Made by a program: the position numbers and the translations under genes. Below are positions 1-64,000 of a stretch of 64,000 nt of DNA, piece after piece (the stretch's first letter is position 1; each line of letters starts with the position of its first letter). Location: assembly GCA_025024175.1 (NCBI GenBank), contig QCXZ01000137.1:6820001-6884000 (forward strand). Reading direction: 5' to 3'. Source of the DNA: Rhyzopertha dominica. Taxonomy: Eukaryota; Arthropoda; Insecta; Coleoptera; Bostrichidae. The notes under the pieces are model-generated. The model ran no database searches, was not told where the DNA came from, and worked only from the letters and a program-made list of their open reading frames with translations.

Positions 1-575
1 ATAAATTGGTCTACTGAGCCAACAAATGCAAATTTTTCGCACGTATTTTCGAATTATCGTTTGTCAGCTTAACAACCAGCAAACTTCTGTAGTAAAGAAT
101 AAAGATAGTAAATAAAAAAAAATAAGATTGATTAAAATCTGACTAATTAGATCGTTAAAAACATGAAAGACAAAGCACATATGCTCTGTAATCTTTTGTG
201 TCTCAAAACGTATCGGTAGATACACCAAAAAATATGGTGAGCGAAAAAAAATTGCAAATTTACGAAGGGATAAAAAGTTGAGCTTTTTTGTACCATCGCT
301 CTTCAAAAGAATTAACATNNTTACATTCCAATTCTAAAGTTTCAGTGATTATTTCNAATTTCTATCTCTCTGAGAATTGAGAAATGCTGGTAATGAATAC
401 CCGACAAAATTTGCAAAAGTAAAAATAAACACACTTTATATCTCAAAAACGAGAAAAGCGAACACGAGTTGCATATACAAATCTTCATTAAACGGCCCAA
501 GGAGCATTTCCTAGATCCTAGATGTGCTTATACTAAATCATAGTTTGCACGATATGCTGTAGTAGATAAGGAATC
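1..575. other. AT-rich intergenic stretch
   Basis: No convincing gene or repeat is visible. An 84-codon minus-strand open frame at 64-318 is low complexity, rich in Phe/Leu, and resembles no family I know, so it is not called. Confidence 0.5.
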
Positions 576-716
576 GGTCACTTCCTTTAGGAAGTAGTAC
601 CCGTTAAGGCAGCTAGGTGGCTTTGCCATCGTCAGTGTAATGCTGAGAGATGGCATTGCCATCCTAAATTCTTACTTACATCATACCATTGCTTTGGTAT
701 ATAAGCAAAACCAGTT

Positions 717-820
717 CTATGCCGTGCTGTCTACACTAGACCTAAACTGCACTGATGAGCTGTAATGACAGCGAAATAGATCTATCTGCATTTGGTTGAG
801 GTGTAGACAGCACAGCATAG
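717..820 (+). ncRNA. Hammerhead ribozyme, type I, repeat unit 1
   Basis: CTGATGA lies at 752-758. Stem II is GCTGT/ACAGC (759-763 with 768-772, loop AATG), followed by GAAA at 773-776. The short palindrome TAGATCTA (777-784) can form a minimal stem III, then T785 and C786 give the U16.1-H17 cleavage position. Inner stem I pairs ACTGCA (746-751) with 787-792, with one mismatch at 791. After an internal loop, outer stem I pairs 717-736 with 801-820 with one mismatch. All invariant core nucleotides are present. Predicted cleavage is after C786. Because stem III is so short, self-cleavage may need a dimeric transcript, as reported for similar animal hammerheads. Confidence 0.85.
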
Positions 821-1068
821 ACATGCATTTTAATGTATGTCGGTTCTTGCCCGCTAGCAAAAAGTGCCGTGGCCGCCTGCTGTCAAATTGAAGTATGCAG
901 TTGCATGCCAATTTGTCAGGCCACAGGTCACTCCTTTAGGAAGTAGTACCCGTTAAGGCAACTAGGTGGCTTTGTCATCATGTCAGTGTAATGCTGACAG
1001 ATGGCATTGCCATCCTAAATTCTTACTGATATCATACCATTGCTTTGGTATATAAGCAAAACCAGTTG

Positions 1069-1170
1069 TATGCCGTGCTGTCTGCACTAGACCTAAACTG
1101 CACTGATGAGCTGTAATGACAGTGAAATAGATCTATCTGCAGTTGGTTGAGGTGTAGACAGTACAGCATA
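1069..1170 (+). ncRNA. Hammerhead ribozyme, type I, repeat unit 2
   Basis: CTGATGA is at 1103-1109 and GAAA at 1124-1127. TAGATCTA is at 1128-1135, with predicted cleavage after C1137. Inner stem I (ACTGCA with TGCAGT at 1138-1143) is perfect. Stem II is GCTGT/ACAGT, so its closing pair is a G-U wobble rather than G-C, which may lower activity. The outer stem I (1069-1087 with 1152-1170) has more mismatches and wobbles than in units 1 and 3. Confidence 0.83.
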
Positions 1171-1417
1171 GACATGCATTTTAATGTATGTCGGTTCTTG
1201 TCCGCTAGCAAAAAGTGCCGTGGCGGCCTGCTGTCAAATTGAAGTATGCAGTTGCATGCCAATTTGTCAGGCCACAGGTCACTCCTTTAGGAAGTAGTAC
1301 CCGTTAAGGCAGCTAGGTGGCTTGTCATCATGTCAGTGTAATGCTGACAGATGGCACTGCCATCCTAAATTCTTACTTACGTCATACCATTGCTTTGGTA
1401 TATCAGCAAAACCAGTT

Positions 1418-1521
1418 CTATGCCGTGCTGTCTACACTACACCTAAATTGCACTGATGAGCTGTAATAACAGCGAAATAGATCTATCTGCAGTTAGTTGA
1501 GGTGTAGACAGCACAGCATAG
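1418..1521 (+). ncRNA. Hammerhead ribozyme, type I, repeat unit 3
   Basis: CTGATGA is at 1453-1459 and stem II is GCTGT-AATA-ACAGC. GAAA is at 1474-1477 and TAGATCTA at 1478-1485, with predicted cleavage after C1487. Inner stem I pairs ATTGCA with TGCAGT through one G-U wobble. Outer stem I (1418-1437 with 1502-1521) is nearly perfect. The loop II change (AATG to AATA) leaves the core intact. Confidence 0.85.
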
Positions 1522-1534
1522 ACATGCATTTTAC

Positions 1535-3529
1535 ATTATACAATAATATAACTTATTGGCACATAACATATTCATTATATAGTAGTTTTCCGATATAAAA
1601 TCATGCGGACTTGTTATAAGAATGTGAACGAGCACTAATTTGGCAGTATTTGAATATATGTATGTAATGAGACGTCAAGACTTACAAAGCTTTCATGTGA
1701 AGGATGTTTACCAGAAACAATTATTGTATCACTTGGATTCTTTGTAAGTGGCAGCATATTAAATATTTCACCTTTATGATACATTTATAAAAGTTGAAGG
1801 TCTAAGATTTGTTTTTAATTAAAATTAACCATGCATTCGTTGGATATCTTCTATTTCTTTATGCTTCGTACAAAATACTTCTATCTTTTCAATTAAACTT
1901 TACGGATGAATCCATTCTAAATAGTTTTTGTACCCTTAAATCGTATTGTTTTATTCTAAAATAACCTACTGCGTTATTGCAGCAATATATAACGTCAATG
2001 AAGTGATGCTTAATACTTATCTGATGGGGCAGTAGTAAGCTATCTTGTTTATCGCAGTCATATATTACGCTCACGAGACTGATTTTTTTCACAAATACTA
2101 ATATCCAAAATCCAATCCAGTTTAAAAAAAAACCCAAGAGCAACGTGAGCGACTGTTTCGAGCTATACACAAATATACTTACATTTTTTTTCAATAAAAG
2201 TTAAACGTTCATCATAATGTTATTAAGCTGTACGTGAATGATGGATTTGTGCCTAAGCCCCTTGAGTGGGCATCAAATTTGTTTTCGCTCAGTAAACAAC
2301 TCTTGATAAAACGTGATAAGGACGTTCCTATTTGTGTATATAGATTACCGCTGTTTACGGCAGTAGAATTGAATATAACAGGTCACCCATTCTCAGGTGT
2401 GAGTAGACTTCGTGACTGTGCTTCAGCAACAATAATTATTCAAGGTAACACTTGTAGTTTTTATGTAAAGTTTAGCCAAAGATATAGCGTGTTTACGACC
2501 TTATCCAGCTTTTATTGAACCATTTAAAATTGAACGAAACGGAGGAAGAGTTATTTAATCATGTCTGCCAATTCCTTATGAATTTTATCGGTTTACCAGT
2601 TCTTTGTACGTTTTTGCAAAAATTAGTTTTGTTGTTATTTCTTGGACATTAGTTCTGATGAAGGCTGCTGTATACCCAAATTATACGAGAAACGAAAAAT
2701 AATTATCGAACCCCATTATATGTATAGTCTTCAAATTCCAGTAAGGTTATATTGGGGGTCCTTTGTGTAAAAATTAATCGCCCTTACTGCAGGCACTTGG
2801 CTACCATAAATCTAGAAACCGTTCCAGTCTCGTTTTGGAAATTATCATTCTACGTGAGATAAGCAAGAAATACGGTGCCATTTAGAACAGCTTTAGATAC
2901 GAATTTGAATAATATTCCTGTAAACTTGTTTGCTTTTTATACCTGTATAGGTACCTGGTTATCAGGATTTACCCAAAATTTATTATAGGCGTTAACTCTA
3001 AGGTATATGTAACATAATATTGGAGGACACTGGAAAACATTTCTTCTACATAGCAGCTAGCAAAACTTTTCTGACCGCAGTGTTTTGGTGGCTAAATATT
3101 ATACATGCAAATTTTCGAAGAGCATTTATATATATTATCAAAAACGCGTGTATTGCTAAAAATGAAACCTAACGTTATTAATACTGAGTTTGTGATTTTT
3201 GACGATATGCGGTACATTACAAGATGTAAGCAAATGGCCATTTATATTATAGCAAAAATCTACAAACGTTTGACAATTAATACTACAAATCACATCATTA
3301 TAAAAGATAAATAAACAACAGTGGTCCCAACTGGGAGCCATGAGTAACTCCGCTGCATGAGCAGAAAGCATTTGACTAAAATCCACTGTACACTACAATT
3401 ATACACAATTGGGTATTATCACTTTTTTTTAAATTACGTAAAATGAATCTTGAAGTGCATATATATCGTACGCCATGTTAAAAAAAAAACAAAAAAAAAT
3501 ATAAAATTTCAGGTCTGAAATTCGAATCT
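1535..3529. other. Intergenic stretch, no gene recognised
   Basis: AT-rich sequence with scattered short open frames. The longest on the plus strand (2234-2518, 94 codons) and minus strand (1889-2194, 101 codons) show no domain, splice or promoter pattern I can support. Confidence 0.45.
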
Positions 3530-4475
3530 TAGGAGTCACCGCCAAAACGCTGCTATCCAAGGTTATTCAACTCGTGACGTCAAGTGTCATGTAAACATTA
3601 CCGAGGAGCGTGCTGTTTAATGGTGTAGTATCAGTCTTGTATTGGAAAAGCTTTTGTGTGGTGTTTATTGAAAGAGCGGTGTAAGAGGTCGCATCAAAAA
3701 GTGATTTGTGTAGTATGTATGGAAAACAAAACAAATGTTGTTTTGTACATGGTTATAAAAGTACTTCAGTCAGTACAGCTAACAAAATTTTTGTAACCGT
3801 TCCTCGAGAATATCAACGTATGAAAAAGTTGTTTAAGGCCCCTAGACGTGATATGCCGAAATCGCAAAGTTTGTTTTAGTGTTTACCATTCAGTTTTCAT
3901 TTTGTTATAGCTTGAATAGGATATGAAAAAATTATATCCGTTTTAAGTTGATAGAGGGAAATGTTATAATAAAGAACGACGTTATTACCCATATATTTGA
4001 CTGTTAATCAGACCGGAAACGAGCCGCAAAAACCTCGAAAATAAATGGCAGTTTATGTTTATTCTGACCTCTAAAATAAATGTTTAGGGTACATTTTTGA
4101 TTCTTACATTTTTATGTTTACAAATAGTATGTTTCCAACAACCCACTGTGGTCAAATTATCAATGCTACGTTAATTTGATAAAAAGTTCACTTATGCTGT
4201 TTCTTTTACGTTCCTCATCTCCGCCGCGTTGAACCGCTCGTCGCTGTATACAAATTCCATAACAATGAACATGCTTTCAGAAGTCATAACTCATGTATTT
4301 CACTTTTCTTGGCGTATTTTAATTTGCTTGTCACAAAATGAACGCAAACAACAAACTGATAAATTGACGGGCTGAGGCCGACGCGTGACCCGCTAACCCC
4401 AGATGTAAACAAGCGGCCATTTACAAGACACCTGACGTCACGGCCAATATGTTCGCGTTTTGGCGGCCCCTTTAA
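3530..4475 (+). mobile_element. Decayed DNA transposon with TIRs, THAP-encoding
   Basis: The ends are imperfect inverted repeats. The left (about 3533-3598) carries CCGCCAAAACGC, then GTGACGTCAAGTGTCATGTA. The reverse complement of the right (about 4408-4474) carries GCCGCCAAAACGC, then GTGACGTCAGGTGTCTTGTA. Between them is a broken THAP-type zinc finger frame. About 950 bp is far too short for a complete autonomous element, so this is a non-autonomous or eroded copy. THAP domains occur in P-element-like transposases and in host genes derived from them. The superfamily is not certain because no transposase core is visible and I could not fix a target-site duplication. Confidence 0.6.
3715..3879 (+). 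pseudogene. THAP-like zinc finger fragment
   Basis: An ATG-started frame of 54 codons contains CCFVHGYKS near its start, then KIFVTVPRE and KAPRRD. This pattern resembles the N-terminal half of insect THAP-like C2CH fingers (C-x-x-G-C, then a VP and a basic RRD block). The second expected cysteine of the first pair is a tyrosine, and a TAG stop falls where the family usually has its second cysteine/EDHF region. The frame is therefore broken and unlikely to make a DNA-binding domain. It lies inside the TIR element that spans it and is best read as that element's residual coding part. The THAP call is from memory of the family pattern. Confidence 0.55.
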
Positions 4476-6600
4476 ATATTCACATTTTTAATATTAATAA
4501 TACACCTTACCATCCATTTTTTCGAATTTATAAGCTGTCACAGCTGCTTTGTGGATTAGATGCTACCTATTAATATGCAATTTCATAAAATATAAATACA
4601 TGGCAAATACCCAATTATACGTGTATATGTCAACTTGTAAAAGGATTGTCTAAAATTTCCGAGATTTACTGTGTGATTTCAACTAAATTTGGAACAGTAG
4701 GTTTGCCTTTCATGAAGCCATGTTGTTTAGGCACTATCCTAGTAGTTACATTTAAGTAAATGCCTTTGATTAAATACATTCAAAAACCCTGGCAAAGTTG
4801 CATAAAAGCGATATGATTCTCATCAACGTTCTATCGTCAAATTTAAATACTGGGTTGACTCGATTCAATTTCCACATTGCCGACTAAACACTAGTACGTA
4901 GCATTCAATTAAGCAAGTGGGACTATGTAAAGATAATGTCACTGATGCTGTTCCGATGCCAATGTTGACACATTTTTTACAGAAGATCTTTTCATATTTG
5001 TTATCCCAAAGATTACTAATTGGATCGTATTGTGCACACTCGCAAAATGATCAGCAAACGCATTAACTATTTCCTCTTGTTAGTCCAGTGAATTACCACC
5101 GTAATTCACGAACCCTGGCTTTCTTTTGGTTGATAAATTCCTAATTTTTTTACTAACGGAGTGTCTATATTCTTCACAAACTTCACGATTTATTTGACGA
5201 TGTAATTTCTTGACAATATCAAAATGATACTGAAGTTTAGATTTACTATATCGATTCCAAGATTTATTCTCAACTTTGACTTTGTAATTACGGACCTAGT
5301 AAAGCCCATTGGATATTGAACAGATTTTGGAACAGAACTTTATCGTGGTACATTTTTATTTCCTATTGCCATATACAAATCTTTAATATTGGCTTTATGA
5401 AAGTTGTACTTCGAAAAACCATTATTCTTTAAAAAACGCTTTCGTCAACTGTGATTCGCAGTATAGCACGATCTTTGGACATGGGTGATGTCCACTCTCA
5501 GAGCGCAAGAGTACCTCTTGTTGACCTACATCACTATAGTTAGTTAATCAGTTGTCAAAATGCGGTTGGACCTTCATAAAAGTTAGTGAAAGTTAAATAC
5601 TATATTAAATCGTAGGCAACGTATATCTTTGGGTACATTTTAGCTTTGGTAACATGTATAATTTTCATCTATGTGGTAATGTATCCACCATAATTTAAAA
5701 AATTCTTACAGTTAAAAATAATTTTTTTTACTTGTGCTCGCATACACAATATACACTTGCAGTGTATATTCTCCTGCTATTGGCACCTGTAATTAGCAAT
5801 CGCTTACGTTAGCTCATTTCGCCGAAAATACAAATTACAAAACAAAAAAAATCGCATGGATCATAATTTCGACTATGATTAGAAACAACGTGTTAATAAA
5901 ATTATGATGAGATGTAAACAGCTGATTCAAACTCATGCAACATTATGTTGTACATGACAAGATGGTTTCCACTATTTGTGGAAGGTATTTGACAAATTAT
6001 TATTTTCATTCGAATCTAGGTATTTTGCATGATAGAGCCGTTCCTTGCTTAGGTAAGGTTGTCAACACTCAATAATCAATTACATTACAAAACGACAGTA
6101 ATTATATGGTAGTTGCTAACCATCTTCTGGTCTATTGTCCGAAAAAATTCTGTGTAAATTGAGCACACTCATAAATTAGAGGTGCAAACTAGTATTATGT
6201 CCCAGTAGGTTTTATAGTTTGCCAGAGAAACATGATGGAAATTGTAAGTACTTATACGACAATAACATCTAGGCAGTAAACTATCTGCAATTTTTGCAAA
6301 ATGACAGTATTTTACTTAGGTGTTGAGGTTTTTTCTAGATAAGAACATAGTTACATCCAAACAAAATAGCAGTGAATACAGCTGTATGATTACAATCGGT
6401 ATAAACTGCAATTTCCACTTAATACAAAATATTAGCATTGTCTTGGTTACTTTATTTTTGCTAATTACAACATTTATTAAAAATCTAATTTATTCAAATA
6501 GCGAAAAATAGATAGGATTTCAATTTATGGCAAATGCAATAAAAATGCTTCTGCTGCTGCTCGTCAGGCAAATTTGCAATTTGTAAGNGATATGAATTAA
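4476..6600. other. Intergenic stretch, no feature recognised
   Basis: AT-rich with many stops in all frames. I see no gene, structured RNA or clear repeat. Confidence 0.4.
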
Positions 6601-6949
6601 CTTTAAGGACAAACTAGCCACCACTGCAACAGTCAAGAGAAAGAACAGCAACAGATACGAATAATGCTAAAAGACTAGCTTTTTGTAACTTTTTTCGAGA
6701 AAATCAAAACCTGCAACATTTGTTTCTCAGGCGAAGCAAGGTTTTGTAATAATGTGTAATATGTGTGGCATATGCAGTATTTAAGGAAATGTGTTACGAC
6801 AAAGTAGGCTAGAAAAGAATATCATGTAAGGTCTGTAAATAAAATGCTACATGGTATCAAGTGTGTAACTAACAACTTAAATAAGTGTGTATGTGCAAAT
6901 AACCACGCTGTGAGGCTGTTCGATAATAATATGAAGCAACAAATCGAAT

Positions 6950-7840
6950 ATGGAAGTTCTTTCAGTACATAGTATTTCAGATGTTCGCTGTATTTATAGT
7001 ATAGACAATATTGATGCTAAAGTTGAAATGTTTAACGATTATTTAAATTTGCTTTTTGATCTCCATACACCATTTCGCACAGTAAGGATAACAAAACAAA
7101 AACAAACGTGGTTAACAGATAAACTAAAATTCATGGTGGCTTTGCGTGATAAAGCATTGTTTACCTTTAAATGGACAAAAAACAATGCTAATTGGAATTA
7201 CTACAAAACACTCTTGTAACATCAATTATGCAGAATTAATAGAAATGCTTTCTAAATAACATTCAGTTGTTGTCTAATAGCAAACCTTTATGGCGGTGGC
7301 TAAAGGAACTTAATATCATTAAAAAAAGTCTTGTGCTCTCCCAGCAAATACAAATGCTTTCAATCACAATATGTATTATATTCAGGCAGCAAATTCTAAT
7401 TTACCTTGTGACCAACGCACTTTGGACTTCTATAATACCAATTATTTTACACACTTTGACGATACGTTTAAATCTGAATTAACGTCAGAAGATGAGGTTA
7501 CTAGGATGTTAAATAACATTAAAACACGTGCAGTTGGTTGTGATGGTATAGGTATTTCTATTATTAATTAATGCTGTCTAGTCATCACTCCCGTCATAAC
7601 ACATTTTATAAAGTCAGCTATACAGCAAGAATTCAAATATAATTCCATTACCGAAAGTAAATAATTCAACAAACTTTAATGATTTTAGTCCTATTAGCAT
7701 ACGACCTACATTATCCAAAATTCTTGAAAAAATTATGTGTGTACAGATTAAAAATTATATATCAAAATACAACATTTTACCGCTCACTCAATCCAGTATT
7801 AGCTCACATCATAGTTGTGCTACAACATTTCTATTCAATC
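6950..7840 (+). mobile_element. Non-LTR retrotransposon (LINE) fragment, frame-broken
   Basis: Successive plus-strand pieces resemble the endonuclease C-terminus and reverse-transcriptase N-terminus of Jockey/CR1-like LINEs. At 6950-7219 are DLHTPFRTVRITKQKQTWLT and LRDKALFTFKWTKNNANW, like the linker after the endonuclease. At 7267-7320 is KPLWRWLKEL. At 7371-7571 a frame ends in TRAVGCDGIGISIIN, like the (A)xGxDGI...I segment before the RT palm. At about 7640-7830 the sequence encodes NDFSPISIRPTLSKILEKIM, the classic RT motif with R-PIS-LP-LSKI-EK. Stops and frameshifts separate the pieces, so the copy is dead. Clade assignment is approximate. Confidence 0.75.
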
Positions 7841-8585
7841 GAATGAATACAAAAAAAATCCTGAGAATGACAGTTATCTCAATGGAAGATCACTAAACTA
7901 AAAGATACAATTCATACGTAAGGGCAAAAATTAATACCAAAAGTCATGACAAAGAATAAAAGACGAGAAAGATAAGCAAAAGATGAACTGTGATAGAAGA
8001 CACAGAGTAGTTGAAAAAGAAAAACCAAGAAAAAGCGATAGAGTTTGGATTATTAATATACAACAAGAAGGGAAAGTAACAGAAGAAGCTACCCAATTTC
8101 GGTCAGATTTATTAAGATGGAAGATGACAGTATAATACGCAGAAATAACAGGCACATTCACATTCTACTAAGAAAAGATACGAAGGCAGAAGTTATCCTT
8201 AACGAAGATAATTCAAATAGTCGGGATACAATGGAAGACTTAGCAAGACGGAAAAGATTTAAGCGAATACCGGAGAATTTAACATATTTTTTTCTAAGTT
8301 CGTGAGGTCATGTTTTATATTTTTTATATCCATTATTAAAGAAAGGTGTTAGGACAAAGTAAGTAAAATGTCATGTATGTTAATAAAGTGCTACAATGTG
8401 CATTACTTGTTGCTAGAAAATCCGCGTTGGATGGCTGGTGCGGATTATTGAGCAATCAAATCATTCGGATTTATTTTTTTTCGTGATGGCTGAAAAGGAA
8501 ATAATTATCTACTTATGTAGATCCGTCACTCCAGACGTGTTAAAAGGTCGTTTTGGGCACGAATTTTGACCAGTACTTGTTTTGG

Positions 8586-9470
8586 CTATAAATGAATTTT
8601 CCATTGCCCAGGATATCCTCCAAAAATCATCAGTAGAAAAGATTCTCGAAAAATCTCTTTCCAAATTGGCTTTCGGGAACACAGGCGGTTAGGAGGTACA
8701 TTCTGCAAGATCTTGTGAAACTGGACATAAATTAGGCATAATATGGTGTTTGAGGAGTTCTTTTTATTATAATTGGAGGAGTGATATTTGCTAAAACAGT
8801 CAGCCAAGGTAAAGGAGTAGATTTAATAGTGCCAGAAATGATTCTCATTGCAGTGTAAAGATGTGAGTTTACTTTGGAAACATGTGCACTATTCATCCAA
8901 ACAGGACAGCAGTATTCCGCCGATGAATAAACTAAGGTCAATGCAGACATTTGCAGTGTTTTTGCGTTAGCACCCCAAGCCAATCCAGCTAATTTATACA
9001 ATATGTTGTTCCCTGTCTTTATTTTCTGTGTTACTTTTTGAATATGTGTCTTAAAAGTTAAAGACGTGTCCAAAATAACACCAAGGTATTTTGGTAGAAA
9101 CTGTGTTTGAGTTTTATGTCACTGAGAACCACCTTTGATTCCAAATTTTTATGATTATTGGCCAAATGAAAGCAACAGATTTCGGTATTCGAAAAATTTA
9201 AACGTAATCACCGCTCTTCAAAATAGTTGTTCATAGTTGACAGATCGTCAATTAATTTCTCTTCTAATACCTTAAATTGTTCATGTTGACATTCTTTCGA
9301 CCAGCATGGGATATAATTTGCACGAAAACCCCGAGGATAAGTTCTTTTCGCTGCTGCTTTAATAACTCCTATAAATCTATTGTAATTATTACATGTGGGG
9401 TGGAACCATCGAAGATTAGTAACAACTTGTTTACTAATCATTAATGTTATTGAATACAAATTGTTCAAAA
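8586..9470 (-). mobile_element. Second LINE fragment, minus strand, internally deleted
   Basis: Reading the minus strand 5' to 3', 9468-9208 encodes a segment with WSKECQ and KAAAKRTYPRG, typical of the end of a LINE endonuclease. Next, 9073-8732 encodes DTSLTFKTHIQKVTQKIKTG, then YSSAEYCCPVW and AMRIISGTIKSTPLPWL, the thumb/C-terminal region of LINE reverse transcriptases. The RT catalytic core that should lie between them is missing, so the copy carries a large internal deletion. The remaining codons to 8586 are frame-shifted. It lies head to head with the plus-strand LINE piece at 6950-7840 and may or may not be the same family. Confidence 0.75.
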
Positions 9471-10099
9471 ATAATATTTCATTTAATTGAAAGAAACAAT
9501 TGATGTAATTATTAATTATAACCGATACCTCTGCAAATGTATTTTGGGTTGCATCTTTATTCGCACCAGGCTCATTATCATTCGTGAAATTACCTATACG
9601 AATAAATTGTGGAACGATAAATTGTTCTTATTGTACATTCTAAAGTATTTGAAAGGTATGACATGTTCGTTAAAATACCTTGGAACATATGCAGTTCATT
9701 GCCCCAAATGACAAATTCTATGGAAAAAAATACATTGGGCCTGCATGCTACTCATTTTAACAGGGACAACAGGTCAGATAATCTTGAGGCGTCCGATAAT
9801 AATAATTAGTATACAACCAAGTTTTGAAAGATTTTCCTTAAAATAGCTTTCAATTCTGTAAAATTCCACAGTCATCACGTTCACAATCGGGTGCACCAAA
9901 CAATTAAGTATTCATGGCGTTCTGTATTTGCATTTAAACGAAGGCCGTCAACAAACGAATAAACATCTGGATGACGATTGCAACTACCATGTAAACTGGA
10001 TAGTTATCGTGAGCGGATTTAGTCGAACCGGCGGCGATATCAACGAGTGCGTTTCCTCCCATCGTCGTTTCCAGTTCCACTTGGTAAACAAACGCTTTT

Positions 10100-10261
10100 T
10101 CCCATCGTCTGCATGACGATTGGAGAAGTGAAGGACACGAACCTGGTGCACTGAGTTGTTTACGTTTTGCGCCGTCGACTTTCGGTGTTGAGTGTGTGTA
10201 GTTTCCGGGAGGACAGCGCCAAAATTTTGGATTTTTGGAAGGTGTTTTTAAAGGATTTTGA
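10100..10261 (+). promoter_or_regulatory. Candidate promoter and 5' non-coding exon of Oat
   Basis: A short GC-richer island in AT-rich surroundings ends in GAAT followed by a consensus splice donor GTGAGT at 10,262. It has no long open frame. The first coding exon of Oat, 4.6 kb downstream, begins exactly at an acceptor-like TTGTTTCAG before the ATG, so a 5' UTR exon upstream is expected. Linking the two is inference; no transcript evidence is available here. Confidence 0.4.
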
Positions 10262-10574
10262 ATGTGAGTATCAAAAGTAAATCAAGTGCTAGTAAGAGAA
10301 TAAGAGAATGTACTTCAGGGTAAAAAAAATGTAAATGTAGGTCCATGAGTCTATTTTCAACAAATATCAGTTACTTTTGAAAGGTTCTCAACCAGTGAAG
10401 GGAATTATACCAAACTGTGGCGCAGTCATGGAATTTATTTAATTAGTGTTACATAAAAAAGACAGTTTTGATTCGAGGCAAGATTAATTCCTAAATACTA
10501 AACAAACCTGATTTTGTGTGGCGGTTATCAAAGCAAGAACGCCAATATCTACAGGGTAGGCCAAGTAAACGTAG

Positions 10575-11493
10575 TAGGAGGGTCATGTCATAATTCCTGT
10601 ACAAATCAAGCTAGCGCTGAACTGGCGATGGTGAAAAAAAACAAGTGATGTCAAATTATAAAAGTCTATCATTGGGACATAACTTGGCTATATATAGAGT
10701 GCGAGTAGTTCACTCAGTGTATGTGCAAAAAATTCTGAAATCGGGGTGGTCTGATGCAATGAAACGCGTCACTGTAGCGGATTAATATGTGTATATCAAA
10801 ATTCAAGCAAATTCACGGTGCGTTACAAGAAGCTTGCCAAGAGACGTATGTGGATAGTTCAACAGTAACTTGATAGAGTAAGCGTTTCAGAGCGTTGGGC
10901 TAGTGTTAAAGACGACCACAGAAGTTGCAGACTGCTACCGACAACACGCTGCTATTGTGGCTACAATAATGGAAGAAGAGCGCATGAACAAACAAGCAAT
11001 AGACAAATGCCAAAAGACAAATGTATTTGTCTTCTTTGTAGAAAACTTTAATGCATGATTCCAAAAGGGTAGACGAGATATGAAAGACTGCGGCGTAATC
11101 CTCTTGAACGATAACGCTTGATCGCATAAAGCAGTGTCATTCAAAAGAGTTTGCGAGAAGAACTGCTGTGCAATTCTCCCACATCCCCCGTGCAACTCTG
11201 ATATGAGTCATCCAGATTTTGTTCTGTTCCTCCAGTGGAAAGGAGAATTTCGCGAAGTCCGATTTATTGACTTGGAAGGATAAAAGCCCTGCAACAGCAT
11301 ATTTATTCCAACTGCTGAAACATCTTGACAAAAATGGCATATTTGACGACATTACATCACTGCCGAAGCGATGACAACGTGTTTTGGATATGCAAGGGGA
11401 TTATATTGAACGACCACAATGAAATTTTTTAAAGTATACGTTTCATTTGCGAGCTGTGTCTTTTTGTGTAAGAATTTTGACATGACCTTCGTA
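10575..11493 (+). mobile_element. Tc1/mariner-superfamily element, defective
   Basis: Both ends carry inverted copies of GGGTCATGTCATAATTC / AAGGTCATGTCAAAATTC, each next to TA, the target dinucleotide of this superfamily. Near the 3' end the plus strand encodes [20 protein letters not shown], matching the usual mariner C-terminal LPKRWQ...GDY pattern with the Trp codon mutated to TGA. The copy is about 0.9 kb, compared with about 1.3 kb for an intact mariner, and lacks a readable DDD/E core. A second copy of the family, on the minus strand, spans 21,013-23,930. Confidence 0.72.
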
Positions 11494-12370
11494 TATTTTC
11501 CTTAACTCTATAATCGTTGAAAATATAGAAAACTGTTTTACACATGTACTTTTGAGTACAACCTAAAATTATTTTCAAAGATGGCCGACTTCCCGTATCC
11601 TGTTTTACCGGAAAATGTCACTTATTAACCATGCACTAGATCTGAAATGTACCATTCCTAAATTATTCAAAATTTTGTGAATAAATGACGATTGAAATGT
11701 GCGCGAAATTGTGCAATAAGTTTTAAATCAAAGAGATATTAAATCAAAAAATTAACAAATTGTTATTAGATATTCTAGTGACTATGTTCCGCGTAATTTC
11801 AACAAGATGGAACTCATCCACATAGCCGGACTGAATCTGGAGATTTTTAAATTTGAATACCCCATATGTGTGATACAAATAAGGAAGTTTTATTTCACAT
11901 TTGAAAGTGCAAAATTATGTTGTTTTTCGCATTAAAAGTCTTGGAAATTCAAACCTCCAATTCGTTTTACTCAGAAATTATAGTGTTTTGTTGACATACC
12001 CATATTTATGACTGTTGAACGCAGATATTTGATCTGATGTTGATTATTTTAGCACATATTTTGTCAGTACCAGTAACCTTAGCTTACCAAGTTGTACGGT
12101 ACTAGAGAGGTTGGGATTTTTTCTATAGTTTATGGAGTTTGTTATATTGAAGTATCTAAGACTTCTTTTCAATATAGATGTCTTCAATTTGCAATGGGTG
12201 CATAACTAGTATTGTATCTACTTCTTTATTGTTGGCTAACCTTTTAAAAAATCGACAAGAACCAATACCAATCTCCATTCTTGCTCCTCACTGTTAATTC
12301 GGATGTTTTTCCTGCAATGTCAATTAGTGTGGTCTGTTTTTCTACTGTTCCTATGGCTATGACAATAGCC

Positions 12371-12793
12371 CAGGGGCGGNTCCAGAGTAGGATTTTGATG
12401 GGGAACTACATAATTTTGTACTTTATTTAAGAAATGTGTTAATGTAAACCATAGATTTATTTTTGATACATATTTCAACATGTATTTCATAGTATCAAAT
12501 CTACCACTATCTCTTTTGTTGAGAACGCGCCCACGCGGAAATACGCTTATTTTCAAATGAATCCTTATAGGGTAAATGAAATTGATTAGCAACTCAAAAG
12601 TCCTTTCCTTCGCAGAGCGTCATTTATGATGGAAATGCGGTAACTTATATATTAAAACATTATCGATAATTTTATTGTTAAATGTTCAATTGTTGATTTT
12701 TTACGATTTTCGGTGTCTCATTGGAAAAAATGTATAACGTACAACTTTGGGGGGGGACTCTCCCGCAGTTCCCTCCCCGTGGATCCGCCCCTG
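12371..12793. mobile_element. hAT-type MITE with perfect 8-bp target duplication
   Basis: The element starts CAGGGGCGGNTCCA and ends TGGATCCGCCCCTG, a terminal inverted repeat common among hAT elements. It is flanked on both sides by CAATAGCC (12,363-12,370 and 12,794-12,801), an exact 8-bp target-site duplication as expected for hAT. At 423 bp with no long open frame it is a non-autonomous MITE. Confidence 0.88.
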
Positions 12794-12889
12794 CAATAGC
12801 CTGTGCCATTATTTCTACAGTTATAAACCTGTTGGAGCTAGACATAAAATTTGGACAATAGAGTCGTTTCATAACTAACGCTCAGGAAG

Positions 12890-13440
12890 GATTTTTGGAA
12901 ATTCTAACCCTAAGGGGGTCAAATATAGGATGAAAGTTTTAATGGGAGTCCGTCATTTTTGAGGCTAGAAGCATGAAACTTTATTTTGAGGCTATTGGTT
13001 AGAAATAAATAAACAGGTGGCCCCCATTTTTGAAACTTCCACTCTAAAGCGTGTGAAATAGGGGATGAAAGTGTGTAGGAGATCCGCCATGTTTGAAGAT
13101 AATTAGAGTTAAATTCATGAAACCTTATTATTTGGGTTACGTGTTTCAACGTTTTTAAAAATTCTACCTCTGCGGCAAATAACATGAATTAGGTATTTAG
13201 GCTATTGTTTAAAAATTAATACACATCTATTTAACTATTTTGGAAATTCCCCCTTAAAGTTGTGAAAAGGGAGATGAAGATTCGTATGTAATTTCCGTTA
13301 TTTATAAATTAATAGAAATAAATAAACATGAAATTTTATATTCAGTCCTTTGGTGAGAAAGTAACATATACATGTACTTTTTTACTGTTTTATGGAAATA
13401 ACTCCCCTGAAGGGTGAGAAGGGGGTGTGAGTATGGGCTT
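12890..13440. repeat. Degenerate tandem repeat, ~130-bp period
   Basis: A segment resembling GAAATTCTAACCCTAAGGGG followed by a purine-rich ...GGGATGAAAG tail recurs at about 12,898, 13,031, 13,158, 13,242 and 13,391. Between occurrences, phrases such as CATGAAACTTTATT and GAAATAAATAAAC also recur. Spacing is irregular (roughly 85-150 bp) and copies are well diverged, so this is an old array or part of a larger dispersed element. Confidence 0.5.
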
Positions 13441-13517
13441 TTCATTGTTTGAGTAGTAATATTTAAACATTTAGGCTTTTAGTTAAAAATTTAAGTTGGT
13501 TAAAAAATACAATCCCT

Positions 13518-13680
13518 TAATATAAGATAATATTTTGTCGGATAGATCGCTTTGACAAAGATTACAGGTGTAATCGAAACGTCAGACTATTAACTTTTTG
13601 TCAGTGTTTTCAAGTGACAGCGATCTATCCGACAAAATATTATCTTATATTTATGGACGCTGAAAGCATTCACCCTCGTA
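13518..13680 (+). mobile_element. Short hairpin element with hammerhead-like motif
   Basis: A long perfect inverted repeat pairs AAGATAATATTTTGTCGGAT... (about 13,524-13,553) with its complement at about 13,619-13,648. Inside lies TTGACAAA, a perfect GATTACA-GG-TGTAATC hairpin, then GAAACGTC, which looks like a decayed hammerhead core (CTGATGA replaced by TTGACAAA). The element is bracketed by TACAATCCCT at 13,508-13,517 and 13,681-13,690, consistent with a target-site duplication. A similar motif occurs in both arms of the palindrome at 25,678-26,182. Confidence 0.5.
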
Positions 13681-13690
13681 TACAATCCCT

Positions 13691-13990
13691 TAAAATGCAT
13701 GTCTATGCTGTGCTGTCTACACCTTAGCCAACTGCAGATAGTACTATTTCACTGTCATTACAGCTCATCAGTGCAGTTTAGGTCTAGTGTAGACAACACG
13801 GCATAGAACTGGTTTTGCTTATAATACCAAAGCAATGGTATGAAGAAAGTAAGAATTTAGGATGGCAATGCCATCTGTCAGCATTACACTGACATGAAGT
13901 AGTTCCCGTTAAGGCAGCTAGGTGGCTTTGTCATTATGTCAGTGTAATGCTGACAGATGGCATTGCCATCCTAAATTCTTACTTTCTAAA
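13691..13990 (-). mobile_element. Solo inverted retrozyme-like copy with target duplication
   Basis: The minus strand carries one hammerhead region of the ~350-bp repeat family. It is followed by a second partial unit in the opposite orientation (from about 13,896: AGTAGTTCCCGTTAAGGCAG), giving a tail-to-tail structure. The element ends at the same point as the tandem array (...GACATGCATTTTA). It is flanked by TACAATCCCT at 13,681-13,690 and 13,991-14,000, an exact 10-bp direct repeat. That points to insertion as a discrete mobile unit rather than array expansion. Confidence 0.75.
13703..13806 (-). ncRNA. Hammerhead ribozyme, type I, minus-strand copy
   Basis: On the minus strand the core reads CTGATGA (complement of 13,765-13,771), stem II GCTGT-AATG-ACAGT, and GAAA (complement of 13,747-13,750). 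TAGTACTA follows (13,739-13,746), then TC with cleavage after the C opposite G13737. Inner stem I ACTGCA/TGCAGT (13,731-13,736 with 13,772-13,777) is perfect and the long outer stem is kept. The stem III palindrome differs from the tandem copies (GTAC in place of GATC) but stays self-complementary. Confidence 0.82.
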
Positions 13991-14000
13991 TACAATCCCT

Positions 14001-14867
14001 ATTTGATATCTAGCATTTGTTTTATATATTTTAATTTCGGTATCTTATATTAGGTAGTACGATTACCTTCTATGCGAGTAAAGCCGCAGACAACAGCTAG
14101 AACTCTAATATTGCCACTAAAAAAAAACTATAATTTCTTTCAATATTTATGGACCCTTAACAATAAACCACACACTTGTACCAACATTGTTTTGCTTTTT
14201 TCAGTCCTTTTACGTCCATTGTTATATTATTGCTTAGTCACCCAATGGCTGTCCACATTCATTCATGTTCAGAAATACTTGTAACATGCAAAAATAAATA
14301 AAAGGCATTAGGTAAAGGAAAATAACGTCTATAAAAAAAGTATACGGCGTGATTTTCAAACAGAATAATAGACTTATACAACACTTCAGGAAGAACAAAA
14401 TATCGGAAATATCAGACGAGGCCAATTTTACCAACAAATCAATTTAACTATAGCAAATTTGAATGTTCTTAAAACTCAACGCTTTACATATTGACAAAGT
14501 ATGGTATGAAAGAAAGAAACGGAAAATTGCATGTGTATTTTTTCTTTTCTTTCCCCATTGCTTTATGTTGCGCCCTAATCTGTTTTTATTACTTACAGTT
14601 AACTTTCCTTAAGCTTTCTCTATTTTACTTATATGACTAGAACTAAGTTATGTAGAAATTAATTATTCTTATTTCTAAATTCAAAAGTTATATATTCTTT
14701 AAAGTAATCATGTTCGATATTCAAAGCAATATCACTTAAGAGCTGTCGCATATAGCTCGATCAAATTAATGTTGTCCTTATTCAGTTATTAACAGATGAT
14801 TAGCAGTAGCCTTGCGCACTGCATACAAGTTACAATTGATGGTTGCTCATTGAAAAAATTGTTTCAG
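14001..14867. other. Last part of proposed Oat 5' UTR intron
   Basis: AT-rich, without recognised elements. It ends in TTGTTTCAG directly before the Oat ATG, which reads as a 3' splice site. Confidence 0.4.
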
Positions 14868-16131
14868 ATGTTCTCCAAACTCAGAAAGTTCGGAAGGATC
14901 GGATATAAGATCGAAGAAGTTTCGAAAAGTAGCAACTCGATAAGAAACATTAGCACGAAGGAAGTTATTAATAGAGAGCAGAGGTTTGCTGCACATAATT
15001 ACCATCCTCTTCCAGTGGCTCTATCCAAAGGACAAGGCAAGTAAATGCGATAAAAGGAATCGGTAATCTAAAAATATCTATTAAAAAAATCAACTTTAAT
15101 AAGACATCAAACAATTGTTTTTTTTATTGAGAAACGATCTAGGAAATTAACGCTGTTACATACTTTACTTCACTGTATATTCAAGGATGTGTGACTAACT
15201 GCAATTAAAAGACTTCGTATTATTTAAACCTGGCGCGGACCATGTGTTCACTGTCATATAGCAAACGCACTTTCACCCTAAAGAAAATGCCGTTAGACAT
15301 TACGCAACACAAGTGAAATCTGTTTACACTTTTTTAAACAGTTTACTTTTAACTGAACGCCAGGGAAACGGAATTTTCTTATTCAATACGTAATTCGTTA
15401 ATTAAGGAAGCATTTTGTACTGCTTAATGGTTTTATCATCAATGTGATTCTAACACATTTGTTGTTCATCGAATCTATTTTTATTGTTTTCTGTAAGACG
15501 CTGACAGTTTGAATTGCTCCATTGTTCTAGCAACACTTAATGGGAATTTTAAATCATTAAAGCATAACAACTTGCTTGATTTCATGTAAGCACTTGAAAA
15601 TTAAAACATTATCCATTTTTATGTTGTTCTCAGGTGTCTACGTGTGGGATGTAGAGGGGAAAAGGTATTTCGACTTTCTTAGTGGTTATTCAGCCAACAA
15701 TTTTGGTCACTGCCATCCAAAGATACTACAGGCCTTGCAACAGCAATCTGGTGTAATTCATCATACATCACGAGCCTTTTACACCGATGTTTTAGGAGAA
15801 TATGCAGAATACGTTACAAGGGTGTTTGGATACGACAAAGTATTACCCATGAATACAGGTAAGCATTGTTAAGTGGCAGAAACGTGATTGATAAAGATTA
15901 ACAAATTAGTAGGTATTATTTTTACGACATACAATAACTACTAAAACAGAAAGCACACATTTATAATTTTATGTTCAATGAAATTAGCCATGCTAGTGTT
16001 ATAATAAGTAGTAATACCAGATAAGCCGGAATATTTTGCGATATGCCATAGCACTAAGTTAGTCTCAAAGAAGCTATAAAACGGCATGAAAATCCTAACT
16101 GTCTGTATAAGTTGTTTTAAAACTGTCAATG

Positions 16132-16197
<66 letters not shown>

Positions 16198-19100
16198 CGG
16201 AATAGTATGTTCCTGAACCAAATGTATGTTTCTGAATGCAAAAACCTGAACCACTCTGGAAAACCTGATCCATATATGTGGTTCAGGTTTTCAAACCGTA
16301 CGCACGCTTCCATGGTGACCTCTAATGCCCGTAGAATGAATTTCAAAATGGCTCATGTTTAGACGAATCTCCATTTCGTAGTTCCACCGTTTTAGCACGG
16401 AGCCGATGGTGGCGCTGTAGTCGCCACCGCGGGTGTATATCTGTATAATAATCATCCTGAACCAACAACAATTTTACTCCTATAATTCTGTGCGGGGACT
16501 GTGAGTCGAAGAAGGGAGGGCGCGTAGGGGAGGCTACGTTGAGAGGAGAATTGCGGGCTATAACTTATGATATGCTATTGATTGAATTAAAATATTTTGA
16601 TTTAATTTAATTTAGAGCGTTTTCTGCTACCTAAAAGCCACCGTCAGAACCAAAATTAAAAAAAAATAAATAGCAACTTTTACAACTACTTTGGCATTGT
16701 CATCAGGGAATAAAATCTACTGGACACTTTTTAAATTTCATTAAGTCATATCACTGATACATTACTTTTTTAATAGAAAAGTATAATTTTTTACATGCGC
16801 AAATGGCTAATTTTTATTCCTTTATCAGCTTATTCTTTATCTTTTTATTATTTTTTATATTTTTTTGTAAAATAGCAAATAGAAACATATGCTGATGCAG
16901 AAATAAGGTATTTATAAAATCAATTATTTATTCATAAATCTAAATTAGGTACGTCAACTATCAGTATTGAAAAATAAACATATAGAAGGCGTAGGTGTTG
17001 TATGCATCCTCATAAAAAGCATAGTCTTGATAAATCTGGGAACCTGGGTGGCCGCAATTTATTGCTCAACCTCTACCGATTCCTTTGTGTTAGTATTGTT
17101 GGTTTTAAAAACTTCGTGTACTTGTTAAGAGGCACATCTTCATGTTGCAGCCATATTCCTTGTCGAAGATGTAGACATTACATCCTTTTATAAAAAATTA
17201 AGAATTATATTCATTAAATGTATCACTAAATTTACTCTAAAATTTGAAACAACCTGAACAAGCCATAATTAAAGGGTAATTATCCTAACAATAGGTGACA
17301 CTTGAAAAAGGAAGCTTAAAATTAGAGACAGATGAACTGACACAACCCACTTAAAGGACTCTTCGGTATGTTCACATACCTATTTGTTAGTATTCCGCTG
17401 ATACTATACAGCTGTTGGTTAAATTAAAATTGACATCCTGGCGCCTTCTTATTGCAAGCCAGCTGATTTTGATGTTTATCCGGCCGGACACTGCGGACAG
17501 AATTCCCATAACAGTTCATCAAATTGAACTTCGCGGGCAAAATGCACAATTCATTTAAAGGGACTAGTTGTTCAAGGTCATTGAAACCTAATCGAAAAGA
17601 TCAAAGGTGCCGCTTCATGTATTGTCAGAATGTATTCAATTTCATTTTAAGTATACAAGATAGATATCTTATAAAGAGCTAAACATGTCATCTCTAGGTC
17701 AACGTTTATTCAACGAGCTAGATACGCCTTTTATCCATAAATGAAATGGAAAATGCTTTGCGAATCCTAAGTTAGGCATTCATACGATTTAGCAGTTTTA
17801 ATTTCTGTTTTCAATTCGCACTATGCTATATCTAAAAACCGCTGCAAATTGAAGCAATACTTCCACCTGCTTCGACATCAAATTGTCAAAATGACATTTA
17901 CACTTTTATTTCTTATATTATACCATCAATTATGAGGTTTTGAGCATTTTTTTCTCTACACATTTTTTCTACGACAAACGGTTTTCGCGATATTAGCAAA
18001 AATCCATAAGTTTGTAAAATCAGATTTTTCTAAATAACTCGAAAATTATTAACATAACAAAAAAATTGCAAGAGTGCTTTTCGATCGTAAATTTGATTTT
18101 CTACATAATAGCAAAATTTAAAAGAAAATCGTGTGGACGGGGTCCAAAATCCAGTTTCTTTGAAATATTTCAAAAATATCAAAATTTTGGAAAAACTTTT
18201 TATAATACTTTTGGTGAAAAATATTATTTCCTATCTGATGGTACTTTTACTTTTTGAATATGTTAAGTATTTTCGGAAATATTTAGAAAAAACCGTTTTT
18301 TTAAGTGACTGTTTTTTGCAAATAACTTATAAACAGTTTGGGTAGTTGAGTGCCAAATTTCAAGTTCATATGTTAAGTCTTTCGAAAGTTATGGAGTACA
18401 CACACAGACGAGAAAATTTTTTTGCTCAAAATTTGTTTGTGGACGTTTTCGAACATTTTAAAGCGATCGAGCAAATTAAAATTTTTGAAATTTTTTTTCC
18501 CGATACAGTGCTTCCATATCCATTGGATGCGGAAGTAAAATTATTTGACCAGCTATACTACAAAAAAAAAACTATACAAAAGTCTTTCTAACTGTACAGT
18601 ACAGGGGGTCCAATTTTACAGAAATATTTTACACTAACTCGTTGTCTTTTCTTTAAGTCTACTTCAGTATTTTAAAATAATGGTTTTTTCTGATGTACTG
18701 GTCAAACTGTCTGTTTTTAATTGGAACCATATTTGGCCATAATATAATCAAAAATAGTATTTTGTTCATTCACCAAATTTATAGTGTAATTTATTTTAAT
18801 AATTAAAAAATCAACAAAATTGTATTACCTATATATTACTGCAATTATGATTATTAAAAGAATGAGCATTGACATTTATTATTATTCATTAATTCTATGT
18901 AGTCAGATACTAAGGGCTCATGGCTGACCGGGCAACTATTTGGTCTTACGTCTACTTCCCCCACCACATGGATCAGGATGTCTTGATGAACATACATACT
19001 GGTTCAGGACCGGATTGATCAATAGGATCAGGAACATACAAAATTCTTTGTATAAAAATTAAAATTAATTTTGTGATTTTGTCGCGTATAATTTAGTAAA

Positions 19101-19223
19101 TTGACAGTGATAGTAAATAATTAAAAAATATACTCAATAAAATATTTGGTTTGAGCCTGATTTAAGGATGGTTCAGGATTTTAGCTAAAGTCAATTGGTT
19201 CAGGAATAATATATTGATGTATG

Positions 19224-19271
<48 letters not shown>

Positions 19272-22200
19272 TACTAAACAGTGTGGAACAACCGATTTCT
19301 GTAAATATGAACGCTATAACAGTGTCCTTGACAGCGGTTTTTTGCTAAAAATTTTTCATCCTTTTACATACTTTTTTGTTTTTTTTTACGTCAACGCATT
19401 TCAATGTAAAGTTAAAGGTTAATTTAATAGCAGCAGCTTCAATTTAACCTCCAAACTTGGTGAAACTTAGTGAAACAGAACTAATGATGGATGACTATGG
19501 TCACTGACAAATAACGTACATCTGCAGAAAAAATCCTATTGTCAAAAGTTACAGTTATTTAAAAAATTTGAAGAAAGTGGACAAGTAAAAGATATTGCAA
19601 GGTCAGAACATGTGAAATTGGGCTCTGCCACATTTTGGAGTTGAAGTTCGCCTGCATCTGGATAACGTCTTCCTATGTCGGTGAATAGGATAAAGGAGAA
19701 CTATGGAATGCCTTGCTAGGTCGCCTGTTTTAAGTCCATTGATTTTTTTCCTATGGGGTCATTTAAAAAGTGATAAAAACCAGAAAATTTGCAAGAGTTA
19801 CACCCATAACCAATTAGTCCGAAGACTAAGACCATATTCAAATAAACAATTTCAAATTACGATGTGCGATGCGGAATGCTACAAATGCTTTTTATAAGAA
19901 CACAAAAGAATATTCTTGGTGAATGCAGTAAGGCAAAACTTGGGCTGATTGGTTCGTTTAACTTTTTCATAATGTATTATTTCTTGTGGCTATTTTTTTT
20001 TATTTTGGAAAGGTTAAATGGAATAGTTAAAGCTAGATGTTTAGGTCCTCCTGATACAATTTCTTAATTAACTATTGCATAAATGTGTATCTCTTCTAAC
20101 AAAATGTCTATTTTCTCTAAAACGGCAGTTTCTCAGGTTTTATGCAAGAATTTAAAATAATATTATAATCGCAAATACATACAAGTGTAAAAACATATTG
20201 CTTAGGCTCTGCTTTTCAGTCCTACAGTTTACTGAAAATTATGAAAAAATTGAACGAATGAACTATGGGCTCCAATAATACCCAAAATATGAATCTTAAG
20301 TATTCACAGATCAACTTAAGGTATTTTAGAAGTAAAAACTTTAACGATATATATCTAAAACAAAGCAATACAGGATGTGTCTTCATATAAACTTTTTTGT
20401 TTAGAATTACATGTACTATCGTCCTACAAATTATTGTCGTTAACTCCTGAAACACTCTGTATATAGCTAATTGATTTCAGGTGTGGAAGCCGACGACACT
20501 GCCTGTAAATTAGCCAGAAAATGGGGCTACAGAAAAAAGAAAATCCCCAAAAACAACGCCAAGCTCATATTTTGCAGCGACAACTTTTGGGGGCGTTCGC
20601 TAGCCGCCGTTTCTGCTTCCACAGATCCCCTAAGTTTTGAAGATTATGGCCCGTTCATGCCAGGTTTCAGCTGCGTCCCGTACGATGATCTTCAAGCGCT
20701 AGAGGTAGGTCATTGAAGACAACATGTTTCTATTACGTCCGATAGGATATCTATCGGGCCTTTTGACCCAAACGCACGGCATGACAGGGGTTATTTCGTA
20801 ATGATATCAAAAGTGGAATTTTTCGCATCTTCGCTGAAACTGTGTCGTAAGTTCATGCGTAGACAGATAAGAGGTTCGATTTGCATAATGTAGTGGAAAA
20901 TAGCAATAGAAACAAATTTAAATCGGCACAAAATTATCAAAAGTTCAACGCAACCACGTATATCAATAAACTGCTAAGTCGTGAATAAATGGTTTTCGAC
21001 ATTTCCTTTATATACGAGGGTCATGTGAAAATTCCTGCATACAAAAACATAGCTCGCAAATGAAACGTATATTTAAAAAAACTGCAATAAAATCGTTCAG
21101 TATAATCCCCTTGCATATCCAAAACACGTTGCCAACGCTTCGGCAGTAATGTAATGTCATTTTTGTTAATTAGGGTCCCGCACATTAAAATTTGATAGTT
21201 TTAACCCATGCCTTTTATTGCTTACATCATGAATACTAGTGCCACGCATCTATTTTGCTTTCAGATTAATTCAACTCGTAACAAACGGCGGTAGAAAAAT
21301 TACCGTGTTTCAAACATTTTCTTAAATCCGCCAAAAACTACGCAAAAGGTTCCTAATTTCCGTCATGCGCACTGTTACAGCTCCCTAGGTAACTAGGTGT
21401 TCACTGTTGCCAGTTTTATAAATAGCCAGAGAAATACAAATAGTGCAATGGGAGTGAGAGAGAAGGGCAAAGGTATAAGTATAACCGTCAACGTCAATAT
21501 TATAATTATAATGTAAACGTAGGAATAGGAATAACCTCTAACTGTTCATCACCAGTAGTATTCTTACAACACTGAACAAAACACTTCTTAACGTAAGCCA
21601 ATCTGACATTTAAAAAACAACAGTATACCCAAATACTTCGACATCTTGCTCCACCACTTAATCTGACAAATACGAAACTCGAAAGTTTGACCAAACTATG
21701 TAAACAAAAACGCATGGCTAGAGTTGTTGGGGTTATTCGTTACACATGTGACACATACAGCACGTGCGAACATGCGATGTTGTCAGCGGTACTTTACCGT
21801 TTTCTTCCTAACGACGGGCAGAGATCGTCCTGACAGTTTCAAAATTTATCATATCGTTGTCATACGAAAGTATACAAACTAAACATTATCAAGCTTCAAG
21901 CGTCATTTAATTCCTCATAATACAAACATTCGTTCTAAAGCAGGTTCGATGGTTAAAGTGCTTTCGTATTTCANCAAAAGGCCAGTGAATGCGCTTATTA
22001 TATTGAACTGTTCATTATAGAATAAACTGATTGAAGGATGATTTAAGTTATTTTCACAAATACGCCTTAAGTTGACCTAGGTATCAATGTCACAATGCCA
22101 GTTTACGAGTACATTCCTCACGGTATCGCGAAAATTTGCCCACATTGGCAACGCGACGCAGCTCAAAAATATGTAAACAAATATTGCTTGCAATGCCGCT

Positions 22201-25200
22201 AGAGCACTGGCCAGTGTTGCCATCCATACCATAATTATGGTATATATACCATAATGGTATGACAAATACCATATACCATAATAAATTATTATGGTATCCA
22301 CATTTTACCATAATTTGCACAGAGTCAATTTCAGTTTTTTTCTATAACACAAAAATTCCATCACGGCAAGCTTGGTTTTCTACATCGCGTACTAGCCTCG
22401 ACACAGGGTTTCATTTCTTAGCCTCTCTCTCCTTAGAGCAAACTTTGTACTTGATTTATTCAAAAGTTACTTAAAATTTTGGGGTTTTTTTGTACAGCGA
22501 TGGGTATGTAGGCACAACTTGTACTGTAATAAGCTACTAAACTAACACCTAAAAATTCTGAACAACCCTATTTAAAGAAAATGGCGGCGACTAGTTTTTC
22601 TTGTTTTCCCTAAGAAGGGGTAAAAATTACGCATACATGGCAATGACACAAATTGAAGAAGACAAAAGTCGGCATTCAACTGTGAAGCAATATTTATTAT
22701 ACGAGGTAAGGTTAAAAAAATGAATTTTAAATACCAAATATGATAATCTGCAAAAAAAATTTTTGAACACCCACCAAACTATCTTCAAAGAGATTAAAAA
22801 GACCTACAATTTGACATATAGCTTAAAGTTGTACGTAAAAAAATAAAGAAAATACGAGCCTGGGGAGTTGTAAGTGGCGGACCCTGTATATGTCGTTGAT
22901 CGTCAACCAACGATAATGCATATACCATAATTTGTGCCAAAATACCATAATATTTTGGAGTTGATACCATAATTTATGAAGCAAGGCCTGGCAACATTGG
23001 CACTGGCTATTATTGGTGTTTCTCGCTTTCGTAAGCATGCGAACCTTTTACGTCATCTCCGTGGCGGTATATCGAGGCATTTGAAACTCATATTGAAAAA
23101 TCCATACTTTCACATTTTTTTCTCGCCAAAGAAGAACCGGAAAAAATCGCAAAAAAATGTCTTTGTGCTTCAATTTTTATGTACATTTTAAATGTAAAAT
23201 AAAAAAAAATATGGGACGACCCCATTGGAGCCCATATGCTGTTTCAGGGCTTTTATCCTTCCAAGTCAATAAATCGCACTTCACGAAATTCTCCTTTCCA
23301 CTGGAGGAACAGAAAAAATCTGGAGGACTCATGCCGGGACTAAACGTGGGATGTGGAAGAATTTCACAGCAGTTTTTCTCTCAAACTCCTTTGACTGATC
23401 AAGCGTTATCGTGCAGGAGGATTACGCCGCTGTTTTTCATATCTCGTTCACACTTTTGGAATCATGCATTTAAATTTTCTACAAAGAAGACAAATACATT
23501 TGTCTTTTTGGTATTTGTCTACTGCTTGTTTATCCATGCGGTCTTCTTCAATTATTATAGCCACAATAGCAGCAAAAGTGTTATCGGTAGCAGTATGAGG
23601 TCTCCAACTTCTGTGGTCGTCTTTATCACTAGTCCAACCCACTGGAACGCGTACTCCATCAAGTTACTGTTCAACTATACTAGAGGACTCCTGCAAGCTT
23701 CTTGTAACGCACCGTGAATTTCGGCAATTTATTATTAATCCGCTACAATGACGCGTTCCATTGCATCAAACTACCTTTACACATATACTAAGTGAACTAC
23801 CCGTACTCTATACTTATATTATAGCTAAGTGATGTCCCAATGATAGACTTTTACAATTCAACAGCACTTGTTTTTTCACCATAATCGCCAGTTTGATATG
23901 TGCAGGAATTATGACATGACCCTCGCAATATGTCAATTCCTACTTTTTCAGATAGGCTAAAGAAAAAGGTTTATAGACGCGAAGTCAGGTGATTTCGTTG
24001 GGTGTCACAGCACCTATTTGTTCTATCAATTTTTCTTGGAACATTTCATCTAAATGTAAGAGAACAACATGCCGTATACAGTGGGAATATGATGATAACT
24101 ATATAATTTCAGTACAAGATTTTGTACACTTTGGAATCTATGATACAATCACCTACTGCCCTATCCCCATACATTAAATTTTTTGGTATCTGGGTATACA
24201 CTTTACCCATCAAGTGAGGATTAACTCCGCTCCAGTATCTGAAGTTATGCTGATTAACCTACACTAGCAAATAATGATGTTACTTCAGATAAGATGAGCA
24301 TCTCAATCTCCTGAAGTTTAATGCTTTTTAATTTTCTGCAATAAACTGTAGGGAATCTTTAACTGAACTATCTACTTTGATTTTATCTATTCAAAACTTT
24401 ATGACTTGTAATATATATGTCATACTTAAATAAGTTGTTAAATCAGTTCTTAACAAAGCACAAGTATTGCAGTTATTATTATCACATACAAAAAGTCATG
24501 ACAATAATTATGAAATACCTTGACAATTTTACCTACTGGCAAAACATAGTTTGCTTTATGATGCCACACAGCAAGTACCCTAGCTCTATGGTATGACAGG
24601 CTATATGTTTTAAAAGTCAGTCTGCTCTGGTGTCTGTTAGGAGTAGTTTAACTACCTTATAGTACATCACTGAAATTCTACAACCTGTAGCTATACCTTA
24701 AATTGAGGCTACCCTATATATCATTTTCCTTTTCATTACTTTTGAGTTCCAAATATAATTAACAATTTCAGGAAAAACTTCACTTGTGTTTGATGCAGCT
24801 CACAAAATGCTTCAATTAACATGAAAAAATCAAGACAAAAACAGAAAAAAAAACATTAAAAATGAATATGTACCCAATAATAAACAAATAGTGGGCTGAA
24901 GATGGGAAAAACCCTAAAACATGCTAAAACAGTCTCAAGAGAATTAGAACAAACCTGCAAAAACCCAAAACAAAAAAGTAGTGTTTGCTTATTCAAGTAG
25001 TGCACAAAATTTTGTTTCAGAAAGCACTCTCTGACCCATTAGTATGCGGTTTTATGGTGGAACCCATCCAGGGTGAGGCTGGTATAAAGATTCCCTCTGA
25101 AGGCTACCTCAAGGGTGTCAGGGATTTGTGCACAAAGTACAACGTTTTGTGGATAGCAGATGAAATTCAGACAGGTTTGGGAAGAACAGGAAAACTTTTG

Positions 25201-26806
25201 GCAGTAGATTATGAAAATGTCAGGCCGGACATACTGGTGCTCGGCAAGGCATTAGGGGGAGGGGTATATCCAGTTTCTGCCTGTCTCGCTAATGATGATG
25301 TTATGCTAGTCATGGAACCTGGTAAGAATGATTAAGAAATTAACTTATTTTATATGCTTATTTCACATAAAGAGACTAGAGAAAATATTAAAAAAATCAT
25401 TAAATAGTTCGCTTATCCATCTACTACTACGAATAAATGGGTATTAAATGAAGTAATAAATCCAGTGGTTTAATTATTTTAATCTATAATTTTTTGACTT
25501 GGTAATCGGCTGTGAAGTACAGCATGCCCACCGGTTCATCAAAAAATCAAAGTCCCTTAACTCCTTAACCAGTGATTTTACTACAAAAATATTTGGTACA
25601 TGTATCAAGGACATGTATAGGTAGAACATACTCAAATATAGATGTTGATGTTTATTTTGTGGAGTCCTTTTGTGTTAATTTTTCTTATTGTATTTATTTG
25701 TAGGTTCTGGCTCCTTTTTTTTTATAAATTAAAGACACTTTTTTCTAATAATATAACGTTTCGACCTATAATTTAGGTCTTTGTCGAATATTTTTACTTT
25801 GTAGATTGACAAATTATTATGAAAATCAATATGACATTTACAATTTTGATATTAATATAAAATGTACCTTCAAGTTTGTTCCTTTGCTATCATTGTGGAT
25901 GGTAAATGTGACGGTGAGAGGGTGTGTTTAAATGACCCTCTCACCGTCACATTTACCATCCACAATGATAGCAAAGGAACAAACTTGAAGGTACATTTTA
26001 TATTATAATATCAAAATTGTAAATGCCATATTGATTTTCATAATAATTTGTCAATCTACAAAATAAAAATATTCGACAAAGACCTAAATTATAGGTCGAA
26101 ACGTTATATTATTAGAAAAAAGTGTCTTTAATTTATTAAAAAAAAGGAGCCAGAACCTACAAATAAATACAATAAGAAAAATACTCAAATATTATTGAAA
26201 TAAGAAACATCGAGTTTATTTACCTGTCTGCTTCACATGGAACGCACCATTTGTATATTTTATTGCAAATAAACTAATAATTATCACTAGAATGGTCACT
26301 TATATTTCAACAAAAACTTGCATTGATGTGTCCAGCTGCATGTTTAAGTATGCATAAAACTTTTGCAGGTACACATGGTTCTACTTTTGGTGGTAACCCG
26401 TTAGGATCGAAAGTAGCAATTGCAGCGTTACGAGTCTTAGAGGACGAAAAACTATCGGAAAATTCATATAAAATGGGCCAATTATTCAGGGAACTACTCC
26501 AGAAACGATTAAACAACAAGGTTGTTATTGAAGTAAGAGGAAAAGGATTAATGAATGCTATTGTGATAAATTCAAGTAAGAGTAGTACACATGTGGTTCT
26601 TCGCTAAACTTATGTAATTATGTCCTGCTGTTTCAGATTTTGCTGATGCGTGGGATATTTGTTTAAAAATGAAAGAGAATGGTTTGATAGCCAAGCATAC
26701 TCATGAAGATATCATCAGGCTTTCACCACCATTAACTATCAACAAGGATGAAATCGAAGAAGCAGCTGCCATAATAGAAAAATCTGTCAACAGTATAGTT
26801 TCATAA
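14868..26806 (+). CDS. Oat: Ornithine aminotransferase, mitochondrial (6 exons)
   Basis: PLP enzyme that transfers the delta-amino group of ornithine to 2-oxoglutarate, giving glutamate-5-semialdehyde and glutamate, in the mitochondrial matrix. Coding exons are 14868-15036, 15634-15858, 20481-20704, 25021-25321, 26369-26575 and 26637-26806, with matching phases, encoding 431 residues (human 439). The N-terminus [14 protein letters not shown] is basic and fits a transit peptide. Family landmarks are [11 protein letters not shown] (exon 1), NFGHCHPKI and VLPMNTG (exon 2), FWGRSLAAV (exon 3), [16 protein letters not shown] with PLP-binding Asp253, and LGKALGGG with Schiff-base Lys282 (exon 4), then [10 protein letters not shown] (exon 5). 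Intron 1 needs a GC donor (AAG|GCAAGT) to keep frame. An in-frame ATG at 14796 lies before an acceptor-like TTTCAG, so 14868 is preferred. The large introns hold many transposons. Confidence 0.93.
16133..16196. repeat. (TA)n microsatellite, left of 3-kb element
   Basis: About 32 TA repeats in the second Oat intron, just left of the left terminal repeat of the 3-kb element. A matching (TA)n lies on the other side of that element. The Tyr/Ile-repeat open frames across it are artefacts. Confidence 0.95.
16210..19206. mobile_element. ~3-kb TIR element inside a (TA)n tract
   Basis: The left end TTCCTGAACCAA (16,210-16,221) is the exact reverse complement of the right end TTGGTTCAGGAA (19,195-19,206). 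The core CCTGAACC/GGTTCAGG recurs near both ends: about 16,244, 16,266, 16,281 and 16,459 on the left; about 18,967, 19,000, 19,020 and 19,172 on the right, some as the variant GATC/AGGATCAGG. This is the subterminal-repeat layout of transposase-binding sites. Both ends abut (TA)n tracts. Inside I find no recognisable transposase, so the element looks non-autonomous. The interior (about 17,940-18,600) has a poly-A/T, stem-rich sequence with no coding meaning. The superfamily is unknown. Confidence 0.6.
19224..19267. repeat. (TA)n microsatellite, right of 3-kb element
   Basis: About 20 TA repeats just after the right terminal repeat of the 3-kb element; partner of the tract at 16,133-16,196. 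Confidence 0.93.
19270..19900 (+). mobile_element. Mariner-like transposase remnant
   Basis: The plus strand near 19,703-19,770 encodes [20 protein letters not shown], matching the [17 protein letters not shown] block around the third catalytic acidic residue of insect mariner transposases. The expected Asp after PRSP is Val and the next expected Asp is Ile, so the catalytic site is lost. Upstream, at about 19,440-19,690, are short broken frames that could be the N-terminal part. It lies within the second Oat intron and is dead. Confidence 0.6.
20705..21012. other. Oat intron 3, 5' part
   Basis: Begins with the consensus donor GTAGGT right after exon 3. No repeat or gene recognised up to the mariner end at 21,013. 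Confidence 0.4.
21013..23930 (-). mobile_element. Defective mariner-type element split by ~2-kb insertion
   Basis: The outer ends TACGAGGGTCATGTGAAAATT (21,013 onward) and its inverted partner ...AATTATGACATGACCCTCG (to about 23,928) match the ends of the copy at 10,575-11,493. The 3' piece (21,013 to about 21,170) encodes on the minus strand [18 protein letters not shown], here with the Trp intact. The other piece resumes at about 23,205 (complement of GGCTTTTATCCTTCCAAGTC) and runs to 23,930. The roughly 2.0 kb between is foreign and includes another TIR element at 22,205-23,005. It lies in the third Oat intron. Confidence 0.68.
22205..23005. mobile_element. Nested TIR element with ACCATAAT subterminal repeats
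   Basis: The left end has GCCAGTGTTGCCA (about 22,211-22,223). The right end has TGGCAACATTGGCACTGGC (about 22,987-23,005), its inverted partner with a 6-nt difference. Next to both ends are clusters of ACCATAAT/ATTATGGT: at least six on the left (22,228-22,313) and four on the right (22,923-22,975). Such clusters are typical transposase-binding subterminal repeats. There is no coding capacity. It sits within the insertion that splits the mariner copy. Confidence 0.55.
23931..25020. other. Oat intron 3, 3' part
   Basis: AT-rich sequence ending in the acceptor TTTTGTTTCAG at 25,010-25,020. No feature recognised. Confidence 0.4.
25025..25316 (+). other. Oat exon 4 PLP-binding segment
   Basis: This exon carries the PLP Asp (IADEIQTG) and the Schiff-base lysine (LGKALGGG), 29 residues apart as in human OAT (263 and 292). 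Both are intact, so the locus is expected to code for an active enzyme. Confidence 0.85.
25678..26182. repeat. Near-perfect 0.5-kb palindrome in Oat intron 4
   Basis: The left arm 25,678-25,923 and right arm 25,935-26,182 are almost exact reverse complements, separated by an 11-nt centre (GTGTTTAAATG). Differences are a few single-base changes and small indels in T/A runs. Each arm holds GACAAAGACCTAAATTATAG then GTCGAAACGTT (right arm about 26,073-26,105), a hairpin plus GAAACGT resembling a decayed hammerhead core. Arms this alike imply a recent origin or ongoing conversion. Transcribed within Oat pre-mRNA it would fold into a 245-bp duplex. Confidence 0.92.
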
Positions 26807-26841
26807 GAGGCTTTATTTTCGTTATCTTTGATTGATTCATG

Positions 26842-27482
26842 GGTAATTATTTACTATAGCGTCCCATCACCTATCGAGTTCAAATTGTGCGTACCTATAG
26901 AAAGTGGCCTCCTGAACACGAATATGAAATCCGTTTCTTGCGGTCGCGGCTAGTTTTCAAGAAATTAATATTTTAATTTGGAACTACTTTACGACGCGGA
27001 GTGTTGTCCCGTATGCCGGCCGGTGTCGCATGCTCCTGCGCCGCGCGCAAAAAACACGGCCTAAACGCCTCAAAAATCGCGCGGTAAAAAAACAACCCCC
27101 AAATCTGCTTGAAAACACGCATACGCGTAGGACGTCCGGCCGATGAGTATGCGACACCTCATCACAAAATACGAAGAACACCGAGTGTCGCCAAAAACAC
27201 GGCCTAAATGCCTCAAAAATCGCTCAGTAAAAAAACAATTTCTAAATCTGCTTGAAAACGCACTCACGTAGGACAACCGGACGTTAAGGAGCATGCAGCA
27301 CTGCGCGGCATAAGAGAGAACACTCCGCGTCGTAAAGTAGTTCCAAATTGAAATATTTATTTCTTGAAAACTAAGCGCGACCGCAAGAAACGGATTTCAT
27401 ATTCATGTTCAGGAGGCCACTTTCTAGGGGTACGCACAATTTGAGCTCGATAGGTGATGGGACGCTATAGTAAATAATTACC
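26842..27482. mobile_element. Foldback MITE in the probable Oat 3' UTR
   Basis: The long terminal inverted repeats start GGTAATTATTTACTATAGCG and extend about 160 bp, through GTGGCCTCCTGAACA and TTTCTTGCGGTCGC to GGAACTACTTTACGACGCGG. The middle holds imperfect repeats of CGGCCTAAACGCCTCAAAAATCGC. The flanks are GATTCATG and GATTCATT (26,834-26,841 and 27,483-27,490), an 8-bp duplication with one change, suggesting a hAT-like target duplication. It starts 35 nt after the Oat stop codon and ends about 110 nt before a good AATAAA. Two more copies, nested, lie in an RpL26 intron. Confidence 0.85.
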
Positions 27483-27593
27483 GATTCATTCGAACCTGTA
27501 CCTATGAATATGTGAATATTATATCTATTTCTGTATCTATGGAAATGTCATGTAAATAAGTTGTTTTACATTTGTAAAAGCAGTTTCTTTCAG

Positions 27594-27599
27594 AATAAA
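27594..27599 (+). terminator. Poly(A) signal, probable Oat
   Basis: AATAAA in CAGAATAAATCTGTC, followed by a T/G-rich stretch. It is the best signal downstream of the Oat stop codon once the inserted MITE is discounted. Confidence 0.55.
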
Positions 27600-28336
27600 T
27601 CTGTCTTATTGAGTTTGTCATTAATTAAGGTGTAAGGTATTTGCTTTTAATCGTGCAAACAAAACACCTATATATCAAAATAACCAAAATAATGGTCAAC
27701 ACAGATCAATAATAAACTTACCAACTTCTCACTTCATTCTAAAATGTAGCTCCATAACAATTTGGTAGACTGACTCTTCAATATGAAGCATTTTAGCATT
27801 CACAGCACAGTTCTAAGTCATCTGAAACAAACATTAGCAATTAGACATACAAAATGTAAATAAAAAAATTATTCCTATATACCTTAAAAATAAGTTTTAA
27901 CCACGTTTTCATGTTATTAATATTGTTCAAAAAAATCAAAAATGTCGTTTCTATTATCTAGGTAGAAATTCATACTACAGCGACATCTACGTTTCACATA
28001 AATAATTTAGTTTTTTTTAACCGACAGATGTCTCTACCACCAGCGGTTTAATTACAGATTACTGACAACAACACCCAAAACAAGACAGCATCGTTATGTC
28101 AGTTTTATGTCACCTTTTCTGTTTGTAAAACAATTGAATAAACAAATAGTAAAAATTACAACGCCTGAGTAAAAATAGCATCGAAAAACGAACGTGAAAA
28201 CTTTCTTTCTGGTTTATTTCATTCATAAGTTTGTATTTATACGTGTGCACGTTAATATACGAAAGATGTTTAGTAAGACGCTAAGAAAACGCCAAAAATT
28301 CCAATTCACACTGAAGTAACTAGTTATTAAGCAGAA
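27600..28336. other. Oat to adhesion GPCR intergenic region
   Basis: AT-rich. It should hold the promoter and 5' UTR of the receptor gene, but I see no clear core promoter element. Confidence 0.4.
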
Positions 28337-31300
28337 ATGAACAGGATATTCAGGTATTTAATTCTGGTGTACCTAGCCCTGGTGGCTAGAAGTGACGAAG
28401 ACTGCCCTTCGAAATGTGTGTGCAAGAGCAGCACTAAAGACAGTGCGAACTGGATAAAACCCATGATGAAAGTCAGATGTGGTGATACGGAGAAGATTCA
28501 AAGTTTAGACGAAATAAATTTGTTGATTATAGCAAATGAAACTGTTCAGTTGTAAGTAATCTGACTAAACCCCACCCAGTTACGCTTTTATGACTTCACT
28601 TCCATTTGTTTTGCAGGAATCTGTCAAATAATCACTTAAGTGTGTTTAGGCCAAATATACAATTACTAGCGTTACAAAAACTGTAAGTACCTAAAATAGT
28701 TTTACCATAACTGCAGCAAGAAGTGTTTTGTCATGTTTGCAGAGATTTAAGTAGAAACGGCTTGAGTATTTTACAAAACGATCAATTCGAGAAAGTGCCA
28801 AGCTTAAGGAGACTGGACGTATCGGGAAACAGCATAAAGCATATCGAAGTGCTAGCATTTAACGGACTGCGAGACCTTGAACGACTGAAATTAAACCAAA
28901 ATCAGATTAGTACTATTTATAAAGGGACATTTAAGCCTTTGTATTCTTTAAAGCAACTGTAAGTATTATATAGTATGTAGGTATTTAGCTCAATTAAGGG
29001 GAAAAATAATAGTGGCAGTATAATAATTGATAACTTTAACTACAGTTTAAATGTTTTTTTATTATTGCTACAAATATGTGTGAAAATATAGTACTCTAAA
29101 TAAAAAAAAGTATTTCAATGATGTAGAAAGCAACAATTTGACATTTTATTAAATATATTGCAAAACTCAATAATGGGATGTTTCTACACATATTGCCATA
29201 ATGATACATTTTCATTTTTAAAATGCAAATAAGAGTAACCGATATAAAATGTATGCCTAATTAATATGCAGCATCATAAGATACTATTTTATTGTTTAAA
29301 TATTCACTTAAAATTGTCAGTATCACTAGACAGACATATCCTTTCTGTGAGCATGATGTATATTTTTTCTTTATTCTCTGAAAATTTCAAATATATTCTA
29401 TTATATTCTGCACATACAATTTATACAATTCATCTCTAATATTAATATCCATGAGCAAAATTTTTGCCGAATGTTCAAAATATTATATGCCATTTATGAG
29501 TTTTATTTCTTAGACATTCATACGTTAAATACCAAGCTATAGACCATTACTCGAGATTTGAAAATGTTAGTTTTTTAAGTTTTAAGACTTCCAAATAATA
29601 ACATAATGTGTTGTTCATTGTCGTTCGATAATATCCAAATTTTTCCATAGAGTCACATTTTGTTTCCAGGGACATATCAAACAATCCTTTGGCATGTGAC
29701 TGCGAGCTTCTGTGGCTTTTAGACTGGTCTTCCAAAGCCTCAGTCAAGCTCATTTCGAACCCAAAGTGCAACAATCCCCCAACATTTAAGGGCGTATCGC
29801 TGCGAAAATTAAAGGTCGGTGTGGACATCCACTGCAAATCGCGAGCGAGCAACAGAGAATTGCTGGTGGTAGATCTGCACCCAGCCCACAATCAGGTGGT
29901 ATTCGAAGGAGATCCATTTAAAATCGAGTGTGGTGCTCCCAGCATAATAGATGCTTATGACCCAATCGAATCCAGAGATACACACCTCGAATGGACGTGG
30001 TTGGATTCAAACCCACAGGATCATTTCAAAAATATCAACATAGAAAATCGATTCCTACCGGAAAATGGTATAATTCGGAGTTCCCTAACTATAAACAGGC
30101 TCGAGGGGAATCACACAGGCATATGGAATTGTCTGTTGATTTCGAGTCAGGGGAATTACACAAAGGGGATTACCGTNGTCGTAATCTCCGATGAAACTGA
30201 GTATTGCCCGATCGAAGTTACCAGCAACAATAAGGGAACATATAGTTGGCCACACACCATAGTAAACTTCACTGTTACAACTTCTTGTGAATCTATACAG
30301 TTGAACAGCGAAGTTGCCCATCAAAAAGCGTCTTATTTTTGTTCCCCCGAAGGACAATGGGAAAATCTAAACACCTCAGCATGTCCATACGTATCCAGTA
30401 CCACGAAAATCCTCGAGCAGTTCTCTAAAGTAAATTTGACCTTCACAAAGGAGAATATCTTGGAGAGCGCGAAACATTTCAAAAATCAGACTTCAAATTT
30501 GGCTGCTCTTAAAGATGTCATGGATCTGGTGTTTGTTGTGAGGACTATACAGAATTATTTGGAATACTTGGATTTTGATAAGGAGCTTGTGGGAATTTTG
30601 ATGGACATTTTGAATGGTGTGATGAATATGGCCAGGTCTTTCATTGCNGATGCTGATATTGTTGATGGTAGTTGTGGGAAGATGGTTAAGGCAGTTGAAG
30701 TTCTTTCTGGGCATGCACCATTAACAACATTGCACAAGGTAATATTTCTGTTTAAAGCATATTTTGTCAGCAAGAAAACTGCCATAGGAATATAAAAGTA
30801 ATAATTGATAAATTGGTAATAATAATAAACAGTAACAGTAAAATAATAACGGATCAAGCAAGCCATAATTTTATTTTTTTAACCTGCTTCATTGTGAAAA
30901 TAGGCTTCAACTATGAATGTTTTGTGTTCTACAGTAAAAAGTATTGCAGCCCACAAATAAAAATGAGAAGTTCTGAACTAAGCTAATCTCATTTTGTAAT
31001 AAAACACAGAAAAAGATTGGAATAATGAAACTCATTAACGACCGACATACAGGTCAGTTTGTTGCACCACCACTGCAACATGACTACAAAAACCTTCACT
31101 GGCTTACTTGACCCGTTTTTTCATGAACACATATTTTCAATATCAGAAAAGTATAAAACTTGAGTCAATTTTTTTTTTCAGAACAACATTGTGGCTGAAC
31201 AGTTTCCAGTAAAGCAGGACGGCTTTACAGGTATAACATGCACTTGGTATGTTGGTGGGGCAAACAATCAAGAAAGGGAACTGTATTGTGGTACCACAAA

Positions 31301-34300
31301 CCATACTAAACCTCTTACTTTGAATGACAAGGTTTTGGATTCTTCGGTACAGATTCCCGCAACATTATTTCAACAGTTGGAAGATCAGGATATCATTCTG
31401 AGTCACAACATACAACATATCTCGGTTGTGATGTATAAGAACAATAAGTTTTTTCCTGTAAATGAACAAAGGAGGAAGAAGGATGATGTTACATCGGCTG
31501 TTGTTGGAGTAAAGTTAGGTGAGTTTGTTGTTTGTAACAGTACTGATAGAGCAGGTAGATTTTCTTTTGAATTTGAGAAATTTTTGAGACTTTGAACAAC
31601 CATTAGTCAGAAAATTTCACTTTTCCAATAACTAACACTTCACATTGGCAGTTTTTTCCTTTTTACTGCCTTTTTCATATTACATTCTTTGTGCTAAAAA
31701 TTTTAGATATATTTGGACATGCCAAATGCAATATCAAAATTAACATGTAGAAATAAAAATACAGGTACAAAATAGTCTAAGAAGAAAAAGATACTNGAAT
31801 GCAGANAACAATAAAGAAATTGTGANCTGAAGAAGGCGGGAAAAACCAAAAACCACCAAAACGTTGTTGACAGCAAGCAAAAGCAATAGAACTGAACTGT
31901 ACCATCACCATTTTTTTAAATCGTCTTTTGTTTTAAAGCTATATCCAACTTTTGAACAATGCAACATTTCTTCATTCCTTAATATCTCGCTTTGGTGTGT
32001 AGATACAAAAAAAAAACTGTGAAGACATTTTTGACAGATATTTTTATTTTGAATCCAGTGGCGTATTCATAATTTTTGTAGGGGGTCACATTTTTGAAAT
32101 AAAACAAACCGTAGTTAGCTTTGCTATGGCTGAAAAACCCATTTTTTTTCTGTTTATGAAAATGTATACGCATTATTGTTGAGTTTTTTGTCAAAATGGA
32201 TGTAAATAATGTGATGTAAAACAATGCATAGGTACTGAATTCCAAATAAACATCATTAGTTACATGGCATCCTTGATTACCAACAAGAATATTGCATTAA
32301 TCTTACTTATGTATCCAAATGGGTATATTATATTCTTTTTATGCAATTAAAATTTTTACTTAATAATATAAATTGTTTTGTGTTTTCTTGTTCCATAGCC
32401 TCCCAGACGTAATCGTAAATTCTGATTAAATTACTAAAAAAATTTATCAGAATTGTTGAAAATGAACCCAACAATGTATATATTTTCTTAATTAAAAAAA
32501 AATAGGTCTTCTTGACTGTAGCAAAGCCAACTACGGTTTCCATTTAAAAAATGCAACTTTGTGTTATAATGAAAAAATATGACCCCCAAAAAAAATTCTG
32601 AGTATGCCAATGGATTGAAAATAACCATATACATCAAAAATGTCTGCAGATTTTTGTATCTAGATTCCTAAGCAAGATATTGAGAATTGAAGAAATGTAT
32701 TCATATTTGGCTAAATAAAAGAATATTCTCTACTGCAAAAATTATTATTATTATTATTATTTTATCAAACTTTTTCAGTTAACATGACTGTGGTCAACCT
32801 AACAGACCCGATATACCTCATGTTGAGAAGTCCACCGATATCAGGGCAGGACTTAACCCGCCCAACACCAGTGTGGTGGGACACCACCCTCAACAACGGC
32901 AGAGGTGATTGGTCGACGGAGGGATGTCAATTAAGCCACGAAGTACAAGAAAATTTAGTTTTCTATTGCAAGCACTTGGGATACTACGGCCTCATGCAGG
33001 ACATAACGAATTTCCACAGCATGCAAGCCGGTGCGCGGTTCAAATTCTCACATCCCGCCATTTATGTCGGAAGCTCCCTGTTGATCGTGCTGCTGTTGAT
33101 AGCGATCATGACCTACTTGTTTTGCTACAACGCCATTCAAATGCCGAAGAAGGCCAAGCATTCCGTGATTAATATTTGGATAGCGATCTCGTTACTGTGT
33201 TTTTTGTACGTTTTCGGCATTTATCAGACGGAAAACGTGAAGTTGTGCCAATCCGTTGGGCTGATGTTGCATTACTTTACTTTGTGCTCGTTGCTTTGGA
33301 TGTGTGTCGGTGTCAATTATATGTATAAACGACTGACGAAGAACGATAGTATTGGATTGCAGGACGACGAGTTGCCTTCCGATCAGCCGGTGCAGAAACC
33401 AATTTTGGGATTGTACCTCGTTGGGTGGGGTATTGCGCTTATAATTTGCGGGATATCGGGTGCGGTGAACATGAAAGAATACGCTTCACACTCGTACTGT
33501 TTTTTAAACTCAGGGCCCGCATTAAGTGCATTGATAATCCCGTTTTCCATACTTTTAGTGTTTCTTTTCATATTCTTCCTTCTGATACGGTGCGCGATTT
33601 ACAATGTAGACACCAACGGACATTTGAGTGAAGGGACTCAGGCTACAGAAAACGTAGATTTGGATTTGCTCGAACCTAATTTTCCTAATGTAGATTCCCG
33701 AAGTTTACGCACTAATTCTACAAAAACTGCGTCTACAGAAGTCGAAGACCCAGAACACGCGCCTGCCGCCCAATTAAAGGCCTACATGTTATTCTTGGTC
33801 ATCTACATCCTGACTTGGTTGAGCTGTGCCTTAGCCACGGTTCAACCTTTCAAACCATTTTGGTTCAAAGAAGATCTCTTCAGTATCATTTTCGCTGTTT
33901 GCGCTTTTATTTTGGGCATGTTTACACTTTTCTTTTATTGCATAGCGAGAAACGATGTTCGAACACAATGGATGGTATTCGCACGCAACTTCAAACGAAG
34001 AAATCTCTGTTTTCGCACCAGAAACGTGTCTGACACGCCTGCTAATGTCACTCAAATTCAAATAACCCCACCCATAAACAATCCCCTTCAGGAAATTCAA
34101 CAGGTGGTTTCGAGATCGAGCAGTCGCAGTTCTAGCCATACCAAGACGAATTCTCACACTTCCAACATACTGAAGGCAGCTGTTGATCTGAATGGATCTG
34201 TGTACAGCGAAGTGTGTGGAGCGAAAATTAACAATGTCAATTTGGTTGTGTTGCATCGGCAGCAATATCGTTCACATCACACGGTTCCTAATTTAATTGA

Positions 34301-35243
34301 AAACCCGACTAGTACAGCGGAAATGTTCTACAATCCCCATCAGAGTACCGTGGCTCGCAAATTCTTCAAGAAACAAAAACGTCATATCATGAAACGAAAC
34401 AATTTAGCACCAATTATACCACGAGAAGTAAACAGCGACAATACTTCCATCATATCATGTTCTAGACCGATCAGGAATGGTTCCAGCATGGATAGGTCAA
34501 TATTTGGGAATAATTCAAAGGTTAACAACACTAATATTCATGTGGAGCATGTACGCAAATCAAAACATCGAAACCCGAACATACTGTCGGATAGCTGCGA
34601 CGAATATGAAGCCATAACGAACATCCCCGTAGAAAAAATCGTTATAAACGCGGAAAGACTGCGCCGACGTGACCTGATGCGACACAGAACAAAAAAGAAA
34701 CAAAACGTTCCCCTCAAAGAATCCCCACCCAGAGAAAACAACATGAGATCCGTATCCCAACAGTGCACCTTAGAGTACAGCTCGGAAACCATCTCCGACT
34801 CGATTCTAGACCGAACGAGCCCGGAAAAACCCGCGATAGAAATGTTCAACTTGGAAAAAGAATGCCTGAGAAGGGAAAACAGCCCCGCCTACACAGAAGA
34901 ATCTCACTATTGCAAAATCGAAGGGGGCTCCAAGTGGTGCGCGGATTCGACCGCTAGCAGCGTGTCGGGTCCTAGGATTTACGTGAATCCCTCGCACGAC
35001 ATCGTGTTCGCGAAATCCGTGCAGAGCAGAACGAGCAGCGTTTCCGCCAGCGAGCTCGACGAGCTTTATCAGCAGATCAAGTGCGGTCCGATGTACAGAC
35101 GGTCGCATAAAAGTCCCCACAGACACCGGCATAGTCCGAGTCGATCCGATTCGGAGATAAACGTTTGCGTTCGGGACGTTAGGCTCAGACGAACCGCCAC
35201 TTGCAGTGATGATATTAGCGATAAAGTTGAAACCACTGTATAG
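28337..35243 (+). CDS. Adgra: Adhesion G protein-coupled receptor, group A (ADGRA3-like)
   Basis: Exons 28337-28551, 28617-28682, 28743-28958, 29670-30738, 31182-31518 and 32779-35243 are in phase and encode 1455 residues. Order: signal peptide (1-19, FRYLILVYLALVARS); Cys-rich LRR cap; LRRs (about 72-165) whose introns all interrupt Leu codons; LRR C-cap with NPLACDCELLWLLDW; Ig-like domain (about 230-330); hormone-receptor motif ending FCSPEGQWENLNTSACPY (about 335-395); GAIN-like region; seven TM segments (about 730-1035); and a basic/Ser-rich tail of about 420 residues ending ETTV, a class I PDZ ligand. LRR-Ig-HRM-7TM with C-terminal ETTV is the ADGRA (GPR124/GPR125) architecture. At the expected GPS the sequence reads CKHLGYYG, without the usual H-L/T scissile triad, so autocleavage is doubtful. 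Two N bases (30,177; 30,648) leave residues undefined. Confidence 0.92.
31921..32715. mobile_element. Foldback repeat in Adgra intron 5 (copy 1)
   Basis: The left arm (about 31,975-32,130: TTAATATCTCGCTTTGG..., GGGGGTCACATTTTTGAAAT) is the inverse of the right arm (about 32,515-32,700: ...ATATGACCCCCAAAAAA, GCAAGATATTGAG). Arms include CTTTGCTATGG and its complement at about 32,518. A second copy of the left half plus interior runs from about 63,541 to the window end, sharing TCGTCTTTTGTTTTAAAGCT. No coding capacity is seen. Confidence 0.72.
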
Positions 35244-37878
35244 TATTATTTAAGAGTATTTATTGAAACTCGATGCATTTAGTAGCTGTGGATTTCTTTT
35301 TATACTAATTTTCGATCTCTTGTCTTTTGTATGTANTTATTTCTTTAGCCTAAGTTGTAAATAGTTCCTTTTTTTAATTAGATAGTTAAGAGTTCACTGT
35401 AAGTGGGTCAGTAGTATTTTGAAAAAAAATCACCTACAATAGTAGGTCTCTTACCCAGATTTCATCCAAACCTGTTGGCTTAACATGTTCAAAAGTCTAC
35501 ATGTGGGGAGAAACTAAATGCACAATATTTGTATTAATAGTTTTTTTCATAACAAATTTAGAAAATAATTTTTTCTGCTATACATAGTAGAGAAAAAAAA
35601 CTATAAAAAGGAGACAAAAACACTTCTTAAAAATATTAGCAAATTTTATTTAGTGTTGCATTCTATCAGCAAAAAAATTGAAATAAGGCAACCTACAAGT
35701 GAATGTTTTTATTCACAAGTTACAGAATTTTTTTCCTAGAAAATTTTTATCTGTGTACCTATTATATATACATTTTTTAAATAAATTTAAAGATATTATT
35801 TTTTTATCAGGTATTAACCAAATCATCATTACATTTTAAAATGATTTCCATTTATACAGGGTCTTACATTTTTCTCTACTGTACTCAAATTAAAAATCGT
35901 ACGACATCAAGATAACACAATGGAATTTTTTGTAGTTAGACCAACCTAACTGTGATTAATACGTGAAAATTTTTTTGCTGTCAAAGATGTTGAATTTTAT
36001 TAAATTACATAACTGAACAAAACAAATCCCTTACATCAAATGTACAATTATTGTAATAAACATCTCTGGAAAATAAATCAGAACTAGTAGTAGTATTATC
36101 TATATATCTATTATCTCTTTCAGATTATAAGTGATAAATTTTTTTACATTTTTGGATTTCCAGTTGAATTGAGGTCACTTTGTTGACTACTCTAAAAACA
36201 CTTGCAGATCACTTGTAAAAATTATCATTAAAACAAAAAAAGATAATAAGGATGCAATTCTTATGCTATTGACACGCTAATTTAACACTAGAACAGTATA
36301 GCTTGCAAACAATCAGTTGTTTTCTTTACAATAACTGATTTAATGACTAATGTTACTAATAATAAATGTTTTTTGTTATGACAACCAAATTATTAGGTCA
36401 TTATGTTCAAATACATCATGTTGATAAAATGGGAAAAAATTGCTTCTAATTCTGGAAAAATAAACATTTTACAAAAATAAAAAGGATAGAACAATTCAAA
36501 TTTTACAGAAGTGCTGCAAAGGTTATTTTTTAATATGAAATAACTCCTTATAAGTGAAAATAATGTGTTTTTAATATTAAGTATCTTCAGTTGTCATAAA
36601 TATTTTTTCTTGTTTGTTTCATGTCCTGGAAAATTTAATTTAGCAACAGAATTGGGCTGTACATTAAAAGGAAAAAGTGAAACAGCTTAAGCGAAGTACT
36701 ACTGACTCACACATTCAATCAGTTCCTTATCACAGTGTGGGTACACTTGCGTGGTTTGCCTACAGCACCAAATCTATTAGGACAAAATGTGCAGTGTTCA
36801 TTTTTGCTAGCCAATCTATTTATTCATTGTGACTTTACTAAAACTAGCAGAAACGTATACAATTTTATTATACATACATCGAAACGTGCTTTACATGAAA
36901 TACGTAATATATATTTTTGTGCAATTTATTTATATTGGAATGCTGATCTGTGCTGTGATCAGATTGAGGTACAAAGAAATTTGTAGTTCATTTGAGCAGT
37001 TTAACGAAAGTTGTTGCAATGTGGCTTACGTCATGCAAGAATTCATATCGGCTAAAGTGTATGCGTTGTGACTTTTACGGAAGCAGCTAACAGATGTTGT
37101 TCAGGCTTCTATGCAATATTTTAAATATTTATATATTTATGAACGCCTTAAATGGAAATTTTAAAGTTATACTCAATGAAGATACAGTCTGTTGAAATTA
37201 GCTCCTTACAATATTATAAAGACTGTTACGGTGTAAATGGCTATATGTATAATACGGATGATATTGTTAATTCCTTTGGAGAAATGTGTAAAGAAAAGTA
37301 TAATCAATAAATTGCATATGTGCCAAGCAGATTTAGAGTTTTAGTTGCTCCCTAGTACTCAATACATTTTATAATAATATGTATAATACAAGTGTATAGT
37401 AAATTTGATTTTATAAATTTTGCATACATACAAAAATTTCAAGGTACATTTGTACATCATAAAAAGGTAAGTATATATTTCAGCAATAACTTAGGCTACA
37501 CTTTAACAATTAACAGTATTTTCACATGAACTTGATAACAACGGGTCAACAGTTACTAATGTCACATTAATCAGTTAATACATATCTGAATAGTTAAATT
37601 GTAATGTGCAAGTTCATGCACTATCCAGCGATTTATTGAAGCATTTGACTACCATGTTTTATGCAAAATTCAATAGCCTTGATGATTAATCATATTTAAT
37701 TAATAATTGAGAAGAATAATGTGGTGTTTACAAAAAAATTATTGAACATCAACTGACCAAGATACAGAGTACAAGTTTGTTATTTTTAATATATTGACCA
37801 CATTTTTTTTATCGTGCATTCGATTAAGGGTGTCAAATTAAACTAAAAAGTAATGAGGTACCACTACCCTACAGTCAT
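35244..37878. other. Adgra 3' region and intergenic DNA
   Basis: Immediately after the stop codon the sequence is AT-rich with several AATAAA candidates (for example near 35,780 and 37,305), so the 3' UTR length cannot be fixed. No gene is recognised. Open frames at 36,735-37,071 lack support. Confidence 0.4.
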
Positions 37879-38256
37879 TTGTTTTTGAGACACCTAATGT
37901 CATTAAGACTTGTGAGGTATAAGAAGATGGATCCAAATACTTTATTCAATTTGCCAACGAAATTGTTATTGTTATGGATAATGCACAGGGAAAACAAACA
38001 AAAACAAAAATTTTTTTTTGACAAAATACTTTGCTTTATGGTAAAAAGACGAATTTTTCCACTTGTGTATCATCTCAGCCTCGTTTACTATACTAGATCA
38101 AAATTCTATTATCTTGACAATTTAGCAAAAAAACATGAAATGGGCATTAGGTTCACACGTCTAATGAAGAAAATTAGAGATAATATTTTTAAAGGAATTC
38201 CAAGGTTCTTCTTTCTAAATTTGTCTAACATTATCAAAATGTTCCTCTTCAATTAG
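37879..38256 (+). other. 125-codon open frame, unrecognised
   Basis: The frame encodes a Lys/Phe/Leu-rich peptide with no signal, domain or splice context I know. It is longer than most chance frames in this AT-rich region, and its base composition does not differ from the surroundings. It could be a chance frame or a decayed transposon segment. Confidence 0.15.
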
Positions 38257-38754
38257 TTTTTTGATATTAAATAAATTAGTATAACACGAACAGATATATG
38301 AAAGTGTTTCCATCTTTTGGTAATGCCTTGGCAAATTGTTTCATCAATTTAAGTTTAATGTGCAGTGGTGGAAGCAATATCTTCTCATGATCTATCAAAT
38401 TGGCATGAATAACAACTTCAATTTTTTTCCAAAGTGGCTAGTCTGTTTTTTTTTCTGATGGAAATTTTAGCCTTGTTGTAAACCAAGAAGTATGTACAAA
38501 ATTTTTAAGTCATCACAAATCAGCCAATTGTGTTTAATCTAATTTATTTTTTTCAAAACACTTTAAGTTGGCATAAATTTCTTTAAGTTGAACTAAATGT
38601 GTGACAGGTATTAACGCATATTTATGGACAATATGTAGAAGAACAGCTTTCAGGCTTTTTTTTGAAGAGTCTATAAATAGCCTCCATCTTGTATTTTGTA
38701 CTCAATGCCACGTCGAATTGGCTTTGTTACCGATAAAACATTAGGATAGACGAT

Positions 38755-39021
38755 TTAGTGACGGTTTTTGGAGTTATATCTCGTTAGATTGCTCAAACAA
38801 AAATAGCAATCGTTAGTAAGATTTGTTTGCTCCCGCCACACCATAGGAGTTCCAAATGGCAATGATTTTGGTATAGCGTAAATCCATTGTCTCAGTGTTT
38901 CAAGGCAAAAACAACATGCTTTATGTGGTACCCACTGTTTATCTTGTTGTCCTAACTGAATTTTGAAGTAAGCAAAATAAGAATCTTTTACAAAGTCTGT
39001 TATGATTTTTCTTTGTTTCAC
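38755..39021 (-). pseudogene. Fragment of a repetitive insect Cys-rich ORF
   Basis: The minus strand encodes KQWVPHKACCFCLETLRQW, then PFGTPMVWREQTNLTNDCYF and CLSN. This resembles a multicopy insect ORF family (K-WAPHxxCxxCxxxLRxW, FGIPMIWREPxNHxxDCYFC) usually found as repeated, probably element-derived genes. The pattern of CxxC, PMxWRE and DCYFC is retained, but the frame stops soon after and no start context is convincing. Function is unknown. The family link is from memory and should be treated as tentative. Confidence 0.5.
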
Positions 39022-39804
39022 TAAAGTACATATTGTTCATATATATAACAAAAAACATGGGGACGAGAAAGAAAGAGAAAGTTGTATATATGATGTGTCG
39101 TTCAAAAGAGATGGAATTATTCATTCACTGTAATTGCTGCTATTTAATAAAAACAAGTATCCATCATCAAAAAAAAACGTGACGTTATACANAAAAACTA
39201 AATTCATATTCGAAATTATGTAAAAAACTTTTTCATCGCTGACCTGTGATATTATTAACGTTAATGATTATTCTTCGGACTCCGAAGATGAGTTGTAATT
39301 AATTATAAATAATAATATAATTATGTAAACTGTGTAAATATGTCGGATCCAGTTATTGAAATGTTTTTATTCCTAAAATGCAAAGTGCAGGTACAAAATG
39401 TTTCCAGGACCAGTCTTTAACTCTCATTTTTATTTTTAAGAATTATAATGAGCGGGGTGACAATATTTGGTAATCTGGCACCGCAAATGCGCAACAGGTT
39501 GCCTACCGCTTCGCGCCTACAAAATCAAATCATTTTCAACTTTCACCGCCAAAGCACCCACATCTAATTAGGAAGGCAGATAGGTATTGCCCATTACCGA
39601 TGCTGAATAGCGCACCTTAACGACGATGCCGCTCAAGGCTCCCCCCAATCACCGATCACTTCGATTACTACACGACTTCGCATCATCGTATCATCCGCGA
39701 TAAACGGCGCGAATTTATCGGCCAAGAACATTTATTTGCGTTCGTTATCTAATCCGTTGCACGGAAAAAACGGCCACAGCAACGTGCAGTGCACGAAGTG
39801 CACC
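39022..39804. other. Intergenic region with GC-richer promoter side
   Basis: From about 39,450 the sequence becomes richer in GC and CpG than its surroundings, as expected near the promoter and 5' UTR of the small membrane protein gene. No TATA box is evident. Confidence 0.4.
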
Positions 39805-39831
39805 ATGGAATCGATAGCCCACGGAAAATGA
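39805..39831 (+). promoter_or_regulatory. Upstream ORF overlapping the main start (ATGA)
   Basis: An 8-codon frame begins in a strong context (CACCATGG) and ends in TGA at 39,829-39,831. The main ATG at 39,828-39,830 overlaps this stop as AATGA. Such overlap is typical of termination-reinitiation coupling, so this uORF may limit translation of the downstream protein. Confidence 0.5.
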
Positions 39832-40216
39832 GCGGTGAGTTATTCATTGACTTCTCTTTTCTCTCGTCAAACTGGTTCGCGATTTTGCTATAGATCGGAC
39901 CAAGAGCGTGGTCGTGCTCGTGATAAGCATCACGCTTATCCTGGTGATCGTGGCCGCCGGCGTCTGCGTCCACTTCCTGCTGGACGGGGAGATCCGCAAG
40001 ATCATCCTGCTGGCCCTCATCGGTCTGGTGGTGTTGATGGGTGCGTTGGGGTTCTCTATTTTGGAGTGGATGAGACGCAGCGCTCTGAGGAAGGACTACC
40101 AGAACGGAGACACGAAGAGGACTGCTAGGGGCTCGGCCCCGCTGAGCGGGAAGACTTCGTGGCAGTACGATTCCTCGGTGAGGTACAGCAGGGGAAGCAC
40201 CATAAGAGCGCAATAA
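39828..40216 (+). CDS. Small two-TM membrane protein (2 exons), unrecognised
   Basis: Exon 1 holds only ATGAGCG (39,828-39,834) before the donor GTGAGT. Exon 2 is 39,894-40,216 after GCTATAG, giving 109 residues starting MSDRTKSVVV. Two hydrophobic segments (about 8-29 and 40-60) flank a short loop with LDGEIRK. The C-terminal half is basic and Ser/Thr/Tyr-rich (RKDYQNGDTKR, SVRYSRGS) and probably cytosolic. Base composition is much more GC-rich than the surroundings, and codon use is strongly G/C-ended, supporting real coding. I do not recognise a family, so no function is assigned. An uninterrupted frame starting at 39,908 would drop only the first residues. Confidence 0.72.
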
Positions 40217-43200
40217 AGAGATGGGTGTTTTGTGACTAAACAATGTGTGACTAACTCGGTGAAGGAGTGATGTATGAATCACGCGAGGTGTTATTATCGT
40301 TTTTTTGGTTTTTTTCTATGTATACGAGCGTAAAACCCGTGGTTCGATTGAAGATAACGCCTGGGGTCAATAACTATTCGGGGAAATAATGTACCTGAAT
40401 ATTATTTATAATTGTTATACTGTACCTAGCAACGTGTATATATAACTAAGTGATTAGCGTTAATGCCAAAGACTTATCATGATAAACGTAATCAGCGTAA
40501 TTGTCTGTAAATACACAGATATAAAACAACATTTCAAGGTAGGTAAACAGTCGCGTTTATCTATATTACTGTTATTCTGTTTTGGAACTAACCAATAGCT
40601 ATACTCAATATCGAGTTTAATTGCCGTGGCATTCTTCTGCAGTACTCCACCTTGGTTTTCATTAATCATCATTTCTAGAGCGCATTCGATTTTTGCTGCA
40701 CCGGATCCAACCCAGTATGTTATTGCAGTTTTTTATTTCTTCTTAAAAATAAGAAGCACTTTGTTAAGAATACATCCCACACAAGCACTTCAAAAATATT
40801 TCAGATATAAATTTTTGTATTATTTCAATGTGGCAGATACATTTCGTAATATATCTGAAACATCAGTGAAATATATATAAATGTATAAATGTCCTCAAAA
40901 GCAACATTTCACAAATATTTATTTGAAATATTACATATTCAAGTAATATTATGTTGGTTTCCAAGTTTACATTTATGTATATTTTCAGTCACATAATTAT
41001 ATTCTCATCAAGTTCCTATAAACAATAACAGGTGAATACATAAATCACAAATATTTTCATTCTTTAGATTTTGCAGTTTGAAAATAAAATGTGACAATCT
41101 CCATAATTATGCCTTTTATTTTATAAACATACAGTGATAAGTGTAGGAATGGATTGACTACGTCGACCGTTTCGCCGTTATTTCACTTTTTTGAAAAATT
41201 TTATGGTAGCCTGTTCAAAAATGACTAATGTCTCCACAAGTGATTCAGTACAACACGAAAAAAATTATTAAAAAAATATTTTTGAAATACATTGTTGATT
41301 TTCTGAAAACATTATCTTGGATAAGTCATCCAATTTCTCAAATAGAAAGATATATCTTTTTACATGATTTTCTATTTTACATTTTCTTTTTGATAGGCCC
41401 ATATGTGAATTAATAAAATCGAAAGAGAAAAACCCGCGTCTGCTATTAAATTGTAACTTCGCGTTTAAAAAAATCGTCATCCATTTATTCAGAAAATCTA
41501 AAATTAATTTGTTTCTTTTTGTATATTTTGATTGATTTTTTATTGCTCTATCGAATGGCGAAAGCCGCATATGTTGCTATCTATTTTCATTTTAGAATAA
41601 GCTGCAGACGTCAATTTTTTCGAAATAAAACCTGAAATAATGCCGGAACGGAACTGTACGCTCAAAACAAAGCGTCCCTCATTTTCAACGAGAAAATCGA
41701 AAATGCAATAATATGCGGAAGTTCCATTTAAAATAAGAGTAGTGAGATATGCAGCAAAAATAAAACACCCCGTAGAAAAAAGAACATCCAGAAGAATGCC
41801 AGAGCAATGACGGCCCCCGTATGTTGGGGGGGGGGGGGGTCAAGAAGTGACTATAAAATAAAGTTCGCGGCATCGCAAACCATCCATCTGGTCGCCATCT
41901 TGAACGTTTCAAAACTTTTTTTACGGTTTTACAGCATCACAACCGATAGGCAGTCAACAGGGCACGTGTAATGCTTGTACAGCATTGACAAAAAATGTAT
42001 CACAATACGAAGTTTTATTGCAGCTTTTTTAAACTCAACCATTTGTTGTTATATGCTACTGAAAAACAAACCCTTTGCCAAAAAATAGGCTCGCACATGC
42101 ATTCCATTACTTTCAAAAAGCATAAATTTGCTTTCGTTGCCCCAAATTAGATCTCACTGATCTAGCGTACCAGGTCCAGCTTCAACTGGAGCTTTTCTTT
42201 TCGTATTTGTATTTCCCGAAAAATGTCAACAGCACTTAATCAAATATTTTGTCTTGAGTTAATGAGGAGACAATTTTCGGTCTACCATTACTTCTTTTCT
42301 TCAATATACCTCCCTAAATTATTATCCTTTAAAAATGCCGCGGCAGAAACAAAAAAATTAATTTGTTCAGCAAGAGCAACAAGCGGCATGCCTTATTAAG
42401 ATTAATGTTTGACAGGAATGTCCAATTCTAAAATTTGCATTAAAATTTTAGTAAGATTTGTAAGAAAAACTAAATTGTGATAAATTTTTGGCCGCTACTC
42501 TACATACAGTGATATTGTCAATTTTTAGGGATCTTGTAAATGGTTAGCTAAATTTAATTATTTAATTATGTCGATGCCAGAGGAGCCCATTTTAAAATAG
42601 GTTTTGTTACTTTGATTTTTTTTAATGCAGTATCTCAAAACATTTCTACAATGTGTTCTTCAGAATTTATGCAGTGCTCTCCAACTTTTAATAAGAATAT
42701 AACTTTTTACCATGCAAATGAATGTAGTTTAAGTATATTGTCATGAAAAAGTAATAATTACGCAGGCGAAACAGTTTTAAACGAAAGTATATGAAAGAAT
42801 TAGTTTACCTAAATCGAAAAACCCTTGTGTGCGGAATTTTATTGCATTTCGATTGTGATACGGCAAGACCCTTAAAATAAAGATGATTGGAAAAAAGATT
42901 CTGTAAATTTAATTGACAAAAGATTTTGTATAAAAAAGCTACCATGTATTTTTTTTGTAAAAACAGCGTATAAAATAATTTTGATCAGCAGTTTTCGCTT
43001 TTCACAGCTTGTAACATGTTCATTATTAATTTTACACGAAAATGTGTTTAGCAAAGGTTGTTGGCTGTTTATCTGTCTACAAAAACCTCTACCGAAAATT
43101 TTTGATATGACTTAAAGTTACCGAGATATTGTTAAACAAACCATTCGCGCTATTATTTCAAGATGGCAGCCAAACTGAAGGTGTTGCGATGCCGAGAACT

Positions 43201-45230
43201 TTCTTAATAATAGACTGAAAAAATACAATCGCTGCTAACCCAAAAAGTTAAGCAAAATTACTAGACTACTCTTGAATGTTATAATTATAATATAATAAAT
43301 AGTATTACGAAAATATGTTTATACCAAATGCAGCTGTTTCTACTATTGTAGTATGTATTTTGTTTCTATAAAACTGAAGCTTAATTATATTCTTGTGTTA
43401 CTTTTTTGACAAATTTAAATGTTGTTCACTATCGACCACAATACCAAAGTGCTCCAGCTCCTCTAATTATTGTTTTCGGGGTTACAAACAGAAACCATTA
43501 TACAGTTAAAAAGGCAAACTGACAAAAAATCGCAATGTGCTGAAGATCGGAGTTAAAAATCGATCTTTTAGCCGATGAATTCGATTTGCAGGCGTTTTTT
43601 AAGCTTTATATTGTCATAACGTGTAAACGCGACGTCCCGTTCAAAAAAATATATTATCCGAAAATGTTTATTTTGTCTGTTGGTATTATAAAAGCGCAGC
43701 GCAGTTATTTTTGCAGTGATTATAAAAACAGTATAAAACTAAATGTGTGGTCATGTAAAATTACGACATTCACAGTTGCATCTGCCGAATTTGATGTTTG
43801 TAGGTAAACCAGTTCTATTTTTTTTTATAAATGCACGTTTCTGTGATTACAGTAAACGTTGATACACTTACTAATAACAGACTTTTAAGTTTCATATGAA
43901 CGTAATTTCTGCCCGTCAAATGTAGGTATAAGATCCAATAGGTTGTCTTGTATCATAAAATTCTTATGAGTACCTTAAAACACCATTTTAATCATGGCTA
44001 CATAGGTACATGCACAAATATTACTGTTTTAATTCAGACCTGATCTCCTGCTATACAATTAAATCAAGATCGACGAGTTTTAGAAACTTTCTGTCTATTG
44101 GAGCGACTGTAAGTAATATCCTGACTTCCTGACAGATACTTAATACTAATTTCTTTTAAATATGGTAAAGTAAGAGTCCAAAAGAAACTTTGAAATCATA
44201 TACATCTTGTTCATCTTTTTCTTACAAAACAGTTCTCGTGCATATTTCCTTTGCCGCAAATTCCTTTCTGTTTAGAATAGTTCGTAATAATAAGTTTCTG
44301 TGTTTCTGACATCTGGGATAAACGTTTCCTATATCTAAACCCTTTTGACGCAAAACACATATGTTTATATGGCCTGTTCTTCTTACAAATGCATTGTACA
44401 AGATTTTATTTTCCCTCTTAAATGCTTTCAGTGCTGTATTTAAATTAAAACTGAAATTATAAATACCACACCTACAAACCACAACTTCAAAGCAACAGAT
44501 AATGTCCAAAACAGGAACGCGTTCTGCAAATACGATACTAAAAGTATTCAATACGAAAAATGTTTTATATTACACAATGCATTCTGAAAAAGCACAAACA
44601 AGTATAAATAAAAATGTGTTTTCTTTTTTCGCTCTTTAAAAATGATATCAAAACTTGCATTATAACACACTTGAGCGAACTAATTAGGCATCTATTCTGT
44701 TGTGAAAATAAACTGAAAAGAGTTCATAAAAGTTTTAGATGCACCTCTTGTTTGTGTTATAAAGCGTTGAAAGTGAACACCTGCAATTTATCAGTACAGT
44801 GATAAGAAAACGTGTTATACCAAGAAAACGACCAGCTGTAGTTTTCACTAATGTATGTATTGTGTTTACATAAACCTATTTTTATGTTTATTTGCTATTT
44901 ATGCACGATTTAACCGGTACCTATTTATTAATTACAATTGTTCGATAACTTATGTGTGTTATTTTTTGTTTTTGATAAATTGAGATATGTTCAGCTTCAG
45001 CGATAAATACCTAGCATTCGTAGCTTCACTCCAGTCAACAATTACACATTACTAGGTCAAATAGCAGTCTGACAAGTTGCTCAGGTTCAGAGACCACTGA
45101 TAGCGTGTTGGGTGATCTAATAAATATATTGAGGGATACCGCTTCGAACAATTTCTACGTAATAATTGCAAAATTGAAATTTACACAAGAAAGTAGCAGT
45201 GGACGTTACACAATAACACATATTTAAAGT
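40217..45230. other. Long gene-poor AT-rich interval
   Basis: No host gene is recognised. The minus-strand frame at 44,222-44,551 (109 codons, several Cys) is the longest but matches nothing I know. A run of 14 G lies at 41,826-41,839. Confidence 0.4.
41826..41839. repeat. Poly-G tract (14 G)
   Basis: Fourteen consecutive G on the plus strand. Homopolymers of this length are prone to sequencing and assembly length errors. Confidence 0.9.
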
Positions 45231-45299
45231 CGATAGTANAACCACGTATTTCCGAAAGTGACCGTATTTAATTAAAACAAAGTATAGCAATAACAAGAT

Positions 45300-46060
45300 A
45301 ATTGTGTACCACTTTTATTTCTTAAACATTAAGCCGGCTAAATGGCCTCGTCTTCTCTCCATATACTCCTGAAGTCGAGCACTGAAATTCTGAATAACAT
45401 ATCTTACGGAATATTAGCAATTTCTTCCCGAATTTCCACTTTCAGCTTCCCAATATCTCGTGCTTTGTCAATGAAAACCTTTCTTTTTAGATAGCCCAAC
45501 AAAAAGTAGTCGCATGGCGTAAGATCTGGAGATCTTGGGGACCACAGAATGTCTCAGTGCCTGGAGATAACACGAGCTGGAAACAATCTTGGTACGGAAT
45601 CCATTGATGCTCTTGCGGCTTTTTTGTTTGTTGGTGTAGTCATTAGAGACGTCCATAAATTGGGAATGTCAATAAGTTCATGCTGCAGCATCACTCCAGC
45701 AAAATTTAGGCGAACAGGAAGATCTATTGGTTTCAATGCTTAGACAATCTGGATTTTGTAAGGATGAAAATTGAAATCCTTGTGTAAAATTCTAAAAAAA
45801 GTAGTCCTGGATAAGCTCAAGGTTTGGATTTGTTTTCGACTGTTTTGAACTGCGCTCTACAGGTGCTCTAACGCGATGAATGTTTTCAGGACATCTGACA
45901 CTTCTGTTGGACATTTTCAGCTGATCCAGTATCTTCAAATTTACGAACAGACTCCTTTATGGCATGGCCAGATGGAGCTTTCCCGTAAAGAGCAATGTTG
46001 AAAGTAATTCGAAATTCCTACTGTGCTGCGACCACAAAATCATTATTTTTTATTTTTTAA
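45300..46060 (-). mobile_element. Mariner-like transposase remnant
   Basis: On the minus strand near 45,548-45,485 the sequence encodes PRSPDLTPCDYFLLGYLKRK, the block around the third catalytic Asp of mariner transposases. It is followed by KARDIGKLKVEIREEIANIP. Upstream (45,736-45,554) a frame-shifted part carries PVRLNFAGVMLQHELIDI. Stops and frameshifts show that it is dead. The PRSPDLTP-D motif is intact here, unlike in the remnant at 19,270-19,900. Confidence 0.75.
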
Positions 46061-47101
46061 TCGCAAAAGAACATTGTTTTGCATTAAATGATAGATAATT
46101 TGTCAAACAAATCCGCTGCAACCTATGCATAGTAATGAAATAGTAACATTTTCAAAACTTCCCACTCCCATGTATGTCTACGCGAAATGGATATGTAGAG
46201 GTTTTCTCAAAATTTAGAATGCTAAGATACTATAGTTTCCTATATTTAGGGCATATTATAAGCTATAGAATATGACTTTTTTACTATTAATTTTATCACG
46301 TTAGTGCATTCTTTGTTAAACGAAAATTAGTGCTACATGGGTGCAGATTAGTAGGTACAGTGTTCTTTAAATCTTATTTACATCTTAAAACGCCGGTTAA
46401 CCGATGTACTACTAAAAATGATGTAACGTGTATTTTTTTTGTTAATACATACAGGGAATATAGTTTAGTTTCAGAGAAAAACTGTATAATAACATCTATA
46501 ATAATAGGTGCGTTATTTATACTCAATCTTTATTAGATTACTAGTAAACTGCCTTAAAATTATTAACTTTTGCAACTAACAAAATGTATGCAACATCTAA
46601 TTATAAAGAAAAAAATGTATATCCAGACTGCAATCAAATAGAATGAGACCAGTATGATAAGTAGCAACAAGTGCATTCGTAATTAGTAACCGGACAAAAT
46701 GCAAAATTTATTATCCGCATCTATCAATTGTACCTATCAAGCAGTAGCTAAACTGATCAACCAATATCTTTGTTAACTTAGATAAAAATCACGATTATAA
46801 TTTTTATTTATAGTTAGGTAATTTTATTTATGTAATTATGCTCCAGTTTCCATCAATTGCTAATTTATAATGTAATAATTTAAATTGTATTCGATTTTGA
46901 ATTTAAATTTTGGCGCCTTCCCGTGACATTTAGCTAGCGAGCGATTTGTGGCGCTACTGGCGGTAGATATATTTTCGTTTTTCGAAGTCTATTTTTGCCG
47001 TAACCATTTCACCCCTTTCATCACAAACACCATTTTATCCTTCGTAATATTTTATTTGAACAACACCTGCATACAAGGCAAAGACAATCATAATTTTTCT
47101 T

Positions 47102-47423
47102 TTAAGGACGACGAAGACTTGCAGGCTTAACGAGTTCTTTAGATGCTTGAGTGATGTCTCTTCCGTTGAGCAAAAATTCTAGCTCCCTGTTGGCCATTCC
47201 TGCATTAAACCAGGAATCGGGACGTATTTAGGGTTGACTTGCGAAGTTGATCACGTTTTCGGCACTTACTTGTTTTTCTGGTTGTTTCCACGCACAGGAG
47301 ATGTGCGGTGATTTCCTTCTTGATCAGAACCACCCTTTCAGTCTCAGAATAAGGCCTCTCTGTTATATACTGTACATCACTGCCCTTGATGATGGAATTT
47401 TTGATGGCCGCTGTAAGATCCAT
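47102..47423 (-). CDS. Unrecognised 83-residue protein, 2 exons
   Basis: Minus-strand exon 1 runs from ATG at 47,423 to 47,270, then the donor GTAAGT. A 70-nt intron ends GTTTAATGCAG, and exon 2 is 47,199-47,102 with stop TAA. Phases match (1/1), giving 83 residues. The start is MDLTAAIKNSIIKG; later come SETERVVLIKKEITAHLLC and, in exon 2, NRELEFLLNGRDITQASKEL. It looks soluble, alpha-helical and basic, with no signal peptide. The upstream sequence is GC-richer with an unspliced frame extending to 47,477; the alternative N-terminus MFFRLIACICS is possible, but an acceptor-like CATTTGCAG lies just before the proposed ATG. No family recognised. Splice consensus and compact layout make it likely to be real. 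Confidence 0.6.
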
Positions 47424-48684
47424 ATCCGAAAACAATTCACTTGTACTGCAAATGCAAGCGATCAAACGAAAGAACATCGACTAAAAATGGCGCTAATGAG
47501 TCAGGGGATGCGACGAAGAAAAGCCGCAAACTCGCAGAAATCCTCAAGGCGTTTGAGCGCTCCGATTGGTGCGTTAAATCCAACGACCAATCAGATTTGT
47601 TCCGATATTTAAAAATGAGATAGACCGTCATACAAAAATAGGGTTAGTCGCAAATTTAAAATAAGGGGAGTTAAATGAAGATTTGCGCTCGTTTGTTTAA
47701 TAAAATACCTACAAACAAACAATAAACCCACAAACTGATGTTTGGAAAGCGTACCTGTGATTTTGCAAACGTAAACGTAATATTTCAACCTCGACAAAAA
47801 CGTGGAAGCATAATTACCCGTATCTCCAAAGGTATAAAATACCTACTTTACATTAAATAGTAAACGTAAAATTCATTGACTGGATAAAATAGAAATAAAC
47901 CATTTGAGTATTTATCAACATACCTATGTCAACGAAAACACTGAATGATTCATCATCAAATCGTTTTTAGCTATTAGAGTTGATTTAAATGTTTCTATTT
48001 AGATACCTTACTCAAACACATGTAAAATCTATACACGTTTGCTGCATTTTTTATTTCTGCATCATTTAAAAAGTAGCTGCATTTGGAATTTGGATGTATG
48101 CGCTACCTATATAAATTCTATATGTAAATACAACCTGTACATATAAAGGGAAATTAATAACTATACAGTCAACAGCTGAAATAAGATACAAAAAGGTGTT
48201 TGAATGTTATCTGGCTAGGGCGGGTTCATTGGTCCTCCAATAATTTTGGAAAAACAAATACCTATATCACACGCTATATTTGTGATAAACCCAATCAAAA
48301 GGGTCGTTTAACTTTAAAACAATAGGTAGAATATTGGATTTATAGGAACAATGCAAAGCACTACAGATAAGAGTGTTGACTATCCTGAAAAAATTGTATT
48401 TTTAATAGACTGTACTTTTCACACGGAATGATTGTAGCAGCTACTGTACCACATAAAAAATGACGCACGTCAATGTCAATATAACCTCCAAAATTCTTGA
48501 ACCTAGAAGTTCTCATGTTGATTGATTACATTTCAAAACGCGGTCGTATAATAAATGGCACAAAAGATACTTTAAAACACAAAAAGCAGCGCTATTTGTT
48601 GGTAATTTAGAAATAAGTAGTATAGCAATTCTGCAGTGAGAGAAGACTGTTACATGTTACAACCGTTTTTCAACTACTGAAACA
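47424..48684. other. Intergenic region between divergent genes
   Basis: Separates the minus-strand 83-residue gene from plus-strand PBDC1. The first 200 bp next to 47,424 are GC-richer and probably hold its promoter. Nothing else is recognised. Confidence 0.4.
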
Positions 48685-51091
48685 ATGGTAAATAATGCAC
48701 ATTCTTTAATAAAGAAAATTATATTTATGTGTTTGTTTAAGGACATTTTATCGAGACCGGCTGAAGAATTTGGGAATGTTGAATCGCTCGAAACACTCTG
48801 GGCGGAAAAAGCTTTCGAGCATGCCGAGATTTATTTCAACGTAAGTCAGGCTGCATGTTTATTGAAGTAGTTAAATTGAAAATGATGCAACACGTACTTT
48901 TTAATGTGTGCCCATATAATTGCATTGGAGTTTCGAGATCGTTAAATAAAATAATTTTGAAAAAGAGATGTTATCAAAGTCGGAATGCTATATTCAAGTC
49001 AATTGAACCAAACCTTACCGTTAACCAGCGATTTTACAAAGCTTATTATCATGAGTCAACCATGCTTGTGAGAAAAGACGTAGGCAGAAAGAGCCCCATT
49101 TACCTGCCATTTTAAAAACAAAAGTGTAAACTGCTTATTAATAATTTTTTATTACGCATGCATCATAATCAACAATTATCGCACGCTGCAGCGTGTGTAA
49201 AATGATGATTATGATGCGCCTACTTTTTTATTACCTAGATATTTACCTGCCGTTTAAATTACTAGGTATACCTTTTGTACCCATATCAAAATGAACGAAC
49301 ACTTTTAAAAACAACATTTCTTTATTCTAAGTAACTATAATACTCTTATTTTAAATAAACATTGATTGTACAATTTGTATTTTTAGATATTTCAATTATG
49401 ATTTAAGCCTACTAAAAATAATTACAAAATTGTAAAAGAGAATGTTTAATGTTTAAAACATTTTTGAGCTTATGATGCATTCGTAATAAAAAATAGCGTA
49501 TGATACGCGTGTATAAATAAGAAGCCTTTAAAGCCCTTGCGACTTACAAAACACTCCGCTGCGTGTCGCGTTTTTAAATATGTCGCGCTTTAAAGGCCCT
49601 CTTATACACTTGTATCATAATATACTAATATCTCAATAATATGTTGACAATAATTGTATTTGTGTAAATAATCACATTACCAAGTGTTTTAATTATTAAA
49701 TTATATTATAATATTATATATAAAATGCAGCATCTCACACGAATCCCAAAAATTTCAGTTTTTTAAATATTTTTATTTGGATAAGTAGTACATATTTGAA
49801 AGATTTAAACACAGGCCAAAGAGGTAGGCACAGATGTACAATAAGTCTCCTGTAAAACGTAGTTGTCTCATTAAACATGTCATCGTTCGTTTGGAATCTC
49901 ATTGCATACTGTAAACAACTATCAGATTTTCAATGTTACCTAATAAAAGTTGCTTATACTTTTTATATTTTTTGCGAGTGTTAGTGTAGAAATTTTTACA
50001 TTGGGAACCGAATCCACTGAGCTGTTACGCAATTTAAATAAATCTTACAAAACTGCCTTATTTCTTTTCCTGTAAACGTTTTCTGTCAAATTCAAATATT
50101 GCATGTGACACGCTTTATTTACGTTTAGACATGATGCCATCATCACACTGCCACCATGAACCAGTTATGGCTAACATCGCAGGATCCTTTACCTTTATTT
50201 GTGCATAAATGTGACAATTTTGGAAAAATTAAAATATGGGTCATTATTTTTTAATTTGAATTCATCTTCTGTAATAAAAAAATATGGACTAGAATATTAT
50301 ATTGTGTAAACTAAGACTGTGGTGTAAGTTATCACCTAACTATAACCAAACGATCAGTGTTTGAAATATTATATCCGTAAATAAAGTTATTCAATATTTC
50401 GAAAATTTTTGAAACTTAATATTATCGAAAATATCAATACTGTTTGTCGCTGACCATTACTATCAAATTTATTTTTTGATGTAGGTAAAACATACCTAAA
50501 GAAAAAAATTATTTTTGATGTCCACTTCATGTAAAATTGCCCTAATGTTTCTTTAACACCATTAAGTCTGTCAGTTTAAGTTATGTTTTCAACAATTTCT
50601 GTTAGTAAAACCACTACAGACAATCAACCAAACGTACAAACTGTGCGGTTACAGAATAATATGTAGCAAAGCAAGATCAAATGTGTTAGCACCATCCGTC
50701 CGTTAAAATGTTTTATTCTAAATTTTTTTTGCAGCTCTTATGTTCAGTGGACCCAAAATATTTACGACTAACTCCCCACGACGACCTTATCTACAAGACT
50801 TTCCGCGATGAATTCCCCGACTTAGACGTAACCGTCATAAACGAAGACGAACTGAAAAGCTCCGAGGGAAAATCTAAATGGAGACCGTACTGTGAAAAGT
50901 TCAAAAACATCGTTGAAGATTACAGTTACGGGACCTTGCTAAGGTCGGACGCTTCGAAAGCTTACAGTGAAGAAAATTCAATACTTGTTATACGAATACA
51001 GTTTTACGCCATAGAATTAGCTAGAAATAGAGAAGGAATTAATGACATTATACGTAAAAAATTCTCAGAACAAACTGTTAACGACAAATAA
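48685..51091 (+). CDS. Pbdc1: PBDC1 homologue (polysaccharide biosynthesis domain-containing 1)
   Basis: Exons are 48,742-48,840 and 50,735-51,091. The proposed first coding exon is just the ATG at 48,685-48,687, giving 152 residues. Family landmarks are PAEEFGN, LWAEKAFEHAEIYFN, SVDPKYLRLTPHDD, DELKSSEGKSKWRP, VEDYSYGTLLR and IQFYAIELARNREG, all in the order of human PBDC1. The acidic C-terminal extension of the human protein is absent. The molecular role of PBDC1 is poorly established; no enzymatic activity is claimed. The 54-nt stretch after the ATG (GTAAAT...TTTGTTTAAG) is in frame and stop-free, so a read-through N-terminus 18 residues longer is possible. The gene converges on RpL26, with stop codons 65 nt apart. 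Confidence 0.88.
49158..49220. repeat. 60-bp hairpin in Pbdc1 intron
   Basis: GCATCATAATCA...CGCACGCTG pairs with CAGCGTGTG...TGATTATGATGC around a TGCAGC centre, with a bulged AT-rich middle. It may be a small foldback element. Confidence 0.55.
49499..49622. mobile_element. Short foldback MITE in Pbdc1 intron
   Basis: The left arm TATGATACGCGTGTATAA...GCCTTTAAAG...GCGAC and right arm ...GCGCTTTAAAGGC...TTATACACTTGTATCATA are inverted repeats with internal mismatches, about 124 bp in all. No coding capacity. A miniature element is the simplest reading; no target duplication could be fixed. Confidence 0.6.
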
Positions 51092-51156
51092 GTTTCTAAA
51101 TAAAATGACATATTTGTAATAACTTGTTTTATTGTATTTGATTAATACAAAAAGGT
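51092..51156. terminator. Shared 3' end region of Pbdc1 and RpL26
   Basis: Only 65 bp separates the convergent stop codons. A plus-strand AATAAA (51,099-51,104) serves Pbdc1, and a minus-strand AATAAA (complement of 51,128-51,133) serves RpL26. With cleavage 15-30 nt past each signal, the two mRNAs would overlap at their 3' ends. Confidence 0.65.
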
Positions 51157-53311
51157 TTATGAGGCATCTACTGCCGCGGCAGATGCCGATTCTTCAGTGT
51201 ACTTTCCTTTGTCTTTGCCCAATGCAGCCAAACGTCCTTTGGCTCTTCTGTCGATGATTTTCTTTCTGTCTTTGTCCATCTTAAGTTTAACTATTACAAC
51301 CTGAAATAAAGCAACATTAAAAAACTGCAAAACAAAATAACTCATGAGGTATTAAAGTTTACAAATCAGAACCAAGTTTTTGTCATAGAACGGATGGAAC
51401 AATACACCTAGAAAAATTAATCAAGAGAACCTTGACAACAATCGCAGTGTAAGGACCAAATTCCGTTCTCTACGAATGGTTTGTAATAATCATCAAAGAA
51501 ATATAAATAACTTCTTTCGAGGCATCATTCTCTTAATGAAAAATAAGTTCTAACGATTTTATGGAATGAGTACAAAAACTATAAATGTCTAATAGACAAA
51601 ATGCATTGTGAATATTCAATATATACATTAGCATTTAATTAAAACTAAACTAAAGGTTCATCTATGGTTCAAGTATGGATGAAAGTTTATTTCATTTAAG
51701 AAAGTTAATATTAATAATTCCAATTTAGTAGTTACAAGTAGTTCTGCTTTTTATTTGATTTATTTGCATACTTAACACAATTTTAAATTGTTGTAAGGGT
51801 GCTTGTATATTCAAATGTGCAAAAAACATGGCCTAATCCGCCTCAAAAATCGCAATGTAAAAAAGCAACCCCCAAATCTTCTTAAAACGCACATGCGTAG
51901 GACGACCAGACTTTAAGGAGTATGTGACGCTGCACAGCATACGAAAAACACGGCATAAACGCCTCTAAAATCACGTGGTAAAAAAACTCAAATCTGCTTG
52001 AAAACGCACTCTTGTGGGACAACCGGGCGTTAAAGAGCATCCAACAATGGGCAGCATAAAGGAGAACACTCCTCGTCGAAAAGTAGTTCCAAATTGAAAC
52101 ATTAATTTTTAATAGACTAGGCGCATCACAAGAAACGGATTTCATATTTAGGTAATTATGCATATTACCGGACCTACCCCAAATTACATGAAATTTTGCA
52201 CACTCCTAAAACACGACCTCCTGAACATGAATCTGAAATCGGTTTCTTGCGGTCACGTCTAGTTTTTTTTTAAACTAATGTTTCAATTGGAACTATTTTA
52301 TCGCGCGGAGTATTCTCCCCTATGGCGCACAGTGTCACAAGCTCCTGTATGTCGGGTCTTCCTACGCGAGTGCTTACCAGCTGATTTGGGTGTTTGCTTT
52401 TATTACCACGCGATTTTTGCGCCGCACGCAAAAAACACGGCCTAACCGCCTCAAAAATCGGGCAGTAATAAAAGCAAACCCCCAAATCAGCTGGAAAACA
52501 CAGTCGCGTAGGAAGACCGGACGTAAAGGAACATGCGACATCGGTCGGCATACAGAAGAACACCGCGCATAGTAAAGTAGTTCCGAGTGTAAACATTTAT
52601 TTCTCAAAAACTAGACAAGACCGCAAGAAACAGATGACAGATTCGTGTTTAGGAGGCCGTGTTCTAGCAGTGTGCAAAATTTTGTAAAATTTGGCGAAGG
52701 TCCGGTAATGTGCATAATTACCCACATTTATGTTCAAGAGGTCGCTTTCTAGAGGTATGCACAATTTCAGCTCGATAGGTGATGGGACGCTATAGTAAAT
52801 AATTATCCATGAACTTTACATTCGTGTTCAAGGTTTTGTGAGTTTTAGCATTAAAAACAAAGCAAATATTGAAAACATTACGACCTGCACTGCGATTACT
52901 AACATACATCATCAATTGTATTAAAAATTTGCGTGAAAATAATTGTTTACCTTCGAAGGGTGGATTCCAACATAAACACTAGCTCCATTGGCTTTTTCCC
53001 TTTGGATTCTTTCAATGTATATTACGAATTTCTTTCTGTAGACTTGTACTACTTTTCCCACCTGTTGTCCTTTGTAATGACCTCTTACAACCTAAAAACA
53101 CTGGACATTAACAAAAGCTCTCAACAAAGCCTTTCTGACATACCTGAACTTCATCATCTTTACGAATGGGCATAGTTCTAACGTTGTATTTTTGTCTAAG
53201 CTCTTTTGATAGAGGTGCAGACATAAGACGACGTCTCACATGGGACGGAGCTGTGAAATGACGTTTCCTGTTTTTCCTCCTTGAGGATGTTACAAACTTG
53301 TTCAGTTTCAT
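51157..53311 (-). CDS. RpL26: 60S ribosomal protein L26 (uL24)
   Basis: Minus-strand coding exons are 53,311-53,144, 53,091-52,951 and 51,300-51,157, all phase 0, giving 150 residues (human 145). The start is [19 protein letters not shown], followed by [38 protein letters not shown] with the KOW motif at the exon 1/2 junction, then [19 protein letters not shown] and [10 protein letters not shown]. The C-terminus is Ala/Ser-rich ([11 protein letters not shown]). It is a component of the large ribosomal subunit near the exit tunnel. The second intron (51,301-52,950) contains two nested foldback MITEs. A 5' UTR exon with a pyrimidine tract precedes it, fitting ribosomal-protein gene style. Confidence 0.97.
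51815..52807. mobile_element. Two nested foldback MITEs in RpL26 intron 2
   Basis: The outer copy (51,815-52,150 and 52,723-52,807) belongs to the family at 26,842-27,482, sharing the right end GGTGATGGGACGCTATAGTA and the CGGCCTAA...CGCCTCAAAAATCGC repeats; its left end is missing. Within it sits an intact copy (52,151-52,722) with TIRs starting GGTAATTATGCATATTACCG. The inner copy is flanked by CATATTTA and CACATTTA (52,143-52,150; 52,723-52,730), an 8-bp duplication with one difference. TIRs run about 110 bp, then GGAACTATTTTA. Confidence 0.85.
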
Positions 53312-53546
53312 CGTGCTGTTTTCCTAACTCCTAAAAAAACATACGCATTCATAAATCAACGTGTACACACTGCGGGGAAAGTTAGGTTATGTGCGAATGT
53401 ATTCACTTGTCGGGTGGATATAAAATACAAATAAACCCTTAATATTATGAATAAAGCAATGCTGATCATTTCTATGTTCACAAAAATGTAATGGATTACT
53501 TAATTTCACTCGATGAAATCAGATTGTTTCATAAAAGCGTACTTAC

Positions 53547-53585
53547 CGACAACAGCACCAATTTCGCACCGGAAAAGAAAGTTGG
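53547..53585 (-). promoter_or_regulatory. RpL26 5' UTR exon with TOP-like tract
   Basis: On the minus strand, CTTTCTTTTCCGGTGCG precedes a short non-coding exon that ends at donor GTAAGT (53,546-53,541). The matching acceptor TTTTTTTAG lies just 5' of the coding ATG. A pyrimidine tract at the cap site is the usual TOP signal that links ribosomal-protein mRNA translation to mTOR. The exact start site is inferred. Confidence 0.55.
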
Positions 53586-53929
53586 CGCATGCGTTACAGC
53601 AGGATGGCCAACATAAACTTAATGAACTTAAATACACTGCAGTCACATGAGCAATTGGCTTTTTAGGATTATATTTAGCAACAAAATGAGTACATCCACT
53701 CTCATTTGTTGTTACATGCCGCTTCGTAAGTAATTAAGTAAATCTAAAGGACATGTCAACAAGAAATACGTTATTTACTATGACCTTCATTGAAAATATA
53801 CAAGAAATAAATAATAACACAAGTCGCTCTGTGAAGCGTTATCGCATTCGATGATAATTTTCTACTTTTGTTGCTTTCGAACCAGTTTAAACAATGCTGT
53901 ACAGAGCAAAAGATATTTAACGGAGTAAA
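53586..53929. promoter_or_regulatory. Divergent promoter region, RpL26 / Acadsb
   Basis: About 340 bp lies between the RpL26 start region (minus) and the Acadsb ATG (plus), so both promoters must be here. A strong unused-looking donor (CTTCGTAAGT at about 53,731) could belong to an alternative Acadsb 5' exon, but its ATG frame does not match the next exon. Confidence 0.5.
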
Positions 53930-56900
53930 ATGAACAGTATACGCTGCGTTTTCAGAAAAAAGGCAACTAAACATTAGTTAAGTAACGATTAAAAAGTTTT
54001 TATTCATCTTTTGTTTTTAGGCCGCGTCCAGGACGTGGTTAAAGCAGTTATCCACTTGTTCAACGGAAAAACAAATTCATGTAGAAACGGAAATTTCAAA
54101 TTCATGCCAACATACACCGCTAACTCTACTGAGTGAAGATGAAAAAGCTATGAAAGATACAGGTTAGTATCACGCTAAGCTTGTAATTTAAGGTATGGTC
54201 ACATAATCATAATACGTATGTGTTTGTCTCATAAATGTTATCTGCATTTCACAATATTATTTGTATAGTAATTTTTTGTTATTTACAGTTGCAAGATTTG
54301 CCAAAGAACAAATAAGTCCCTACGTCAGAGAAATGGAGAATGAGGGAAAATTAAAGTCTGGTATCATAGACGCCCTATTTCAAAATGGAGTAAGTTAAAA
54401 AATAAAACAAAGATTACACACAACATAAAGCAAAGATATATTTCAAAAATTATTTATGCTGCGGTATAAAGAAGAGAGTTTTTGACATTAAATAAATATT
54501 TAAGTGTGATTAAAATTTGAATATATAAAGTTTTCAATAAATTTGTATTTCAAGATTAATTTTTAAGCCATCATGCATCAGTAATTCAAATCAATAAAAG
54601 TTAGTCAAAATTCGAATGCAATGAAAATCGATCATTAATCCTATTGACAATTGACATTATTTCTGTGAACCAAAAATTATTTTTTGCATATATTGGAAAC
54701 TGCCTCTGTCACGGAAATTCGTACGTTTAAGAAATGAATGTAAGCATCAATTGTATGTTGATTAGAACAATTTAAATTCAGTAACCTTTGCATAAACTGT
54801 ATACACAAAATACATAGAGTGAATCAATTAAATTTTTATACAAAAATAACATTTAATGCAACAGCTAAATGAGTTTTGAAGAATTTGATTTTTTATATGG
54901 TGTTCTACAAAACAGAATCTGTATTTTTTTATATAGCAGAAGAGCAGGACGGAGAAAATAATGATCATGATAATGTTTATGCAAACAAGGCGAGTGTAGA
55001 TACTGAAGGTTTGACTAGTAAAAAAAATATACAAATAGGGAATAGTTATTTGTATTATAATAAGTAAAGAAAAGTAACGTTTTTCTTTAAAAAAATTAAA
55101 GAAAAATTTATGTTCTTTAACAATAATATACATAATTGTTTTTTGGAAACTTAATAGAAATAATACATTAAATTTTATAAAAAATAATTTAAAAATATAT
55201 TATTTATTAGGTACTATTCATAACTAAAATAAAGTTAACATATGATTATACCAATGCAACAGTTCACAACTTTATTAAGGATCAAGGGTTTTTTATATAC
55301 ATTAGTAGACATCATAGAGTTACACAATGGATTGTCCCAATGTGTGTGTGCAACCCCTTTTTCTTTCTTTTTTTACAGTTTATTTGGTGACAATTTTGTT
55401 AACATTTTGTATAAACTTGTGTCCAACAATTTTTGGACAGCAAACTGTCCTGTACTTAGTGAAATTTTGAACATAAAGTTTTACTTTTAACACATTATTA
55501 AATTGGGTTTTATATCAACTCGGTTACATAAATTACTTACTGTCTTACACCAACTAGATAAATATGGATACAGTATTTATTACTTTAAATGGTGCATTTT
55601 TGTTAAACAACATAAAAGGGAGTATTCCTTTAAATAAGGGCCATAGATTCAAAAAATGTTATCAAACCATTCAAAAATTTATTCGCACAAAACTTCTAAA
55701 CCAAAAACCATTAAGGGTAGTTAAGCCCTCACCCCCATGATAGGGATTAAAATTCTAATTGTACAGTTCAAGGTAGCACTACTTCAAACATCGGTAAAAA
55801 TTAAAAAAAAATATTGCAAAAAACTATTCTTTACCGTTCATCTTCAAGAAGCTGTAACTCAATAACGAGGGCACAGATCTCAAAATGTGATTGTATTTGA
55901 TACACCAATGCAAGAATTTATAGCAAATATTTTTTGTATCATAACTATGTCTCTCCTTTACAGAAGCAAAAAAAGATGTATTTTTGCTACAACATGTAAT
56001 GTTAGAACATTGTATTTTTTAGATAAATTAAGATTCCCAGGAAAATGTTAGAACTAAATATCTATAAAGCTAATTATTGTTTTAAATGTTTCGATAGCAG
56101 TATTAAATCAAAGAATGCCTTTATCAACAGGCAAATAATATTTTGCTTGCAGCTTCTTGGAGTAGAAATAGACACCAAATATGGAGGAGCAGGTTGCAAT
56201 TTTATGACCACAGTACTTGTCATAGAAGAACTCTCCAAAGTAGACCCTTCTGTCTCGCTGCTGGTCGACATACAAAATACTCTAGTAAATGCAGTCATAA
56301 AAAAATTAGGCACCCAAGAACAAAAAGACAAATATCTCCCAAGGCTCGCAACAAACACGGTAACAAATTTATAATTGCATATTTTATTCATCTTACCCTA
56401 TAGGGTAGTGTGCATGTTTTGCATTAAGCGAGACGACGTCCGGTTCAGACGCCTTCTCTCTGAAAACTACCGCCACAAGAGACGGAACCGATTTCATCCT
56501 GAACGGATCGAAAATGTGGATATCCAATGCCGATGTAGGAGGCTTGTTTTTAGTGATGGCAAATGCAAATCCCTCAGCCGTAAAATTTAAGTGAAATCCT
56601 CATAAGCATTTATAATAACATAGATTTTCAGGGTTATAGGGGTATAACGTGTTTCATAGTTGAAAGAGACACTCCGGGGTTCTCGGTGGCAAAACCGGAA
56701 AAAAAATTGGGTCTCTGCGCTTCGGGAACTTGCATGTTGAATTTTGATAATGTTCGAGTTCCTGAAAGTGCTATTTTGGGAGAACTAGGACAAGGATATA
56801 AAATTGCGGCCGGATTCCTAAATGAGGGGAGGATTGGAATCGCTGCTCAAATGTTGGGATTGGCACAAGGATGTTTTGATGCAACGATTCCGTATACGTT

Positions 56901-58725
56901 GGAAAGAACGCAGTTTGGAAGCCCTATTTTTAAATTTCAAGTAAGCATTTTATAGAAAATTAAGCAGATACAACTTAAAAATTACTTTGGTGAGCTCTAA
57001 AGTAATTAGGGTCTAATACTGAAAAATCTTTAAATACAATAATAATAGGTTTATAACTTTTCATCCTTAATATAGAACTTGAAAATATTTACACCTATTT
57101 TTATTGCATATAGTAAAGTGCCTTGCTTAGCCTAGATTTAGCAAGTTTATTTTTAAATATGAAGACTACTAGTATTTTTTGTAAGCTTTGAGTGAAGTGC
57201 ACTTTAGTATGTTCTAAAAAATCAATAAAATATCTAATTTCCTTGAAAACATATATCAGATCAGATCAAAATTAACTAAAATGCCTTAGTGCAAACTTCA
57301 TGCTCCCTGGGTGACAAGTAAAGCAAATAGTACACTGTGTTATACTAAACAAAAGATATAGAATACCTTTCAGCTTTTTAGGGATATACCTCATAAATTA
57401 CATAAAATAGTTTTATTATTGCAATAAAAAAATTGTACATAGAATAAAAGTTTCTGCTAATAGAGATTTAATTAAAAAACTGCACAATAGCTTAACAATC
57501 ATTAGAATTTGTTGCATTGTGAAGTTGACTGTACCTACCTATATAATACTTAAGTGATCTGTTACACATACAAAATTAATTCATTCAATGCACAAAAATC
57601 AATTTCAATCGACAGAAATCCGATTATAATATTCAAACAACATAAAATTAAATGCAAGGAATTTGAAAAAATGGATTAAATGATGGTCAATCTATTTTTC
57701 TTTTGTCCTTGTCGTTTGTTGCATTGCATATTTCCTAATAACTTGAAAGATTGAAAGAATCTTAATTATACAAAGATTTAGGGGTACTTAGTATATTGCA
57801 TGTACACTCAAATTGTCCAACACCTTTAATATGTTACCTGACAATAATAGTAATGACAATAGCGTTATTTTCCACTAAGGATGATATTATTACTGGCAAA
57901 GGTGCAGAAAAGATGAATGCTTTAGTACTATCATACCTTACTGTTTTGTAAAGCTATTAATGAGTTACTGGTTTGACGGTAGACATTACGTAGATGCAAA
58001 ATTGTCATTATATGGTGTGTCTCAGGGGTCAAGTCCCGGGTCGTTGTTGGTAGCTATTAATACATGTAGCCTGTTAAAATATATTAAATATTAAAAACTA
58101 CATCTTTGTCTTCATGACGCACAGATATATTATAGTTTTGACTTGATGACTTTGATACACAATTTAAGTACTAAGACCATGTTCCGGAATTGAAATCTGA
58201 ACTTACGGTACAAAGACTTGTGTCGTCAATTATATTTGCTAATACCCTTCGAGTCACATTTTAAACTAAATACTTATACAAATTTTCTATTGGTTCCCTA
58301 TCTTCATATGTTATATATTTTAATTCTTTATCCTTCGTTATTCTCTAAACTAGAACTTTCAGCAGTTTGATACTGTATTTTAAAAAACTAATCCTACAAC
58401 TTGTTGTTTTTAGACGATGCAACACCAAATTGCGCAGATAGCAACTCAACTAGAGTGTGCACGTTTGTTGGTATATAATGCAGCTCGTTTAGTAGAAGCA
58501 GGTGAACCTTTTGTCAAACAAGCATCAATGGCGAAATACTATGCAGCTGAAGTAGCACAACAAACAACAATCAAATGCATAGACTGGATGGGTGGGGTTG
58601 GATTCACCAAAGACTTCATACAGGAGAAATACTACAGAGACTGCAAAGTGGGAAGCATATACGAAGGAACATACAATATACAGCTCTCAACCATTGCAAA
58701 ATACATAGAAAAGGAATATGCATGA
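53930..58725 (+). CDS. Acadsb: Short/branched-chain acyl-CoA dehydrogenase, mitochondrial
   Basis: FAD enzyme that dehydrogenates 2-methylbutyryl-CoA and related acyl-CoAs in isoleucine breakdown, passing electrons to ETF. Exons are 53930-53962, 54021-54162, 54289-54389, 56153-56359, 56409-56579, 56632-56940 and 58414-58725, giving 424 residues (human 432). The N-terminus [11 protein letters not shown]...SRTWLKQL is basic and fits mitochondrial import. Landmarks are [26 protein letters not shown] (FAD/substrate loop), [42 protein letters not shown] and [10 protein letters not shown]. The catalytic base is Glu405 in IYEGT, equivalent to human Glu414. Exon 1 needs a GC donor (AAG|GCAACT), its weakest point. 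Exon 5 must start at the second of two AGs five nt apart to keep frame. Confidence 0.92.
54390..56152. other. Acadsb intron 3
   Basis: AT-rich with long A/T runs; no gene or mobile element recognised. Ends in the acceptor TTTGCTTGCAG. Confidence 0.4.
56941..58413. other. Acadsb intron 6
   Basis: Begins GTAAGC and ends GTTGTTTTTAG. AT-rich, with no recognised element. Confidence 0.4.
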
Positions 58726-58821
58726 TGTAAAAAAACATTTTCTTGCTTTCAACTAACATTTTACTCTTCTATGTACAGAATTTACATGTATATTATAAAA
58801 CTACGTAAAACATTAAAACAT

Positions 58822-59127
58822 TCATTTCGGATCGTGTGGCAACTTAAAACCGACCATCTTTGCTGTTTCGGCTACGGTTCTTTCACCTTTCCCATGGAAC
58901 TCATCGCACAGCTGGTTTCTGAGCCGTGTGCTGCGCAAGTACGTCAGGTAAGTGTTAGCGACGAATTTCATCTCTTCACGAGCCCTACACAGCTGCTCGT
59001 CTGTCGTTTTGAATCTTCTGAACTGGCTGATGAGATACTGTATGGCCAGGTTATCTTTTAAGTGACCAGGTGGCGTTGCCTGTCTTAACTCGGAGATTAT
59101 CTGTCTTAAAACCGAAACGTTGGACAT
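58822..59127 (-). CDS. Fmc1: FMC1 homologue, ATP synthase F1 assembly factor
   Basis: A single-exon minus-strand frame of 101 residues. It begins MSNVSVLRQIISELRQ, with an L-x-R-type start like LYR-family mitochondrial proteins. It continues LAIQYLISQFRRFKTTDEQL, FVANTYLTYLRSTR and ERTVAETAKMVGFKLPHDPK, matching animal FMC1 (C7orf55) in order and length (human about 113). FMC1 supports assembly of mitochondrial F1-ATPase. The ATG is only 25 nt after the SRR1-like stop codon on the same strand. An acceptor-like AATTTTTGCTTCAG ends 10 nt before the ATG, so the mRNA may be spliced from a 5' exon shared with SRR1-like. It converges on Acadsb, with 96 bp between stops. Confidence 0.88.
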   Translation of the reverse strand: MSNVSVLRQIISELRQATPPGHLKDNLAIQYLISQFRRFKTTDEQLCRAREEMKFVANTYLTYLRSTRLRNQLCDEFHGKGERTVAETAKMVGFKLPHDPK

Positions 59128-59152
59128 TATTTACAATCTGAAGCAAAAATTC

Positions 59153-60061
59153 TCAGTCAGAATCCGAGTTTATCCTCAACGAGACGACGGATTTTGTTAT
59201 GAATTCGGCATCAGATTCTGTGTAAGTAGGTTCTTTGTTTGACTTCCAAATATCGTCAGAAACGAGGTTTATCTTATTCGGTGGGAAAATATGGATGGCG
59301 GTGTCATTGAAGATGTCATAAAACTTGAAATTATTTATCACAGCCAGTTCTTCTACGTAAGGTGAAATGTTTAGTATGTATTCAGCGCTATTCGCTAATT
59401 GTCTCACAGAGTTTGATTCTAAAATTAAATTAAAACTGTTTGAAATGATGACACAGTAACTAAGCTGTAGTCCCCAGTTAGACCATAAAAGATTGTTACA
59501 TAACTGTTTTGGACAATGCGGAAGAAAAAAAATTGTCGTTCCTGTATCTTTAACTGGATATTTTCCTTCAGAATTTTCTGTTAATATGTTACAGTCAAAT
59601 TCTCTCAAAACTAAGTGCTCAAATGATGTGAATACGGGATCAAATACCGACACATTTACTCCCAACAAGTCTTTTAAACATAATAACAGCGCCAGCTGGT
59701 AACGTGATATTATACACTCACCAAATCTACCCAACCCGAAACAAACTATTTCTTTGATATTTGGATTTTGTAAAATACCAAAAGCTTCTCGCAAAGATGC
59801 TTTAAAAGAAGCGTATACGTCTGATGAGAGCAGATCTTCTTTGGCAGATTGTACTCTCCTAGAAAAAGTAAGGTTAGAAAAAAGGATATGGTGGTCTGTT
59901 ACCGCTTACGCTTACCTTGCTGCTGTGTCTGTACTAACACAAGGGGAACTGTTAATATTAATTAATGGGTAGTCTGCGGAATGGTTTTGCACTTTTTTAT
60001 TCCCTCTGCGTTTGTTACAAACCAATTTAAAATCCTCTTCGCCCCGGTCAGAAATAGACAT
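59153..60061 (-). CDS. Srrd: SRR1-like protein (2 exons)
   Basis: Minus-strand exons 60,061-59,916 and 59,858-59,153 join in phase 2, giving 283 residues. Exon 1 starts MSISDRGEEDFKLVCNKRRG (acidic then basic). Exon 2 has VQSAKEDLLSSDVYASF, then the SRR1 domain: IKEIVCFGLGRFGECIISRY, QLALLLCLKDLL, YDP-like VFDPVFTSFE, FFLPHCPKQLCNNLLWSNW and IISNSF. This order is typical of the SRR1 family (plant SENSITIVITY TO RED LIGHT REDUCED 1, animal SRRD), reported in circadian output and heme-related regulation. The biochemical function is unclear. The CFGLGRFGE segment resembles a nucleotide-binding loop but is unproven. Its stop lies 25 nt before the FMC1 ATG. Confidence 0.85.
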
Positions 60062-63000
60062 CTTCCTTACCGTCCGATGGTTAGTTTCTTAGTTTAACCA
60101 ATCACCACCGCGGAGGTAGATTCAAAAGTTGCGGCAACTTAAAAGCGTTAACATTATTTTTTTTTAATTCAAAATCGTAATGTTCATTTTACTTACCACT
60201 ATGCGCGCAAGTGTACTAGTAAACAGCAATCACTTATTTTTATAGTCTTCAAATTTAAAACCAGTATTTACACTTTAAACAACGATAGTAATATCGGAAT
60301 TCCGATTAATTTATTTACATTTGTGACACATCGAAGAAACGTGCGATTTTAGCGGAACTTTCCAAGTTTTTAAGACGAGCTTTTTGTCAAAATTCTGTCC
60401 CCAACGTAAACCGTGCAATGTGAAAGAACTCATGGTGGGAGTAGTAACCATTGACTGGGAAACTGGAGAGGATAACACGAGAAGTAGATTTTTAGGCCGG
60501 TATTCGGTCTGACATCGTCCGTACTGTTACGACTTGCGAGTGCAGTCCGCATTTTAACTTTTACGTCACGTTCGGTCTCGTCTATAGTCTATAGTTCGGG
60601 TTGTTTGTGATTATTGTTCAAACTTGAGTTTTGATTTTGTTATGGAACTTTTACCCACGTGGATAAAGTTTTAGGTAAGTTAAACCAGCTGTTACTGACC
60701 TATCTTTGGTGTTTTTTTTTCTCGTACCGGCGTGCTCTTCTCGGTTGGGCGAATGATTTATCACAGGTAGAAAGGCGAATGAACATCTTGTGTTGTGGGA
60801 AACTTATCATTATGATTAGGTATTATTTGATATGTGGAAGTAAATGGGCAAGATTAATAATAACATTGCATCTAGAAGGGTATACAAAAACAGCTGACAG
60901 ATGGTCAACAAATGGTATAGTGATCTCAATTTAAAATGAATATTTCGATATATTATGTTAAGACAAAGTGTGTTTTTTTTATAAAAGAAGCAATTATGAC
61001 AACTGTTTTTAATTATCAAATATTTTGTTTTAATTGTTTAAGTTGGAACTGGTTTTGGGACTGTTATTTTATGGTTGCATAATGTTTTTTTCAATTTAAA
61101 TAAATACTTATTATGTTAACTTAAAGATGATTTGATCTGAGTGATTTAATATTCTATACACATAAGTTTTGATGGCGAAAAGCCAAAATCTTGTCACCTT
61201 CAATTTCTATAGGATAAGCGTCTCTGAATATTTTTTGATCTAAACTGAATGAATTAGTGACCGTTTTGGTATTTTCGCTTCAGCGATTGGCATGATATAC
61301 AGAATGCAATCTATACTAATTAATTTTTTATTTTACTATTATTATTTTCTTTTTAACAGAACAGTACCAATATTTTTATATGGTTAGATGCAGAATTAAA
61401 ACAATAGAAAACAGCTTGATGATTGAGATCTGGCTCAAAAAAATATTACAGAACAACTCTTTCAATATCAAAGTGGACAAACTAATTTATATTAAATTCT
61501 ATAAGTCTTAGTGGTCGTAATATTTCAGTGTTTAAAAAATAGCAATTGTTGCATTAATTTTCTTGCATGTTTTAATACCGATGCTTTTAGACAGTTGAGG
61601 CAAAATTTATACAAGAGACAAAACTGATTTAGCGATTAGTTAAAATAAAATGTAGTATTTAGATAACTAAAATTATTTACATAGCGGTGTTATCGAGTCA
61701 AATGCCATACAACAATATGCCAAAGATTCTTCCGAAGCAAAGAAATTTTATTCTTTAAAACACACACGTACCTAATGTTGCCGCAATTGTTATTAATATT
61801 AGCAAACGCCTTGGCATATAATGGCGATAATTTAACTATTTCACTTCTTTATATGAGTCAGTATATAATGTGGTTTAACGGACGCCAACATTGCATCAAC
61901 ACTTTTTTTGGTCGAATTAGAAATGCCTGTGATCGTTAGACTTACTCAATATTTGACGTCTTAGCTCCCTACCACAGATCACATGCGTGTATGGAACTTA
62001 CCTGTAACAAAAAACAAAACAAATGTACATACACTAAACTCTTGTTCAGTATGGCATCTATGAGTGTCTGAAGTTGGTATGTTATAATTAGAAAAATTAA
62101 CTTTTTCGCCATCGTTCAAGAATATTATCATTTCGTACAAATTTGCGAAAGAGAGAAAGTCAAAATTTTAATTCCAGTAAAAAAAACTGTCAGGAAATCT
62201 CACTTTTGTATTGTAAAGAAATAGGTTGTTATTATATTATTCTACTTTTAAATGCGCAGGTTTCAATTCCTTTAATCCAATGATTTTCGAAAAATGATAC
62301 AACCTTTCGTTTGTTTTATGGCCGCCATGTTAAACTTTTATATATTCTATTTCTGATTACTTTGTATACATGTATCACATGTCATGTCTTAAATGTAAGA
62401 AGAAGAAGTCATTAAATATGCTAATTAGAAGTTTATTCGAAATTCTCTGGGATTAGACCATATTTACGTATTAACGTATAAAAAATTATATTACATCTTT
62501 TGTGTTTTCGTAATCTGATCTAAATAATAATAATAATAATATATTTATTTGCAGCAGGAAAATCACCCAATTACAGAAAATAAATTAATTACAATATAAA
62601 TTTAATATAAACGTTATACGTAATATGAACATAATAATCGTGCTGTATGTGACAACTAATAATAATATAAGAAGAGGAAATAAAGAAACTTAAAATTTTG
62701 CTTAAACACCCAAAAAAAAATAAGTATTTCATTTTTGATAAAATTAAATGAATGATAATGGCTATCACAGCTACTGCCAATTTTGTTTAAATTGCTTCAC
62801 ATAACGTATAAAGGTGATTTTAACATAATTTCGTAATGCATTTGCTACAGTAAAAAGTCGGGAAATACCGTGAGTTAATTCTAGGAACCATGAAAATTAT
62901 CCTATTAAGAAGACTAATACAATCAATCTTATTGTTCAGTAATTTATGTAAAAGTGCAGTACTTAAGATAATTATCCTGGGTTCTAAAGAGTTAATTTTC

Positions 63001-63170
63001 TTTGCACAGATTCAATATGATTTACTCGTATGTGTGTTGCATATAAAGATGACCAAATGAGAGCACAATATTCTAACTTGGAACGCACAAGAGCAAAAAA
63101 TAATACTTTTAAGTTGGTAAACTCTACAATTGCGATAAATAAATACCGAGGGGTCCCTCACTTACCGAAA
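60062..63170. other. Intergenic stretch downstream of the SRR1-like start
   Basis: Holds the SRR1-like promoter next to 60,062. A GC-richer patch at 60,480-60,690 ends GTTTTAG|GTAAGT and might be a 5' exon or decayed element, but no matching downstream exon was found. The rest is AT-rich, with a (TAA)n run near 62,523-62,541. Confidence 0.4.
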
Positions 63171-63189
63171 AATGTACAGTGATTCCCTC

Positions 63190-63330
63190 ATTTAGTGGAA
63201 TATTTTAGTATTATTCCTTCATTCCCGTTATTCCCTCATTTATTCCACTTTACTCCCTGTATTCCACTAAATATTCCCCTTACTCCATGTATTCCACCAA
63301 TTATTCCACTTACTCCCTGTATTCCATCTA
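63190..63330. repeat. Minisatellite, TACTCCCTGTATTCCAC-type
   Basis: Three to four imperfect copies of a unit around 33 bp built from ATTCCACTTACTCCCTGTAT. In one frame it reads as repeats of LTPCIP; this is an artefact of the repeat, not a protein. Confidence 0.7.
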
Positions 63331-63410
63331 CTTCTTACGTCTTTGATAAACTCCACAACCACATGTCAATTTTATTACAAATAGTAATTCTTATGAATAT
63401 AGAACCTTAA

Positions 63411-64000
63411 TGTACAGGGTGTCCCATTTTTGTTGTAATTGTAGGGTATCTCGGTAACTACGAGTATTACTGCTAGAAGGTTGCAGTTTTGACACTATTG
63501 TCTTACTTTTTTGTTGTGAGTTGAGCTGTACCCTTTTGTATCGTCTTTTGTTTTAAAGCTATAGTCTACTTTTCAAAAATGTAACATTTTTTCAGTTTTT
63601 AATATCTCGATGGGATATGTAGATACAAAAAAGTTGTGGAAAATATTTTTATAGATATTTTTATTCTGAATCCACTGCCTACTCACTATCTTTTTAGGGG
63701 GTCACATTTTAGAGATATAACACAAACTTGCCCTTTTTTGGAAACCATGGTTGTCTTTGCTATGGTTGAAAAGATCTATTTTGTCTGATTAAGAAAATGT
63801 ATACATTGTTAGGTTAAACAATGCATAAGTACCTACTCATTTCCAGATAAACAATAGTTTTCATTAGTTTCAGGGCATCTAGATTACCGATAAAAAAAAC
63901 TGCATGAGCGCTTTCGGGAGTCTTATGAATGTATTCAAATATGCATAGATAATATTTTACTTAATAATATAAATTATATTGTGTTTTTGTTTCATAGCCT
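63411..64000. mobile_element. Second copy of the Adgra-intron foldback repeat, cut by window end
   Basis: From 63,541 to the last base the sequence parallels 31,921 to about 32,401: TCGTCTTTTGTTTTAAAGCT, AATATCTCG...TGTAGATACAAAAAA, GGGGGTCACATTTT, and ATAATATAAATT...TTTCATAGCCT. It begins earlier than the other copy, possibly at ACAGGGTGTCCCATTTTT (63,414), a frequent element end in insects. Confidence 0.7.

Follow-up and report, generated by a model that had tools for sequence, protein, structure and literature searches.

In animals, non-LTR retrozymes combine a type I hammerhead ribozyme in every unit with unit sizes of 170-400 nt, tandem copies, a GC content below 50% and target-site duplications of more than 4 bp (PMC7229834). 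Circular RNAs have been proposed as their template and Penelope-like elements (PLEs) as a strong candidate, though only a candidate, for the helper, while the defining paper leaves open how these retrozymes re-enter DNA and by whose enzyme (Cervera and de la Pena 2020, PMC7229834). Animal retrozymes, their duplications and the suspected part of PLEs are already known from this work (PMC7229834). As to PLEs, the Anolis enzyme is described as cutting and extending both target strands (Frangieh 2024, PMC11167929); in the same account its cDNA synthesis begins at two internal positions of the RNA, for which no homology to the cut DNA is needed, and a dimeric form of the enzyme is predicted (PMC11167929). 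The Penelope insertions described from Adineta contain adjacent inverted pLTRs, most often head to head, one of which may end in a tail, and are flanked by duplications of 8-10 bp (PMC3846280).

A repeat of the beetle Rhyzopertha dominica shares the structural features listed above for metazoan non-LTR retrozymes. The preliminary description of this DNA chose the right known kind in calling it a retrozyme family, as it has a type I hammerhead in each 351-nt noncoding unit, a GC content of 0.44 and dispersed copies with duplications; its further suggestion of an undescribed system went too far for the repeat itself. The beetle copies depart from the published metazoan account, which describes tandem copies (PMC7229834), in that most of those examined consist of two head-to-head arms with two fixed, unlike ends. 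In the open-access literature, searched mostly by listings, no account of retrozyme insertions with two arms and a pair of fixed ends came to light.

A hammerhead within a repeated noncoding unit is likewise described for Dolichopoda pDo500, newt satellite 2 and the Schistosoma hammerhead satellites, and a small palindromic stem III is common to the beetle repeat and the newt type (PMC7229834, PMC8490949). Unlike these satellites as described, the beetle insertions are dispersed and have fixed ends, with only one of 98 arms longer than four units. The published model of plant LTR retrozymes also features hammerhead-processed circles as retrotransposition intermediates (PMC7761336). These plant elements are characterized by a type III hammerhead, LTRs, a primer-binding site and 4-bp duplications (PMC7761336), whereas the beetle repeat has a type I fold and longer duplications, of 9 bp or more, which disfavours its assignment to them. 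Metazoan non-LTR retrozymes lack an LTR, a primer-binding site and a polypurine tract, and none of these was noticed in the beetle repeat.

Hammerhead units in the window

The window, that is, the whole stretch of 64,000 nt that was analysed, comes from positions 6,820,001-6,884,000 of the forward strand of contig QCXZ01000137.1 (assembly GCA_025024175.1). Tandem Repeats Finder delineated an array at 576-1533 with a period of 351, 2.7 copies and 95% matches. This bears out the preliminary description, which had reported a tandem repeat of about 350 bp with a hammerhead in every unit: the motif CTGATGA occurs at 752, 1103 and 1453, and we obtained the same predicted cut positions, C786, C1137 and C1487. 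Each unit contains a 5-bp stem II, GAAA, the palindromic stem III TAGATCTA, TC and a long two-part stem I. The features of the array are as follows, with A designating one of the two recurrent end sites discussed below:

576 to 925, plus strand: repeat unit 1, 350 nt; the 5' end of the array is abrupt, at unit phase 1, and lacks an inverted arm
926 to 1276, plus strand: repeat unit 2, 351 nt, the reference for unit phases 1-351
1277 to 1533, plus strand: repeat unit 3, partial, ending at site A (phase 258)
717 to 820, plus strand: type I hammerhead of unit 1, its stem I being extended; predicted cut C786/T787
1068 to 1171, plus strand: type I hammerhead of unit 2; predicted cut C1137/T1138
1418 to 1521, plus strand: type I hammerhead of unit 3; predicted cut C1487/T1488
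736 to 806: Hammerhead_HH9 match, 23.9 bits, E 3.2e-3, below the gathering score of 52
1087 to 1157: Hammerhead_HH9 match, 24.8 bits, E 1.7e-3, below the gathering score of 52
1437 to 1513: Hammerhead_HH9 match, 28.4 bits, E 1.2e-4, below the gathering score of 52

The covariance-model check that the preliminary description had proposed gave a divided answer. At the gathering threshold Rfam returned no match in the whole window, but a relaxed search (1,301 bases, E up to 10) returned nine, of which three are the above matches to RF02275 (Hammerhead_HH9) and the rest belong to microRNA and other small-RNA families. The segment 706-832 folds at -51.3 kcal/mol, as against -28.35 (sd 3.23) in 200 shuffles (z -7.1); self-cleavage is predicted from the sequence together with this fold. 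The longest stop-to-stop frame inside the array has 84 codons. Being noncoding, without an encoded reverse transcriptase or GIY-YIG domain, the array is not itself a Penelope-like element.

The preliminary description had overlooked a second copy in the window, as well as the inverted second arm that is present in most of the genomic copies examined:

13690 to 13983, both strands: second copy, two head-to-head arms (a minus arm and a plus arm)
13690 to about 13897, minus strand: minus arm, from its site A end at phase 259 to phase 53
about 13896 to 13983, plus strand: plus arm, from phase 15 to site B at phase 102
13703 to 13811, minus strand: hammerhead with the stem III palindrome TAGTACTA (GTAC form); predicted cut 13737/13736 on the minus strand
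13680 to 13690, plus strand: left target-site duplication, ATACAATCCCT, its last base being the first base of the copy
13990 to 14000, plus strand: right target-site duplication, ATACAATCCCT, separated by six bases from the site B end

The duplication around this copy is perfect over 11 bp. Its anatomy is of the kind usual among the copies examined, whereas the array at 576-1533, a single arm without a target-site duplication, is atypical. The tandem picture drawn earlier was real as to the array but captured only half of the anatomy, the more informative part being the head-to-head arms with their fixed, unlike ends. When the flanks of the window array were compared with the fetched loci and the remaining window, a single weak match was recovered. 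The other features of the window are:

8732 to 9627, minus strand: frames without a Pfam match that resemble fragments of a LINE-type reverse transcriptase
24982: class III aminotransferase, domain match
29632 to 35243, plus strand: exons of an adhesion-type GPCR with hormone receptor, GPS and 7tm_2 domains
50690: PBDC1, domain match
56027 to 56955: acyl-CoA dehydrogenase, domain match
59153 to 59905: SRR1-like protein; the highest-ranking named matches come from Tribolium, Tenebrio and further Coleoptera
63241 to 63326: minisatellite, period 30, 2.8 copies (Tandem Repeats Finder)

Anatomy and variation of the copies

The anatomy of the copies, their ends, their duplications and the variants they share can be read directly from the genome sequence. 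A 35-nt pattern of the hammerhead core, with up to three mismatches, occurs at 5,242 places (2658 forward and 2584 reverse) in the 479-Mb genome of 138 contigs, and the reversed pattern, used as a control, at none in the same genome; the retrozyme hammerhead pattern likewise found no match in a collection of viral contigs. The copies are dispersed over many contigs. We annotated 60 loci (the window array, L002 and L009-L066) from two samples, each with its own bias: a set of 40, made up of the window array and the 39 best-scoring others among 40 places scored out of 3971 candidates, which favours long copies, and a set of 20 positional loci, taken as the earliest occurrences of an exact hammerhead along a single contig, which favours the GATC form of stem III. 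Arms in this annotation include only segments lying within 30 nt of the main array.

Two arms in head-to-head orientation are present at 38 of the 60 loci (25/40 in the best-scoring set and 13/20 in the positional set) and one arm at the remaining 22; none is tail to tail. After trimming, 90 of the 98 arm 3' ends lie at two fixed sites, with 47 at site A (binned as phases 254-270, 39 of them at 257-260) and 43 at site B (phases 96-112, 28 of them at 102), while 8 lie elsewhere. The two sites are almost always combined: the 38 trimmed pairs comprise 33 AB, one AA (L039), one BB (L054) and three with an unclassified end, so that 33 of 35 classified pairs are heterotypic (p 1.8e-8 under independent, even choice). 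Before trimming the same 38 pairs were scored as 28 AB, one AA and nine with an end outside the bins; after this first count the bins were widened by 1-2 phases and the ends trimmed because the annotation had extended into the duplications. Outer segments shorter than 30 nt on the left side or 18 nt on the right side, or with less than 86% identity, had been removed for the first count. The sampling would miss short BB copies lacking a hammerhead but would catch AA copies, and AA was seen once, whereas with independent choice its count should be about half that of AB.

Site A (phase ~258-260) lies just 3' of the hammerhead hairpin, 46-48 nt past the cut, and site B (phase ~102) just 5' of the hairpin; the stretch of about 157 nt between the two sites holds the whole hammerhead. 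The predicted fold of unit 2 in circular form has an energy of -133.5 kcal/mol (z -7.4, 100 shuffles); it places B ahead of the hammerhead hairpin, among 16 unpaired nucleotides, and A beyond this hairpin, at the loop of a small one. The sequence beyond either site is AT-rich, and neither A nor B carries a poly(A) or simple tail.

Target-site duplications flank 29 of the 38 two-armed copies, as opposed to 27 of 1406 mispaired flanks, and are absent from the other nine. Their matched lengths range from 9 to 19, with 12-14 in 24 of the 29; some matches extend a few bases into the element, and the true stagger may therefore be slightly shorter. Among one-armed copies they were found in only 4 of 22 (control 17/462) and are absent from 18, including the window array. 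Where the two arms meet, microhomology averages 2.05 nt, compared with 0.68 in random pairs, and reaches 3 nt or more in 15 of 38 junctions versus 5.9%. In the 33 AB copies the arms extend over 0.14 to 3.75 laps of the unit, with no difference in length between A-arms and B-arms (Wilcoxon p 0.23). Their 5' ends are scattered round the unit, and the arms cross the predicted cut site 166 times. A pile-up of 5' ends at the ribozyme cut, sought because it is expected if linear monomers were the usual template, was not seen: 3 of 98 lie at phases 211-213, a slight excess over the 0.8 expected, which makes a few linear templates possible.

The hammerhead core is the best conserved part of the unit, with variation of 1.0% at core positions, 3.0% in the hammerhead region and 3.6% in the rest. 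The second window copy and 55 of the 60 loci supplied 56 hammerhead domains, 54 of them distinct, in which 96.6% of the cells are paired and 12 cells have changed on both sides, compared with a mean of 4.1 in shuffles that do not keep the relatedness of the domains (none of 500 as high) and with 0-4 in slid controls. In one stem I pair A-U is replaced by G-C in eight rows of the domain alignment. This covariation supports the hammerhead fold. Several rare variants of the domain are common to L023 and L044, which may derive from the same source lineage of recent date.

The stem III loop has two main forms in the 137 copies of the 40 best-scoring loci, GATC (79) and GTAC (50), both palindromic. 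That two bases have changed together and left the palindrome intact suggests that self-complementarity is under selection, something a dimeric hammerhead would require. The form is uniform in 38 of these 40 loci, where 12.1 would be expected and the highest of 5000 shuffles gave 23, a test restricted to this set because of the bias of the positional loci to GATC; it also agrees between the two arms in 16 of 17 cases. One of the two mixed loci is L038; the other, L016:2458-6232, is the longest array with 10.8 units, in which GATC and GTAC units are intermingled; it may have grown or been reshuffled by exchange after insertion.

Mean differences amount to 2.9% between units of one arm, 3.6% between the arms of one locus and 5.7% between loci (segments shorter than 40 or 50 nt, or below 85-86% identity, being excluded from distance counts). 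Rare alleles, those present at no more than one additional locus, recur in 352 of 1069 comparisons within an arm, in 124 of 550 between the arms of a locus and in 42 of 9500 between loci. At six loci (L049, L026, L019, L032, L056 and L023) the arms are 0.0-1.0% apart, as against 4.0-5.8% to other loci; examples of the closest arms are those of L026 (0.4% versus 5.8%), L032 (0.7% versus 5.7%) and L019 (0.6% versus 4.0%). On a pooled measure the arms of the same six are 0.0-1.4% apart, L049 tying with other loci over 57 shared positions. These six may be read as insertions of recent date, which again relies on the divergence just given. Of all 34 loci compared, there are only six in which no other arm is closer than the partner arm, one of them by a tie over 57 nt, and ten in which the partner arm is not closer than average; the closeness percentile of the partner arm averages 0.37, versus 0.5 by chance, and lies below the 10th percentile at nine loci. 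Decay has affected the older copies, and short overlaps are poor in signal. Taken as a whole, the shared variants indicate that the units and both arms of a locus tend to trace back to one monomer.

Template of the insertions and competing explanations

In our judgement the repeat is probably a metazoan non-LTR retrozyme whose circular RNA is copied, often for more than one lap, from both target strands by a PLE-type enzyme. Under this mechanism transcripts of the array would be cut by the hammerheads into 351-nt monomers and these joined into circles. Processing to circles of about 350 nt would find indirect support in the descent of units and both arms from one monomer and in the 166 crossings of the cut site. 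A PLE-type reverse transcriptase/endonuclease would bind one circle near the hammerhead hairpin and make cuts in the two target strands, offset from each other by roughly 10-14 bp, whereupon cDNA would start from the two target ends at the fixed internal sites A and B. Both cDNAs would run round the circle for anything from a fraction of a lap to almost four laps and would then be joined, often at a microhomology of 1-4 nt. The product would be a pair of head-to-head arms with one A end and one B end inside a target-site duplication, multimeric wherever copying exceeded one lap.

We infer the circle, the enzyme and the simultaneous use of one circle from these products. On the last of these we are evenly divided: a single RNA circle may template both target strands in one event, with two PLE reverse transcriptases sitting at the base of the hairpin, starting at A and B, chasing each other round the same circle and leaving cDNAs that are joined head to head. 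If so, the near-obligatory pairing of A with B and the variants common to both arms would be the genomic record of a one-circle event, and the hammerhead hairpin would be both a ribozyme and an integration docking site.

The main rival retains two-strand copying of the PLE type but takes as its template linear multimeric transcripts that escaped cleavage. The 166 crossings of the cut site are equally allowed by uncut multimers, and unprocessed RNA is taken as the main substrate of the Anolis PLE in vitro (PMC11167929). Against this, the units of an arm differ by 2.9% on average, so that many of the possible source arrays are not uniform, and yet several insertions are nearly identical in their units and both arms, and the GATC/GTAC form is uniform in 38 of 40 loci. 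Linear multimers need a fresh, uniform array each time, whereas the circle needs no further assumption; we consider linear templates unlikely as the general explanation.

The remaining explanations dispense with a PLE-type enzyme. Head-to-head geometry is that of twin-priming inversions, in which a LINE mobilises a SINE-like RNA and a second primer anneals inside that RNA to give a 5' inversion, and the lengths of the duplications would fit such an origin. Twin priming, however, leaves the position of the inner start variable and places the 3' end within a poly(A) or simple tail, just as a LINE-mobilised SINE has such a tail at its single 3' end; here both ends are fixed, unlike and devoid of such a tail, and 33 of 35 pairs join A with B, which makes LINE-type mobilisation improbable. 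Tandem units and the mixed variants of the 10.8-unit array at L016 would be natural in ordinary satellite DNA spread by unequal exchange and local inversion, but the copies lie on many contigs, are flanked by duplications and have fixed ends, and long arrays are exceptional (one of 98 arms above four units), leaving a satellite origin with very little credence. Inverted arms within target-site duplications also recall a foldback or MITE-like DNA transposon with inverted termini. Since the outer ends A and B differ in sequence, however, there is no terminal inverted repeat for a transposase, and the arms vary in length and wrap round the unit. We regard such a transposon as the least probable source of the copies.

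Relationship to Penelope-like elements

The beetle copies resemble PLEs in their head-to-head inverted copies, target-site duplications and AT-rich targets, as well as in having two internal starts of reverse transcription, which in the beetle are deduced from the arm ends, and an extension of the end on one side only (PMC11167929, PMC3846280). They differ in that the repeat encodes no protein and in that the stretch between the starts spans about 157 nt and contains the whole hammerhead, as compared with a PLE tail of 30-40 bp (PMC11167929, PMC3846280). The duplications are mostly 12-14 bp long, versus 8-10 bp in the Adineta examples (PMC3846280).

The beetle genome has a PLE family of its own. 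The segment L058:301-2147 comprises a 548-codon open frame and, after it, the hammerhead-like motif described below; the frame contains a reverse transcriptase domain (RVT_1, E 1.4e-11) and a weak GIY-YIG match (17.4-19.4 bits, below the Pfam cut-off of 22.6). Among the best 120 of 742 relatives of this protein nearly all have PF00078 and/or PF26215 and some PF01541, and most of the named ones come from beetles; a 463-residue match in a public contig is 99% identical. The family has at least 82 matches in the genome (79 scored of 17,178 candidates), with some frames of 874 codons, and it was probably active recently, as many of these copies are nearly identical (95-100%). Further PLE families are indicated by weak matches of PLE type in the flanks of L052, L056, L033 and L066 (27-37% identity, E 4e-4 to 6e-6).

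Matches to the last kilobase of L058 end at query positions 644-662 in 44 of 45 cases, 29 of them exactly at 648, the remaining one being the query itself. In a DNA search favouring the longest matches, 14 PLE pairs within 6 kb are head to head and none tail to tail, and both arms of these 14 end at the same site, unlike the A and B ends of the retrozyme; a protein search gave eight head to head, none tail to tail and three on the same strand. Only one end site was thus seen in the beetle's own PLE family, and no sequence common to the retrozyme and the PLE was established. With its pairs ending alike on both sides, the L058 family is a candidate helper of the retrozyme and no more.

A minimal hammerhead-like motif is present at L058 2057, 110 nt past the stop of the open frame. 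Its stem I has 5 bp and its stem III, AGCGCT, is palindromic; the 3' end of the PLE lies 58 nt past its predicted cut. This motif was first noticed by eye, and the descriptor then written, which allowed one unpaired base beside stem II and required stem I, matched it alone in 325,985 nt of both strands with the retrozyme arrays masked, while an earlier, stricter descriptor found no match in the flanks and the window. All 45 matches to the last kilobase span the motif, with 98-100% identity over the whole match. Its stem II has a U-C mismatch adjoining the core, Rfam gave no hammerhead match for it, and its region folds no better than shuffles (z -0.84).

The retrozyme copies of this beetle document many individual integration events. 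They link the retrozyme to two-strand copying of the PLE type and give its two start sites almost to the nucleotide, and the return of a retrozyme to DNA can thereby be tested with a single RNA, a single enzyme and a single target DNA. A possible reason for the inverted copy and the one-sided tail of PLE insertions also emerges from them.
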